A stretch of DNA of 64,000 nucleotides from Sarcomyxa edulis (taxonomy: Eukaryota; Basidiomycota; Agaricomycetes; Agaricales; Mycenaceae), in the NCBI GenBank assembly GCA_009761415.1, contig QUOL01000001.1, positions 3,720,001 through 3,784,000 of the forward strand. The letters are read 5' to 3'. Under the pieces are notes generated by a model that saw only the letters and a program-made list of their open reading frames with translations, was not told where the DNA came from and made no database searches. The position numbers were made by a program, and so were the translations under genes. Shown piece after piece: positions 1-64,000 of this stretch. Position 1 is the stretch's first letter, and each line of letters starts with the position of its first letter.

Positions 1-2282
1 ATCAGAGCATTGGCTTTCTCCATCTTCGGAAATCGTATATTTCAGAACGCTCAAATCACAGAGTGCTTACAAGAAAGCGTAAAAGAATGGCTGATATATG
101 AGAGAGAATACAGGTAAGCTATCAGTATTGCATGCTTTGTATTTTGACGCTTGACATTGCACGTTAGACTTTCAGCTAACTTAAGGGGGACAATTCCGAT
201 GCTCGTCGCACATCTGAACACTCATGGGCAATACTCAGCCTTTGAAGAGAACTATCTACATTGCACGCAGACGTTCTACGAAGCTGAATCCAAGGAGCGT
301 GCAGAAGCACTCAAAACTCAGGGCGATGCCAAAGGATTCTTCAAGCATGTACGTCAGCGTATTGAAGAAGAGGAGACCAGGTCGAAGGAGATGCTCCCTG
401 TAGGGAGCTGGGCTATCGTCAGAAAAACTACCGAACAGGCGTTATTGAATGGGACGTCGGTGTGGCTTGCAGATAATGGTACGTCCAGATATATGTCTTG
501 GAGAAGACGGTATCCTAAGCGTACCTTACATAGCTCTGGGTCCTTTCATGACTGCAAAGGATATCAACAGCTTGCAAGCGATGTACAAACTTTTCTCCCG
601 GATCGATGGTCTCAAAACTCTGTGTTCCGCGTTCAAGGCTCACGTCCAGGTGTGTGTCCACTTCGCCAGAATCGTTCACTTCTCAACCTGACACCATCAA
701 TCTGATAGACAGAGGTACAAAATATCGTGAAGGACCCAGAACTCGATGGCGAGATGGTAGAACGTCTCCTGGCGCTCAAATCCCTCGCAGATCATACCAT
801 CAATTTTGCCTTCCTCGACGAAGCATTCACGCCGGCAACATCCAAGAATGGCTCTACCGGTGAATCCACTAGCGCCCCTCGACCGACTCGCCCCAACCAA
901 GAATTCGTCTACGCCCTCACAGATGCCTTTACTACCGGTTTCAAACGCCGTCGCAATAAACCTGCAGAGATGATCGCTATCTATATCGACAAGGCTATGC
1001 GAAAGGGCCAACAAGGCGCTACCGACGCTGAATTCGAAGCAATGTTGGATGGTGCATTGGGGTTATATCGTTACACGGACGACAAAGATGTGTTTAGGAC
1101 TTTCTATCATCGTGCGCTCGCTAAGAGGTTGCTGCTGGGACGGAGTGCTTCTGACGATTTCGAGAAGGCGATCTTGAAGAAGCTGAAAGACCGTAAGCTG
1201 TATCTTTCTCCTGTCGTATTCGTATTTCTTCTAATCCGTCACATTTCCAGAATTTGACCCGGAATTCGGTATGGGAGAGGAAATGTTCAAGGATCTTGCG
1301 TTATCAAGAGAGTCCATGAGAGATTACCACGAAAAACTCGATAGAAACAGTCCAGGTCAAAATCTCAACGTCATGGTCCTCCAACAAAGCGCCTGGCCGT
1401 TCTCTCCTCCGAAGACGAGCTCAGATTTACCACCCAAGGCATGTGCATGACTGGTCTTTGTCGGTGTATTGACTCATCGTTCCTGAACCTCCCTATTCCT
1501 AGATGCAATCGGAGTTGACAGCCTACACCGAATTTTACAAGACTAAGCACCAAGGCCACAAGCTCACCTGGGATCATTCCTTGGGGACCGTCACCATGAA
1601 AGCCAGGTTTACCGCTGGGAGTAAAGAACTTTCTTTGAGTCTTTACCAAGCTCTTGTCCTCCTCTTGTTCAACGACACGGATGAATTGCGTTATACGGAT
1701 ATTCTAGAAGAAACTCGGATGGGTAAGTCGTAAACACTTCGCATAAGGTCAGAACCACGCATATTAATCATGTCGCCACAGACGAAGGAGAGCTCCAACG
1801 GACTCTTCAGAGTCTCGCGTGTGGTAAGAAGAAAGTGTTGAAGAAGGTTCCCGTTGGTAGGGATGTACACACCACGGACGTTTTCCAATTCAATTATGGG
1901 TTCACCGACCCGAGGGCGAAGTTGCACATAAACTCTATACAAGCCAAAGTATCGGTACGTCCATGTCTCCACTGACACTGCCAGAGGTATTTTTCTAACC
2001 GTTGCATTTATTCTCTTGCAATAATAGCCGGAGGAGTCCAAACGCACGCAAACTTCCATCGAGGGCGACCGTAAACATTATCTCGACGCCGCCATTGTGC
2101 GTATCATGAAAGCTCGCAAAGAACTGCCTTATGCACAGCTCAGCATGGCTACCATCGACGCCGTGAAGAGTCATTTCGTGCCAGCGGTTGATATGATCAA
2201 GGCCAGGATTGATAGCCTGGTGGAACAAGAGTATTTACGGAGAGATGAAGAAGACAGAAGTCTATTTATTTATGTGGCTTGA
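1..2282 (+). CDS. CUL4: Cullin-4-type ubiquitin ligase scaffold, 3' part (5' end outside window)
   Basis: Scaffold of a cullin-RING E3 ubiquitin ligase. The reading frame is open from base 1, so the N-terminal part is missing. Spliced exons give cullin repeats followed by the cullin homology domain (FYHRALAKRLLLGRSAS, then LQRTLQSLACGKKKVL) and a C-terminal neddylation winged helix, IVRIMKARKELPYAQL. The lysine at 2109-2111 matches the Nedd8 acceptor. The protein ends in YVA, as CUL4 proteins do, which favours CUL4 over CUL1 or CUL3. Introns include 114-167, about 479-535, about 650-711, about 1193-1251, 1439-1502, about 1724-1782 and about 1951-2028. The intron at 1439-1502 has a GC donor. 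The paralog assignment rests on my memory of family sequences; membership of the cullin family is secure. Confidence 0.92.
1439..1502 (+). other. GC-AG intron in the cullin gene
   Basis: A 64-nt intron with donor AAG|GCATGT and acceptor CCTAG. Using the GC donor joins DLPPK to MQSELTAYTEF in frame, which is the expected cullin sequence. The nearest GT donor, at 1443, would shift the frame and hit a TAA within about 40 nt. Confidence 0.85.
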
Positions 2283-4212
2283 ATGTACGTCCTTCAAATC
2301 GTGGGTATATACGACTCATTTTTGTAAGGTTTCTGATTCGAAATTTGACCCAGTAACAATTTATTATACATGTGTATGTAACTTTTAGATGTGTTTTTTG
2401 GTTCATGCCGCATCCCAGCGCACATCAATGGTGCTGGCGTCAAGGCCAAGTTACAATTTGGCTAGAATCTTTCCCGAGAGGTTTCGTATCTTCCTGCAAC
2501 GCACCGGCTGAAGCCAATAGCCGGTACCGCGATACTGCTGGCACATGCACCCTCAAGTCCACCCAAAATTGATGGCAGCGAGCGTATGTGAAGTAGGTTC
2601 AGCGCCATTCAACATACAACTCGGGCTTGATGATCTTTAGTCTACAATGGTGAGTTCAACTCAGTTTGTTTTAGCATCTTATCGCACTTTCTCACTGATT
2701 CAATTTGCAACTGTCTTCTCCAGGTCGTCCCAATGTTCTAATGCAGGTTACTCCGAGTCTGGAATATTGCTACTCCCCTGTTTCGGATCGCGGAGGTTTT
2801 CTGGGCATCGACAGGCTCCGAGAATTCCAGAATCTGAGACAACTCTCCGTCGGGTACGGTGTGCAGACTCTTTCCATGATGGTTGGAGCGCCTTAAGCCT
2901 CTAACTATAAGGAGTGATGGGACCAGGTATTCATACTCACGATAGATCGCTGTATTTCCGACTAGCAGTGAAGCTGAGATCACAAGGGACTTTCTTCGCA
3001 ACTTTGAGTTCATAGCAATCATGTCATGCCTGACGCCACGATGATACTCCAGGTTCCAGGAGTTAAATTAAACTCAACGGAATGTTGGTAAGTATAGCAT
3101 AGCGCTCGCCTTGACGGCGGCGGGAAATAGAACGTGGAGAAGGACTTCTGGTAGGCAAGTAATGTCGACGTCCCCAGCGGCGTCCATTCCTTCCTTCCCG
3201 ATATGTCAGGTTTGACCCATGTATCTGGGATTTTCAACAAACTCGAGCCCTTTCACCCAAGCACATATTTGGAAACAAAGTTGTTGAAATCTCATAAAGT
3301 CTGAGCCGGGTACCACAAGTTTTTCTCTCCTGAATCTGTAGTAGTCGGCTGCACTGCGCGCAACATGGAGAACGATAATATTCATGGAGCATGTGGTACT
3401 AATGGTATGTTATGTAGTTAGAAACTCGAAGGAAAATAGATATTTAAGTGATGTTGGGCCTACGAGGAAAGAGAGGATAATATGCTGGGGTGACGGAAGT
3501 AATTGAGATTGTACCTTGCTATAATTCGAGGAACGGAAAAGAGGGAAAAAGGATGAAAAGTACCCGGGATGAGATGACCAGAGAAACATAGCCGTTTTTG
3601 GTTCCGTTCCTCTCCCATCCTCCTCGGGGCCGCCGGCACCTCACCAATAAGCATGCATGCATAACCCGCCGCTAGTGGAATCAACCACATCGAACCCCCT
3701 CATAACATGATCGAACGAATCTAGATCAAATTCATCAGCATGGAGAAGAAGAAGCACAGGCTAAAACGTAGGAAGACGCACATTTCTGCTTACAATCGCA
3801 CTGCCCGACGCAGACAGCAACGGACGGATGGATGGATTTGCACATGCACGGTTATCGGAAGAAAGTGTAGTTTTTTTAGGACACCGGAGATAGAGGGGCC
3901 GCGTGATTGATTGAGCGATTGAGGAAAAAGAAAAAGAACATGATATGAGTTTTCGGTTTTCAGTTTATGCATAGAGAAGGCAGCAAAGCGATAACGGGAG
4001 GTATATCCGCTGTGAAGGTATAGTAGGGAAGATTGATGGAGAAAGTGTGACAGGCAGATAATTGATGAAAGATCTTGGATGAAAAAGTGTGAACCGGCAC
4101 GTAGGCCAGTGTGGGATATAAAAAAATCAGAATGGGAAGGACACCAAAGATGTGATGGCGAAAATTAGCGAAAAAAGACATTGCATGGTCATAGAAAAAA
4201 GAGAGCAGAAGA
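2283..4212. other. Intergenic stretch, no convincing gene
   Basis: This lies between the cullin stop and the 3' end of the G-alpha gene. A short minus-strand open stretch (2738-3022, about 95 codons, with a possible intron near 2900-2938) is the only candidate. It shows no recognisable domain, and I would not call it a gene. The rest holds short AT-rich runs and presumably the 3' UTRs of the two convergent genes. Confidence 0.5.
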
Positions 4213-6043
4213 TTAGATCAAGGCCGCAACCTCAAGGTTGGATCGGAGAACGATGCTAAATGGGATGACGACAATCCGGAAGGAGCGTGAAGAGGGAGGA
4301 GAGAATGCGTTAAGCGTACGGTTGGGTTGCATGCGTTCGAGTAGAAAGAAAGAATTGAAGAGGGATGAATGGAACAAGACGACTCACTCTATAGGATGTA
4401 TAAGAAATGTTAGTAACGATTGAATGGTCGAAGAATTTGAGAAACTGACCTTCGACTGCAGCCATAACTACTCGTAACATGGCGGTATCCGTGGCATTTG
4501 TCACGCTTCAAAATACGTCAGCGTCATTGGTCTTCAAGAGCAAAGCAGTACTTCGCCGTTGAGATGTATAACAAGTTCACGTACTGAATGTAAATCTCAC
4601 GCTCTTTCTGCCGACCAGCTTTCACAGCAAGCTTCGCGAACCGTTTCTTGAAGTATTCCCGCCCGGCTTTTACATCACCTGTTGGGCCTTCAAAATCCTG
4701 CGAACGGGGAACTGAGAAAGACACATAATTGAATGGAGCGGCGGTGAATACATACGGGGAAGAAGTTCTTGATATCAGAATTTGGAATCTTCCGCTGGAA
4801 AAGGTCATCCTTGTTCAAAAACAAGATCTAGAGGAGACTTTGTGAGAACGACCTTTGTGAGCGCAGCACGTACTACGGATGGCTTACTATAGATGTCTGT
4901 TTAAACCATTGTGAATGACATATTGAATCCCAGATAGTCATGGCGTCTTGCATTTGGTTCTAGTACCCTCTATTAGCCCAGCGTAGTAGACAGTGCATTA
5001 CAAGACTCACCGCATCCTTATCCTCTACCAGACACTGATCATACCCACTCAGACTGACCAAGAACAGAATACTCGTCACATCCTGGAAACAATGTATCCA
5101 TTTCCGTCGTTCGCTCTTCTGTCCACCCACATCGACCATGAGCATCTCATGGTCCTTCAGCGTGAACGTCGTCTCCGTAATCCCGATCGTCCGCGCTCTG
5201 CATTGAATGATGTCCTGATCGTGAGGCTGGTACGCCGGGTCAAACAGCCGCTCCAGTGACGAGAAGAAATATAACAAACTGTATATGAGAAATTTAGCCA
5301 TCGCAACCCCTCATTGAACAAGATTGTAAGCGCACTTTTCAGGTAAAGCAGCCTCGTTCCCTCGTTCCCAAGCCCTCTGTACATTTGGATCCGACCATAG
5401 CGATATCAGAGGTTGATAGAATTCCTTCGGAAATGGCTCTCCGTCTCGAATGTCGGCAGCGTTCTCGATCAAATCGATGTACTCTAGGTTTTCCTCCGAA
5501 ACTTTGAGATCCATGTCTTCCATTGCATCCAGTAGATATTTCAGTCCATGGGTCAGATTGTTAAAGACTAGCTGCCGGTACGATTCAATTTCCTGTGCAG
5601 AGAAGGGGACTTTGTGGATGTATCGCATTTGCTGGATGTAAATAGGCGATTTAGTCTCGTACGAGCATGCCTCCTCTCCCCTCGACTCACCTTCAATATT
5701 GTGGATTTCCCAGAGTCTCCTGACCCCAGAAGCAGTACCTTCATGATAGTTACGGTCAGAACGAAGACGTTCTGGAAGTATTTCATTTAAACCACTCACC
5801 TTGACTTGAGCCGCCAGTTTTGATTTAGCCTGTGGAGACGAAGTTAGTCGATAATTTCCAACGATGCATGTGAATGATAGTTGGTCAAAGAAGATAAGAG
5901 TGCAGAGGTTGATCAAGCTATCATGGAAGACGATCCATACAGTAATATCGACTCACCTCTCTCAAGCTCTTTTCTGCCTCTCGATGTAGCGCCTTGTCCT
6001 GCTCCGATACCTCCACGCCGCCCGAAGACATGCAAGCACCCAT
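4213..6043 (-). CDS. Heterotrimeric G-protein alpha subunit
   Basis: GTP-binding alpha subunit that couples seven-helix receptors at the plasma membrane to effectors. The start at 6043 gives MGACMSSGG, with Gly2 for N-myristoylation and Cys4 as a probable palmitoylation site. Eleven exons give about 361 residues. They contain the P-loop GSGDSGKST (near residue 46), the helical domain, switch I RTIGITETTF, switch II DVGGQKSERRKW, NKDD for guanine recognition, TNATDT (the TCAT box) and the receptor-contacting C-terminus VEDIVLRSNLEVAALI. The length is normal for the family. The last part needs a one-nucleotide exon at 4388 between introns 4389-4449 and 4256-4387. Family membership is certain; I cannot assign it to a particular fungal G-alpha class. 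Confidence 0.96.
4388..4388 (-). other. Putative one-nucleotide exon of the G-alpha gene
   Basis: On the minus strand the exon ending GTC GAA G is followed by intron 4449-4389 (donor GTCAGT, branch TTACTAAC, acceptor CCTATAG), a single A at 4388, and intron 4387-4256 (donor GTGAGT, acceptor CATTTAG). Joining G + A + C makes GAC, and the frame continues as D-IVLRSNLEVAALI-stop, the expected G-alpha ending. Splicing directly from 4450 to 4255 gives a different frame, ending ASFSDPTLRLRP. Retaining the second intron gives VEE-stop. Confidence 0.75.
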
Positions 6044-7967
6044 AGTGGCTAGATGAACGACCTTGGGCTATAAAACGATATAAAATACTGCAGGGAATGT
6101 GTGCAGCGAGGGCCCAAGAAATGATTATGTGCTGGAAGCAGGGGCTGTCCGCGCTCTTGCGCCGAAGCTGATGGAGAAGTAACCAAAGAAAGAATGTGTG
6201 ATGATGGATCCGAGTATATCACCCCCGCAGCGCCCGAAGAGCTTCCGAGGCCAAACTGAGGGAATCTACTCAGAAAATAAGAGAAAAGAAAGAGAGAAAT
6301 GGGGAGGGGTCTCGAGCTTGGCGACTCTGGCAGCACAAAAGCTGGCGAAGAAGCGAGCAACTAGCGAACGAGATGAAAATTAATTTTGCGCGGCCCTGAG
6401 TCCAATAGACTCCCAGATTATATTATTCTATATTCCAAATTCAATTCTGAAGGATACATGACCGCCTTTCTCCTCAGTCCACTCTAACTGACACCAACTT
6501 CACAAATATCCGCGCGGTTTCTTGGTGTTCTATACGTTCAGAATGTACTGATGTCTGGCGCTTAGCTTTCTTTCGTCCGTCCATGTGCGGGCTTGACGTC
6601 GTCCGTATCGCCATGGGAATCCGAGTAGAAATCAAATGTACGAGGAGGCCTGAGACTCGCAGCAGGAGCTCGAGACCATCGGAAGGATCACCACCTATCA
6701 GCATCAGGGCGTGCGGTGATCAGAAACCTATTCGCACGAAACATCAGATTCGGATTGCATCAACTCTCCTATCATTGAGGAGGAGATGTGGAGTGAAGAC
6801 TTAGAATTGGCCAGCTGAAGGCCAGCTGATTGGAGAAAGACGGGGTCACTAAGGGCCGTCGGGGAGCAATGAAGTGTTGAACGTTGAGCACCGAAACTAA
6901 TAAGAGATCGGGGGTGATGATGTCACTTCGTGTCGCGTCGGGAATGTGTAAAGTCGGGTCCGGGGGATCTGGGGAAGTTTGTTACGAAAGACCTCAACAA
7001 ATCGCCTTATATGTAGTTTCAGACCCTGATCAAAAGCAAGTCAATCAGTCTACACGAGAGAAGAATACGCACATACCAATCCGGACGTCCGAACATACGC
7101 TCTAACGACGACAACGTCAATGACGAGCTGGGGAAATTTCAACTCGCGCATTCTACAATCACCCGGATATTACGCCAAGGTAAAACATAGCAGGCTAGTT
7201 GGAGGGAAGACACTATGTCTCGTCGTAGGCTTGAATGTAACGACAACGAGCTGAGCTGAACTTGAAGACGATGACAGACGAGTCAAGATCCATGCCGACC
7301 TCGATATTTCGGCGCCTTACTAGAGGCTCGGATCGAAGGTTGGATAGGTGTCAGGAGGCGTAGGAATGCCGTACGAATTGCGCAGAGAGCACTGACAGTT
7401 GGTGAGAATCCGAATACCAGGAACCTGACAGAGTTCAAGCAGGTGCCTGGAGTTTGAACGAAACGGCCACCTGCCCCGGAAGCAAGTCGGAAGTGAAGTG
7501 CCACTCCCAGCACGTGCATTCCAGTCGCGACCTCAAGTTGGGAATGTGTTCATGTGGCGTCAAGAACGTCGCAAGAAATATTCCTGTATGATGTCTGAAG
7601 AGGTATCAGTAACTCTGAGCTCGCAGGACATTTTCTCGAGTATCACGGAACACAGTAACGGGGTTTCTATTGGTCCGCTGCAGTATTCCTGTCTTGTAGC
7701 GTATGCCGTGTGTGTCGCAGACTCATCAATCTATAAATTACAAGCAGCTCAATACACATACTATACATGATGAATATCAAGAAAGATTAGCGATCCCTGT
7801 AGATCAGTCAGCACAGCAACATCACTGATGATTCGATAAAACGATCACCAGTCGTATACTTCTTCCGAATCATCCTTATGACGCATCGTTCCGACCTCTC
7901 AGCATCAACTGGTTAGACTTGTCAGCTCGTATGGTCATATTCAAAGTGCTATCGGAAGAAAGTCAGT
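6044..7967. other. Intergenic stretch, no gene seen
   Basis: Contains the upstream region of the G-alpha gene and the 3' flank of the MYND gene. The open frames are short, overlap on both strands and lack family motifs. Confidence 0.5.
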
Positions 7968-9024
7968 TCAGAAACGACCACGAAACAGTACGGTTTCTGA
8001 GACGCACTCAACAATGCTCTCCTCATTCAGAGGAACCTCCATCTGCCCAGATATGGCAGACTTTATCTGGAAAGGCTCCTTCCTCCGCGCATGGTCGAGG
8101 ACATCAGGTGAGATGACCGCGGCGTAGGATATGGTATCAGTCATGGCCGTGTTGCCTTTCTTTTGGTCCCCTCCATCTGCCTCGGCATCTTCGTTCGATT
8201 TCTCCTCGAGACTGAAGAAAAACAATACCACAGGTAACCCTTTGTTGACACCCAAACTTTCCTCCTGCCTCTTCTTCTCCAACATCTTTTTGAGTGGTTC
8301 ACTGACACCCTCGATTGGCTCTTTCTCGAATTTGACAAGCTGAAGGATCACCTTCATACTCTCCTGTCGTATCGCATCCTCAATACGGCTCATTTTCGCT
8401 TTGAAAAACGCCATGAAATCCTCAGGGCCCGTAGTAACCCGGACACGAAGCACGTATTTGAGCGCGTTCGAAGGTGTTTTCAAAAGATCCAAGGAAAGAA
8501 CGGCGGCGAGTTTGATGAGGAACATCAAGTTCTGGTTGCCGGCAAGAACCTTAGAGAGTTTGAGCGCGACGGGGAGTTTACTATGAGCATGACCATCTGA
8601 ACGACAAACGTGCTTGTGGGTACGCCTGATGTTAGATTTTCAATTAACGTGGATCACGTTCTAAAAGTCAGGCATCTCACCAGCCAGCGACTTGGCACTA
8701 AATTGGGTGCGCGTAGTATATGACTTAGTATGGTTCAAGTTTGAGGACTGAGAAAAAAGGGTATGCTCACCGCACGCGAGCAATATCTAGCGTCGTGACA
8801 CTTAGAAGAGACGCTACATAAGAACCTTCTTTCGGAAGCGCGAAGTGTAGAATGTGTATAGCTACCTTGCTGCACACCATCAAGGTTTTTCCCGATTCCT
8901 CGCGTGCACCGCAGTTGGAACAGGTTATACCCAACTTGCTGATTTCCTCGGCAGAGGGAGCAAGATGCTTCATGTCTGACTCAGTGTCTGGATGCCTGAG
9001 TTGTTGCAGAGATACGATAGGCAT
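7968..9024 (-). CDS. MYND-type zinc-finger protein
   Basis: The N-terminal region (about residues 30-75) is a complete MYND finger: CSNCGAREE, then VCSKCHDARYCSRAC, QVAGW and THKHVC, giving the C6HC ligand set. A C-terminal region of about 200 residues has no domain I recognise; it is helical in character with a charged EKKRQEE stretch. MYND fingers bind proline-rich peptides and often recruit partner proteins, so a role in protein interaction is likely, but the specific function is unknown. Splicing joins four exons. One, at 8681-8697, is only 17 nt and encodes the CQVAGW part of the finger. The start at 9024 is the first ATG upstream of the finger. A CCTAATTAGG palindrome lies 90 bp upstream. 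Confidence 0.82.
8681..8697 (-). other. 17-nt micro-exon in the MYND gene
   Basis: It is flanked by a TTTAG acceptor and a GTGAGA donor on the minus strand. Including it joins CSRA to CQVAGW and then RTHKHVC, restoring the canonical Q-x3-W-x2-H-K-x2-C end of the MYND finger. Confidence 0.8.
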
Positions 9025-9113
9025 GGTGGGATGTACTTCAGATTTTGAGAGGGATGTAAGGATGCAACTTGAAGTTCAACTTTACGCGGCGAGACGCGTT
9101 TCGATCATACTGT

Positions 9114-9123
9114 CCTAATTAGG
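9114..9123. promoter_or_regulatory. CArG/Mcm1-type palindrome CCTAATTAGG
   Basis: A perfect 10-bp palindrome fitting the known MADS-box (Mcm1/SRF) consensus CC(A/T)6GG, 90 bp upstream of the MYND start codon. Binding is inferred only. Confidence 0.45.
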
Positions 9124-9448
9124 ACTACCCCACAGATAGCCACAGAAATCAAGTCTGCTTCATGTTATAACGCAATTATTTTTGCCTTTCACTAACTCCC
9201 TGTTTGAGGGCTCCAGTGACTATCGATATATAGGAACAGGCTGGTCGATCAAACACTAGAGCGGAAAGGGACATGAGCGAAATGGCATTCGAGTGGCATT
9301 TCTTTTTGAACCAATCATGGAAGGAGAACTGGTATCGACGAATGCAACTCGCAGTGCATTTTATTCTCTCGTCTCCCTCAATAAGGATTGGAAACAACCT
9401 CAGAGGAAGCCACTTCAAGTCGCGGAGGCATTGGGTCGATTACACTTT

Positions 9449-9458
9449 CCTAATTGGG
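9449..9458. promoter_or_regulatory. CArG-like box upstream of the first YRWVYNG paralog
   Basis: CCTAATTGGG lies 66 bp upstream of the ATG at 9524. It sits inside a block (CGATTACACTTTCCTA...) that is also present upstream of the third paralog at 17.9 kb, so it may be a conserved promoter element. Confidence 0.4.
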
Positions 9459-9523
9459 ACCATTTTAGTATAGATTGTCGCCGCAGAATCGCCCGTATCA
9501 GTCTTCCCTTCCCACCAGCTATC

Positions 9524-10448
9524 ATGTCAGAATCATCTGAGGACGAGTACTACGATGGATTGCTCAAATATTGGAGCAAGGCACAAAAACGAATGATCCG
9601 TGGTGCAGTAAGTTCACACCCCCTCCAGCCTCCGGGCGGACCTCGCACTGACACTAAAATAGGAGCGTGCGAGAAAGCCAGTCTCACTCAGGTCTCTCTT
9701 GGGATCTTATCGATGGGTGTATAACGGTGGATGGGAAGCGGACGACGAGGAACGAGAGATTGATGACCCTGAGTGGGGGGTCTTGACTCTATACCGTGGG
9801 CCCAAAAAGACGACTACGCCGAAGAACATCTTTGGGAAATTCCAGATGTGTATGCTAAGCGGTACATTCGAGGGTCTCAAGGTGGCCGATGTAAAGGATC
9901 AGGAATCTGACATGCACCAGACAGCAGGAAATATCTGGGAGATCAACCACGTTAAATGGGCTGATGACGACTTGCCGGAAGACGGAAATGGTATTGCTGC
10001 TACGGAGGTACTCGATGACGCTGGGCACCCATTCCTCATCTTTTACTGTACTGGATCAGGCGGACATTTCTGTGGATCATATGCTCCAGAACATTCCGTC
10101 GAGATTGGAGAGCTATATCTCTTGAAGAAGCAGAAGAAACACGGTTCAATGAAGTTTTTGTCAGACGCCGAAAGAAGGAGACTTGGGTTTTACTTCAGCG
10201 ACAGAGACATCATTGGGGAGGAGTCCGGATCTGGAAGCGATGGAAACGATGAAGACGAAGACGATGTGGATCCGTATGACAGAGAGGAGGCACTCAAGTC
10301 GAGGAGGGCGCTGAAAAAAGAGCAATTGGCGGTCAAACTCGAGGGGGAAGCGAAGAACAGAGTCGCTGAGAAGAGGAGGGCTGTGGAGGATTTGACTCAC
10401 GACACGAAGCGTCCGAAGTTCAGCCTGGCATTGAATGAGGAGGAGTAA
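9524..10448 (+). CDS. Unknown nuclear-type protein, YRWVYNG family, copy 1
   Basis: I do not recognise this family. Exon 9524-9607, a 55-nt intron and exon 9663-10448 encode about 289 residues. After an acidic N-terminus (MSESSEDEYYDGL) comes a core of about 130 residues with motifs LLGSYRWVYNGG, NIFGKFQM, FEGLKVADVKD, AGNIWEINHVKW and ATEVLDDAGHPFLIFY, then YLLKKQKKHG and RRRLGFYF. The C-terminus has an Asp/Glu tract, charged helices and basic clusters (EKRRAVE, TKRPKF) that could act as nuclear localisation signals. There is no signal peptide and no membrane segment. Copies at 13.4 kb and 17.8 kb share the core and an intron at the same place. Real protein: high confidence; function: unknown. 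Confidence 0.85.
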
Positions 10449-10715
10449 AAATGACGACACATCTTGTTCGTTCTGTACTTGTATTCCGATTCCTATACAG
10501 AGCTCGTCATCATCAAAAATTGTATGGTACATTACCGAGCTTCGGCTCTTCTCGTAAGCAAATGAGCGGTGACCAAATGCAATGATAGAGTCAAGTCGGT
10601 CCTACAATGACGATCTTTGTTCGAGATCCATAAACACGTACCAAGCTTCAAGAACCCAGGATAAACATTCGAAGCAGAAGATTTCATTCGAATAAAACAA
10701 CATCAGGAAATAGCT

Positions 10716-12861
10716 TCAAAGTTTCGCGCCTTCAAGCCATCGCTTTACGAGTTCCAAAGACTCGACCGGTTTATCATATGGTACCTGTAGAAAGGTGAAT
10801 ATACAACAGCCAGAGCAAAGCAAAGTGACACACCATATGCCCAGCCCCATCAATCGTCGCAAACGTCAATCCTCTCGCACTCCTCGTCCTCCCCGCAACC
10901 TTCCCACCAACGCTCCAATCCCTCAACGCTCCCTGCCCAACAAACTCCTCCTTTCCACTCCACTCCAACTCCAAAGTCCACCGCTCGTTACCCATCCAAT
11001 TACATATCCAGTCATACGTCCCGATATAAATGAGCACTTTGACGTCCCGCTCGAGGAGTGCGGCAATATAATGCTGAGTGGGACGATATTCATCCAAGTT
11101 CTGTCGGAATGCGGAACCGACAGTGTTAGAGCATGAGCTGAAGTTTCCTGTAACAGACGGATCGACGCCGAGGAGGGATCGAATTTCTGGACGGTCGAGG
11201 TAGGATGTGATGTGTTTGGTGATTGGATAACAGAGCGTGTCGGAGATTTTGCCTTCGCAGTCTTTGCTGATATCATAAGGGTTCTTTCCTAGATGTTACG
11301 GGGTCGTCAAACCCAATGCGAAGACTTCCTGGTATGTTTGAATTTTACCTGAACTGTAAAAAGGGCTCTGGATCTCGTCTTCGCAGAATCCGATAGCTGC
11401 TCCGCAGTTCATGGCGTCGAATTGATCTACGCAGGACTCTTTCATCCATTTTTGGCACCGCGATATCTTCAAGTTTTAGACTTCAGTATCAAGATCGAAG
11501 AACATCAAGATGAAGCAGGACGCTTACCGCAGACTTCATGCGAACACAGGAACTACAAACTCGAACACTTCAATATAATACTAGGACACAGCTAGAGAGT
11601 CTATCGTGGCTCACGCAATATCCAAAATGGGCGCCACGGAGGCCTGCGAGCATTGCATATCGAAGTAAGATGGTATCATAGTGTAAAAATCGGTCAAACC
11701 GTTTCCTGCCCATAGAACACTGTGAGCAGTGAAAGATCGCATGCGAAGAGCTATGGACGAACCGATCATAACCGATGTGAGGTTGATGGGCGTCATTCCG
11801 GCCTTGACGAGTTTCGCGTTTTGATCATAGACTTCTGACGCGAATACTGGGAGGTATCTGCCCTATCTCGCGATTTCGAGTTAGTGAGATTCAACGACTC
11901 GGGGAAAATAATTTACCCCGTACGATTCTCCAGCCATGTGGAATGCCCTGCCTTTGAACTGACTGAAATTCTCGAAGAATATGGAGACAAACGCTGCAAT
12001 GTCTTTGGCAGCTTCTTCGGTCGTGCCCTGGTTAACGTGTTACAAGGTAAAGACTGAGACTGGGAGGGTCTTATACTCACGACATACTCGCCGTAATCGG
12101 CATACGAGAACCCTACGCCGATGGGCTGATCGACGAAGAACAAATTACTCTTTTCATTCCAAGAGAAATTGTGATGGACGGGGCCATCCGGAGTCGTGAT
12201 TCTGCAAGGGCCTTACCGTGCATATGCCATGAGACGTGTTCTATATATCTCTGAATGTCGAGCTCACCAAGCTCCATGAAAAGCCCTAGAGAGGATGAGC
12301 ATCCTGGACCTATGGGCACACTACATTAGCAAAAACTTAAGCAAGAGCTACCCAGTTGACTACTCACCTCCATTCGTCCAAAATACAACATCGTCCTTAT
12401 CAGGGTCACTTCTACTCTCGAAGAAATAGAAGAATATATGTCTGGCTTCGATATCGATGTACCCAGTGTATGCTCTATATTTGTTTGGTATCAGGTTCCT
12501 GTCTGGAGCCACAAAATACGTACCCAACAGTCTCATCACAAAAATCCGACTTCTTGATCCGGACACTGTAATGCGGGAATGCAGGATGCCCAAGAGTCGT
12601 GTAAGTGGTTGTTAGCGTGCTCAGAGACTCCACGGGAGTGAAAAGGCCTTCATCGTAGGTGTCCGAGAGAAGAGATTGTCTCCAAGTCGATTCGGCCAAT
12701 TTCAATTCCAGGCTCTCCAGTGATTCAGTCCCAGTCGATGCAGCTACTTTCAAGCGCTCCAGTGACTGCCTCAAAGTCGCGTCGCTCGATTTTGCATCCA
12801 CGAACGACGTGGAAGCCAGAGCGAGGATGAATACACCGAAAATGTTGCCCAGAGAAAACAT
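10716..12861 (-). CDS. Secreted/vacuolar serine carboxypeptidase (S10), copy 1
   Basis: Peptidase family S10 (carboxypeptidase Y-like), removing C-terminal residues from peptides. The start at 12861 gives a signal peptide (MFSLGNIFGVFILALAS). After splicing many short introns the frame shows FWTNGGPGCSSSLGLFMELG (oxyanion region), FFVDQPIGVGFSYADYG, the nucleophile in AGESYGGRYLP, the catalytic Asp in IYIGTYDWICNW and the catalytic His in DGAGHMVPYDKP. It ends WLEGAKL. A Ser/Leu-rich segment of about 60 residues after the signal peptide (LRQSLERLK, ESLESLELKL) is absent from the paralog at 42.8-45.1 kb. Otherwise the two are very similar, with the same intron positions. All triad residues are present, so it should be active. 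Confidence 0.93.
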
Positions 12862-13394
12862 TGGAATGAGATAGGAAGAGCACCAGACGAAGTTCACGAT
12901 AAGGCCATACGGTTCAAGTTCTAACAATGGTTTGCAAAGCCGGCCGCGGCTTCACTCGTATCTGGCACGTGACACATACGCGACAAAAATACGCGCTGAC
13001 ACTTACGCGTTCATCTCGTTCTCTCATGCATACATCTGTCCTGGTCTTGATTCCGAGTTCGAAAGGACACGCCTAGGTGACGAGGCCTTAAATAATGCGA
13101 ATCCAAATTTTTACCCTTGAATCGTGGCCACAACGAAGGAATCCCAAGTCTCACTGTATATATGTCGATTTTCCGTACACGAATGTAGAAGCAAAACAGC
13201 TGGTCGCCGACACGACACACCGCCGAATCAAAATTTCCCCTACCTTCAGAAGCAAGTCCGAAAACAAGTCAGCCGCAGAGGATCCTGAATGACATATCGG
13301 CCTGACGGTCAGCCGCTACGAGAGTGTATTAAATTGCCCAGAATCTACGCAGGTGTGTGCATCGATCATCACCAGACCCACCATCACCATCACC
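12862..13394. other. Divergent intergenic region
   Basis: Shared upstream region of carboxypeptidase copy 1 (minus) and the second YRWVYNG paralog (plus). It holds a short CACCAT-type repeat just before the ATG at 13395. I see no CArG box like those of the other two paralogs. Confidence 0.5.
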
Positions 13395-14399
13395 ATGCCC
13401 AAAGCAACAAAACACCTCGACGCCAACGCCCCAACCAAAGCAGGAATCAAGTACTGGAACGAAGAAGAGCAAGCAGTGATATCGGGGGTTGTAAGTTACA
13501 CCATATCTATGCAAGACCCTTCCGATGGGTGATCATGATTCCAACTCATTTTATCACAGGCAAGAGCAGAAGATCCTATCACGCTCAACTCATTGTGCGG
13601 AACTTATCGCTGGGTCTACAACGGTAGCTCGACGGTCAACGAAGAGCTAGGACCCGAAGACGACTGGGGTATCTTCAAGCTCTTCCGCGAAGCAGGTAAA
13701 AGGGGCACTCCAGGGAACATATGTGGGACCTTTCGGATGGGCGGGTTGAGCGGAGAGTTCCATGGTCTCAAGGTGGTGAGAAGCAAGCAGGAGGATGGGA
13801 CGCGTAGAGCCGAAACGAATCTATGGGAGATCAAGAGCGTCGAATGGGAGGATGACGACGAAATAGGTGAAGAGACGGGCAACATGTTGGCCCCCACGGA
13901 GACACTCGACGATAACGGGAACCCCTTCATCGAGTTCCTATTCAACGAGGAGGGCATAGACGCACACAAGGAATCATATTTCCTGAAGAAGCAGGACGAC
14001 GAGGAGGGTGACGAGGGGTTGACGGATGGGGAAAGGCGTAGGCTTGGAATTGGTCTCGGGCGCGACGAAGTCAAGGAACGAGCCAAGAACGACGATACCG
14101 AAGAGGAGACCAAGTCTACGAAGGGAGTGGGAGAGGCCCGGAGCGGAAAGGTCGAGAAAGAAAAGAAATCTGAAGCTGCAAAGAGATCCCCCGCTGCCAG
14201 TACTCGTGCCACAGCGAAAACCAAAGCAACGACCAAAGCGAATGCAGCCAAGGCAAACTCCAAGGAAGACGAGAAGGTCCAGGTCGGGAAGAAGAGGAAA
14301 GCAGAGGACGAAGGCGAAGGATCAGGGAGTAGATTCCTTGTCAAGATAGGTGATTATTATGAATACGTTTCAGACCTCTTCCGAACGCACGATACCTGA
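13395..14399 (+). CDS. Unknown nuclear-type protein, YRWVYNG family, copy 2 (divergent)
   Basis: Exon 13395-13490, a 69-nt intron and exon 13560-14399 encode about 311 residues. The core matches copies 1 and 3 (LCGTYRWVYNGS, NICGTFRMGGLSGEF, HGLKVV, NLWEIKSVEW, PTETLDDNGNPFIEFLF, YFLKKQ, ERRRLGIG). The intron falls at the same point just before the core, which argues for common descent. The N-terminus (MPKATKHLDANAPTK) and the C-terminal tail differ. The tail is very rich in Lys, Ala, Thr and Glu (SPAASTRATAKTKATTKA), resembling histone H1-type or other DNA-binding tails, and is followed by GKKRKAEDE, a likely nuclear signal. No known domain; chromatin association is only a guess from the tail. 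Confidence 0.82.
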
Positions 14400-14465
14400 T
14401 TCAAATCGGCTGTATACAATTGATTACTTTACACTTGCCTAATACAACGAGCTTGCAACGCCCTA

Positions 14466-16129
14466 TCATACACTGTCAGCGATCAACCTCTCAGGTATCT
14501 CCACATACCCTCTCCAACACTCGACAAACGCAGCCAATTCTGCACCCTCCATGACTCGATGATCCCCACTCCAACTAACACCTACCTTCAACCTCCGTTC
14601 TCCCTTTCCATCCCCCCGATCTACATCCCACACCCATTTCGCTCTACCAATCGCAACGATAGCGATACCACCCCCAGGAACGAGCACAGGCGAGGCAAAG
14701 TCTCCTGCTCCGATGGCTCCGACATTCGACACCGTCACCGTGCCCCCTCGTTTCGGCATCTCAGCGGGCGTTAGACCACACGGAACCTGTCTGCCTAGAT
14801 GCGACAAATGTTTGAGTCGAGATGAAATGGAGTAGATCGAATCCATGTCGACGCGTTGGAGCGTGGGGGTGTAGAGCCCTGATGGGGTGGAGAGCGCGAT
14901 GCTAATATCGGCGTGTGGGCGAATAGTGAGAGTGGGCTTTGAATCGGACGCAGTGGTAGGCGTTATGGAGGAGCGGAGGAGTGGCCATTCGATCATTGAT
15001 TTTGATAGGGTTTTGAGGAGGATGGGGAGGTAGGTTAGTCGGGTGTACTGTGCGGAGGCTGGTACAAGGGGTGGCGTTAGGGGAGGGTATAAGGCAGCTG
15101 GAGAAACTGCCAGTGGAGGCGGTGGTTCCAAAGTTGAAGGGAGGAAGTGTGGTGGGATGTGAGCATTGAGTATCGGGAGGAGGTTGTGTAATGCCGTCAA
15201 ATCCAGAGTCGTGGAATATCTATAATTTCGAAAGAGTCAGTTGACGCGTATAATCAAGAGCCGAATCAGAGGGAAGTTCACCCGAAATGTGGGATCTCGA
15301 GGCTCTGAGATGCACGTAAAGTTAGTATCGAAACAAGGATGGCGTAGAGCACTTTACCTTGGTCATAGCTTTCCACATGCCGTAACGCGTCCGCCCAAGT
15401 TCGACTACGACATCCGCGTTGTCGTTGTCTACCAGTCCCGAGCTAGCAGGGATTTGAGTAGCACTAGTCGATAAATATGCATCTACATCTTTCTTCTCGA
15501 TACGACCACCTTTGCCACTTCCCGGTGCTAATTTCGCGAGGTCTACGCCATTTTGACGGGCTAGATGGCGAACCGATGGTGCTGCCAGAATGTTCTTGAC
15601 ATTGGTATCATGGGTATATTCCGGATCCATTGGGTGCTTGTTTCGTTTGGGTTTGGGCGGTTCGATGTCGACCGGCTCTTGCAATAATTCTTGTTCATCG
15701 ATGGCAGGTGGTTGATCTACGGGCTCGACGGCAGTATTAGCACCCTCGATAATTTCTTCGTCGACCTCTATTAGACAAAGTCCAGCGCCGACTTTCGCCA
15801 CTTCCCCTTCTTTGACGAGGATTTCCTTGACCACTCCATCGAATGGACTCGTAATCTCAACACTGGCTTTATCGCTTTGAACCTCACATAGAGGGTCAAA
15901 TGCCTGGACACCAGAGTTTACTTTGACGCTCCTAGCGGAGTCTTAGCCTCATGAGCATGAGTTTTTGAGACGAGAGCACTCACCACTTGATGACTTCGCA
16001 TTCGGTGATACCCTCGCCTATATCTGCGAGTTTGAAACGCTGCAAGATTTTCTTGGATGCCCAAGAGGCTCTAGAAGTGTGAAAATAAGACACGAAAGTA
16101 GTAGGACGTCGAAGAGGTCGTAAGAACAT
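14466..16129 (-). CDS. Branched-chain alpha-ketoacid dehydrogenase E2 (dihydrolipoyl transacylase)
   Basis: Mitochondrial core enzyme of valine, leucine and isoleucine breakdown; it transfers branched acyl groups from lipoamide to CoA. The start at 16129 gives a basic, Arg/Ser-rich presequence (MFLRPLRRPTTFVSYFHTSR). The lipoyl domain follows, with DIGEGITECEVIKW and the lipoylated lysine in QSDKASVEITSPFDG. Next come a Pro/Glu-rich linker, the E3/E1-binding domain (LAAPSVRHLARQNGVDL) and the acyltransferase domain with IPHFGYSTTLDL, SNVGAIGAGDFASPVL and the active site SGDHRVMEGA. The DIGEGI/DKAS pattern fits the branched-chain enzyme better than pyruvate or oxoglutarate E2. The usual Asp of DHRxxDG is Glu here. 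A 23-nt micro-exon (15282-15304) encodes the SLEIPHFG part. Confidence 0.93.
15282..15304 (-). other. 23-nt micro-exon in the E2 gene
   Basis: Between a CTCAG acceptor and a GTGAAC donor on the minus strand. It joins KAMTK to SLEIPHFG and YSTTLDL, a conserved stretch of the acyltransferase domain. Confidence 0.8.
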
Positions 16130-16832
16130 TTGTGGGGATAATCATGATGCTCCGGCTTTTGAACCCTTCCACATACGTTCGGATCTTGGACCAGCACCAC
16201 CATCATGGGACCGACTTGGCTCTATCGTCGCTGCTTTCTTCTAGAAATGGTGGCTGGTATGGGAGTCAATCGACATGACGGGGAATGACAAGGAGAGCAA
16301 GATTGTTTTCTTCAATTTCCAAATCGTTGCCTCGTCTCGACTACGCGGAAAGTCCTCCATCCACGACATGCATGCACGGGCATGTCTCGCACTCGAGAGA
16401 AAACATTCCAGAGCTCATCTAATATCGAATCGGGTATAGGATTCTTCATATAATGAAACCCTGCTACAATGATTGAATCTGACAGTGCTGGCTTTTACAC
16501 TGAAGTCGATAGCAAGGTAAGTAATGTCCCATGAGCAGATCCAGTCGGGGTGTTGAATGTAGATTCGTCCTGACTTGCATATCTTTGTTAGATATATTTG
16601 ATAATTCTTCCACGGGGATGCGCTCGACAAGATGATGATTCCCTCTCGTGCAAGTCTCGTCGTCAGAATTGCGCAAAGCTTCCTGTACAACTTTCTATCT
16701 GGTGTTGTCTGCGTAAACCGTGTCTACCACACGAAAATTTGGCTTCATCACAGCAATGTTTGCTGAACGCGATGTTATAAAAAATCGGGATATAAATACA
16801 GGTCGAACGAACTATCAACACATTTCAACGCT
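16130..16832. other. Intergenic, nothing recognised
   Basis: Upstream region of the E2 gene and 3' flank of the third YRWVYNG paralog. AT-rich TATAAA-like runs near 16775-16800 have no clear target gene. Confidence 0.5.
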
Positions 16833-17826
16833 TTAGTCTTCCTCCACCTCCTCCTCCTTGGGCACACTCAGGTGCTGGCGCTTCGAGTCATGTTCCAAGA
16901 TATCCGATGCCCTCCTCTTTTCCGTGACTCTGGCGCTCCCTTCGTTCTCGTATTTCACCGTCAAGTCTTCTTCTTTCAACGCCCTCTTCAATTTCAGTGC
17001 TTCTTCTCTGTCATACGGATCCACATCGTCGTCCAAGTCCGCTCCGTCTCCTGCTTTTGAATCGAGTTCATCTCTTTCGTCCGTCTCGGACCCGGACCCC
17101 TCTGACATGACGTCCTCATCGTTAAAGTAGAACCCAAGTCTCCATTTTTCGGCCTTGGACAAGAACTCCATTGGGCCGTGTTTCTTGTAGTCCTTCTGCT
17201 TCTTCAAAAGATAGACGTTCCCACTATCAACGAAATGTTTTCCGCTGGAAACGCAATCACAACAGTGTCCGCTTCCACCGGCATTATAGAATATGAGGAA
17301 TGGGTGTCCATTGTCATCGAGTGTCTCCGTTGCAGCAATACCATTGCCTTCTTCTTCATTTCCATCAGACCAGTCAAGATTGTTGATCTCCCAGATGTTC
17401 CCTGCTGTTTGGTATTCTCCGGATTCTTTGTCCTTCACTTCGGCGACCTTGAGACCTTCGAATTTACCGCTCGGCATGTATGCCTGGAATTTTCCGAAGA
17501 TGTTCTCTGGCGTAGTCGTCTTGTCAGGACCGCGGTATAGAGTAAAAACACCCCATTCAGGGCGGGCGAGCTCTCGGTAAGTATCGTCAGCTTCTGGTTC
17601 ACCATTATAGACCCAACGATATGATCCCAGAAGAGACCGTAGCGAAACTGGCTTTCTTGCACGCTCCTATTTCTTGCGTTGGCACTAGTGCAAAGTGGAA
17701 GGAGTACAAACTTACTGCACCACGAATCATTCGTTTCTGTGTCTTGCTCCAATATTTGATGAACTGGTCGCGGAACCCGTCGTCTTCAGAGGAATCTGAC
17801 ATGATAGCTTCAGGGGATTCCGACAT
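16833..17826 (-). CDS. Unknown nuclear-type protein, YRWVYNG family, copy 3
   Basis: Closest relative of copy 1 and inverted relative to it. The first exon encodes MSESPEAIMSDSSEDDGF and ends KRMIRGA, as in copy 1; a short intron then leads to ERARKPVSLRSLLGSYRW. The core has NIFGKFQAYMPSGKFEGLK, AGNIWEINNLDW and ATETLDDNGHPFLIFY; then come an acidic tract (DDDVDPYDREEALKLKRALK, also in copy 1) and a C-terminus with TEKRRASD and a DSKRQ basic patch. Nucleotide similarity to copy 1 continues upstream of the ATG, including a pyrimidine-rich leader and a promoter block. This indicates a fairly recent inverted duplication with the promoter. A second ATG nine codons in could also serve. Function unknown. 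Confidence 0.84.
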
Positions 17827-17896
17827 GGTAGCTGGTGGAAAGGGAAGACTGAGACAGGAGATTCTACGGCAACGATTTGGTCTATGATGGGCTGTT

Positions 17897-17906
17897 CCCA
17901 AATAGG
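17897..17906. promoter_or_regulatory. CArG-like box upstream of the third YRWVYNG paralog
   Basis: On the gene's strand CCTATTTGGG lies 71 bp upstream of the ATG, at nearly the same distance as CCTAATTGGG in copy 1. Both lie in the shared CGATTACACTTTCCTA context. Confidence 0.35.
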
Positions 17907-18865
17907 AAAGTGTAATCGTCTGGCTAGCAGCTACCTTGTCTTGCCTCTATTGACTGTCAACCAACAGCGGCGATCGATAAGTGACAATCGTAGGCAGAGC
18001 CTTGACTTCTGGACCATCATGCACCACGATCAAGCTCGATTATTACGATGACTCGAAGCTCAAGGAAACATGTCCTGGTCAAACAGGCTCTTACTGTTGT
18101 TAGCCCCCGTGCGAAAACTAAAGCGCCCGTCATCCGTCAGCCATATATTTCTCCGTACCCACTGTATGACAGATGACTCAGCCATCCGGAGTCCGCAGAT
18201 CAAGTGTACGAATATCATCTGAAGCCGCGCTCATCGCAGTCCTCTCTACTGAAGACGCAGCCCTATTGGTATGTTTCTTCACACCGATACACAAATTGTA
18301 TGCCATTCATCCTGTCAAAGACCATACAGATATGCTTAATTCGGCGCTTATACTGTTCATCTGTATCAACTTGCGGGTTCTAGCACTCAAAAACAAATCT
18401 ACCTGACGCCCGAAAGCTTCTTGGGAGTCAAATTAGGGAACGTGCGGGGAAGGGGAAACTCCTACAGCTTGGATCTCAATCTCCGTTTTCCTTCCAAACG
18501 CCCGTTTGTACCTATCATCTTTCTGCAACGGACGATTAAAGATTACCAGGTCGTTCGACCCTTCTAGCAGCGCTTATATACGGTATCAAGCAAGGGCCAC
18601 TCGAAATTGCTCTCGTCGAGCGGCGAACCTTGAAATGCAAGCGATGCAACCTTCATGTCATGTGAGCGCTTTCTTCATCCTGCGATGTCCTTCTACATGT
18701 CCTCAATCATTCCGGTCTCAAGTGTAAGACATGATGCATGTAATTGCCTCTTTACAGCGTCAAGACTACTCTCAGCGCTCTCTGGTATCAGACATGATGC
18801 ATGTACCAGCCGGATCCTCGTTGTATAAGTAGTGAGTTGCTCTGCTGTGATATCCCAACAACAAA
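17907..18865. other. Intergenic, nothing recognised
   Basis: Upstream region of the cysteine peptidase. A TATAAGTA element lies about 40 bp before its ATG. The word GACATGATGCATGTA occurs twice (about 18728 and 18790). Confidence 0.45.
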
Positions 18866-20211
18866 ATGTCGCGGTTCCTCAAAGTGCTCGCCGATGCCAC
18901 AGAGGACAACTCCAAGCTTGGGGCGGGTGCCATTGGCGTCGCCCACCGCACTCACAGGGGTCTTCTTGATGCTGCCGGCATCAACATACCCAATCCTGTC
19001 AAGAATCTTACGGATAGCATTTACCGGACGAACCAGAAGATCGTCTTAGGTGCTGGACACAAGACTGCAGAAGCTCTTCGAAAGCTCGAGTGAGTGGACT
19101 CAAAGCAACTCGGAAATTTCCATGCCATCCTCTGACTATGGTGCTCACAGTGAAACTCTTCACGGAGAAAGCCATGGTGAAGGGAGCGATCATCAATCGG
19201 ACGACGAATCAGAGCAAGAGGATGAGGTGAACATCTTGGTCCTGGAAGCTTTCGACTAGCTAACCCCGATATAGGATGACGAAGGCAGTGGTACAGATGA
19301 AGCTGTACATCGCACGGAGCCTCACCACGACCGCGTAGACTCTCGTGACCATCAATTCGAGTACATCTCCGAAAAAATTCACGTCCCCTCAGTCGACCTT
19401 CGCGATTCGTGTCCGACAGTATATGACCAGAAGCAGATGGGTAGTTGCACGGCTCATGCTGTCGCTGGCGCGTTCGAGTTTGACGTTCTGAAGCAAGGTC
19501 TACCTCACTTCTCGCCTTCCAGACTCTTCATCTGGTACAATGCTCGTGCAAAGTCTCACGTTCCTCAGGCTGTCAAGAAAAATGTCGGCAGCTCAATGAG
19601 AGAGGCTATAAAGTCTCTCAATTTCAAGGCTCATGGCGTCTGCTCGGAAGATGATTGGCCATACGAGGTCGGCAAATTTGACCCCAACACTCGTTTCTTC
19701 CATCCCCACGCCAGAGCGGCACAGAAACCTCCTGCTATCGTCGAGAATCATGCTCATCTACACACCGCGTGTCGTTATTTCTCCTTCAAAGGACCAGATC
19801 TCCGAAGGAAACTCTGCCAATGTCTCCACGATGGCTATCCTTTCGTCTTTGGGATGAAGACGTATGGTCTATTGAACAAGATCGACTCCAACGGCAGAGG
19901 CTTGAGTACGTGAAGATTCCACATATTTGTCTCTTGTATCTCGTAACTAATTCAGCGAGATAGAACTCCCGAAAGCCAAGGATAAGAAGAAAGGCGATCA
20001 TGGCCATTCGGTCATGGCAGTTGGTTACATCGAAGAGGAGCAAGTCTTCATCATTCGCAACTCCTGGGGCGCACATTGGGGTCTGCACGGCCATTTCTAC
20101 ATGCCGTACAAATACCTCCAGTATTGTCATGATTTCTGGACCATCCGCGTCGTGCATTCTAAACCTGCTCACGGGCACGCGTCTACAAGTAAGCACAAAG
20201 GAAGAAAGTGA
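18866..20211 (+). CDS. Papain-like (C1A) cysteine peptidase homolog
   Basis: Four exons (introns near 19090-19150, 19228-19275 and 19905-19966) encode a protein without a signal peptide. The N-terminal about 75 residues have no clear domain, and an acidic His/Asp/Glu/Ser-rich linker follows. The peptidase domain shows YDQKQMGSCTAHAVAGAFEF (Gln and catalytic Cys), GHSVMAVGY (catalytic His) and FIIRNSWGAHWG (catalytic Asn), so the triad is complete. The GSCTA form of the Cys motif is the variant typical of bacterial and some viral or protist members rather than of lysosomal cathepsins. Papain-type peptidases are uncommon in fungi. Cytosolic location is inferred from the lack of a signal peptide and of a recognisable cathepsin propeptide. 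Substrate unknown. Confidence 0.88.
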
Positions 20212-20645
20212 TGGGAAGCACTTACGTGTCTTACATTCTGTTATGTTATGCCAAGAATCTCCCAAGAATTTATACTACTGATTTCGTCTTCGTCCTCCCT
20301 TGGTCCTCCCTCCGCTACTGATGCTCACCAAAGTAGTACCAGGCCTGTCCAATGTACTGTTCGTAGTCGTTTACCATTCAGTTCATCATATGCATGTAAC
20401 ATTACCTACCGTTGAAACCAGGTATGATTACTCTGTACTTCTAAATTCGAACCAACTTCTACCAATTCCGGACTGATTCAACTGAACAATATTGTGCGGT
20501 TAGAAGCAGTGCAAATCGATTTGATCCTATTTGACAAGCCCATGGCGGTCCCGGCGGAAAGATAAGATACAAATGTAGCAGCTGCAGTTTTGCATAGCTG
20601 GCAAGCTGGTGGATACAAGTAATGAAGCTAGTCATACCAACTTGA

Positions 20646-22235
20646 CTACCAACGCGTGATATCAACCTCGGCCTCCCCAAATATACTCGTCTTCTTGACC
20701 TCAAAGCCTTCACCTTCAACTACACCCTGATCTCCCTCATAATAATCTCCCAAAACACCTCTCAACCATCTTCCCACAACCCCATCGATGATCTCAAACT
20801 CCAACAAGAAACCATCATGACCCTCCCCGCTCTGTACAACATATAACTCGCTCTCCGGAATATAACGCGCAAGAAGTGCTTGTTCCGATGGCGTGAAGAG
20901 ACCGTCAGATTGTACGGAAAGGATCAAGCTCGGAGGGAGGAGTGCGAGGATTTGTGCAAGAGGATCTACGGACTTTCCGCTGGATGTGGCGTATGTTGTA
21001 AGCAGTGCGGAGTTGACCCAATCTGGAGTAGTAGTAGAAGACGGAGGGGTCGTTGGTGGCCACCTCCCCCTCGCTATATCATGCGAATCCATCTTCCTCG
21101 TGATATGGATATAACAATTCGCGTCGAACCGGGCTGTGAATTTGTCGCCTTGATATCGGAGGTAGGATTGCGCAGAGAAGACAGGGGGTTTCGGTGAAGT
21201 AGGATGTTCCGTCGTCGCAATGGAGTCGCCGTTCGTTGGCAGAGTAGGTATTGGAGCTGATATGGGAAGAGACGAAGATGATGAATTCGATGCAGCAGGG
21301 ATTGGTGTTCGTGTCCGTGCACTCCGATGCCCGTCATTATGTGCGGCCAGTGCATCGTCTCGAGGTAGAGTCCGTGGAGGGGAACGTGGGGGAGTGAGAA
21401 CACCGCTATGACTCACCGGTGTGTTCTGCGATCTCCTTCCAAACCGACTCTCAAACGAATCCCTGGATCTATACGTCAACAATGCACTCATCCTCGCCGC
21501 CGCCAATCCCGACCTCGGCTGGTGTCCTCCTTCGCTGAGATAGAAGTAGCCGTCTTGATACACCGGATCACTGTAAATGCTCTGTCTTTGAGCTTCCCCC
21601 CAGGAGATACACCATGCGGAGTGTCGTGCAGAGGTGGCTATCGGGATGATGTGCCGTATGTATCCCTTTGGCGTGCAAAGAGGCCATTCGAGGACGGCCA
21701 TACCACCCATAGAACCACCTATGGCGACGGCGACAGAAGAGACTGAGAGGGAATCGAGGACTAGTTTGTGGATTCTGACAAGGCATCAGTGGTGATTTCT
21801 AGTGATTGTATGATGGGACCAACCGAACGTCATCCCTGATAGTTGTAGGAGGAAATTCGGGACCATAGGGTTTCTCTGTATCGGGGTTGATGGTTATAGG
21901 TGAAGCAGAACCGTATGGTGAACCTAAGACGTTGGCACAAAATATGAAGTATCGCGTAGGATCAAAAGCCTTTCCACTGCCCATCAATGGACCCCACCTA
22001 TCCTCTAGATAAGTAAAAAAGAACATAATGATAGAAGTGCAACGGACCAGTCCTCAACATCTGCGCTCCCCGTAAACGCATGACAGATGATCATCACATT
22101 ATCTCTAGACTCGTTAAGTTTTCCCCAGGTTTTATAAGCCACGGGGACCTCATGTAGGGTTTGTCCACATTCGAGGGTGAAAGATGGGACGATATGGATC
22201 GTCTGGTCGATTAGATGTGTAAGTACAGAGGCCAT
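20646..22235 (-). CDS. MET2: Homoserine O-acetyltransferase
   Basis: Acetylates L-homoserine with acetyl-CoA, the entry step of fungal methionine synthesis. An alpha/beta-hydrolase fold protein with PVAYKTWGKLNESRDNVM, ICHAFTGSADVEDWWGPL, CANVLGSPYGSASP, the nucleophile Ser in IGGSMGGMAVLEW, then ATSARHSAWCISWGEAQRQ, the catalytic Asp in VQSDGLFTPSEQ and the catalytic His in GEGHDGFLLE. A Ser/Pro/Thr-rich insertion of about 100 residues (TPPRSPPRTLPRDD and following) sits in the lid region; fungal enzymes often have a variable insertion here. The three exons are joined by introns near 21784-21822 and 22000-22050. The start at 22235 gives a short N-terminus compared with yeast Met2. Confidence 0.94.
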
Positions 22236-23816
22236 GGAGGGTATTTTACGGGTCTTTTTAGGTGCACCTGAGATGAGAGAGTCTAGAAGTGAATATTCCC
22301 AAGTCCCAATGCACCGATGAATGAGTCAGGAAGAGAAATGAGGAGATAAAAGAATTGAGGGGGAATTGGGGTAAAAGTGCGAAAAGTGTGGCGTCTTGAT
22401 TGCGACTTTGGATTTATTTGAAAATGACTCAGGCTTCAGTTCGACCGTCATCTTCAAGCTACAAGCTCATACCTCTTGAGCCTCTTTCTTTCATGGATAC
22501 ACGTTCAGGTCGTTGCTGGGATTTCGAGATACACCTCTGGAAAGAGAGTTCGTGATTCGACAAAGTGGTCCAAAAATTACGGGAGAGCGGGCTACTCGGC
22601 GAGTCTATGCGGCCTCGGACACTGGACTACATTGATCGATAACATGGGCGTATGTTCTTATCATGAAAGCATACGATGTTAATGTTAATGCTTTAGCTGC
22701 TCGGGTACCCGCAGTGGAATGATGGTTCCCTCGTGCGTATACATCAAGCTCAGGCTTGGTCGTCGAAGCAGTGACGCTCAACACTGTTCTGGATCACCTT
22801 TTCGCCGCTCTTGCTGCCTGGTACAACGTATTGTACACGGTGTCGTAATCCTAATGATCACAAACCTGCGATTACTGAAACTATCTGCGAGTTCTGTTTC
22901 CGTGATTTAGATTCAATGAGTCGACTAGGTCTGTCCATCTTCACGCGCCAGGAGGATCCTCTATCAGCCTATCGGGCCCTTGCGTCAAAGAAAGGCCACG
23001 GAATCGCACTTCCGTAAAGCTCACTGGCCACGAGAACAAGCTGTCGAAAGATAACCGTCCTGATTTCACATATCTTCCCTGTGGACAAAGACCGGCTGGG
23101 ACATATGCCAAATTGAAATAGCCTGAGACTCCTCCCTCCGTATACCTCCTGCGATATCGATGGCGTTACCGGCCATGACCCCGTTTATCACGGTGTCGCT
23201 GAGTCCTGGTGACATATCGAGGGGGTGTACACCTATTGGCCTAGTCTCCCACCATCACCATTTCACGATCAATCGTCGCTGTCCTGTATTAGCCATGATC
23301 TTAATACATGTAGCACTCATACATGCAACACCGTTTCTCCGGCTCCTTTGTGCTAGATTGGCATACCTATACTGCGACCGTCTATCGTCACCACCCCAAA
23401 TCTCATTTACAATCGTCGTTCAAGGCCCGGCTGTCTTTGACTGTCTATACCGCAATACTATCTTACCAAAACCCCCACTCGCGCAGTGCTCCTGTTTTTG
23501 TCAGGTTCGAGTCTGTTGTACGGGGACTTGCCGGGGCATCTTAACAGCGACTACGAACTCTGTCTTGTTCAAAGATGATTCACGCGACTCTGCAGTGGTC
23601 TTCACGATCCATCTTGTGATAACTCGACTATCCCAGATATGGATTTCTACACAACGAGACTGGAATGGAGACTTGAAACCTATTAGGAATTACACGAGAA
23701 ACAGGAAGTTGGCGTCAGACATAATAGCCTGCCACAATGGGTAAGAACCTTCGGAAAAGACTGTACTTTCGTCAGTTAGAAGTTTCAAGAAGAGTCACTC
23801 TGGACTTACCCTCTGA
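22236..23816. other. Intergenic region with a possible unresolved small gene
   Basis: An ATG at 22424 opens a frame of 40 codons. A plausible intron (donor GTATGT near 22650, acceptor TTTAG near 22695) and an open stretch ending at 23018 follow. The latter encodes two CxxC pairs (TYCTRCRNPND and ICEFCFRDLD), like a small zinc ribbon. I could not connect these pieces into one consistent frame, so no CDS is called. A further 194-codon open frame at 23160-23744 has no domain and odd composition. Confidence 0.3.
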
Positions 23817-24554
23817 TTATACACCCATTGTCGAGAGCACGTTCTTCGCCTTTTCAGTAAGATTCTCCCGCTTGCGCGTCTTCCTGCCATTCTCCAAGTT
23901 AGCCCTCGCAACGCCCTTTACAGTCATCGTTCCCGTCGCGGAAGTCTTCAGCGGGACACTTGTCGTTAAATAATCCTCGCTCATGATCTCCACCCCGGCC
24001 TCTTTCCTCGCAATGTCATACCCCCCAGGAGATCCAGCATTCCACTCCTCATTCCACGCATCCAAGATGAAGAACATCTTAGTCTTGAAGTGATACTTCC
24101 TCTGATAGAGCGTCAGGCTCTCCCTAGGATGCACGCTCACAGTGATGGTTTTAGTCTGACTCTTCGTCGTCTCGTACGTCGTGAACACCTTGACCTGTTG
24201 ATCCATACTCATCGACAGACCCTCAAAGGCGGCTCCGATACTGACAGACGTGGTCACCTCGGTGCCGCTGGTGACCTTGAGCTCGGTCTTGTACTCTTTA
24301 GAGTACGTTTGCGCTGCGGAGGTGTTGTTCTCCCATGACATGAGTGGCACCCAAGTAGTGTCGACGAGGTAGGTATCGTAAGCAGCGAAGAAAGCTTGAT
24401 CTCCTGGAACAGAATAGATGGTGGATCGGCCAGAGTTGACTATAACATCGCCACCGCTGGGTTTGTAAACGACGTATTTGGAGAAGTGGCTGGACTATGA
24501 AATTCTTTCAGCGTGATGAATCACTCCATGGAACAGAAAATCTGAACACACCAT
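23817..24554 (-). CDS. Small protein resembling aerolysin/ETX-MTX2-type beta pore formers (uncertain)
   Basis: About 226 residues, with no signal peptide or hydrophobic segment. The coding sequence appears to start with an ATG (24552-24554) that is followed directly by a 57-nt intron (24495-24551); the second exon begins SSHFSKYVVY. The middle is a long run of alternating Ser/Thr-rich beta strands (KVTSGTEVTTSVSIGAAF, SQTKTITVSVHP) flanking a stretch with amphipathic alternation, then LTLYQRKYHFKTKMFFIL. This layout recalls the C-terminal pore-forming module of the aerolysin superfamily, which fungi carry in some lectin-like defence proteins. The match is by pattern only. The C-terminus is basic (ENGRKTRKRENL). 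It could instead be an unrelated beta-rich protein. Confidence 0.6.
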
Positions 24555-25314
24555 GGTAGATAGAATTTTGACGGTCAAAATCAAAGATTTACTGGTCGAG
24601 GGGAGTTGGATTGCTAGCTAGTCGGATTTTATTCTTGAAAGCGCGAGGACTTTACAGTATAACATGTCCGGCATAGCCTTTGATTTCGCGAAAAGAGCCG
24701 GAAGACCATTTGTCCTGTCAGGTCTGTTCAGATGTCGAATTATGGATTTCCAGAGTCCTCAGGGTAGCTGATCATAAGACAATCGGATAACTTCGACGTC
24801 GCCTCAGAAAAAGACAGGGCGCATTGAAGATCAAATGTATGGTTCAACGGAACTATGTTCTGAGTTGACGGTGAAACGTCATACGAAGCACTGGACGGAC
24901 TCACTTCGTGAGCACAGAAGTCATTTTACCACCGCTGCCAAACCACCTTCCATCCTATGTCGGGCCTCTGTATCTCCTGATGACGTCCCGATTCAGGGTT
25001 ACTTATTTCACGGAGGTCGAGCCAAAAGAAACGCATAGAGCGACACAATGTAACGCATTCGTACCTTGCAAGTAGTATGGAATTCAGACCCAAATTCAGG
25101 TTGATCATTGTCTGCGCCCCAAAATATTATTCGTGTGGCCGATCCTGCGCCACACTGGCCTCGAAATTGTAAGCATGACGGTGAACCGACCTGATTCGCT
25201 CCTCGCGTTCCTTGCACGCAAATTTCGGCGTAGAAGCTATGATTGGCCAATGGCAGCGACATTCCCGACTCTCTGTCAACCATTGTAGTGGGACACTGCG
25301 GGCGCAGCTAGTCG
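24555..25314. other. Intergenic, nothing recognised
   Basis: Only short overlapping frames without motifs, between two minus-strand genes. Confidence 0.5.
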
Positions 25315-26475
25315 TCATGAAGAAAAATTATATTTCTTGCGCGCGCTCCGCTGGATAATACTCGGCCAAATCCAGTACAACAGGACCGCAGCCCTCATGA
25401 CCGCAGGAACGAAAACTGTTCCCTCATCTTGGTCTATAGCTTTCACACATCTCTCTGCGACGACTTCCCTTTTTAATCCGTGGACGTTCGGGTCGGCTTC
25501 AACAACGGATCCTCCGTCGACTGCTGATGCGCGGAATGAGCCTTCTACGGTGGAGGGGAGGATGTAGGAGAAGGAGATGGAAGGATTTTCCATAGCGAGG
25601 GACTGATAAAGCAGGAGGGAGGCGGATTTAGTGGAGGCGTAGAGGGATCTAGTCGGAGCAGGAATCGCTGCAGCTAGAGAGGAAACGAGGAGGATGGATG
25701 GGGACGAAGAAGTCTGCTTGAGGAGGGGAATCTACGACAAGTACGTGTTTTTATTTTTTGTTGCAGCTTGTGAGTTGGTCATACGCGATCTGGAAGAGCT
25801 GGGAGACATACAAAGGTGACAGCAGCTACGAGAGGCCCAACGACATTTCCCGTTGTCGCTGCAGCCATCACATTGATGGCATTGTGGATGCCCTCTTGGC
25901 TCGTTTCATTGGGAACAGAGGCCTTTCCTTGGGCTTCAACGCCCGCTACGGCCATCAGCGGTCGAAGGGCAGATACTTAGAGAGGTAATAAAACTGACGT
26001 ATCAGTTTCAGTTTTACTCGGGCAGGGAACTAAGCAAACGTACCGCCTGCTGCGACGATGACTGTATCGACGCCATCCCACTCTGAGTCGAAACAATCTT
26101 GATGCACGAGATACTCAGTAGATACATCTTCTACTCACCTGATTTCAAGGCATCCCTGACACGAATCATGTCGTCTACATTCGAAAAGTCCCCTACCACT
26201 CCAAGTGCTTTTGTGGGATCACCCGCGACCGAGCACTCGGTAACAACATCGTCAACCTGTGTCTTTCTGCGTCCTACTATACACACGCGGGCACCTCTTG
26301 CAGCGTAGATATGTGCAATAGCGCGTCCGATCCCTCCCGAGGCACCTAGAATCAGAACCCTCTCTTCGTTTTTTGAGATTTTTGAAAACCGGCGAGGTTG
26401 TTGTAAAGTACGCCTAATTGCAAATAAGACGGGTATAGCTGCTAGCAAGATAGACGTCCATCCGATACGAGCCAT
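25315..26475 (-). CDS. Membrane-anchored short-chain dehydrogenase/reductase
   Basis: NAD(P)-dependent oxidoreductase of the classical SDR family. The start at 26475 gives an N-terminal hydrophobic anchor (SILLAAIPVLFAI) followed by basic residues. The cofactor motif LILGASGGIGRAIAHIY follows, with IVGRR after the second strand suggesting NADP(H) preference. The catalytic region has LLVSSLAA (Ser) and YASTKSA (Tyr-x3-Lys). A second hydrophobic stretch lies near the C-terminus (AAVLLYWIWP). The anchor and length resemble ER enzymes of lipid metabolism such as 3-ketodihydrosphingosine reductase or 17-beta-HSD-like proteins, but the substrate cannot be read from the sequence. It is transcribed divergently from CHS7, with 228 bp between start codons. 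Confidence 0.88.
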
Positions 26476-26703
26476 GATCCATGAACAGTTCAACGAGCTG
26501 ACCGTCGATGTGAGTGTGAAAATGCTGCACCGCCACCTTGCCTCGACACCGTTGCCACCTTCCTTCTTCCCACAACATCTCCGCCTTTCGCTGGGCTTTA
26601 CGCCATTCAAGACATTATAATTCGTACTCAAACTCATCGACTTTCCTTACCATAATCTAGCCAGAAAGAACTTGCAGAAAGGACTATCCAGCGAACCCGA
26701 ACG

Positions 26704-28114
26704 ATGGGGGTCACTTTCGGATCCTTCGACTCAATTTGCCAAACCGCTGCCCTCGTCATTTGTCCGCTGGTGGGAACGGATCAGGGTATCGAGCCTTCGT
26801 GTTACAGCAGGAATGTGGATGTCGCTGGGACTCTTATCTTTCAACCTTGTCAGTTGGCTGTTTAGTTCACGATGACCGGCGAACCCTGTGTTGCATCGTC
26901 ATCGACTAACTCGAAATTTTCTTTCCAGCAACATGTTTCGTTCACATCGTCGCAATTATAATGACAGCTATAATGATATACCATATACGAAGCAAATATA
27001 CCGCCGTCGGTGAGTCCCTTTGGCCCAAAGCATGCCTTTTCCCGCACCTCAATCCTTGCTTCCAGGTCGCAAAGAAATCGTCATGTTTTTCTGGTTATTC
27101 GCAGTCATTGAACTGCTCGCAATGTTTCTTGATTCTGGCATAATACCTACAGCTAATGTCAGCTACCCAGTGAGTGTTTGCACTCCTGTCTCATTGAGTA
27201 TGATATTGAATGTCGTCCCCCTTTGACTTGACAGTGGTTTGCTGGAGTTTACACGGGGCTAGTTGCCGCCGCATACACTTGTATCCTCATCAACGGATTC
27301 GTAGGATTCCAATTCGCTGAGGATGGCACACCACTTTCGCTATGGGTACTCGATGTCTATTTATCCAGCAATAAACCCGACACTGACATTCCAACACACT
27401 TTAGCTCCTGCGGATAGTCTGCCTAGTAGTCTTCGGTGTCTCCTTTTTCGTCGCCATTGCTACGTTCAAAAACTTCGCTAGCTTCAGTTATACCAAGCCT
27501 ATCGGTCTCTGGATCATCTACATCCTATGGCCCCTTATCTGCGTAGTCATCTACGTCGTCTCGCAGTTAATCCTCGTATTCCGTACGCTCGATGATCGAT
27601 GGGCTATCGGTGACATCGTCTTCGGGGCGGCCTTCTTTACTGCTGCCCAGATCTTGTTATTTGCGTTCAGCGTCACGATCTGCGATGCCGTCAAACATTA
27701 CATCGACGGCCTCTTCTTCTTCACGCTTTGCATGCTGCTCAGCGTCATGATGGTATATAAATATTGGGACAGTATAACAGTGCGTAGCTTGTCTTCGTGG
27801 TACGCCCTTCGCTGTCTGACCTATCTCTTTTCCAGCGCGAGGACCTGGAATTCTCTGTAGGCTCCAAAGCGGCCGTGTGGGAAGTGAAAGATCCTTTACT
27901 AGCAGGTGGTCCTTCGAGTGGATTGGATTATTCCGAAGAGGACTCGGCGAGCAATTATCATGGAGCTCCTGCAAGCCTAGTCGGAGGCGCACCAGCGAGT
28001 CTTGTAGGTGGAGTTAGCGGGCAGCAGCTATATCAGAAGGGAGGTTACGGTTACGGTGGTGGGGGTGGGGGTGGAGTAGGTCGGGGATATCCACCATCAT
28101 CTGAGCGGTATTGA
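26704..28114 (+). CDS. CHS7: Chitin synthase export chaperone
   Basis: ER membrane protein needed for folding and ER exit of class-specific chitin synthases, hence for cell-wall chitin. The start [20 protein letters not shown] matches the conserved Chs7 N-terminus. Six exons give seven hydrophobic helices, including [69 protein letters not shown] and [18 protein letters not shown]. The cytosolic tail has a short tandem duplication (GAPASLVG twice) and a Gly/Tyr-rich end ([17 protein letters not shown]). Length and topology are normal for the family. Confidence 0.94.
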
Positions 28115-31100
28115 GGGAGTGGTGTTGATTCATGTCACGGACGGAAACGGACGCTCCTGTGCATGTGATCGGATTTATCGTACTTGGGTTTTTCATTTTT
28201 CTATGACCACCCTCCCGTTTTGCTATAACTAATAATTTGATTGCATATACCAAACGATTCTCGCAGATCATCCCCGTCATGAGTTCTTCCCATTTGTTTT
28301 CCCCGGGTCCCTATGACATATGTCGCCATGGACCCTCAAGAGTCTGGCGTGGAAATGGAGTTGTCCGGGCACAGTCGCTAGTGGCATCAAAGTGGCATGC
28401 ATTCATGCTCGGGCTGGCCCCGGGAAGTCAAGACGCTTACACCGATCTTTCGTCCCGTCATTTCAAAGGAATTGGAAACAAGGGCCTTCATTTCCATATT
28501 GTGCTAACTTATCTCCTTGAGCGCTGGCTGATCGCAACCTTTTATCTGACTACAGGTCCCATAGCATGAGCTCGGAAGTCACAATGGAGTCTGCCGCTGC
28601 GACTCACGAGCGCGAGATGGAGATTCTGACTTCCCAGTCACAAGTGACAAGCATCCATCCATCTACGATTCGCATACTTGTATTCGTGAGTAAATAAGTA
28701 TTCGCTGTGGCATGCAAACTCCGCGCCCTCCATCGTGGCTGTCAACCAGGTCTGTTTCTGTTTGGATTACATATGCCCCCTGCGTTATATTGGGAACGAT
28801 CGATAATCCAAAATACCAAATGTAGGGAGCTTCGCCTACATGCATGCTTAGGGGACGATTGAATCAACCGGAGTCTCCCAACGGTCCCACCTAAATATTG
28901 TCTTTCCTGAGAGAAGTCGAAGGCTGGACCTGATTGGGCTCAATGACAAAGCAACCACTTGGAGCTCGATACCCTGTAGATGGAACATATTTACATCGAT
29001 CATGCGTATGTGGACCTGTTATTCTTTCCTGTTCTTTGACTTCGAGAGCCTTCCAACCTAACCTACTTATAACTACATCGGCCTCGGGAGATCCCAAGCC
29101 TTTACACCTTTCGAGATGCAGTGCTCCGTGGCTCCTGTGGCACCGCATCTGTGATATGTAGGTAAATGATATTTACACCCGAAGCTCAGCTCAGCAGACT
29201 CTAACCCCATTATAATTTCGCGTTTCTCGAATTCGAAACGACATATTAGCTTCTCTTGGCCCGTCCGTGGACATGGAACTTGATGATCGGCTCCCGAGAC
29301 CCAAGTAAGCCCAAGTTATCCATGGCCATGCATTATGTGCATCTTTGCCTCATCTTGATCCTTAGCTCACGCTGGGTGTTCATCAAGTTTCCGTCGTTTC
29401 CTGAGTCTAACCGTTTCCGCTATATTCCATGATGATGATACGCATAAGAGTGCTTATGGTCTCCCCCAAAAGCCGTCATAGTCGTTGCTTACTTACATGC
29501 ACCCTCGAACAAGGTATAATCATGCATCTGCAATGTGTAGCTCCCGGACGGTCTAATTGACGCGTTACCGCCACCGCCACGTACCCAAAAAGGGAATGCA
29601 ACAACGTGGCAAAGCGCCAAACAGCGAGTTACCAAACATCGTCACACACGTCCAACACGTGTTTTGCGATTCAAGGGGTTTCCTAATTAGGTAAAATGTA
29701 AAAAATGATTCCCGGCGCCTATACAGTTTCTACCTCAGTAGCACCGTTCGCGCCGTGATGCCTCGATGGCGAGACCTTCTTCATATCAGTGCTGGCCAAT
29801 TTGTTGCTGCGTAGCCGTCGTCAACGGATCCAAAGAGGTCTCAATGTATTAACATGTTGAAATCATTCTACGGCATCTGCAGCTGTCGAATGTTCATCCA
29901 CTCTTTTTTTCATCTCAGAAAAGTGGGTAGTGTGATCATACGTACGATATGACTCCAGTAGTAGGGACGTCTCTTCTCCGAATGCCCGATGTCCTAGATG
30001 GGTTTAGAGTTAAGCTACGCCATGATCCAGATACAAAGATCCCACCCTGCAGGCAGCAATTGGGGCTTACGCGAAGGTTAGCAGGAGGACAATGGTCCGG
30101 CAACTTCTGTTAACCTTCGGGCCTTGATTTTGATTTATTTTCTGTAATTATTTATGGTTATGAGGATAATAATATGCCATAAGGCACGGTGACGTTTTGG
30201 GGCGAAAAGAATTTGAACCGGATCTTTTTCGTCAGGATCGCCTAAATCGGCTTGATGATATGTAACTCTTCCAAATCCGCGGGCGACGCGAAGGCTTTAC
30301 ACCGGAGTATATCACCGTGCCCATCGTCTGGCGACTTCACGCACACCCCAGCGAGTGAATGTGAGTTTGATGTACACATACCTATTTACTTACCCCTTAT
30401 GAATCCAGAAGCCTACGAGGAAGGAACAACTACTCATCAGTGAGTTATTGCGGAGTGTCAGTGAATGTTCCATTTCTTACAAGTCGGCAGAGCTCGACCG
30501 AAAATACCCATCGACCCATCTCATCCAGCCCAACCGCCTCCTTCGTTTTTTCATCACTGAGTCTTCCCCATTCTCTTCCTCTTGTGAATCTGTCAGCGTT
30601 GCTGTGGTTGCGGATTTTTGCCGGCTCTCAACAGCCTTCAAGTCGTGTTGGTTCCCCCATTGTATATATGTACGTCCGTTTCCGTTTCTCTGATTGCGGC
30701 TGGCCGGGCACGGGGAAGCTCGTCCCAAAGCGGTACCGCGACTATGATCGCATCCTTGCTTGATTAAGGTTCCTGGGCGTGTGGCAACTCTTCCAAGTGA
30801 TAGGCAGGCTCATGTTCGTGTGTAAGAGATCCTGCATCTATCGCTGACGCGCCGACGAACTGACCTTGAAACTTTTAGACATGGATGCTAGCGCCCTTCC
30901 CTGTGATGTGGGGAAGAAGGGCTTATTGGGGGAGTGAGCTTCTGACTAAAATTGGTCCGTGTTCTCCGTTTGCGATGTGCATGGTGGGCGCTGCGTGTGT
31001 GTGTGTACTTGCTGTTGTTCTACTTCTCATGAAAATCGGGTCGGTACCAATCCTTTTTTGTCTCGTATCATGCTACTATCATCAGCGCGGAGGAGATGAA

Positions 31101-32233
31101 GATGTTTGTTGGTTGGCCCACAAGTCCCTTAGACTCTTGACGTTCTATCCGGGTCATTCATTCTCTTTATTTTCCCCCCTTACGATGTAGCGCGAACCAA
31201 TCCCCTCTGGGTGGGTGGATACTCGTCAAATGTATTTCTAGAGAACGCCGGACGGTGCATTTAGTTACAGTAATCTATTGAATCCTCTCCTCCCATTGTT
31301 CCGAGTCTGTTGGTATATTTACAGTCGAAAGCCTTAACATTCAAGAGCGAGAAGACTGCCTTGTGCATGCGAGGGCCCAATGCAGTCTTACGTTCAGACG
31401 TTCTGGTTGCAAGGTTGTATGCTCCGGTTCCGTGGATGAGAGTGTGAGAGACCTCCGAAGCCTCCGTTCCGGTGTGATTAGTAGCACGTGTATAGCCGAA
31501 AGCAATCTCCGTCCAATTTTACTTAAACGCGCGTGGTCACAACCCCTCGCGGGTTGTGTCACAATGTTAAATGATCGTGTCGGCTCTTGAGGCAGGTAAA
31601 AGTGATCCAGTTGAATTTCGCGGATGAGGTCTCAGTTTGTAGGAGAGATTCACCCGGGGGGTAAACGCCACAAGAGGTATCAATTGCCCTGGGTGGTGGG
31701 TACAGCATCTTACGGAACAAAAAAAAAAGAGATACAGGCATAGAACAGAACAGAACAGATGCAGCAGAGAGACACAGTGGAATCAGTACAAGTAACGCTG
31801 TTGGAACCGTTGGGATAAAAACAGTTTGGAATCGAAAGTGATTAAAGTTCATCGAAATCCTGCTATAAAAGGAAATAGGAGCCGAGCGTGGGAAGGACTA
31901 TAATGTTAGCAAATACCATAAGCAGGCCCAGTTAAGAACAAGGCTATGGGGAATCCCTGGGGAATCCCCTGTGCCGAGGATGCCGGTGACCTGATTTGGG
32001 CTTGGAGTTGAAAAAAATCGATTTTTTTTTAAAGACAAGATCTGCGCAGTTCTCATGGAATTCCAGTTTGTTTGCAACCCTTGCAGTCGCGGCTTGTCGA
32101 CGGTATCCCCTGTTTGTCTCTAAGCGGGAAATCTAGCCACGTCCGCATTTTTTTACTCCTCCTCCGAGCCCGTTCAAGACTTCACACTTTTAAATATGAA
32201 TATACCCGCCCAAGCCTTCCCGTATTTTACACC
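28115..32233. other. 4.1-kb region without a convincing gene
   Basis: The longest gene-poor stretch in the window. The open frames (such as 28237-28569, 30440-30763 and 30885-31190) lack motifs and overlap each other in several frames. It contains a CCTAATTAGG palindrome at 29692-29701, a GAACA triplication near 31745 and a GGGGAATCCC direct repeat near 31950. It is probably the extended upstream region of the cyclin gene, perhaps with non-coding transcripts. Confidence 0.4.
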
Positions 32234-34316
32234 ATGGCCTTTTATACAACTCCATCTCTTCCAAGAACACCCTCGGCCTGCAACATGAACGCTACCCTAC
32301 CCTCCTTGCCTTCAGAACTTTTGAATTGGTCAATGTGGCGGTATCCAAAGCAGGATGCCCCCTTGACCCCTCCTATGACTTCTACCTTTCAGCGGCGAAG
32401 ACCAGACCCAGTCAGAACAACTTTACCTCCAATATCTTTTTTAGATAGAGCAATGGCACCTCGTATGTTCAATAAAAAAAATCACCGTCGAAAATGTTGA
32501 CCGACTTGGTTTCTCTAGTGACGCCACCTCAGGAGGTACACCAGCCATCGACCACACGGTTGCCTCCAATACACGACTATCACCCATGCGATGCATCTTA
32601 TGCAAAGCCTGCGACACCACTAGACGTGCCACAGGTCGTAGACTGGTTCGACGTTTCCCAGACGCGTTCAGCCCATTTCATTGCCGAGAAAACTTGCGAA
32701 ATGATTTGCTATTTGTGGTTTTCAACATCTCCTTCGACGCCGTCTGCATCTTCACATTCCCCTAATAATTCGCCCCCTTTTCTACATCGGCCTAATACCG
32801 CCACTACGACTCAACAACTGGTCGCTTCCCCCACCTTTATACAATTCATGCAAAAACTTCTAGAGACGACGCAAGTCAGCCAGTCGGTCATCGTACTCTC
32901 ACTACACTATATACAACGCTTGAAGGAAGGTAATGGAGTCACTGCCGCACAGCCAGGAAGTGAATTCCGGATAGCAGTCGCTGCTCTGATGATGGCTAAT
33001 AAATTTCTTGACGAGTAAGCCCCTGTCCTTCCTATCTCTGTGCGTCGTTGATTTTCTTTTTGCCCCGTAGTAATACGTATACGAACAAAACGTGGTCGGA
33101 GGTGTCAGGCATCGAGTTGTCGGAAATCAATAAGATGGAGAAGGAGTTTCTGAAGGGGGTGAGGTTCAATTTATATGTTGACAAGGCCACGTACGAGACG
33201 TGGACGAATCTGTTGAAAGGGTTGGTGATGGCGAAGGAACGGGATTGCAGGCAATGGCGCAAATCACGGGGATTAGGACATTCACCGAGACGTGCACACC
33301 CTCATTCGTCTGCTGCGAGTACGTCGCGAACTTACACATCACGTTATCGGTCTTCCACGCATCGGGCTCGCTCGACTTCTCCAGGACAAACGACGAGATC
33401 GTACGCCTCTGACATCTACTCTCCGAACTACCTGACTCCACCAACGGTAGACACATCATATTGTTCACCGTCACCAGCGTCTCGGTCAGGTTCCAAGCGC
33501 TCAGCAGAAGCCGCGTTTTCTCCTACCTCCGCAACATTTACTCGAGTCCCTGCGAAACGTCCAGTGATATCATTGTATATCCCCGAACTCGCCTCGGGAG
33601 CTGGGCCAAAGTCACATTCCCCATTGGACGGCTTGCAGTCGTTCTCGAAGATGTCCCTTGCATCATCTGCTGCCTCATCTCCTATGGCGCGTCTCCCTCC
33701 TCCACAGGCTGAAAGCCAGTGGTCATCGACGGCCAAACCGCATCCCCCTCCTCCCGAAACCCTTGTCACAGCGTACCGCGTCGAGGAAGGCCAACGACCT
33801 GCTGTACCCGAAAAGGTATATTTCCTCAAACTCACATGCTCTCCTATGGAGAACGAAGAGGAGAGCCAATGGCGAAAAGCTCGACTTCGGTATCACCAAC
33901 CCCCTCCCCCCATGCCCGCATCGTATTATCCTTCCCAACCTCCTATGCCCCTTAATGTCCAATCCGCTTCAGCCAGCCCCCACGATGTACATATGACGAT
34001 CCCACACCATCCTCTACCGCGCTTTCACGACTTTGCATGGTCACGACAACGCCCGCCTTTGGTTCCCAATCATGCCCCTTCTGCACCACCGCCTCCATAT
34101 CACGAAATCGATTCCACCCCTCAACCACAACAACAACAGCAGCAGCAGCACTACCAGCACTACCGCACGCATTCGCAAGACTTCTCGGATAGCCCGATTC
34201 CTTCGGCTCCCTTTGCGAACGCGGGTCCACCGGGTGTTCAATTTTATCCTACCCCTGTGGTGCATCGTAGCTCTCCTGTTTATCCTCATAATTGGTCCAG
34301 AGGTCGTCAACTCTAA
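32234..34316 (+). CDS. Pho80-type cyclin (Pho85 kinase partner family)
   Basis: Regulatory subunit of a Pho85-like cyclin-dependent kinase. Exon 32234-32462 joins through the intron at 32463-32518 to a second exon, and a further intron near 33015-33070 joins FLDD to NTYTNKTWSEVSGIEL, a signature of the PCL cyclins. The cyclin box spans about residues 110-260 (FIQFMQKLLETTQVSQSVIV, AVAALMMANKFLDD, LSEINKMEKEFLKGVRFNLY). Long low-complexity regions follow, rich in Ser, Pro and Tyr, and a Gln tract (PQQQQQQQHYQHY) lies near the C-terminus. These disordered tails are typical of basidiomycete PCL/Clg1-like cyclins. An upstream in-frame ATG at 32072 exists, but the start at 32234 fits better. Confidence 0.9.
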
Positions 34317-35943
34317 TACGAACCATGTCTTTTATCATTCAACGCTTCCCTTAAGCTTCTTCATTATGTTTATGATCTCCATATTTGCTCGTTTTCGCAT
34401 AGTTTTTCTTTTCCTTCCCATTCCAACGTCCTAAAATTCGAACGTTCTCGCTTTCCGCAATGTGTAGTAGTAAATTTTCCTTCTCATTCTCTTGTCGCAA
34501 GCATTGTTATTCATCAATCATCATACGCACCTACATCTCATCCGCCGCATAATACCATACATCCCACATCCTATCCATCCATCATTCCTGTTGTATTGAT
34601 TTACCCTCCTGATCCTATACTCCATACATTTATTTTCCACCCTGTGCTATCTTAGATGGGGGGTTTTTGTTACCGTTGGTCGGTCGGCGTAGGCCCCGGC
34701 CTCTATCATCTATGTATAATATTGACTAGTTTTGGTTAGAGGAAATCCAAAACTCATCCCGTCGGAATGTGCACAGTTCGTCCTCTTCCATGACAGAGAG
34801 GTACGGAATAATAACAGAGCCTCAAATATTCAATAATGACCAATAGCCCGTACGTGCATGAGCTTGGTAGGGCGGTGCGGTGTCTTTTTTTTAAGGATTT
34901 GACTTTGGTGTGTAGGTCGTCGGCGATTTGGATTTTTTTTTTCTTAGGGTAGATAGCCTAGGTTAATTAGAGGCGCGGAAGTGTCCGACTGTATTATATT
35001 GCCCTTCTCCACCGGCCAGCGTTTGTCGGTTTTCTCAAGGAGTGGTCAATATTTATGAGACCGTTCGAATCGCGGGGCTATGTTCCTGGAAGAATTAGGC
35101 CGGACGGTTGGTTGCATTTGAAGCCTGAGATGAAAGGGGTAACCAGAAGCCTTATACTTACGAATGTATCTAGGATCCTTGTGCGTGTAAGGGAGACCCG
35201 GATTGGTAGGAAGCAAATCATATGTTGCATCTAGAATTGTAGCATAGGCTCATTCAACTAACATATGTAAGTGGCCACTGGGGGGAAGATCCAGAGATGG
35301 CGATGTCGATGTCGGTCATGGCTGTGGCTGCATACCCTACTATGTTATATTGTCCAGGGCTGATGCATATCCGTGATGACACCTACGTATCTATCAGGAT
35401 GAGGTCCGGACGTTCGTGCGTTAGCGAAATCATCCTATCCGGGAGTCTCGGCGAATAGGCGCAGTCTATCGTTGTCGTCGGTCATGATGATGAGCGACGC
35501 GTCTTTCTTCGACAGATTGCATGCGTTCAAATCTTTTTTTCTTTGGAAATGTCTCGTCAGAGAGTGCTGAATCGAATAGCCGAGATTCAAGGCTCGGTTC
35601 CTCGATGAGCGGGAACCGTATACCGTACGCATGCGTAAAGGTCATGCGGATGGAGGATAATTCAACTGGACAGTCTCGTTCATATTTTGGATATATACTC
35701 CCGTGGGTTGGACAGCGGCGGGCCGTTCCGCCTACAGGCTGGTCGTAATGATCCTTATCGAGGCATATCGAGAAGTAACGAAATGGAAGAATGCGGTGCC
35801 GTCACTGTAAGGCGAAAGCGTCCGGTAGATTTCTGGTGCAAGTCTCCACTATAACACACATCGGTCTCCAGGCGCTAGCTAAGTATGATTTGGAATCGGA
35901 ATCGAAATCGGATGATGAATTGGTGGTCGGTGGCACTGGCAAG
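34317..35943. other. Intergenic, nothing recognised
   Basis: 3' flanks of two convergent genes. It holds T-rich runs near 34890-34950 and no gene-like frame. Confidence 0.5.
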
Positions 35944-36473
35944 CTACTGGGCATCCGGCGATGCACGTTCTCGGGTATTGCCGTTTTGGGAAGCGTTATC
36001 GGCCTGCGCTCGCAATTTTGCGAGGGCAGTATCTTGGAAGGCCTGAGTGAACAAATAGCCAGATACGACTGCAGTAACTATAATCCCGCAATGTAATTTT
36101 TTTGCGACGGTAAACCGTATCATAGCCCAACTTTAATGTGTAAAAGGAATTTAAATAGGGTGAAAGACAACTCACGAGCACCGCCGACGAGGCTTTTATA
36201 TCTACCTAGACGAAGAACATTGGCTCCGAGGATGACTGGATATGATAAAGTCAGTGATTGAACGTCTACGATCGCGATGGGGAAAGAAAGGACATGCCCG
36301 ATGCTAGCCCTGACGTGAGTCCAGCAAAGATACCCTCTTTCCTGGCTTCCTGAGAAGGATGTCAATGCGGGTAGCTTGATGAGAAAGGATGTAGAGCTTA
36401 CTCTGAGTGCGATGGCCACAGATTCATCAGATGTCCGCGACGGAGACCCAGGAACTGGCGAGTTTGTATCCAT
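35944..36473 (-). CDS. Small two-helix membrane protein (OCIA-like pattern, unassigned)
   Basis: Four short exons give about 105 residues: MDTNSPVPGSPSRTSDESVA, a charged ALREARKEG, a hydrophobic GIFAGLTSGLASVILGANV, a basic loop LRLGRYKS, a second hydrophobic LVGGALTAVVSGYLFTQAF and a polar tail ending SPDAQ. The pattern of a charged helix followed by two small-residue-rich helices recalls OCIA-domain and other small mitochondrial or endomembrane proteins, but I cannot assign a family. The intron at 36236-36297 uses a GC donor. The gene is divergent from SPO22, with 229 bp between start codons. The consistent frame across three introns supports a real gene. Confidence 0.72.
36236..36297 (-). 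other. GC-AG intron in the two-helix protein gene
   Basis: A 62-nt intron with donor CGG|GCATGT and acceptor TCCAG. It joins TSGLAS to VILGANVLRLG. The nearby GT would lead to a TAG a few codons into the next exon. Confidence 0.7.
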
Positions 36474-36702
36474 GGTCCACTGCAAATGGTTCGCTGCAAA
36501 GTCGGCGCGTCTCTCAGTCACGGTCACGCCGGAGTTTGAGTTTATGGACACGTGGCGAATGTGGCGCGGGGCCAATTCTGGCTGGACCGTGACCGCTTCG
36601 TGTTGGCTTGCTACTTTCGGGCGACTTTCAAGCAACTTTCCAACTTCCAGGCAATTTTTATCGCATTCTTGGTCCTTTTTTCCTTCTATCGCTAGCATCT
36701 CC

Positions 36703-39700
36703 ATGGCCGAACGGAAAAGAAAAGCAGTCCTAGGACTACAAGAAACTTTTGAAACTATTCAGGGTAAGGCACTTCAAATTGAAGGCACTTGTATCTGAGC
36801 ACAAGGTACCGCACTCGCGTAGATCTTCTGGCTACCACAAAACCGAAGCTCGATGGCCCCAATGGTGCTCTTAGGGCTTCTTTAGTTGATGATCTCCATC
36901 AGGTCGTATCTCTCGCAGAGTCTTTCACCGAACAGCGTCCGAGGTCGAATAAGAATTGGATCCATCTGGCCGACACCCTGGATCGTGAAGGTGCGTGCAC
37001 TTTTGAATAATAATCAGATTATGGAATGGAATCTCCAATCTCATTTGTTGAGGCGTCAATCTTTGGAATATATCCGGCCTTGTTCGCAAAACGCCGGAGG
37101 ACGATGGTCGTGCTCTCGTAGCCGCACGTAACTTTCTTCCCCCCTTTCGTATGTTCTCTATGGACTCATTGCCATTCGTGGTCCGGTTCATCGCGTCCAG
37201 TTAGACTCGCGGGATTCCGTCTTATAGAGGCAGGTCTGGAAGTGAAACCGGGAATAGAAAGTTCGTATTCTGTTCTTCTTGCATTCTGGCGCGTGAGTGT
37301 ATGCTAAGTTACCTTTCTCAGCCATACTGCACGTACTACAACTGGCAAGCAAAACAGGAGCAACTCTTTCAGGTCTGTCTATCTGCACGCGATGCGCAAT
37401 CTAAAACTGCCAATTTTATGCTGATGGCCCCCTCGCCCTTTTGCCCCACTTTGTCAAACAATCAGAACTCGGGATCAAAGATGTGGCGGCCAGCGTTCTG
37501 ACTACAGCGGCTAAGGCTAGTTACACAGTCATATCACCTGCTCTGCGTTATTCACGGACGTTGACGTCTCCAGTTCGAAGAGCTACTGAGGAACGCAGAT
37601 GATCCCAATGGCATACACAGAAAGGCCAAAGCATGCGCTACCATCGTTTATTTCACTAGCCGAATGGAAGCGGTAAGCCGGCGTCTCCTATTCATTGACA
37701 GCCACGCCAGTTAAACGGGGTGATCCTGATTATCACCAAATTCACAGGCATGGAAGGAAGGGAATTATAGCGTGGCAGAATTCATGTCACAAAAGATAAC
37801 AGGTACGTTTTTGTATGGTGCCTCTTGCTGGTGGAAGTGCGGGCGAGACAAAGATGAACATCCACGTGATTGATGCCTGTGTTAGAGCATGACGATCAAC
37901 GTCTCGCCCTCTTACCTCCCCACGATGTACGTACCCCATTTAGGGATACACTTTGGATGTGTAGTTGTTGACTTCCCCCGGTTGTCCATATCAAGCGTGA
38001 ACTTCTTGCCTCCAAGCTACATGACATAGGAAAATCGATGGTCAGAGGTGACCCTCGTGAAGGCAATGCTGTCGCAGACGCTTCTAGAGCCCATGCTGCG
38101 GTTCGATGGCTGCAGAAGGCATTTTCTCTTGCTGAGCAACTGGAAGACTCGGTTAGACCCGGTATAACGGAGTTGAGGGTATGGTCAACCGTTGCATCTC
38201 ACCCCACCGTGTATGCAGCACGCTCATGTCAATTTCATAGATATCGATCCTAAGAATTCTCGGTCTGTTCTCCGAATAGGGCCGGCCCTTTTTTGTCCTT
38301 GTATGCTGACAAATATTTTTAGCTAGAGCATATTTTCTGTCTTCATCGCACGATCCGGAGAATCTTTCCCGGGCTGAAGCCACTTTGGAAGAGCTCATCC
38401 CGGCCATCGACGCTTCGACTGATCACGTAAGACAAGATGGCTGTTCCAAGTAAGCGTGTCACACTAACAGTTACCTCTCTATTATTATCCAGGTTAGCTC
38501 CGACTATCAAGAACTTCGATGGCTGCGACTGGCTGTCTTGAAGCGGAAAGGGAGGAACGCTGGAGAATCGACACTCCTTGATGGTATGTTTGAGTTTATT
38601 CGCGAAATTTTGATGAAAAATCTCACCGCTCCTTTCAATTCTGCTAATCATGCGTTCGTGTCCATTCAGCCTACAAATCTATAATCGACCACATGAGCTT
38701 TACAGATAGCAACATTACCGAGTGCGCTCGTTCCCCCTTTTTCCAATGTGTACTGAGCCTCGGTCTTATCTTTATAATGACGGCAGCATTTTACAGGACC
38801 TGAGGACACTGTCACAGCAGCAGTAAGTTTACCTCTTTAGGCCCGACTTCCGCCTTACTAATCCGCAAAAAATCGTCCGCGCAGTGCGTTAGTTACAGCT
38901 GTCATTCAATATTGTCTTCAGCGGGTGCTGGAACAGTATGGACCGAAACCGGACTACCCGGAGTTTGTCGATCGACTACTTCTGTCTCTCATATTCCATT
39001 GCTCGAAAGACCAAAACCACGCGAGGGCCATGAAAGATATGATTACTGCATTGAATTGTACGTGACTTGCCTGACGGTGACCAGTTAGCTATATTGAGCG
39101 ATTATTAGGTACCAGCGAAGCCGAGTTCGAACTTTTAGCTATTCCCACTGCAGCGTGTCTCACTGTATGTCTCCCTTTATCTTTTTCAACGAGCCAAGAA
39201 CGTGGAGTCAACAAACTGCTCCCCTTTGTTCCCATTCTTTTTTTCAGCTCATCTGGCAATATGGGGATCGCCACTACCACGCCAAGCGATGGTCTGAAGC
39301 GGCAGACTGGTTTATGACAGGTAGCCACCAAATTTTTAGAAGCGCGGGCGCAAGCTCTTCGAATTCCGAGTCAAAATGTTTTCGCAAGGCCGCTTTATGC
39401 TATATCGAACAACGCGAATATGCTACCGCGTCTACTGTGATCCGTCGATGCCCTACCGATGAGGCAGCCACTCATTATGTCATTCTTTTGACTGCTGCTC
39501 ATCAAGGTTCGTCAGTGAATCAATATTCAAATATGGGCGGGATGTTGACGGTGAATTGTCTTTTGACAGGCCTAGAGGATGAAGGTTGGTGTCTTCGCCT
39601 GACCTTCCGAATGCGGCAAATCACCTAACACGCCTACTATGTGCTACCAGCCATCAAAGCCATTCAAGACATGGTCAAAGCCCCGGATTTTGACCGGAAA

Positions 39701-41653
39701 ATGTTATTATTGGCCACCCAGCTTTCACATGAGTCGGAGATGAAATCTCTACTTCTCGCTGTGCTAGAGTCACTTCTCAAGACCCTGAGAGTTGGAAACA
39801 GCGACGAAACAGCCATCGAAGCCATGTCTCTGATTCGGTGTATCATTAGACTTGTGCTCAAGCTGCTCGTTGAACCTGCTGCCGACAAGTAAGGTTTTCC
39901 CATCTATGGTTGACAAAGATGACGCTGATACCCCTTCAGGCCTTTGTTGATCAATAGAGTTGTCGAACACTTCCTTACAGGTGAGTGGCTTTCCTTTCTG
40001 ATGCAAGAAAAACAGTTCTAAGAAAGAGCGCGGCGCCGCGCACAGCCAAAACTTTGACAGAGGCTGCAATCGAGCAGAAGGCCATATCAATGATCATCAA
40101 GGACGTCTCCTGGCTATGGCGTACGGCCTATAATTGCGCGGTCCAAGGATGCTCCGAATGGGCGGACTCAGAGGAACAAGTATCGGAATTATTCGATATA
40201 TCTAGACAGGTGTGTGTGTTCCCTTGTGTTCCGCAGTTCTTCGCCCCTTCTGTAAAAGCGTCATTGTGCTGACTAGAATCCACGCTAGCTCTTGGAAGCG
40301 TACTGTCAAGCCTCTCCGGTAGACGTTGACGCAGAGCTATACCTGCACCTCGTCAACGCGTCTTTCTCCGCTGTCTCGGGCCGAGGTGAGTACTGCCCCT
40401 GGAGTGACTCCCACAACCCCACTTATTGGTGACTGGCTGTCAAGTCTTTGCCCTTCGCAGAGCGGTAAGCACAAGCGGCAAGGCCGAGGTAACTTTTGAT
40501 TAGCACCCATTGTTCATGACTCCAAGACTCATTCGAATTTCCAGGGTAAAATTTTACGTGGCGTTACTGCGGAAATCAAAGCATGCAAGGATAGAATTAG
40601 CGCTATCTTGGGCAAAAACAAAATCTCGGATGAAAGTGACATTCTCCGTATTCAATCTTTCAACCATATCTTGCGAATATTTGAAGTAGAGTTGTTATCC
40701 CAAGCTCATGAATGGGAACAGTTGTTGCAGCTCGTTGAGGTATACCATCATGACTAAACTATCTCTCTGCGCTATGACATCTTATCCCTGTTGGCGGCGC
40801 TTATAGGAACTTGTGCAATTTGATGCATCAGCAGTCGTCACCTTTGAGGCCATTGCCGACATCCTGGTGGGTCTTCTTTACTCTTCTCCTGATCATAATC
40901 TGACTGCCCCCTCACAGTGGGCAGAGCAAGAATGTCCAGTTGCCGGTAGGTTCTCACGGTAACAAGTTTGGTTTGATTACTCACCTCTACTCCATTCTAG
41001 TGCTGTATACAGCGCTTGAAGTATTCATTTAGAACTTACCTCCTAGTATTCTGTTGACGGCGTTCTTTGACCACTAGGCCATTCTCCATGCAAGTTTAGA
41101 TCGGAATCACCTCTCCGTGGAAAAATTCTCGCGATGGTTGCGAGCTATTTGCACCATCATTCTATCTCGTAACGCGTCTGGAGATCGCGCTAAAGCTATC
41201 GGATACGTCGAGCAAGCATTGGCTGTCATGGAGGATAACGAGGATGGCGACGACGTAATTTCCGCACCGGCCTCTGTTGTTCCTTTCTACTTCACACTGA
41301 CAGGACGTGCTCTCTCTCTCTCAATAGCGATATCCAATGGACGAGCGTCAATGGCTTCTCGGTACATCGTATAACACCGGTATAGAATGTCTACAGTAAG
41401 CTGCACTTCCGATTGCCACCCGTATAACCTTAATCCTCGGACCTTGTTAGTGCATCGCTGCTTGATGAAGCGAAACGTTGGTTCGAATCGTCGACGGTCA
41501 TTTGCAGGTTTGTTCCGGATGGAAAGAGTCGCGCAGAAAAGGTCGGTCATCTGCAGACATGCTCAGAAGTTAACGGTCCTATAGTCTGATGATTTCCTTT
41601 CGCAGATTTCCGAAACTTACATGCATCTGCTTGCTCGCTACTCTCGGGCGTGA
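36703..41653 (+). CDS. SPO22: Meiosis protein SPO22/ZIP4 (TEX11 family)
   Basis: TPR-like scaffold of the synapsis initiation (ZMM) complex, which promotes interference-dependent crossovers in meiotic prophase. About 20 introns split the gene. The start is MAERKRKAVLGLQETFETI and the first intron joins it to DLLATTKPKLDGPNG. Helical repeats run throughout, for example VRWLQKAFSLAEQLED, ALVTAVIQYCLQRVLEQYG, LIWQYGDRHYHAKRWSEAAD and RKAALCYIEQREYATA. The C-terminal part has YPMDERQWLLGTSYNTGIEC followed by LDEAKRWFESS, a hallmark of the SPO22 family, and ends LLARYSRA at 41653. Length of over 900 residues fits. Some exon boundaries (37.5-38.0 kb and 40.4-41.1 kb) were not resolved exactly. Confidence 0.88.
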
Positions 41654-42842
41654 GCGGTCTCTCTCGTCACTTTGGATCTTCTACCAGTTCTAGGATGAAT
41701 CGTTTCTCATTCTCACCGCGTTGACTTCTTGGCGACAGTCTCGTCTGATTTATCTTCTTGGTGCCCTCTTCCCTCTCTGGTGTTCTACTGTCTCTCGGTG
41801 CTCTAAATTGTTCTGGCCTCTACCTCTTACCTCTGACCGGACCGTTTCTGTGTAACTGTATGTTTAATACTTTAATCTTATGCCCTCTACTCGGTGTATC
41901 TGTATCCCGGCCCTGTGCGCCCATCCGCGTGCCATAACTTGGTCACTGTCTATATGGCGCCGGAGAACGTCAGAATGCGCTGGCAAGTCGGGGATTATTT
42001 TATTACGCCTCGTAAGTACTGGCCGCACTGCTATGCATATCATACGTACACTTACCCTTAGACCCTGAACCAAGTACACAGGTGACACGAGGAACAATGC
42101 ACGTTGATTGATGATCCTCCTGTTCAACTATCTACGACCTTCTGCGACAAACGATATGGATCTTAAACCTGGAAACGCAAGACCGGACCCTTATAGAGAT
42201 CCAGGATTAGATGGTCATACGATGTGTGGACTCTGGCCATGCGTGAATCAGCAGGGCGCCGTGTACGCTGGTCACGTTCTTCCATGTCTCAAAAATATCC
42301 GTTTATGTTCTTATCCTCATCTGTTACGCCGCTATCAGTGCCGATGCGTTATTTTGTCTTCACCAGATAAGAACAGCATAGTGCTGCGCTCTGTACCAGA
42401 AACATGATAGCGTGTCATCTCTTTCTCCTCTTGTCGAATCAAAAATCATCGTGAGCTCCTTCAACTCCCTCGACAGCCTCAACCTCACCTCTGTTTTAAC
42501 TTCTTTCACGGAACCGACCGTTGACTCTGGCAAAATTACACCTGCCGAAGACCAGCCCTGATTGTTTATTCTGTCAATCCTCCCTAACTATACCCGATGA
42601 TCAGCGCAAGCCCCTCTTGCTTCATACCATCGAATATATCCTCAAGGACACGACCCACTTGTACTGGGATCTAACATTCATTATGGACTTTTGCTGACGT
42701 CTAATTATAAGTAAGCCCTGTCTATTTTCGGGTCTATAGGCCTCTATATTAAACATGCCAAAAGTCCCGATCAACGATCATCCATTTCAAATGCAATTTG
42801 CTGCCGACTCGCCGATTGCAAATCTCCTGGATCCATACCATC
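41654..42842. other. Intergenic, nothing recognised
   Basis: 3' flank of SPO22 and upstream region of carboxypeptidase copy 2. Short frames only. Confidence 0.5.
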
Positions 42843-45061
42843 ATGCGTGTCTTCCAAATTGAATGGGTCTCGCTGCTATGTCTCCTCGTATCTAGTATCC
42901 CTGTATCGTGCAATCTTGAATCGTCTTTTGATGACTCTGGCTGGCAATCAATATTCTCAGACCCTCCCGGTCCTGGGAACATTGCCGCTGCGTACGATGA
43001 AGGTCTTTTCACACCTCCGGAGTCCCTTCAATCTATCTCGTCGGAAAGTGTTTACACTTCTCTCGGACATCCTGCGTTTCCGGATCATAGGGTCCGTATC
43101 AAGAAGTCGAATTTTTGTGATCATACTGTTGGGTGCGTCACTTTCACAATGCTTACTGGAAGACATCTGAAGATCAGAGTATGGGATCAATATATTCTGA
43201 TATCAGATCATACACGGGATACATCGATATCCAAGCTCGACACATTTCCTTCTATTTTTTTCAGAGTAGAAGCGACCCCGATAAGGATGACGTTGTATTC
43301 TGGACCAATGGTGGTGAGTTACAGAGCGAGAGAGCATCTAATAGTTCAAGTTTAGCTCTGGGTCTGAAATCTTGAGAGCCATCCATTCTATCGCTTCATT
43401 CTGAGTCCATAGATTCATAGCGAGCATTGACAATCAATGGGAATATCTAGGCCCAGGATGTTCATCTTCTATCGGTCTCTTCATGGAACTTGGTGAGTTA
43501 CTTGTACATTTCGTTTCAGTCGCACAATGACAAACACGAATATATAGGCCCATGCCAGATAACGACACCAGACGGCCCAGTCCCTAATAATTTCTCCTGG
43601 AACGCAAAGAGTAACATATTCTTTGTGGATCAACCCATCGGCGTTGGTTTTTCATACGCCGAGTATGGTGAATCTGTAGTGAGTATTCACTCGGTCTTCG
43701 TCGTGCGCAGCTTGAGTGCTTGCGCTTATGCTCCGCATCCAGAGTACGACAGAAGAGGCGGCAAAAGACATCGCAGCGTTCGTGTCGATATTCTTCGAAA
43801 ACTTTAGCCAATTCAAAGGCAGACCGTTCCACTTGTCCGGCGAGTCCTACGGAGTTAGTCCATGGATACCCGTTACTTGTATTGTCGTTTACGCTCAGGT
43901 AACCCTGACAGGGAAGGTATCTACCGATTTTCGCTGCAGAAATATACGACCAGAATGCGAAGCTCGTCGAGGCTGGGATGACACCTATCAACTTGAAATC
44001 TGTCATGATTGGTTCGTCCTTTTCGACTCTACGCGGTCTTGAATATCTTATGACGCCTCTCGTCCGTCGAGAAGGCAATGGTCTCACTGACTTCTACACG
44101 ATGATTCCATCCTATGTCGACATGCAATGTTCTGCTGCCTCTGTCGCCCCCGTGTTGGATATTGCGTAGGTACTCGAGAAGTCCTCTGAGGGTCACTGAC
44201 TCAACTGCCTTGGATTCGCCAGTTCATGTGTTCGCATGAAGTCTGCTGTGAGTCGACTACCTTCAATGTTTCGCCCTCTTTCTTATAGATTGTCCAGGTG
44301 CCGCGGTGCCAGAAATGGATGAAAGAGTCTTGCGTAGATCAATTCGATATGATCAATTGTGGAGCGGCCGTTCGTTTTTGCAGCAGTGAGATTGAGACTC
44401 CATTCTTCTCGACTGGTAGGAGTCTTGCAAGCATTCATTAAGAATACACCATGTCCCCGCTAAATTTATTGGCAGGAAGAAACCCTTACGATATCAGTAA
44501 AGATTGCGAAGGCAAACGCTCCGAGACTCATTGCTACTCTTTCACCAAACATATCAATTCCTACCTCGATCGCCCTGAAGTCCGGTCTCTTCTCGGTGTG
44601 GATCCGTCTGTTTCTGGCAACTTCACTTCGTGTTCCAAGTCCGTCGGTTCTGCGTTTAGATTGAACTTGGACCAGTATCATCCGACGCAACATTACATCG
44701 CTGCCCTCCTTGAGCGTGACGTCAGAGTGCTCATCTATATTGGCACGTATGATTGGATTTGTAACTGGGTGGGCAACGAAAGGTGGACTTTGGAGCTAGA
44801 GTGGAGTGGAAAGGAAGAGTTTGTAGGGCAGGGAGCGTTGAGAGAGTGGACTATCGATGGGAAGGTTGCGGGGAGGACTAGGAGTGCGAAAGGGCTGACT
44901 TTTGCTACGATTGAGGGGGCAGGCCATATGGTGCGTCGGGATGTACACTGTCAGTTTCTAGTCAAGATCAGGGCTCATCTCACATTTTCCAGGTTCCATA
45001 CGATAAGCCAGCAGAGTCGTTGGAGATGGTGAACCGCTGGCTAGAGGGTGCCGAGCTTTGA
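42843..45061 (+). CDS. Secreted/vacuolar serine carboxypeptidase (S10), copy 2
   Basis: Paralog of the gene at 10.7-12.9 kb, in opposite orientation. It has a signal peptide (MRVFQIEWVSLLCLLVSSIP), then YDEGLFTPPESL, RIKKSNFCDHTVG, FWTNGGPGCSSSIGLFMELG, FFVDQPIGVGFSYAEYG, the nucleophile in SGESYGGRYLPIFAAEIYDQ, the catalytic Asp in IYIGTYDWICNW and the catalytic His in EGAGHMVPYDKP, ending WLEGAEL. Introns lie at the same positions as in copy 1, some as little as about 45-60 nt apart, which leaves short exons (for example SCVRMKSA). The Ser/Leu-rich N-terminal insert of copy 1 is missing. I see no inactivating change. Likely role: extracellular or vacuolar peptide breakdown. Confidence 0.93.
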
Positions 45062-45328
45062 GGTTTTGAGCCACTCTGTAAGTTCTGTCAAGTTACCTCG
45101 AGAGTTTTATATATGAAGAACAGAATATGCAAGATGAGTGCGTTACAATTCCACCGCTGATGCTAATGGTATAAGGACAGCTATGATCCTACATCAATGA
45201 GAAGGCCCGTCTGAGCTCAGACGTTTGACCATGTTTCCGAAGGAAGCAGTGCCGTCTAGTTTGTAAAAATGCAGAGGGTGGCAATAGAGCGTAAGTTGCT
45301 CTGTCAGAGATTGACGGGTAGAGTGCGA

Positions 45329-46006
45329 TCAACCAGGCGTGTCTTCAACAAGATCGGTGTCCGTTTCGTTGAGCATAGTCCGCAGAACCTCTGTTATTTG
45401 ACTGTGTAGATTTTCTGAAATATGCGAACATCACATTAAACTAATATGGACCATGGTCAACGGAATGACGTACTTGCGCGATTGACGGCTTGCAGATACT
45501 CTGCGTTGGCCATGTTCATTTCGTCCTCTAAGGACTGGAGTCGTTTTGCCTGAGATCCGCCCCAGGAATTAGCCACCGATGTGATCAAATGCTCATTGGG
45601 AATCGCACCTGCTCCTCCTCTGGTTCAGGTTCTGGCAATGACTGTATTAGATATTCGACTTGTTTTGCCTTGACTATCAGGTCCGTCACCAGCTCCTTCT
45701 TGTTAGCTGCCACCAATCCTCTTCAGCCAATATTAGCAGAAACCACGCAGCGAAAGCAAACCTTCAAACACTTCTGGAGAATCATATTTCTCCGAACTGC
45801 GCTGTTTCGTGACGGGTATGTCCGGACTGACTTGGAGAAAAGTGGAACGCGAGATTAGGTATGCCACAGTATTTGACATGATCATAAGGAGCTGGAATAC
45901 GACGCAAGTTCAGCGGGCAAGTTAGTTCAAGTGTAAACGAACGTACCTGCTGTATTTCATCTTGAAGTTGTGTTATGCGGTCCATATGAGATAATTCCTG
46001 CAGCAT
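45329..46006 (-). CDS. MED21: Mediator of RNA polymerase II transcription subunit 21
   Basis: Small helical subunit of the Mediator middle module (yeast Srb7), paired with Med7. Five exons encode MLQELSHMDRITQLQDEIQQ, LLMIMSNTVAYL, QVSPDIPVTKQ, LVAANKKELVTDLIVKAKQV, EYLIQSLPEPEPEEEQAKRL and NLHSQITEVLRTMLNETDTD. These match the conserved MDRxTQLQD start, the N-terminal helical hairpin and the long C-terminal coiled coil of the family. About 155 residues is normal. The internal Met of MDRITQ may be the true start. It is divergent from RTF2 with 182 bp between ATGs. Confidence 0.9.
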
Positions 46007-46188
46007 CGCGCTGCGTTATGCGATAAAAAGTCCAATAGCGCCAGGACAAAGCGAGGGGAAGTTTCGCTTGTGCTATGAAGTTTTGGTGGTTGTAGTACAA
46101 GACATGAGAATCCAGCACAGCCACGATCGTTAGAACTTCTCGACCACAACACCCGTTGTGTCAGACTCTCGATTTCACTCTCAAAGTA

Positions 46189-47298
46189 ATGGGTAATGAT
46201 GGAGGAAGTATTCCGGATCGTAGAGATCTCGTTCGGAACAAGCCAAAGGTGCTCAATCTCCCCTGATTTCGTAGGATTTTTATTGACCTCGACTCAGGCC
46301 GAGCAAGCAGACAAGGCGAATCAGACCCGCGCTCGATGGTTCTTTTGTGCATTGTCCAAGGTATGCCGCAGTCGTCGAGATCTATAACTCATCTCATGCC
46401 TAGTGCGTATCAGCGCCCCCTCCAAGAACCTATCGTCTCGTGTGCTCTAGGAAAACTGTATAATAAAGACTCGATATTGGAGTATCTACTCGACAAATCG
46501 GCGTATGGGGACGGCGAGAAGATTTGTGGTCATATTCGGTCTTTGAAGGTGCGTTGTATTCGACCTTGATTGTACAAGTAGCTGACCGTAATTGGCAACA
46601 GGATGTCAAAACCCTTCGATTGACACCAAACCCAGCCCCACCTGCACCAGCTACCGACACTGCTGCTACAGACCGTCCTCAATTTGTTTGCCCACTCACG
46701 CTGAAAGAGATGAATGGCGTCCAACCCTTCGTATACCTCTCCACCTGTGGTTGCGTGTTCACGCAGGCCGGCCTCAAGACCGTATCAGGTGCATCGTCAT
46801 CTACTCCACCTCCTGATACAGTCCACCTGGAGGCCACTGGGAAACAATTCGATGTCTGTCCCCAGTGCGCCGTGAAATACGATCGAACCGAGGATGTATT
46901 CATGATCAACCCTCCTTTAGCCGAGGAAGAACGCATGCGCTCTGCAATGGATCTTCGTCGCCTTTCCGAACCTGTAAAAGTCAAAAAGTCGAGGAAGAGA
47001 AAAGCAGGAGCTACTGATGATTCCGAGGCACCGTCGAAAAAGAAGGTGGCTACGAATTTGTTGCCTAGTACGAATCCAAGCATCGCTGCCGCTAGTCGTG
47101 CAGTTGTGAGTGGTCTGGCTATGGAGGAGGCCAAGAGGAAGGCTGGGATGAGCGACGCTGTTAAGTCGCTGTATAGCAGTGAGGATGGGCCGAAGAGGAA
47201 AGAGACGTTCATGACTATGGGTACTTTCACTCGGGTAAGCACGGTTCTTCTGTTTCGTTTCCAATGTCGATGCTGATAGTCGTTTCCAGTATGCTTGA
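46189..47298 (+). CDS. RTF2: Replication termination factor 2 homolog
   Basis: Member of the Rtf2 family (stabilises stalled forks at barriers in fission yeast). It starts MGNDGGSIPDRRDLVRNKPK, continues RARWFFCALSKRPLQEPIV and SCALGKLYNKDSILEYLLDK, then has a RING-like segment with FVCPLTLKEMNG, STCGCVFTQAGLK and CPQCAVKYDRTEDVFMINP. A Lys-rich tail (KVKKSRKRKAGATDD, PSKKKVATN) probably provides nuclear import. The last intron leaves only YA and the stop, giving the family-typical end TFTRYA. The CxxC-only second site is the usual degenerate C2HC2 arrangement of Rtf2. About 290 residues. Confidence 0.93.
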
Positions 47299-48136
47299 GC
47301 TTCATCAGGATTTTGAGGTTTATATCCCTCAGACTCGCGATCGGGAGAGCTTAGAAGGCGATTGTACCGATAGTGGTAATATGTATTTTTTGTAATATGC
47401 TGTCAACTCATTTTCTGTTACTCAAGACAACGAGTACATTCTGAGTTGAATTGCGTCTAGAGGACTGGCTATTGGTCAAGCATTACTTTCGGCTTTTCTC
47501 TGGTGGTACTTTGCGTTGCACAGAGGGGCTATATACGACTTTGTGAGCACTTCGCTTTTCGACCTCACGACTCAGGGTGAACTGAATAGACAGGCATCGA
47601 CGAGGATGACTTTGTCTTGTACTGTAGAAGACTGAATGGAGGCCCGTCCTCTACAGTCACGGTAGTGCAGCCGTGTTATCCAGGGATACCTTCTCACTAG
47701 TGTGCCCGGGGCGACATCCATTACTATGTCGAATAACGACCATCTCGCACGTCATCTCAAGCGTCTTGTTCTGTGCTACTAAATCACATTCTTCCCATAA
47801 TCTCAATCACACATCAGCGCCCCTGGACGCATACGCGAACAGTTGTCTCAGTATTTTCCAGCCTTTTACCAAGCACGCAGTAATGTGCGTAATTCGCTGA
47901 TCGTAAACAGGTCTTCGCACTCCAAAAGTTCCTCTGAACTGTCATAGCCTATGACCTTCTTCTCCAAGCTGAATCATTTCGGGTGAGAGGATTTATCATC
48001 ACTTATCCTGTCTCTCAGGAAAACATATCGACCTTCCTTCCGGATTCCGAAGTAGGCTTTCAGCGTACTGATAAAGAGCGTCATAAGATCTACGTCAGTA
48101 TACCATCCATCTTTAGACCGGATTTACACTTACGGG
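47299..48136. other. Intergenic, nothing recognised
   Basis: Upstream region of the dienelactone hydrolase gene, with short frames only. Confidence 0.5.
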
Positions 48137-49325
48137 ATGTCTTCTCCACTTCTCGCAGGCCCACCCGCAGACTGCTGTGCCAGTGGCTTCAAACATACCG
48201 GTACACCCACTGGGAAAACGGTCACCATCGGGGGTATCGACACCTATGTCTCCGAGCCTCTTCAACGGTCCGAAGGCAGCAGCAAGAGGATCATATTATA
48301 TTATTCCGATATATGTGGCGTTTTCACTCTGAACAATAAACTCCTTCAAGACTTTTTCGCATCTCAGGGTTCGCAGTTTTCTTGTATAGTTCGATTTCGA
48401 GCTCTACTGCTAATTGAATCTGTCTAAACTCAAGGATTCACCGTGCTGGGCATAGACTACTTATTCGGGGACGGCGTCCAGTTGCACATGGACACACCTG
48501 GATTCGATATACCGAAATGGGCAGCATCCAAGGAGAAGCCGGCCCAGGAGGCAGCAGCGAAGTGGATCGACGCTGTAAAGGAGATATATGGTGATACATA
48601 CATATCGCTTTCTTCAACCGCAGTAGACTCAGTGATATCTTCTGACAGACTCTCCAGATACGAAGTACAGTGCTGTCGGTAGGGCCCTCGTTGTTCACTT
48701 TCATCTCGCTGACATGCGCGTATCCTAACTTTGGTGCTGTGTAGGATATTGCTTCGGAGGGCCTTTTGTACTTGAATTGGCTGCGACCAATTTCCTCGTT
48801 GCAGGTGAGCAGGACTATGTCTTGGATCCTAACCCCTCTCGCTTACTAGTCATTGGAGGCGCCATTGCCCATCCCTCTTTACTAACCGAGGAACACTTTG
48901 AGAAAGTGAAAGGTATGGCTCTACTAACTGGCTCGATGACCTGGCTTATAATATTTTACAAATAGTACCGCTCTTGCTATCTCTAGCCGGTGCGCGTCTC
49001 TTCATCTCAAATACACCCCACGTTGTATCTCATCATGTTCTGCTTCAGAGACCGACTTACTCTTCCCACTCGAATCCCGTCGGAAAGCCGAAGACATTCT
49101 GGTGAAGAACAAAGCCTCGTATCATATTCAGGTCTTTTCTGGAGTTGCCCATGGTTTCGCTAATCGCGCTGATTTGAGCAACGAGAATTCCAGTGAGTGC
49201 GTTTGTATGGTCAATAATTAGATGGCTCTTGACAAATTTTCTTTCATCTTCTTTCATTAGAGTGGGCCAAGGAGACTTCCGCACGGGGAATTATTGGTTG
49301 GTTCGCAAGGTTCAGTGGCGTATAA
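48137..49325 (+). CDS. Dienelactone hydrolase family protein
   Basis: Alpha/beta hydrolase that opens lactone rings or hydrolyses related esters. It starts MSSPLLAGPPADCCASGFKH. The cysteine-nucleophile elbow is GYCFGGPFVLELAA, with Asp in LAETDLLFP and His in FSGVAHGFANR. Other family marks are ILYYSDICGVFTLNNKLLQD and VLGIDYLFGDG. It ends SARGIIGWFARFSGV. About five exons; no signal peptide, so probably cytosolic. Fungal members take part in aromatic or lactone catabolism or are uncharacterised; the substrate cannot be told here. Confidence 0.92.
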
Positions 49326-49960
49326 AGCTGGGAGTTACACCGTTGGAGCTGTTCCGTCTCAGCATCTTGTGAAGGAAAGGAATATCGACATCTCAAGAAA
49401 AAGCCCTGCTATCATATTGCAAATATTGCTGGGCAACTTTCTGCGAAAACCTGAGCTGCCACGCGCTAAGAGAGTGACTAGAATCCCGTGAGCTTGAGGA
49501 GACATTCCACCTGCGCATCGTCAAGGTCACTGTCCGTTTACTGGAAAAACACGACTTTCACCAGGTCAGATTCTGAGTTGAGGACTTCGTACTTCGTCCT
49601 CATGTATATCGAACTTGTTTTTGCTTCACAAAAAAACATGGAAATTTCCTGACTCGGAATCGCGGATCGCAGCAAAGTTCTGCCTGGCTCCATCCTGAGA
49701 GACGAACTTACATCCTGGAGCAAGCTTGAGACTTGACCACTCCATAAGCATCGCTCTACTCTGTGATTCATGGAAGAGACCTACCAGAAGACACCCAAAT
49801 AAATGGTTATCCTACAAGAAATTATACGCTCCGGCCGACTACCGGTCCAGGCACGGCTAAATCAAAGTAATGCGTACGTATCGAATTATTCAAATCCTCG
49901 CACCATCCCCAGCCATCCCCCCATGCCTTGAACTCTCTAGATCTATAGACTACTACTCTA
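49326..49960. other. Intergenic, nothing recognised
   Basis: Upstream region of the phosphatidylserine decarboxylase gene, with short frames only. Confidence 0.5.
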
Positions 49961-51879
49961 ATGCTCTTCTCTAGAAAATCCATCCTAACGACGGGCAAAA
50001 AACCAATACGAGCAGCTACCAAAGTCATCAACGCTTCTGCCTCTGCCTCTTCAGCTTTCGCTAAATGTTGGGTGCATAGCACCAGTCGAACGTCTGCTCT
50101 ACTGCGTACAGCTGCTAGCCGTACTGAGAGTTTGAGAAGAGCATATTCGAGTAGAAGTGGCGGGAGCGATAGTAGCAACGGTGGCAAGAATGGCGGTGGT
50201 CTCGAGACCAGCACCTTGTTAGCTGGAGGTCTACCATTCTATCGTGCGTTTCTACACGTATTATAACATCTACCTAAGGATGCTGATGCTATTACAGGGA
50301 AACTCGTGAATGCATGGACCGAGACACCAACCAAATGGTACCCATTACCCTTGGCTGTCGGCGCTCTACTCTTAGTAGCTATTCAATACCGCAGAAAGAT
50401 GGCTAAAGCACAGAAAGAAGTCCAGGTTAACGAAGATGGCATGGAGATCATCAAGTTGAAAGGACCATGGCATGTGCGTATTCAGTCGTCAGAAGGTTGT
50501 TGGTCGACTCACACCGAGTAGGTTCACGTAATAGGCGCCCTTCCCCTGAGGTCCATATCGCGTCTCTGGGGTACTCTCAATTCCCTAACGCTTCCGGTCT
50601 TTATTCGCCCTTACTCCTTCCGCTTATACTCCTTCATTTTCGGGTGCAACCTCGATGAAATCGAACCCGCCGATCTGAGGGAATACAAAAGTCTCGGAGA
50701 ATTCTTCTACAGAGGACTAAAGAAAGGCGCTCGACCCGTGGACGATGCTGTTCTAGTAAGCCCAGCAGATGGAAAGGTGCTTCACTTTGGTACCATAAAG
50801 GACCTTCGCGTTGAACAAGTCAAAGGAATCACATACTCCCTCGATGCACTTCTCGGTGTAGACAGACAGCATCCTCACATTGGCACACCAACATCGACCG
50901 TAGTCGAACGATACCCAGACATGCCAATAGTAGATGATCACGAATTCGCGGTCGTAAACGGGATCGAGTATACCCTCGACCAGCTTATCGGAGCTGCCAC
51001 GCCAGGTTCGAGTACCCCTTCTTCGTCTTCGTCTGGATCCACTGTGAGTCCAGCGACACCAGACGCCACGGATGCTCCCAAGAAATATGGAGAGCAAGTT
51101 GACGCATCCGTTGTTGAACCCGAACGGGATCTCCAGGAGACATTGGTGCATGACGCGTCTGTGGCTCTTGGCATGGGCGTGAAAGCGAGTACCTCCGCAC
51201 CCCGTCGACGAAGTGTTTCTGGTATCAGCTCAACTAAACCAGGCAATTCGTTGTTCTTCACCGTCATTTACTTGGCTCCGGGTGATTATCATCGTTTCCA
51301 CAGCCCAACTGCTTGGGTCGTAGAGAAGAGGAGACATTTTGTCGGTCAGTTGTTCAATCTACATCTGCATCTTAGTGGTCCAACTAATTTTTTTGTGCAG
51401 GTGAATTGTTCTCCGTATCACCGTACATGGCGAAACGATTGGAAAACCTGTTCGTCCTCAATGAGCGCGTTGCTTTGCTTGGGAGATGGCGACACGGTTT
51501 CTTTTCTATGGTCCCAGTGGGTGCAACAAATGTTGGAAGCATCAAAATAAACTTCGATAAGGTAAAGCCTCAATTAACCTTCAGTTGTTGATCGGTCGTC
51601 TAAAACATGCTATAGACTCTCCGCACAAACCTCCGGGGCAAACCTCCGCCACCAGGGACCTACGTGGAAGCAGTCTATCACCAAGCCTCCCCAATTCTCA
51701 ACGGTCAACCTTTAACTCCAGCGCAGGAGATGGGCGGCTTCTGTTTGGGGAGTACGATCGTGCTCGTATTTGAGGCACCTGATGAATTTGAATTCGCCGT
51801 CAAGGCAGGACAAAAGATCAAAGTCGGAGAACGACTTGGGGACGTAGTCCCTGTAACGAAGAAGGAGAAGCAGGATTGA
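49961..51879 (+). CDS. PSD1: Mitochondrial phosphatidylserine decarboxylase
   Basis: Pyruvoyl enzyme that makes phosphatidylethanolamine from phosphatidylserine at the inner mitochondrial membrane. A basic Ser/Arg-rich presequence ([20 protein letters not shown]) is followed by a Gly-rich stretch, a transmembrane segment ([17 protein letters not shown]) and the catalytic region: [46 protein letters not shown] and [20 protein letters not shown]. The self-cleavage motif LGST lies in [16 protein letters not shown], where cleavage between Gly and Ser forms the pyruvoyl group. A Ser/Thr/Pro-rich insertion separates SPADG from the APGDY region, as is common in fungal Psd1. The type-I mitochondrial form is favoured over Psd2 because there is no C2 domain. 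Confidence 0.95.
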
Positions 51880-52203
51880 GGAAGGAGGTGATGATAGGGG
51901 GTGAAGTGGATTTAAAGCTAACTAATATCTTGGGTCTATGTACGCTCATCTCAACATGACCATTTCTGAATAGGCCAAGGTCGATTTCAAGTTTTGCGTG
52001 GACTTGCACTGAACAGAACCACATGTCTCGTGCATTTCACTTGTGTCGGCACGAGCGTCTAAACCATTTGTCTTATCTAAAGATCTTGCTTCTGCGATAG
52101 AAGCAAGACGTGTCCTCGCAATTTTCTGATTCGGCTCTCACTCTCACTCGTTATACATTGTCTGACATTTACAGGATAGACTTTCCTTCCTAAACAAAGT
52201 AAA

Positions 52204-53749
52204 ATGGCACAAGGAATCAACAGCGTCACCGATGTACCAACATCGATAAAAGCAGAAAATGGAGCCTCCAACTTGACTGACTTAGATGTTCGTGATGGTC
52301 TGCGTACATCGATTGGATCCAGAGATTGATGATCGTCACATATAGCCTTCCAAACTCACCATCACCCTCACTGACTCTCCGAAACCGATCCCAGCCCCGG
52401 AAACTCTCGTATTCGGACAGGTGATACCAATTCCCTTGCACAGTGAGACAAGCGCTGACAAAAAGGTAGACACCTACAGATCATATGCTCATAAGCACCT
52501 ACCACCCACTCACCGGGTGGTCTGCGCCAGAAATCAAGCCGTACGGACCTCTGAGTATTGATCCCAGGAGCTCGTGTCTTCAATACTGCCCAAATATTTT
52601 CGAAGGAATGAAGGTAAGCGCCAATACCCAAGTATTCGTCTCGGCATGGTTTAATCGGGTAACGACTAGGCGTATGTCGGGCCAGATGGAAAGCCAAGGC
52701 TCTTCAGACCTGATCAGAACATGAAGCGCCTCGCCCGATCTGCAGCGCGTGTTGCTTTACCTGTACGTATTCCTGCCCTGGTCTTGAATGCAGAACATAT
52801 CTGATTTGGTCGATAGACTTTCAATACGGACGCGTTGTTGACACTCATAAAACGTCTTATCCACGTTGACGCCAGATGGATTCCAAGATTGCCAGGCTAT
52901 TCGTTGTACATACGACCCACCGTGATTGGAACGCGCCCAGGTTGGTTTCTGATGGCTTTCTATCTTGCTTCTCTCTTATCCCTCGAATTCTCATAGGACT
53001 AGGAGTTGTTGCTTCGGACGAGGCGATGCTTTATGTCATCCTCTCTCCGACTGGCCCGTATTATCGTATGGGCCCACATCCAATTTCCTTACTCGCAGTA
53101 GGTGAGACCCCGCGTTCGTGGCCCGGAGGCACTGGCGAACATAAACTGGGCCTAAACTACGCACCTGGATTCGCTCCGCAGCGTATAGCTGCGAAAATGG
53201 GATACGAACAGATATTGTGGTTGCTCGGGGACGACAATAAGATCACGGAAGCCGGAGCCATGAACTTCTTCATCGCGGTTCAAAGAGATGATGGAGGTAA
53301 GTCTGAACCGGAGGAATCGACGTCTTTCATTCCCTTTCATTGACTGTGTTGTCTGCTATTTAGCTGTCGACGTGATCACCCCACCATTGGACGGGACTAT
53401 CCTTCCAGGAGTCACGCGAGAGTCCTGTCTGTCTCTCGCTGCCGCCCATCCTACTCGTACGAGATTGCCTCACCTTCCTGATACACTCATACTCCACACA
53501 CACGAGCGCTCCCTCACCATGGATGATCTGGCAGCCTGGTCATCTGAAGGACGATTACTAGAAGCGTTCGGAACTGGTACTGCTGTTATTGTTGCGCCAG
53601 TTGGAAGGATCGGGTTCAAAGGCAAGGATTTAGAACTTCCAAAGCATGAAGGCGGGTTGGGACCTATTGGGAAGGCTCTCTGGGAAAGAATCGTTGAAAT
53701 CCAAGAAGGTAGATTGGAATGGGAGTCGTGGAGTGTGCTTTGCGAATGA
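52204..53749 (+). CDS. Branched-chain amino-acid aminotransferase
   Basis: PLP enzyme that interconverts valine, leucine and isoleucine with their keto acids. It starts MAQGINSVTDVPTSIKAENG; several introns separate exons carrying WSAPEIKPYGPLSIDP, CPNIFEGMKAYVGPDG, LFRPDQNMKRLARSAARVAL, LYIRPTVIGT, then GEHKLGLNYAPGFAPQRIAA (PLP-binding Lys), ILWLLGDDNKITEAGAMNFF, TPPLDGTILPGVTRES and FGTGTAVIVAPVGRIGFKGK. No clear mitochondrial presequence is visible, so the cytosolic form is more likely. It works one step before the BCKDH complex whose E2 lies at 14-16 kb. Ends WESWSVLCE. Confidence 0.94.
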
Positions 53750-54088
53750 AACAAGAATTAGACAACAGTCTTGAAATTTACAAAAGAACATTATTTGCCA
53801 CTTTATCTTTCGAAAGACAAGATGAATGAAGAATTCAAGACAAGATCAACAACAGAAGCTGATAAAGAAGAATTAGACAACAGTTCTAAACTAAAACTTA
53901 AAAAATGCATTATTTGCCGACCCAGTTTTGAACAAGTGAAGAGAATGACCAGAGAAGATAATAGGAAACAAGCCAGAAAGAACTTAAAATTGTTTGATAC
54001 AAGGTCATGGTTCGAAGCAGCATAACAGAATGTATTTTGGGTATCACACGCGAAAACAAGATATATATCTAAAGCCTAAACCAGGCGT
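53750..54088. repeat. AT-rich island with internal repeat and a small Lys/Glu-rich open frame
   Basis: Between BCAT and the CBM20 gene the composition turns clearly AT-rich. The words GAATTAGACAACAGT and CATTATTTGCC each occur twice (near 53755/53871 and 53791/53911), so about 116 bp is duplicated imperfectly. A plus-strand frame at 53771-54025 (84 codons) runs through it and encodes a Lys/Glu/Arg-rich peptide with one CIIC pair. It has no recognised domain and may be chance. Origin unclear. Confidence 0.4.
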
Positions 54089-55555
54089 TTAAACAGAGGC
54101 GCTGCTAGAGCTGGGTGCCGCACTAGACGACGAGGCAGAAACAGCCGGGCCATTGAAAGACGAGGTGTAAACAAAGTCGCCAGAGGCAGGAGTAGTGGCT
54201 TGACGGTTAGGATCGTTCTCCCAAGTGACTCTACCGTCAGATTCTTTGCGGATAAACTTGAATTGGAAGTTCGTGTTCGCGGGAAGAGTGATGGTCTTTT
54301 TCCATGTGGGGTACGAAGCAGATGAAAGCAGAATCTGAATTTGGGGGGACGGTGGTTACTTAGTGGTCAATACGATTTGACATAATACTCACAGCATTAT
54401 CAGTGTTCCAGTTTCCTAGAGCGGCGATGCTACCGACGATGTAGATGTTTTGACCATAGTTGGTAGTGGCAGTCTCGGAGAAGGAGGCAGACACAGTTCC
54501 AGCGCTTTGGCTTGGGGACGCAGAAGAGCTTACTGAGCTGGCAGAGACAGTGGCAGAGACAGATGCAGAAGAGGAAGCAGAAGCAGAACCGGAGGCAGAT
54601 ACAGCAGGACCATTGAACGACGAACGGTAGACAAAGTTGCCAGAAGCAGGAGTGGTCGCCTGACGGTTAGGGTCGTTCTCCCAGGTGATAGAACCATCAG
54701 GTGCCTTGCGGATGAATTTGAATTGGAACGTAGTGTTGGCAGGCAACGAGACATTTGTGGTCCAAGTGGGGTAGTTTGCAGACGAGAGAAGAATCTAAGT
54801 CGGACAAGACAATCAGAATGAATAATCGCGTGACCAGTTACAATACTCACGGCGTTGTTGGTATTCCAGGTTCCGAGGATAGAAAGACTGCCAACAAGGT
54901 AAATGTTCTCGCCAAAATAGGTGGTTGCTTGTTCCGAGAACATGGCAGTCACTGAGCCAGAGCTCTGCGCACTAGGAGCTGAAGAGCTTGCAGAGGCGCT
55001 GGCAGAAACTGAAACGGAGGCGGAGCTAGATGCAGATACTGAAGAGCTAGAGCTGCTTGATCCACGAGGCCCATTGAAAGAGGAAGTGACGTTGGCAGAC
55101 CCAGAAGCACCGGTGGTGTATGATCGATTTGGATCGTTTTCCCAAACAATCTGCGGGCAAAAGAAATCAGAAGGCTAGCTAACAGAGATGAGAAACGTGG
55201 GTGCGTACTCTGCCGTCCGATTCTTTGCGAATAAATTTGTATTGGAAGGTCGTGTTTGCGGGTAAGTCGAGTGTGACATCCCAGTTAGGGTAATTGGCGG
55301 AATCCAATGCAACTGACGACGACGGCGCCCAATTGCCTAAAGCAGGGATGCTACCGGCAATGAAAATGTTCTAGAGCAGTAGACGTAAATAAGAATGGTC
55401 GCAGAGTGAAACGATCCGACACTGACCTCTCCATATGTCGTGACGGCTGTCTCTGTGAACTGAACAGAAACTGTGGCTCTCTTCTCAACGGGAGAGAAAG
55501 GGCCAGCCAAGGCCGAAGAAGCGAGTAGAGAGACGAGTGCCACTGACGCGATCAT
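54089..55555 (-). CDS. Secreted protein with three tandem CBM20 starch-binding modules
   Basis: The start at 55555 gives a signal peptide ([17 protein letters not shown]) and a Kex2-type site (EKR). Three carbohydrate-binding modules of family CBM20 follow, at about residues 29-125, 165-260 and 300-395 of roughly 410. Each has the pattern F(T/S)ET(A)-TYG(E/Q)NIY, GSI-ALGNW, YP-W, LPANT-FQ(F/Y)KFIRK and W-ENDPNR, including the two tryptophans expected to bind starch. The modules are joined by Ser/Ala-rich linkers that are probably O-glycosylated. Introns cut each module at equivalent points, so the modules arose by internal duplication. No catalytic domain is present, in contrast to most CBM20 proteins (glucoamylase, LPMO AA13). 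Role in starch or glycogen binding is inferred. Confidence 0.9.
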
Positions 55556-55820
55556 GGCAGTGGTTGAGTCTTTTTCGTGTTCAGTAGTGATGAATGTGTG
55601 CTGAGTGCTGAGTGGATTGGACTTGGAGTGAAGAAATATGGATGAAAACGACGAGACTTTATACTCCAGGACACGTCTCCATTACCTCCGAGGACTTACG
55701 AAAAGTCTCAGATACACTGCCTCCGGAAAGCCAAATTGGTTCCATCCGACATTTTTAGCTGAGACATAGGAGAAATCTTTGTCGTGTTTTCTCCTATATT
55801 TCTCCTCTCGAAGAACTAGG

Positions 55821-56212
55821 AGAAGTATATACTCCAGAGCTGGCCTGACTACGCTTCACTGAGCGCGCATTTCGTCGAAAATCAAGATGAGATGGAGATC
55901 GACGACGTCGGTGTCACGTCGCACGATGTAAACGATCGAAAAAATTCTGATGAAGGACGCGTTATTTGGTGTCAAGGCGGTAGGACAACAACCGCCCGCA
56001 GCAGCCGCCGGCTAGACATTTACCTCCGAGATATCTCATATCACATCGTGAAGCTTCTGCATACACTCTCTACCGCCGGGGAGATGAGCCTACGGCCCCT
56101 GTTAATTTACTTCCTGATTACCTCCTATAATGAATTTGAATAGGAGCAAGATAGGAGTTTCGTAGAACTTCGCAAGTTCACTGGACGAGAGTTCTATTTT
56201 GTATGTATCAGT
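55821..56212 (+). repeat. Dispersed repeat, copy A (MITE-like)
   Basis: About 390 bp, closely matching 59782-60166 in the same orientation. It begins AGAAGTATATACTCCAGAGC and ends near TATGTATCAGT. Just outside and inside the ends are inverted AGGAG/CTCCT words (CTCCTATATTTCTCCT near 55791 and its near-complement AGGAGCAAGATAGGAG near 56141), which suggests a non-autonomous DNA element. No coding capacity. The exact ends are uncertain. Confidence 0.65.
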
Positions 56213-56442
56213 GATTTTGATGGGAAAAAACAATACTATGGTACCCAGAAATGGGCCTAGATACCCAATTTTTCTTCGTCTGCCGTCCAATGACTCAATG
56301 AACACTTCAGGGGACTATCTCTTGAAGGATTTGTAGAGCTGTAGGCACAAGATAATTACCACTATCAATAAGGACGACATGTTTACATGTAGAATCATAG
56401 AACTCAAGAAGTACATAAGACGGGTCAACACGACGTGCTTAC

Positions 56443-57518
56443 TTAATATACAATGCTAAGCTCCTGTCCCTGGTATTCCTTGTAGCTTGCGAGGCTGACA
56501 GTAGCAGTCCTACCGCCCCCAGCCCGGTGGAAACCCACAAATGCGGATTGAAAGAAATTCTATTACGGTTGTGTCAGTAAATGGTGTCACAAAATTGATG
56601 AAAGTACAACGAACGATTCCAAGATATCCCGAGTTAGACTCGATTGCGTGCACTGCGCGATTTCCGTAAACCTGATGTGAGTGATATCCAGGAGTTTTGA
56701 GAAAACGTTCCGCGTGGATTTGTGATTCAACCACTTCGGAGTTGCGTTTGGCGAATTTGAGGCGCACGAGAAGGTCTTTTGGGAATTGAGAAGGCAACTC
56801 GATGGCCCGATTCATGGTGGAGCCAGGATCGAGCGCTTGTTTTAGCTCACTATACGCGCGAGATGGAATATATAAGAACGAAGTAGCTATATCATGCCAT
56901 ATCAGTAATGGCTGAACAAGTCTCAGCAACGACGTTCTCACCGGTATCCAATTTGAGATTGAGACCACCATGGATCATGACTGTCCTATCAGGATATATG
57001 ATATCCATCCCTACGAAACGGATTCTCCGACCATCGCTGCCTACAACGTCCAGGGATTTCCATTCGGGGATGAAAGATGCCTCGGATGGCCACAGTCCGA
57101 ATGCAACGAAGCTGAATCTAGATCGAGCAGTCACTGTATCGGTGAAATGGCCGCATATAAGAACACGGAGTGGCGTAAGACTAAGACACTCCGGCGTCGT
57201 CGTCGGGATCGGGATGGAATCGAATATAGAATGATTTGCTCTGTAACGGTTGACTCTGGGCTACATGTCTATACGTTGAATCCCACTCACTTCGCCATAT
57301 TGGTTCGCTATATCATCAAGAATGTCAGTCTAAATATGCCGATCAATATCTAAGAATGATGGCAGAAAGGAATGAAGTTTTCGAGACGTACCACTGGGAC
57401 CACTGCGGTGTCATCATCACTGCTTTTGCTGTAAATGTACTATCGATCAGCAAACATTCCGCTATGACAAAGTGTGCTACTGACGCTCCTCTTCCGAGGC
57501 CAATCACGCCATCAAGTT
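56443..57518 (-). pseudogene. 5'-truncated aspartic peptidase (A1, pepsin-like) remnant
   Basis: The minus strand reads DGVIGLGRG, TAVVPV, ILDDIANQYGE, SFYIRFHPDPDDDAG, FSFVAFGLWPSEASFIPEW, LKLDTATSFLYIPSRAYSEL and finally YLGINFFQSAFVGFHRAGGG. This is the second half of a pepsin-like peptidase, with the second catalytic Asp in LDTATS (DTA in place of DTG). The N-terminal lobe with the first Asp is absent: only about 185 bp separate this from the F-box gene. A frameshift and an in-frame TAG occur near 57181-57190, between AGV and the following strand. The splice sites are otherwise intact, so the loss seems recent. Confidence 0.7.
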
Positions 57519-57704
57519 CTTAGGTAACAAAATCGGTGAGTCGGATTCGGTCTGATTCGGTGTGACGTGTTCAGCAGACGTGACAACCTCCACAGACTCG
57601 GGCGATCATACCGTCACGCGTGTCACACGTCTTGACTGCCGCGGCGCTCGCCGCTCAGGTCATTGAATTCAACTCAAGCGCTCATGAGTAGTGGTATCAA
57701 CAAC

Positions 57705-59586
57705 ATGCAGTCAGTATGCTGCACATCTTTGCAGGCTTTTGATCTTGCTTACCAACGTATACCAGGATCTCGACGCCCCTCACGATAAATGGGTAAGACG
57801 CGTTCGAAGTTGCCACTGATTACCATTGATCGATTGACATTCGCCTCGCAACGGTATTCCTAGGCTCGATAAACTGACCCAAGACATCCTCAATATCATA
57901 CTGACCGATCTTATAGGCCATTGCGTCAATATACCCCTTTCTACTGTCTCTCGCTCCTTTCGTGCACTCTGCATGCCCTATATTTTCAAACAAGTCTTTT
58001 GGGACGACCGCACACAAACACCACCCATGGGAATTTGGAAATATATTAGGTACAGCTTGCATTGTGGTCTTAAATATCTATAACGAAGCTGTCTCTGATT
58101 CATTGATACAGAATCCTGATGCTCGTGAAATCATCGTATCCAGGGTATTTCCCTCTGATCGAGCATTGTCTACCCCAGATGCCTGAGCTTCACACCATAC
58201 GCATAACATGGCTTCAAGGTGGAGTGCCTCTCATACTTTTGAAAGCCATCTTCACCGCGCCTGGCCTGCAGACCTTGGAGATAGCGCAGTCATCGTATGA
58301 ATCTGTCGAACCCTACGATCCAGAGTTCGAGTCTATTGCCGTCCCCTTGCGTCGATTCATGTATCGAAGACGTCGTACGGATGGCCCGCCAGTGAGACTT
58401 GAGATGGAACGTATCGACCCTGCCGTCATACAGCAACAACTATTACTTGAATGCAACTCTCTCTCATCCATACTGACTCAAGTGCATCTGACGCTAGAAA
58501 CTCTAATGGTCCCGGGAGAAACTTCGCAATTCGACTATTTGGCCTATCTGTCATGGCCTTGCCTTCGCGAGCTGATTCTATACGGCGTCCCGCCGATAAC
58601 CGATGTCTCGATGTCGCGTGTGCTCTCCAACATGCCGTCGCTCCGCACCCTATACCTGCAGTTCTCTATTCGCAAATACTTTCCTGGGTTTCTTATCTGT
58701 CCCCAAGAATCGGAACATTATCCCCTACCGCCTCTCTTGAGTTCTCTCACATTATCCTGGCCGAGTCCCGACGATCAAGTATTTTCTCGGCTTCCTCCCA
58801 CTCTGCGACATCTTTCCTTGCGAGACAGTCCACGCCTTTGGGGAGTTAGTCGCAGCAGGGGGCGTGAGCTTCCCTATCTGAGCTGTCGAGATGTTTTCAA
58901 GATTCTGTCCTCCAATGATTTCTCGGCCCTGGAACGCCTAGAAATCGTGTACCAAGGGAGTATTGAGGAGGAAGAGATGTTTAAATTCATAGCCGCCTCA
59001 TTCCCTTCGCTCTATTTTCTGGAAGTTCATCGTCTTCGTCCGAAAAGATGGGAACGCCCGGTCTACCACTTTCGATATGATGGTCTTGAAGACTCGGGCT
59101 CGGAGGAGGAGACCCCAGATGAAGACCCATTCGAGTCGATTCCAATCGTGGGTGCATTTTGTGTTCGTCTAAGCTAGTGACATCCTGATTCTTCTATTCA
59201 CAGGATTTAATTGGCTCTTCTTTGTCGACCAGCAGATCGCTTCGTATTCTTCATATCAATCTGGACTTTTACGAGAGGCATCCTGATCGTGGCTACAAAT
59301 CCAAAAACTTGCCCTTCGATGAAGCTGCGAAGCGGCTAGCCGAGGGTATCCCGTCGTTGAACGAAGTCTCTCTGTATTATTCGGAGAACCTTATGCACAC
59401 TCTTGAGCTTGGGAAGCTTGGCCAATGGTCAACCTATCTCGTAGACCGAAGCGGTGCTCAGGGACTCAAGCTCAAACATCAGCCGCAAGAGTTCATCGAC
59501 CCGTACGTCTTCACAACGCCTTCAATATTCATCTCTGAATTTTGGGGATTTATAGGGACCGTCCCGTTGAACGTGAAGTCATTTGA
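57705..59586 (+). CDS. F-box-like / leucine-rich repeat protein, copy 1
   Basis: Short exons ATGCA and an about 27-nt exon (57774 region) precede the main part, which begins NGLDKLTQDILNIILTDL and continues NIPLSTVSRSFRALCMPYIF, an F-box-type helical motif that binds Skp1. The rest (about 450 residues) is an irregular leucine-rich repeat solenoid: MPELHTIRITWL, APGLQTLEIAQS, LSSILTQVHLTLETLM, PCLRELILYGVPPI, MPSLRTLYLQFSI, LPPTLRHLSLRDS, FSALERLEIVYQG, SRSLRILHINLDF. An acidic patch (GSEEETPDEDPFES) is followed by the last introns, and the protein ends RPVEREVI. It is probably a substrate adaptor of an SCF ubiquitin ligase; such basidiomycete F-box families are large and fast-evolving. A close copy follows 2.6 kb downstream. 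Confidence 0.8.
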
Positions 59587-59781
59587 CCAGGGCTGCACCT
59601 CAGAATACCGCTGGCGTAACATACAGCCATAACCTATCCTAGATTGCTGATTCCGGTTCTATCGTCGATGTATCATTCTGCATGTGCTACTCGGATACAG
59701 TCAAGTATGCTATTCCTGATAAAATGAAGGTAGGACACCACGGCGTGCCGCTCCAAGAAGCCTAAAGCAAAACTGGAGTTG

Positions 59782-60166
59782 AGAAGTATATACTCCAGAG
59801 CTGGCCTGACTACGCTTCACTGAGCGCGCATTTCGTCGAAAATCAAGATGAGATGGAGATTGACGTCGGTGTCACGTCGCACGATGTAAACGATCGAAAA
59901 AATCTAGATGGAAGGACGCGTTATTTGGTGTCAAGGCAGTAAGACAACAACCACCCGCAGTGGCGACAGCAGCCGCCGGCTAGATATTTACCTCCGAGAT
60001 ACCTCATATCACATCTTGAAGCTTCTGCATACTCCTTGCCGCCGGTGAAACAGCCTACGGCCCCCGTTCAATTATCTCCTAATTATCCCACTTCTATGGA
60101 ATTTAGGTAGGAGAAAGACAGGAGTTTTTTAGAAGCAGACGAGAGTTTCACCTTGCATGTATCAGT
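59782..60166 (+). repeat. Dispersed repeat, copy B (MITE-like)
   Basis: Matches 55821-56212 with a few small indels. It begins exactly where the homology between the 3' flanks of the two F-box copies stops (after AACTGGAGTTG), so it either inserted at, or marks, the duplication junction. Confidence 0.65.
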
Positions 60167-60343
60167 AAGGGCCACGCAACCCTACTCTGCCAAGGCCCAA
60201 GGCCCAAGGCTCGGAATTTATCAGCGTGACTGGGTTGAGCTGTGACGTGTGACGGTCCACGGTAGACTGATCCAAAAACCAACAGTCGCATCACGCGCAT
60301 CATTTGTCAATACCCCAACGCCAACTCGACGCTCGTGAACAAC

Positions 60344-62221
60344 ATGCAGTCAGTATACTACATATTCTTGCAAGCCTTGAAGTTGCTCATTAATGCATAT
60401 TAGGACCTCATCACCCCTTACGACGAATGGGTAAGACGCGTTCGAAGCTACTGCTGATTACCACTGATATCGATTGCCACTCGTCTGTCAACAGGTTTTC
60501 TAGGCTCGATGGACTGAATCAAGACATTTTCAATGTCATGCTAACAAATCTCAAAGGCCATCGCATTAATCTTTCTACAGTCTCTCGCTCATTTCGTGCT
60601 CTCTGCATGCCCTACATCTTCAATCAAGTCTTTTGGTACATCCGCAGACTTACACCTCCACCCATGGGGATTTGGAAATATATCAGGTATGCATTTCTAT
60701 TCGGTCATGGATGTCTCTACCCAAGCGGTATTGAGCTTATAACACAGAATCCTAACGCTGACGCAATCTTCGCATCTTGGATATTTTCCGTAATCGAGGA
60801 TTGTCTACCCCAGATGCCCGAGCTCCACACTATACGCATAATGCGGCTCTACGGTGGAGTACCTCTTATACTCCTGCAAGCCATTTTCACCGCGCCTGGC
60901 TTGCGGACATTGGAGATAGTGCAATCACCTTATGAGTCCGTCGAACCCTACGATCTAGAGTTTGAATCCACTGCTGTGCCCTTGCGTCAACTCATATATA
61001 GGAGACGTCGTATGGAAGGTCCATCGGTGAGGTTAGAGGTAAGACGTGCCGACCCTGCCGTGATACAACATCAATTATCACTCGAATGCGACTGTCTCTC
61101 GTCCATCCTGACTAAAGTACATCTATCGCTTGAGACTCTACTGATTCCGGGAGAAACCTCATAATTCGACTACCTGGCTTACCTATCATGGCCTTGTCTT
61201 CGCGAGTTGACCCTATTTGGCGTCCCACCTATAACCGACGTCCCTATGTCGCGTGCACTCTCTAACATGACATCACTCCGCACCCTAAATCTGCAGTTCT
61301 CTCTTCGCAGCGGCTTTCCTGTGTTTTTGATCTGTCCCCCGGAATCGGGAAATCATCCACTACCGCCTCTCCTAACATCGCTCACAATATCTTGGCCGAG
61401 TCCCGACGATCAAGTATTCTCTCAGCTTCCTCGCACCTTACGGCATCTCTCCTTGCGAGATAGTCCACGCCTTTGGGGGATTAGTCGCAGCAGGGGGCGT
61501 GAGCTTCCCTACTTGAGCTGTCAAGATGTATTCGAAATTCTGGGGTCCAATGATCTCTCGGCGTTGGAACGCCTAGAACTCGTGTACCAGGGGAGTATTG
61601 AAGAGAAGGAAATGTTGAAGTTCATAGTTGCCTCATGTCCTTCGATCTATCTCCTGGAGCTTCATCGTCTTCGCCCGAATAGATGGGAAAGGCCAGTTTA
61701 TCACTTTCGCTTTGATGGTCGAGAAGACTCGGGCTCGGAGGAAGAAATCCCGAATGAGGACCCATTTGGGCAGATTCCAATCGTGGGTGCATTTTTGTGT
61801 TTGCATGAGAAGCAACTAACCTTCTAATTTTCTTGATAGGACTTGATTGGCTCTGTCTTGTCGACCAGCAAATCGCTTCGTATCCTCCGTATCAATCTAG
61901 ACTTCTACGAGAGGCACCCAGATCGTGACTACGAATCGAAAAATCTTCCCTTTGATGAAGCTGCGAAGCGGCTAGCCGAGAGTATCCCTCTGTTGCGAGA
62001 AGTCTCGTTGTATTATTCGGAGAACTTCAAGCACACTCTAGAATTCGGGAAGCTTGGTCTATGGTCAACGTATCTCGTAGATCGAAGCGATGTTGACGGA
62101 CTCAATCTCGAACGTCAGCCAGACAGATTCATTGCTCCGTACGTTTTTTCCACAGCCTTCAATATTTGTCACTATCTGAAATTTTCTCAGTGACCGTCCT
62201 GTTGAGCGTGAAGTAATATGA
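60344..62221 (+). pseudogene. F-box-like gene, copy 2, inactivated
   Basis: Tandem duplicate of the gene at 57705-59586 with the same start (ATGCA exon), splice sites and end (RPVEREVI). Two lesions disable it. First, one base is missing near 60790 relative to copy 1, so the spliced frame reaches TAA at 60791-60793. Second, CAA (Gln) in ETSQFDYL has become TAA at 61162-61164. Retaining the 61-nt intron near 60687-60747, which has no stop, would compensate for the deletion but not for the second stop. Downstream the frame is still open through both later exons, so the loss is recent. Confidence 0.78.
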
Positions 62222-63158
62222 CAGCTGTATGAGTTTGCACATTACAATGAGTGCAGCCTTGTTTTATTCAGATTGTTGCTGCCAGTCGACTCGATGGCTT
62301 GAAAGATCCTCCTCAACTACATCTAACTGTGCTAGTTCTGAGTGACCGCGCATGCCGCGCCAAGAAGCATAAGGCAAAATTGGGGTTGTCTTGCCTGTGT
62401 GTATCTACTCTACCTTCAGCTTGTCGATCTCAGTCCATGACTCACTCGCGCATGGGGTACAAACATATGTTCCACGCGCTGTGCTTTGAGAGGGGATAAA
62501 CTCTTCATCTGGGCATCTGGGACCTGAGGACCTGTGAAACAACAAAGGGAACAATAGAAAATTAGAACCTTCGATGGATTATCCTCCAAGGTGTAATTCA
62601 GGTTTACACACGCCATGAAGTCCATTTGTAAGTGGACACTTGATCTACGGGCAGATTGATACCTGAGCTAATATTGACCAGAGCTGATAGAAGGATGTGG
62701 TTTCTCACGAAGCTCGATAGAACCACGTTGCTGAATATCGAGGGATTCAATAAACTCTTCGTGATGCAATGGTTGACTCGAAAGTCTGATCATCGTCTGC
62801 CGACTACTTGGCCTTGTCATATGCAGCATTCACAGTTTGCTTTTTCCCCCCAAACCTCACTAGCTGTATTCCTAGAAGCAATCGCATACGAACGACACTC
62901 GAGAGACGTGAGAGGGAAACAAGTCAGCGACTTTGGACCGTTGAACGCGTCGCGCGAGCTAATACCACTAAATGATGCCTCTTACATGCCTGACGCGTGA
63001 CAAACGACGACTTCCCTTGATCTGAGACTGTCATTAATAGTCATTATAGGCTGAGAGATAGGATCAAGTACACCGTGAAATGCAAGGAGACATAAAAAAG
63101 GATTGTCAATGAGAAACTGGATTGCATACCGAAAGGGTATAACAATGAGAAGCTCCAC
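62222..63158. other. Intergenic junction between F-box copy 2 and the dynein fragment
   Basis: The first about 150 bp is the degraded 3' flank shared with copy 1 (GCCAAGAAGCATAAGGCAAAA). A 114-codon plus-strand frame at 62656-63000 has no motifs. No dynein-coding sequence was seen on the minus strand here. Confidence 0.45.
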
Positions 63159-64000
63159 TCAGAACCGTCGTACACCACCCACAAGTCCCTCTATTGAATG
63201 ATGCTCGAGATCATTTCTAGCTTTGAGAATCGACGCATGCATCTCCTTCATCGCATTACCCAATTTGATTCCGAATCGACTGAGAATATCGCGTTGCCAC
63301 GCGTCATACTTGGCGTTGACTCTCGACTGCACCTGCTCGTAGTCGATGATGCACACACCAAACGATTTCTGGGTATCGGACGTGTCGAACGTCGATCGTG
63401 CCTTCTTGATCTCTGTCAGTAGCTGCTGCCAGTTCGCTAAGGAGTCGCCCAGTCGATTGAAAACATATTCTGTTTCGAGGTCCCACAGCGATTGGAATTG
63501 TAGCCATTTCGCGACATAATCTGTCAGCTGCTGGACTTTCAATTCGATCAGAGAAAACGGTCGTTCCAGAGTGTTATCAGGGAAGCGTGTGAGCTAGATG
63601 ATAACAATTCACGAATAAGACAACAAGAGTTATTATAAGAAAATACACGCACGAGAGAAGTATAGGTTGTTTCTGACACCTCGCCTGGTTGCATCTGCAG
63701 ACCGATCTCGTACCGCGAGCTTTGGATCCGACGCAACCGGCAGACAACTCCTGCATAATCAACAATGGTCGATTCGAAGGTAATACCTCTGATACGAGTC
63801 ACTCACCTAACCAATCATGTAACTGCGTAATCCAAGTAAGACGGGCTTGTTCGATTGGTGGATCGAGGAAGATCACTTGGTTCTGTATCCGGATTTCGTG
63901 CACGATGGGTTTTAGTGTCATATTACCCTCGAAGAACTGCGGTTATAGATCAGTCGCCACTCGACGCACATGCAAAAACAAAGTCGTTGCGCACCTTTTC
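63159..64000 (-). CDS. Dynein heavy chain tail fragment, ending abruptly (partial)
   Basis: Minus-strand exons spliced at about 63936, 63759-63814 and 63591-63652 encode part of a cytoplasmic dynein heavy chain: FFEGNMTLKPIVHEIRIQNQ, VIFLDPPIEQARLTWITQLH, RRIQSSRYEIGLQ, LKVQQLTDYVAKWLQFQSLW, RSTFDTSDTQKSFGVCIIDY, VQSRVNAKYDAWQRDILSRF and ILKARNDLEHHS. This lies in the N-terminal tail, before the linker and the AAA+ motor. Right after LEHHS the frame continues IEGLVGGVRRF-stop, which is not dynein-like, and the rest of the protein (well over 3000 residues) is not found towards lower coordinates. The 5' part lies beyond the window. Either the gene is broken or this is a partial copy. Confidence 0.85.

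What the first reader, a model, noticed from the sequence alone, without database searches (positions are those of the whole stretch)
4256..4449. One-nucleotide exon needed for the G-alpha C-terminus
Between two introns with good GT..AG ends, a single A (position 4388, minus strand) is the only base that brings the conserved receptor-contacting helix D-IVLRSNLEVAALI into frame. Skipping it or retaining either intron destroys the C-terminus. Single-base exons are known only from a very few genes (one is described in Arabidopsis). It could also act as a switch: skipping would give a G-alpha with an unrelated tail. A stepwise (stwintron-like) removal that rebuilds the donor GA|GTGAGT would give the same mRNA.
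Basis: partly seen in the sequence, partly recalled or inferred. Interest (0 to 1): 0.88.

Follow-up and report, generated by a model that had tools for sequence, protein, structure and literature searches.

The report
One-base exon with two Gα tails
A mushroom G-protein gene appears to need an exon one base long, and in its relatives that point leads into either of two different receptor-contacting tails, so one gene probably makes two forms of a key signalling protein.

Summary
Minus strand 6043-4213 encodes a basidiomycete Gα (Pfam G-alpha, E 2.7e-116). A single A at 4388, between a 61-nt and a 132-nt GT..AG intron, is the only one of 15 enumerated micro-exons that gives a gap-free C-terminus, VED-IVLRSNLEVAALI.

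Relatives support it. Of 177 retrieved homologs, 80 of 80 on short, transcript-like contigs read VED plus a proper tail; 0 of 97 annotated entries do. Thirty of the 97 end 'VEE', as ag|A|GTRA read through would give; 13 are gap-free but read G for D, which I cannot explain without their DNA.

The transcript-like proteins carry two tails after the same D: 46 tail A (DIVLRSNLEVAALI type) and 34 tail B (DAIISKNIRTIML type). The tails are interspersed on a tree of the gene bodies (20 changes; two old paralogs predict 1). Three pairs have 96-100% identical bodies and opposite tails. The window also holds a tail-B exon (3800-3761, DAIVSRNVRLPTF*), downstream and in phase; 0 of 7118 chance candidates in 10 Mb score as high.

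Best reading: a conserved agaricomycete splicing hub in which a one-base exon leads to either of two last exons. One-base exons are known (Arabidopsis, Fusarium); I found no report of one feeding alternative last exons. No transcript from this species was seen.

The parts
4450..6043 (-). Gα body, exons 1-9: 6043-5957, 5829-5800, 5738-5691, 5631-5336, 5278-5011, 4959-4888, 4827-4756, 4697-4585, 4505-4450
   Evidence: open spliced translation; homologs at up to 86% identity; Pfam G-alpha E 2.7e-116
4389..4449 (-). intron before the one-base exon, GTCAGT..TATAG, 61 nt, CTAAC branch-like site starting 25 nt from its end
4388..4388 (-). one-nucleotide exon A, second base of the Asp codon GA|Y
   Evidence: only gap-free solution of 15; D present in 80 of 80 transcript-like homologs
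4256..4387 (-). intron from the one-base exon to tail A, GTGAGT..TTTAG, 132 nt
4213..4255 (-). last exon A: C ATC GTT CTC .. TAA, tail DIVLRSNLEVAALI
   Evidence: best of 73 acceptor-and-stop candidates in the window, 43.0 bits; tail A in 46 of 80 transcript-like homologs
3761..3800 (-). probable alternative last exon B: ag|T GCG ATT GTA .. TAG, tail DAIVSRNVRLPTF, same phase as exon A; intron from the one-base exon would be 587 nt
   Evidence: best of 92 acceptor-and-stop candidates, 5.5 bits, next -8.8; 0 of 7118 candidates in 10 Mb simulated sequence reach 5.5; translation with the one-base exon

Best explanation
The gene is a Gα subunit whose last shared full exon ends in phase 1 (GTC GAA G). 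A constitutive exon of one base (A, 4388) brings the message to phase 2, and its donor A|GTGAGT is then joined to one of two last exons that both start in phase 2. Exon A is proximal (4255-4213, tail DIVLRSNLEVAALI) and exon B is distal (3800-3761, tail DAIVSRNVRLPTF here, DAIISKNIRTIML type in relatives). Shown by the sequence: the base, its sites and frame, and both last exons in tandem. Shown in relatives' predicted proteins: D plus tail A, and D plus tail B. Inferred: that the choice is alternative splicing or polyadenylation of one gene; that the two introns are removed one after the other because one base cannot hold both splicing complexes at once; that the two tails change which receptors the Gα couples to, since the tail is the end of the α5 helix; and that the one-base exon is locked in because losing it would put both tails out of frame together.
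For: Only the 1-nt exon gives a gap-free tail among 15 micro-exons. Of 177 homologs from three searches, 80 of 80 on short contigs read VED and a tail (46 A, 34 B), while 0 of 97 annotated entries do; alone, the search with the whole protein, it is 50 of 50 against 0 of 70. After VE the 97 read G in 54, E in 32 (30 stop there), A in 6, V in 3, D in 2 with an unrelated tail. In the window VEE = ag|A|GTGA read through, G = first intron read through, ASFSD = A skipped; 4 of the 6 A cases resemble ASFSD. A short uninterrupted ORF for a gene with ten introns suggests spliced RNA. Near-identical bodies, opposite tails: P0045 (A) and Lactarius tabidus P0158 (ends in part of tail B), 337 of 337; P0063 (Suillus fuscotomentosus, A) and unnamed P0103 (B), 99.1% of 348; P0157 (A) and P0127 (B), both unnamed and transcript-like, 96.4% of 390. 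P0132 (VED, tail A) equals the Leucoagaricus gongylophorus model P0144, which lacks the tail, over 291 residues. On the tree of bodies the tail label changes 20 times among 76 rows; 200 shuffles give 17-31; two ancient paralogs would give 1. Tail-B exon in the window. The family search shows one close Gα locus here; the other two canonical Gα genes (L009, L010) end in ordinary tails.
Against: No RNA from this species was available. The relatives' DNA was not seen; their layout is inferred from proteins. The short contigs are called transcripts from length, source and an uninterrupted ORF, not from a label. 13 of 97 annotated entries carry a gap-free tail (4 tail A, 9 tail B) with G where the transcripts have D; how those models were joined, or whether some species truly have G, cannot be told. 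Two of the three searches used a VED query from the C-terminal region and so favour that form. Tail B here departs from the relatives in its last four residues (LPTF), ranks only fifth in the window when acceptor and stop are not demanded, and its nearest YTNAY site lies 149 nt before the acceptor, so it may be weak or decaying in this species. No receptor-coupling data were seen.
Confidence: 0.84

Rival explanations
1. The one-base exon is real, but in this species only tail A is used; the tail-B exon is a decayed relic, so there is no switch here.
For: Tail B scores 5.5 bits against 43.0 for tail A; last four residues unlike the relatives; no YTNAY site within 149 nt of its acceptor.
Against: Reading frame, stop at the length usual in relatives, acceptor and phase are all intact; 0 of 7118 simulated candidates score as well.
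Confidence: 0.35
2. Two paralogous genes, one with tail A and one with tail B, rather than alternative last exons.
For: The database proteins are cluster representatives, and most show one tail without a same-species partner.
Against: Both exons lie in tandem behind one body in the window; the body tree has 20 label changes, not 1; 96-100% identical bodies with opposite tails; one close Gα locus in this genome.
Confidence: 0.06
3. No one-base exon: a single intron with a cryptic site keeps the frame and inserts residues (4449-4383 with 43 residues in place of D, or 4445-4256 giving VEGHIVLR).
For: Both are open frames with GT..AG ends; some annotations look similar, for example P0009 Armillaria and P0015, P0026, and 13 annotated entries are gap-free with G for D.
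Against: 0 of 80 transcript-like homologs have an insert or G; neither option serves tail B.
Confidence: 0.04
4. A [D1,2] stwintron (nested twin intron) with no exon between.
For: An alternative acceptor tatagAG| rebuilds G|TGAGT (sequence).
Against: The product is out of frame for both tails: VEHRSPIQP* and VECDCKQK...
Confidence: 0.01
5. Assembly or sequencing error at the site.
For: A one-base shift is what an indel error looks like (no call).
Against: Annotations of many species break at the same codon, and transcript-like proteins restore the same D.
Confidence: 0.01

Closest known systems
Single-nucleotide exon of Arabidopsis APC11 (PMC4674806; part 1 of 3 of the text read)
   Same: One A between AG and GT, needed for the frame, missed by annotation; shown there by cDNA and reporter constructs.
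   Different: Constitutive, with one outcome; here it sits before two alternative last exons and rests on relatives' predicted proteins.
Single-nucleotide exon of Fusarium CYP621A (PMC12940212; parts 1 and 2 of 3 of the text read)
   Same: Fungal; phase-1 to phase-2 bridge in a conserved motif; the paper reports the gene models wrong there with one exception at transcript level; 18 SRA reads in two species.
   Different: One genus, one outcome; here found across several agaricomycete orders, with two tails.
Single base-pair exon of placozoan mitochondrial cox1 (PMC5436844; search listing only)
   Same: An exon of one base pair.
   Different: Mitochondrial, not a nuclear spliceosomal exon (recalled).
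Stwintrons of ascomycetes, including one tied to exon skipping (PMC6616335; passages seen)
   Same: Two adjacent introns whose order of removal could shape the product.
   Different: A stwintron leaves no exon; the [D1,2] reading fails on frame here.
Xlr2 microexon switch of Trichoderma virens (PMC11121469; passages seen)
   Same: Microexon-linked splicing that yields two protein forms in a fungus.
   Different: 20-nt exon that is in or out; here the one-base exon seems always in and the last exon varies.
Alternative C-terminal exons of animal GNAO1, Go1 and Go2 (recalled, no call)
   Same: One Gα gene making proteins that differ at the C-terminal end.
   Different: Different lineage and exons; no one-base exon that I know of.

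Membership tests
Single-nucleotide exon | one base between an AG acceptor and a GT donor | tested here: met
   AG|A|GTGAGT at 4390-4382
Single-nucleotide exon | base needed for the correct frame | tested here: met
   only gap-free product of 15; skipping gives VEASFSDPTLRLRP*
Single-nucleotide exon | present in mature RNA of this species | not testable with these tools
   no RNA held; relatives' transcript-like proteins 80 of 80 with D
Gα subunit | G-alpha domain over the whole protein | tested here: met
   Pfam PF00503 residues 20-350, E 2.7e-116; aligns to Go up to its residue 350 of 354
Alternative last exons | two last exons with own stops in the same phase behind one donor | tested here: met
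   4255-4213 and 3800-3761
Alternative last exons | both used in RNA from one gene | tested here: inconclusive
   near-identical bodies with opposite tails and an interspersed tree in relatives; no RNA from this species
[D1,2] stwintron | nested introns whose removal leaves the coding frame | tested here: not met
   out of frame for both tails

The most novel reading that the evidence does not exclude
Across the Agaricomycetes one Gα gene carries a one-base exon that acts as a fixed phase adaptor for a splicing switch between two receptor-contact helices. Mushrooms would thus couple one Gα to two receptor sets. The shared phase of the two tails would have kept the one-base exon alive since before the orders split, while gene models generally miss it.
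Probability: 0.6. Interest if true: 0.9.

Novelty: new variant of a known kind. Interest (0 to 1): 0.82.

Why it matters
It would move the one-base exon from a curiosity to a conserved part of a central signalling gene, with a reason for its persistence: two tails depend on it. It predicts that the annotated C-terminus of this Gα is wrong in most deposited mushroom genomes (0 of the 97 annotated entries examined show the transcript-like form), which matters because that end contacts receptors. It gives a direct test of how the splicing machinery handles an exon too small to be defined by itself, and of whether fungi change receptor coupling by splicing.

Tried and rejected
My first exon model had a wrong boundary at 5335 and was out of frame; corrected to 5336. 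Two labelled alternatives were mis-set by a base or more and read out of frame; the enumeration in the same call gave the right ones.

Skipping as the switch: rejected, no such tail in 80 transcript-like proteins. A VEE-ending third form: 30 of 97 annotated, 0 of 80 transcript-like, so treated as annotation error. Paralogs as the source of the two tails: rejected on tree and pairs. The same arrangement in the other two canonical Gα genes: not found; the divergent Gα-like loci (L011-L023) were compared only by tblastn and a motif scan, so their 3' ends are not settled. Left open: 27 of 97 annotated entries do end in a tail A or B peptide, 14 with an insert or a broken tail and 13 gap-free with G for D.

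Literature: ten searches. Five aimed at fungal or general Gα splicing. Searches returned no paper, as did 28 on microexons and last exons, so wording may have failed. Searches listed 6 and 3 papers; I judged them by title and opening of the abstract, and looked at passages of three: PMC9030616 ('splic' and 'isoform' 0 times), PMC8242266 (alternative splicing treated genome-wide, Gα only as an expanded family) and PMC9866537 ('splic' and 'isoform' 0 times). Only an open-licence library was searched. (bacterial promoter and terminator scan) does not bear on a fungus.

Limits: transcript-like against annotated was assigned by hand from source and contig length (transcript-like: sources jgi, lgn or ena, contig at most 3.2 kb); P0024 has no contig and was counted as annotated. 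The lists show 120 of 3183, 120 of 207 and 76 of 76 hits. Searches used VED-tail-B queries, which favour that form. Proteins are 90% cluster representatives, so A and B forms of one gene may be merged. The tree held 98 rows: 76 of the 80 transcript-like (bodies over 300 aa), 21 chosen annotated rows and the window; quick search, 35 of 95 inner branches weak.

Full report
What is there. The window's minus strand 6043-4213 carries a Gα gene (Pfam G-alpha E 2.7e-116). The spliced 361-aa product aligns without a gap at its C-terminal end to solved Go and Gt/Gi chains and has database relatives at up to 86% identity.

Is the one-base exon forced? The upstream exon ends GTC GAA G (phase 1) and the last exon starts C ATC (phase 2). 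I enumerated micro-exons of 1-59 nt with both introns at least 40 nt: 15 candidates, 4 of them open to the right end, and only the single A gives the homologs' length. Single-intron joins that keep the frame also exist but insert residues. Skipping the A gives VEASFSDPTLRLRP*; reading on after it gives VEE*; keeping the first intron gives VEG... A nested [D1,2] twin-intron reading is out of frame for both tails. The motif AGNGTRAGT would occur in a stretch of this length about 0.5% of the time.

Relatives. Three protein searches gave 177 different homologs. Eighty lie on contigs of at most 3.2 kb from assembly sources (jgi, lgn, ena) with one uninterrupted ORF; since the gene has ten introns here, these are most likely spliced transcripts (inference). 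All 80 read VED followed by a proper tail. The other 97 are annotated, mostly genome-derived entries; none reads VED plus a proper tail. After VE, 54 have G, 32 have E (30 stop at once), 6 have A, 3 have V and 2 have D with an unrelated tail. In one search alone, the whole-protein search, the contrast is 50 of 50 against 0 of 70. In the window these letters correspond to first-intron read-through (G), acceptor plus AGTGA (E), skipped A (ASFSD; 4 of the 6 A cases look like it) and cryptic acceptors (V). So annotations of many species break at the same codon, mostly in ways the window's layout predicts. Not all: 27 of 97 still end in a tail A or B peptide, and 13 of these are gap-free with G where transcripts have D. 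Whether that is a modelling device or a real G in some species cannot be told without DNA. One direct check: transcript-like P0132 (VED, tail A) is identical over 291 residues to the genome model of Leucoagaricus gongylophorus (P0144), which loses the tail.

The second tail. Among the 80, 46 end in tail A (DIVLRSNLEVAALI type) and 34 in tail B (DAIISKNIRTIML type). I looked for tail B in the window and found ag|T GCG ATT GTA AGC AGA AAT GTG CGT CTT CCT ACG TTT TAG at 3800-3761, downstream of tail A, same strand, same phase, and of the usual tail-B length of 13 residues. With a profile of 26 tail-B peptides from other species it is first of 92 acceptor-and-stop candidates in the window (5.5 bits, next -8.8), and none of 7118 candidates in 10 Mb of simulated sequence (order-2 Markov) reaches it (maximum 0.1). 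Without the acceptor and stop condition it ranks fifth of 80220. It needs the same A: GA|T. Its last four residues are unusual and its branch site is unclear, so its use in this species is likely but not sure.

One gene or two? On a tree of the bodies without tails, the A/B label changes 20 times among 76 rows; 200 shuffles give 17-31, mean 25.3; two old paralogs would give 1. Pairs with near-identical bodies and opposite tails: P0045 with Lactarius tabidus P0158 (337 of 337; the genome model ends in IRDIML, part of tail B), Suillus fuscotomentosus P0063 with unnamed P0103 (99.1% of 348), and P0157 with P0127, both transcript-like and next to Mycena on the tree (96.4% of 390). In this genome the family search gives about 17 Gα-like loci including this one (my grouping of 42 matches); the best long match to the window protein among the others is 34% over 266 residues (L009); the two other canonical genes have ordinary tails. 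A tail A or B peptide is seen in named entries of Boletales (P0063), Russulales (P0158), Polyporales (P0066), Hymenochaetales (P0165), Jaapiales (P0109) and Sebacinales (P0178), there with G or an insert before it; in Agaricales it is seen with VED in P0132, identical to the Leucoagaricus model (orders). Two unnamed tail-B rows with VED group with Serendipita. The window's fungus falls in a set of 37 rows with Hypsizygus, Coprinopsis, Schizophyllum and Agaricus (SH-aLRT 92, not starred), so an Agaricales member is likely.

How it probably works. Shown: frame, sites, two last exons, relatives' proteins. Inferred: the first intron (61 nt, CTAAC near its end) is removed on its own, leaving GAAGA|GTGAGT; this donor then takes the proximal acceptor (132 nt) or the distal one (587 nt). 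The stop of tail A lies before tail B, so the choice fixes the tail. Both tails are the end of the α5 helix that enters receptors (established for Gα in general, recalled), so the switch should alter coupling. Because both tails start in phase 2, loss of the one-base exon would break both at once, which may be why it has lasted.

What is known. Single-nucleotide exons are published for Arabidopsis APC11 (PMC4674806) and Fusarium CYP621A (PMC12940212), and a search listing shows one in placozoan mitochondrial cox1 (PMC5436844). The kind is therefore known. New here, as far as ten searches in one open library reach, are its place in a Gα gene, its apparent spread over several orders, and its link to two alternative last exons.

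Noticed in passing
window 148-1257, + strand: Cullin gene fragments (Pfam Cullin E 1.6e-35 and 9.9e-10), convergent with the Gα gene.
   Followed up: partly
own genome G000, loci L009-L023: About 17 Gα-like loci (my grouping) in a 35.6 Mb genome, most far from canonical Gα: a large divergent Gα family.
   Followed up: no
annotated entries among P0006-P0178: None of 97 annotated entries shows the VED-plus-tail form of the transcript-like proteins; 13 are gap-free with G for D. Likely widespread mis-annotation.
   Followed up: partly
P0169, Serendipita sp. 400: Annotated protein reads VED and then an unrelated sequence; the local gene layout may differ in Sebacinales.
   Followed up: no
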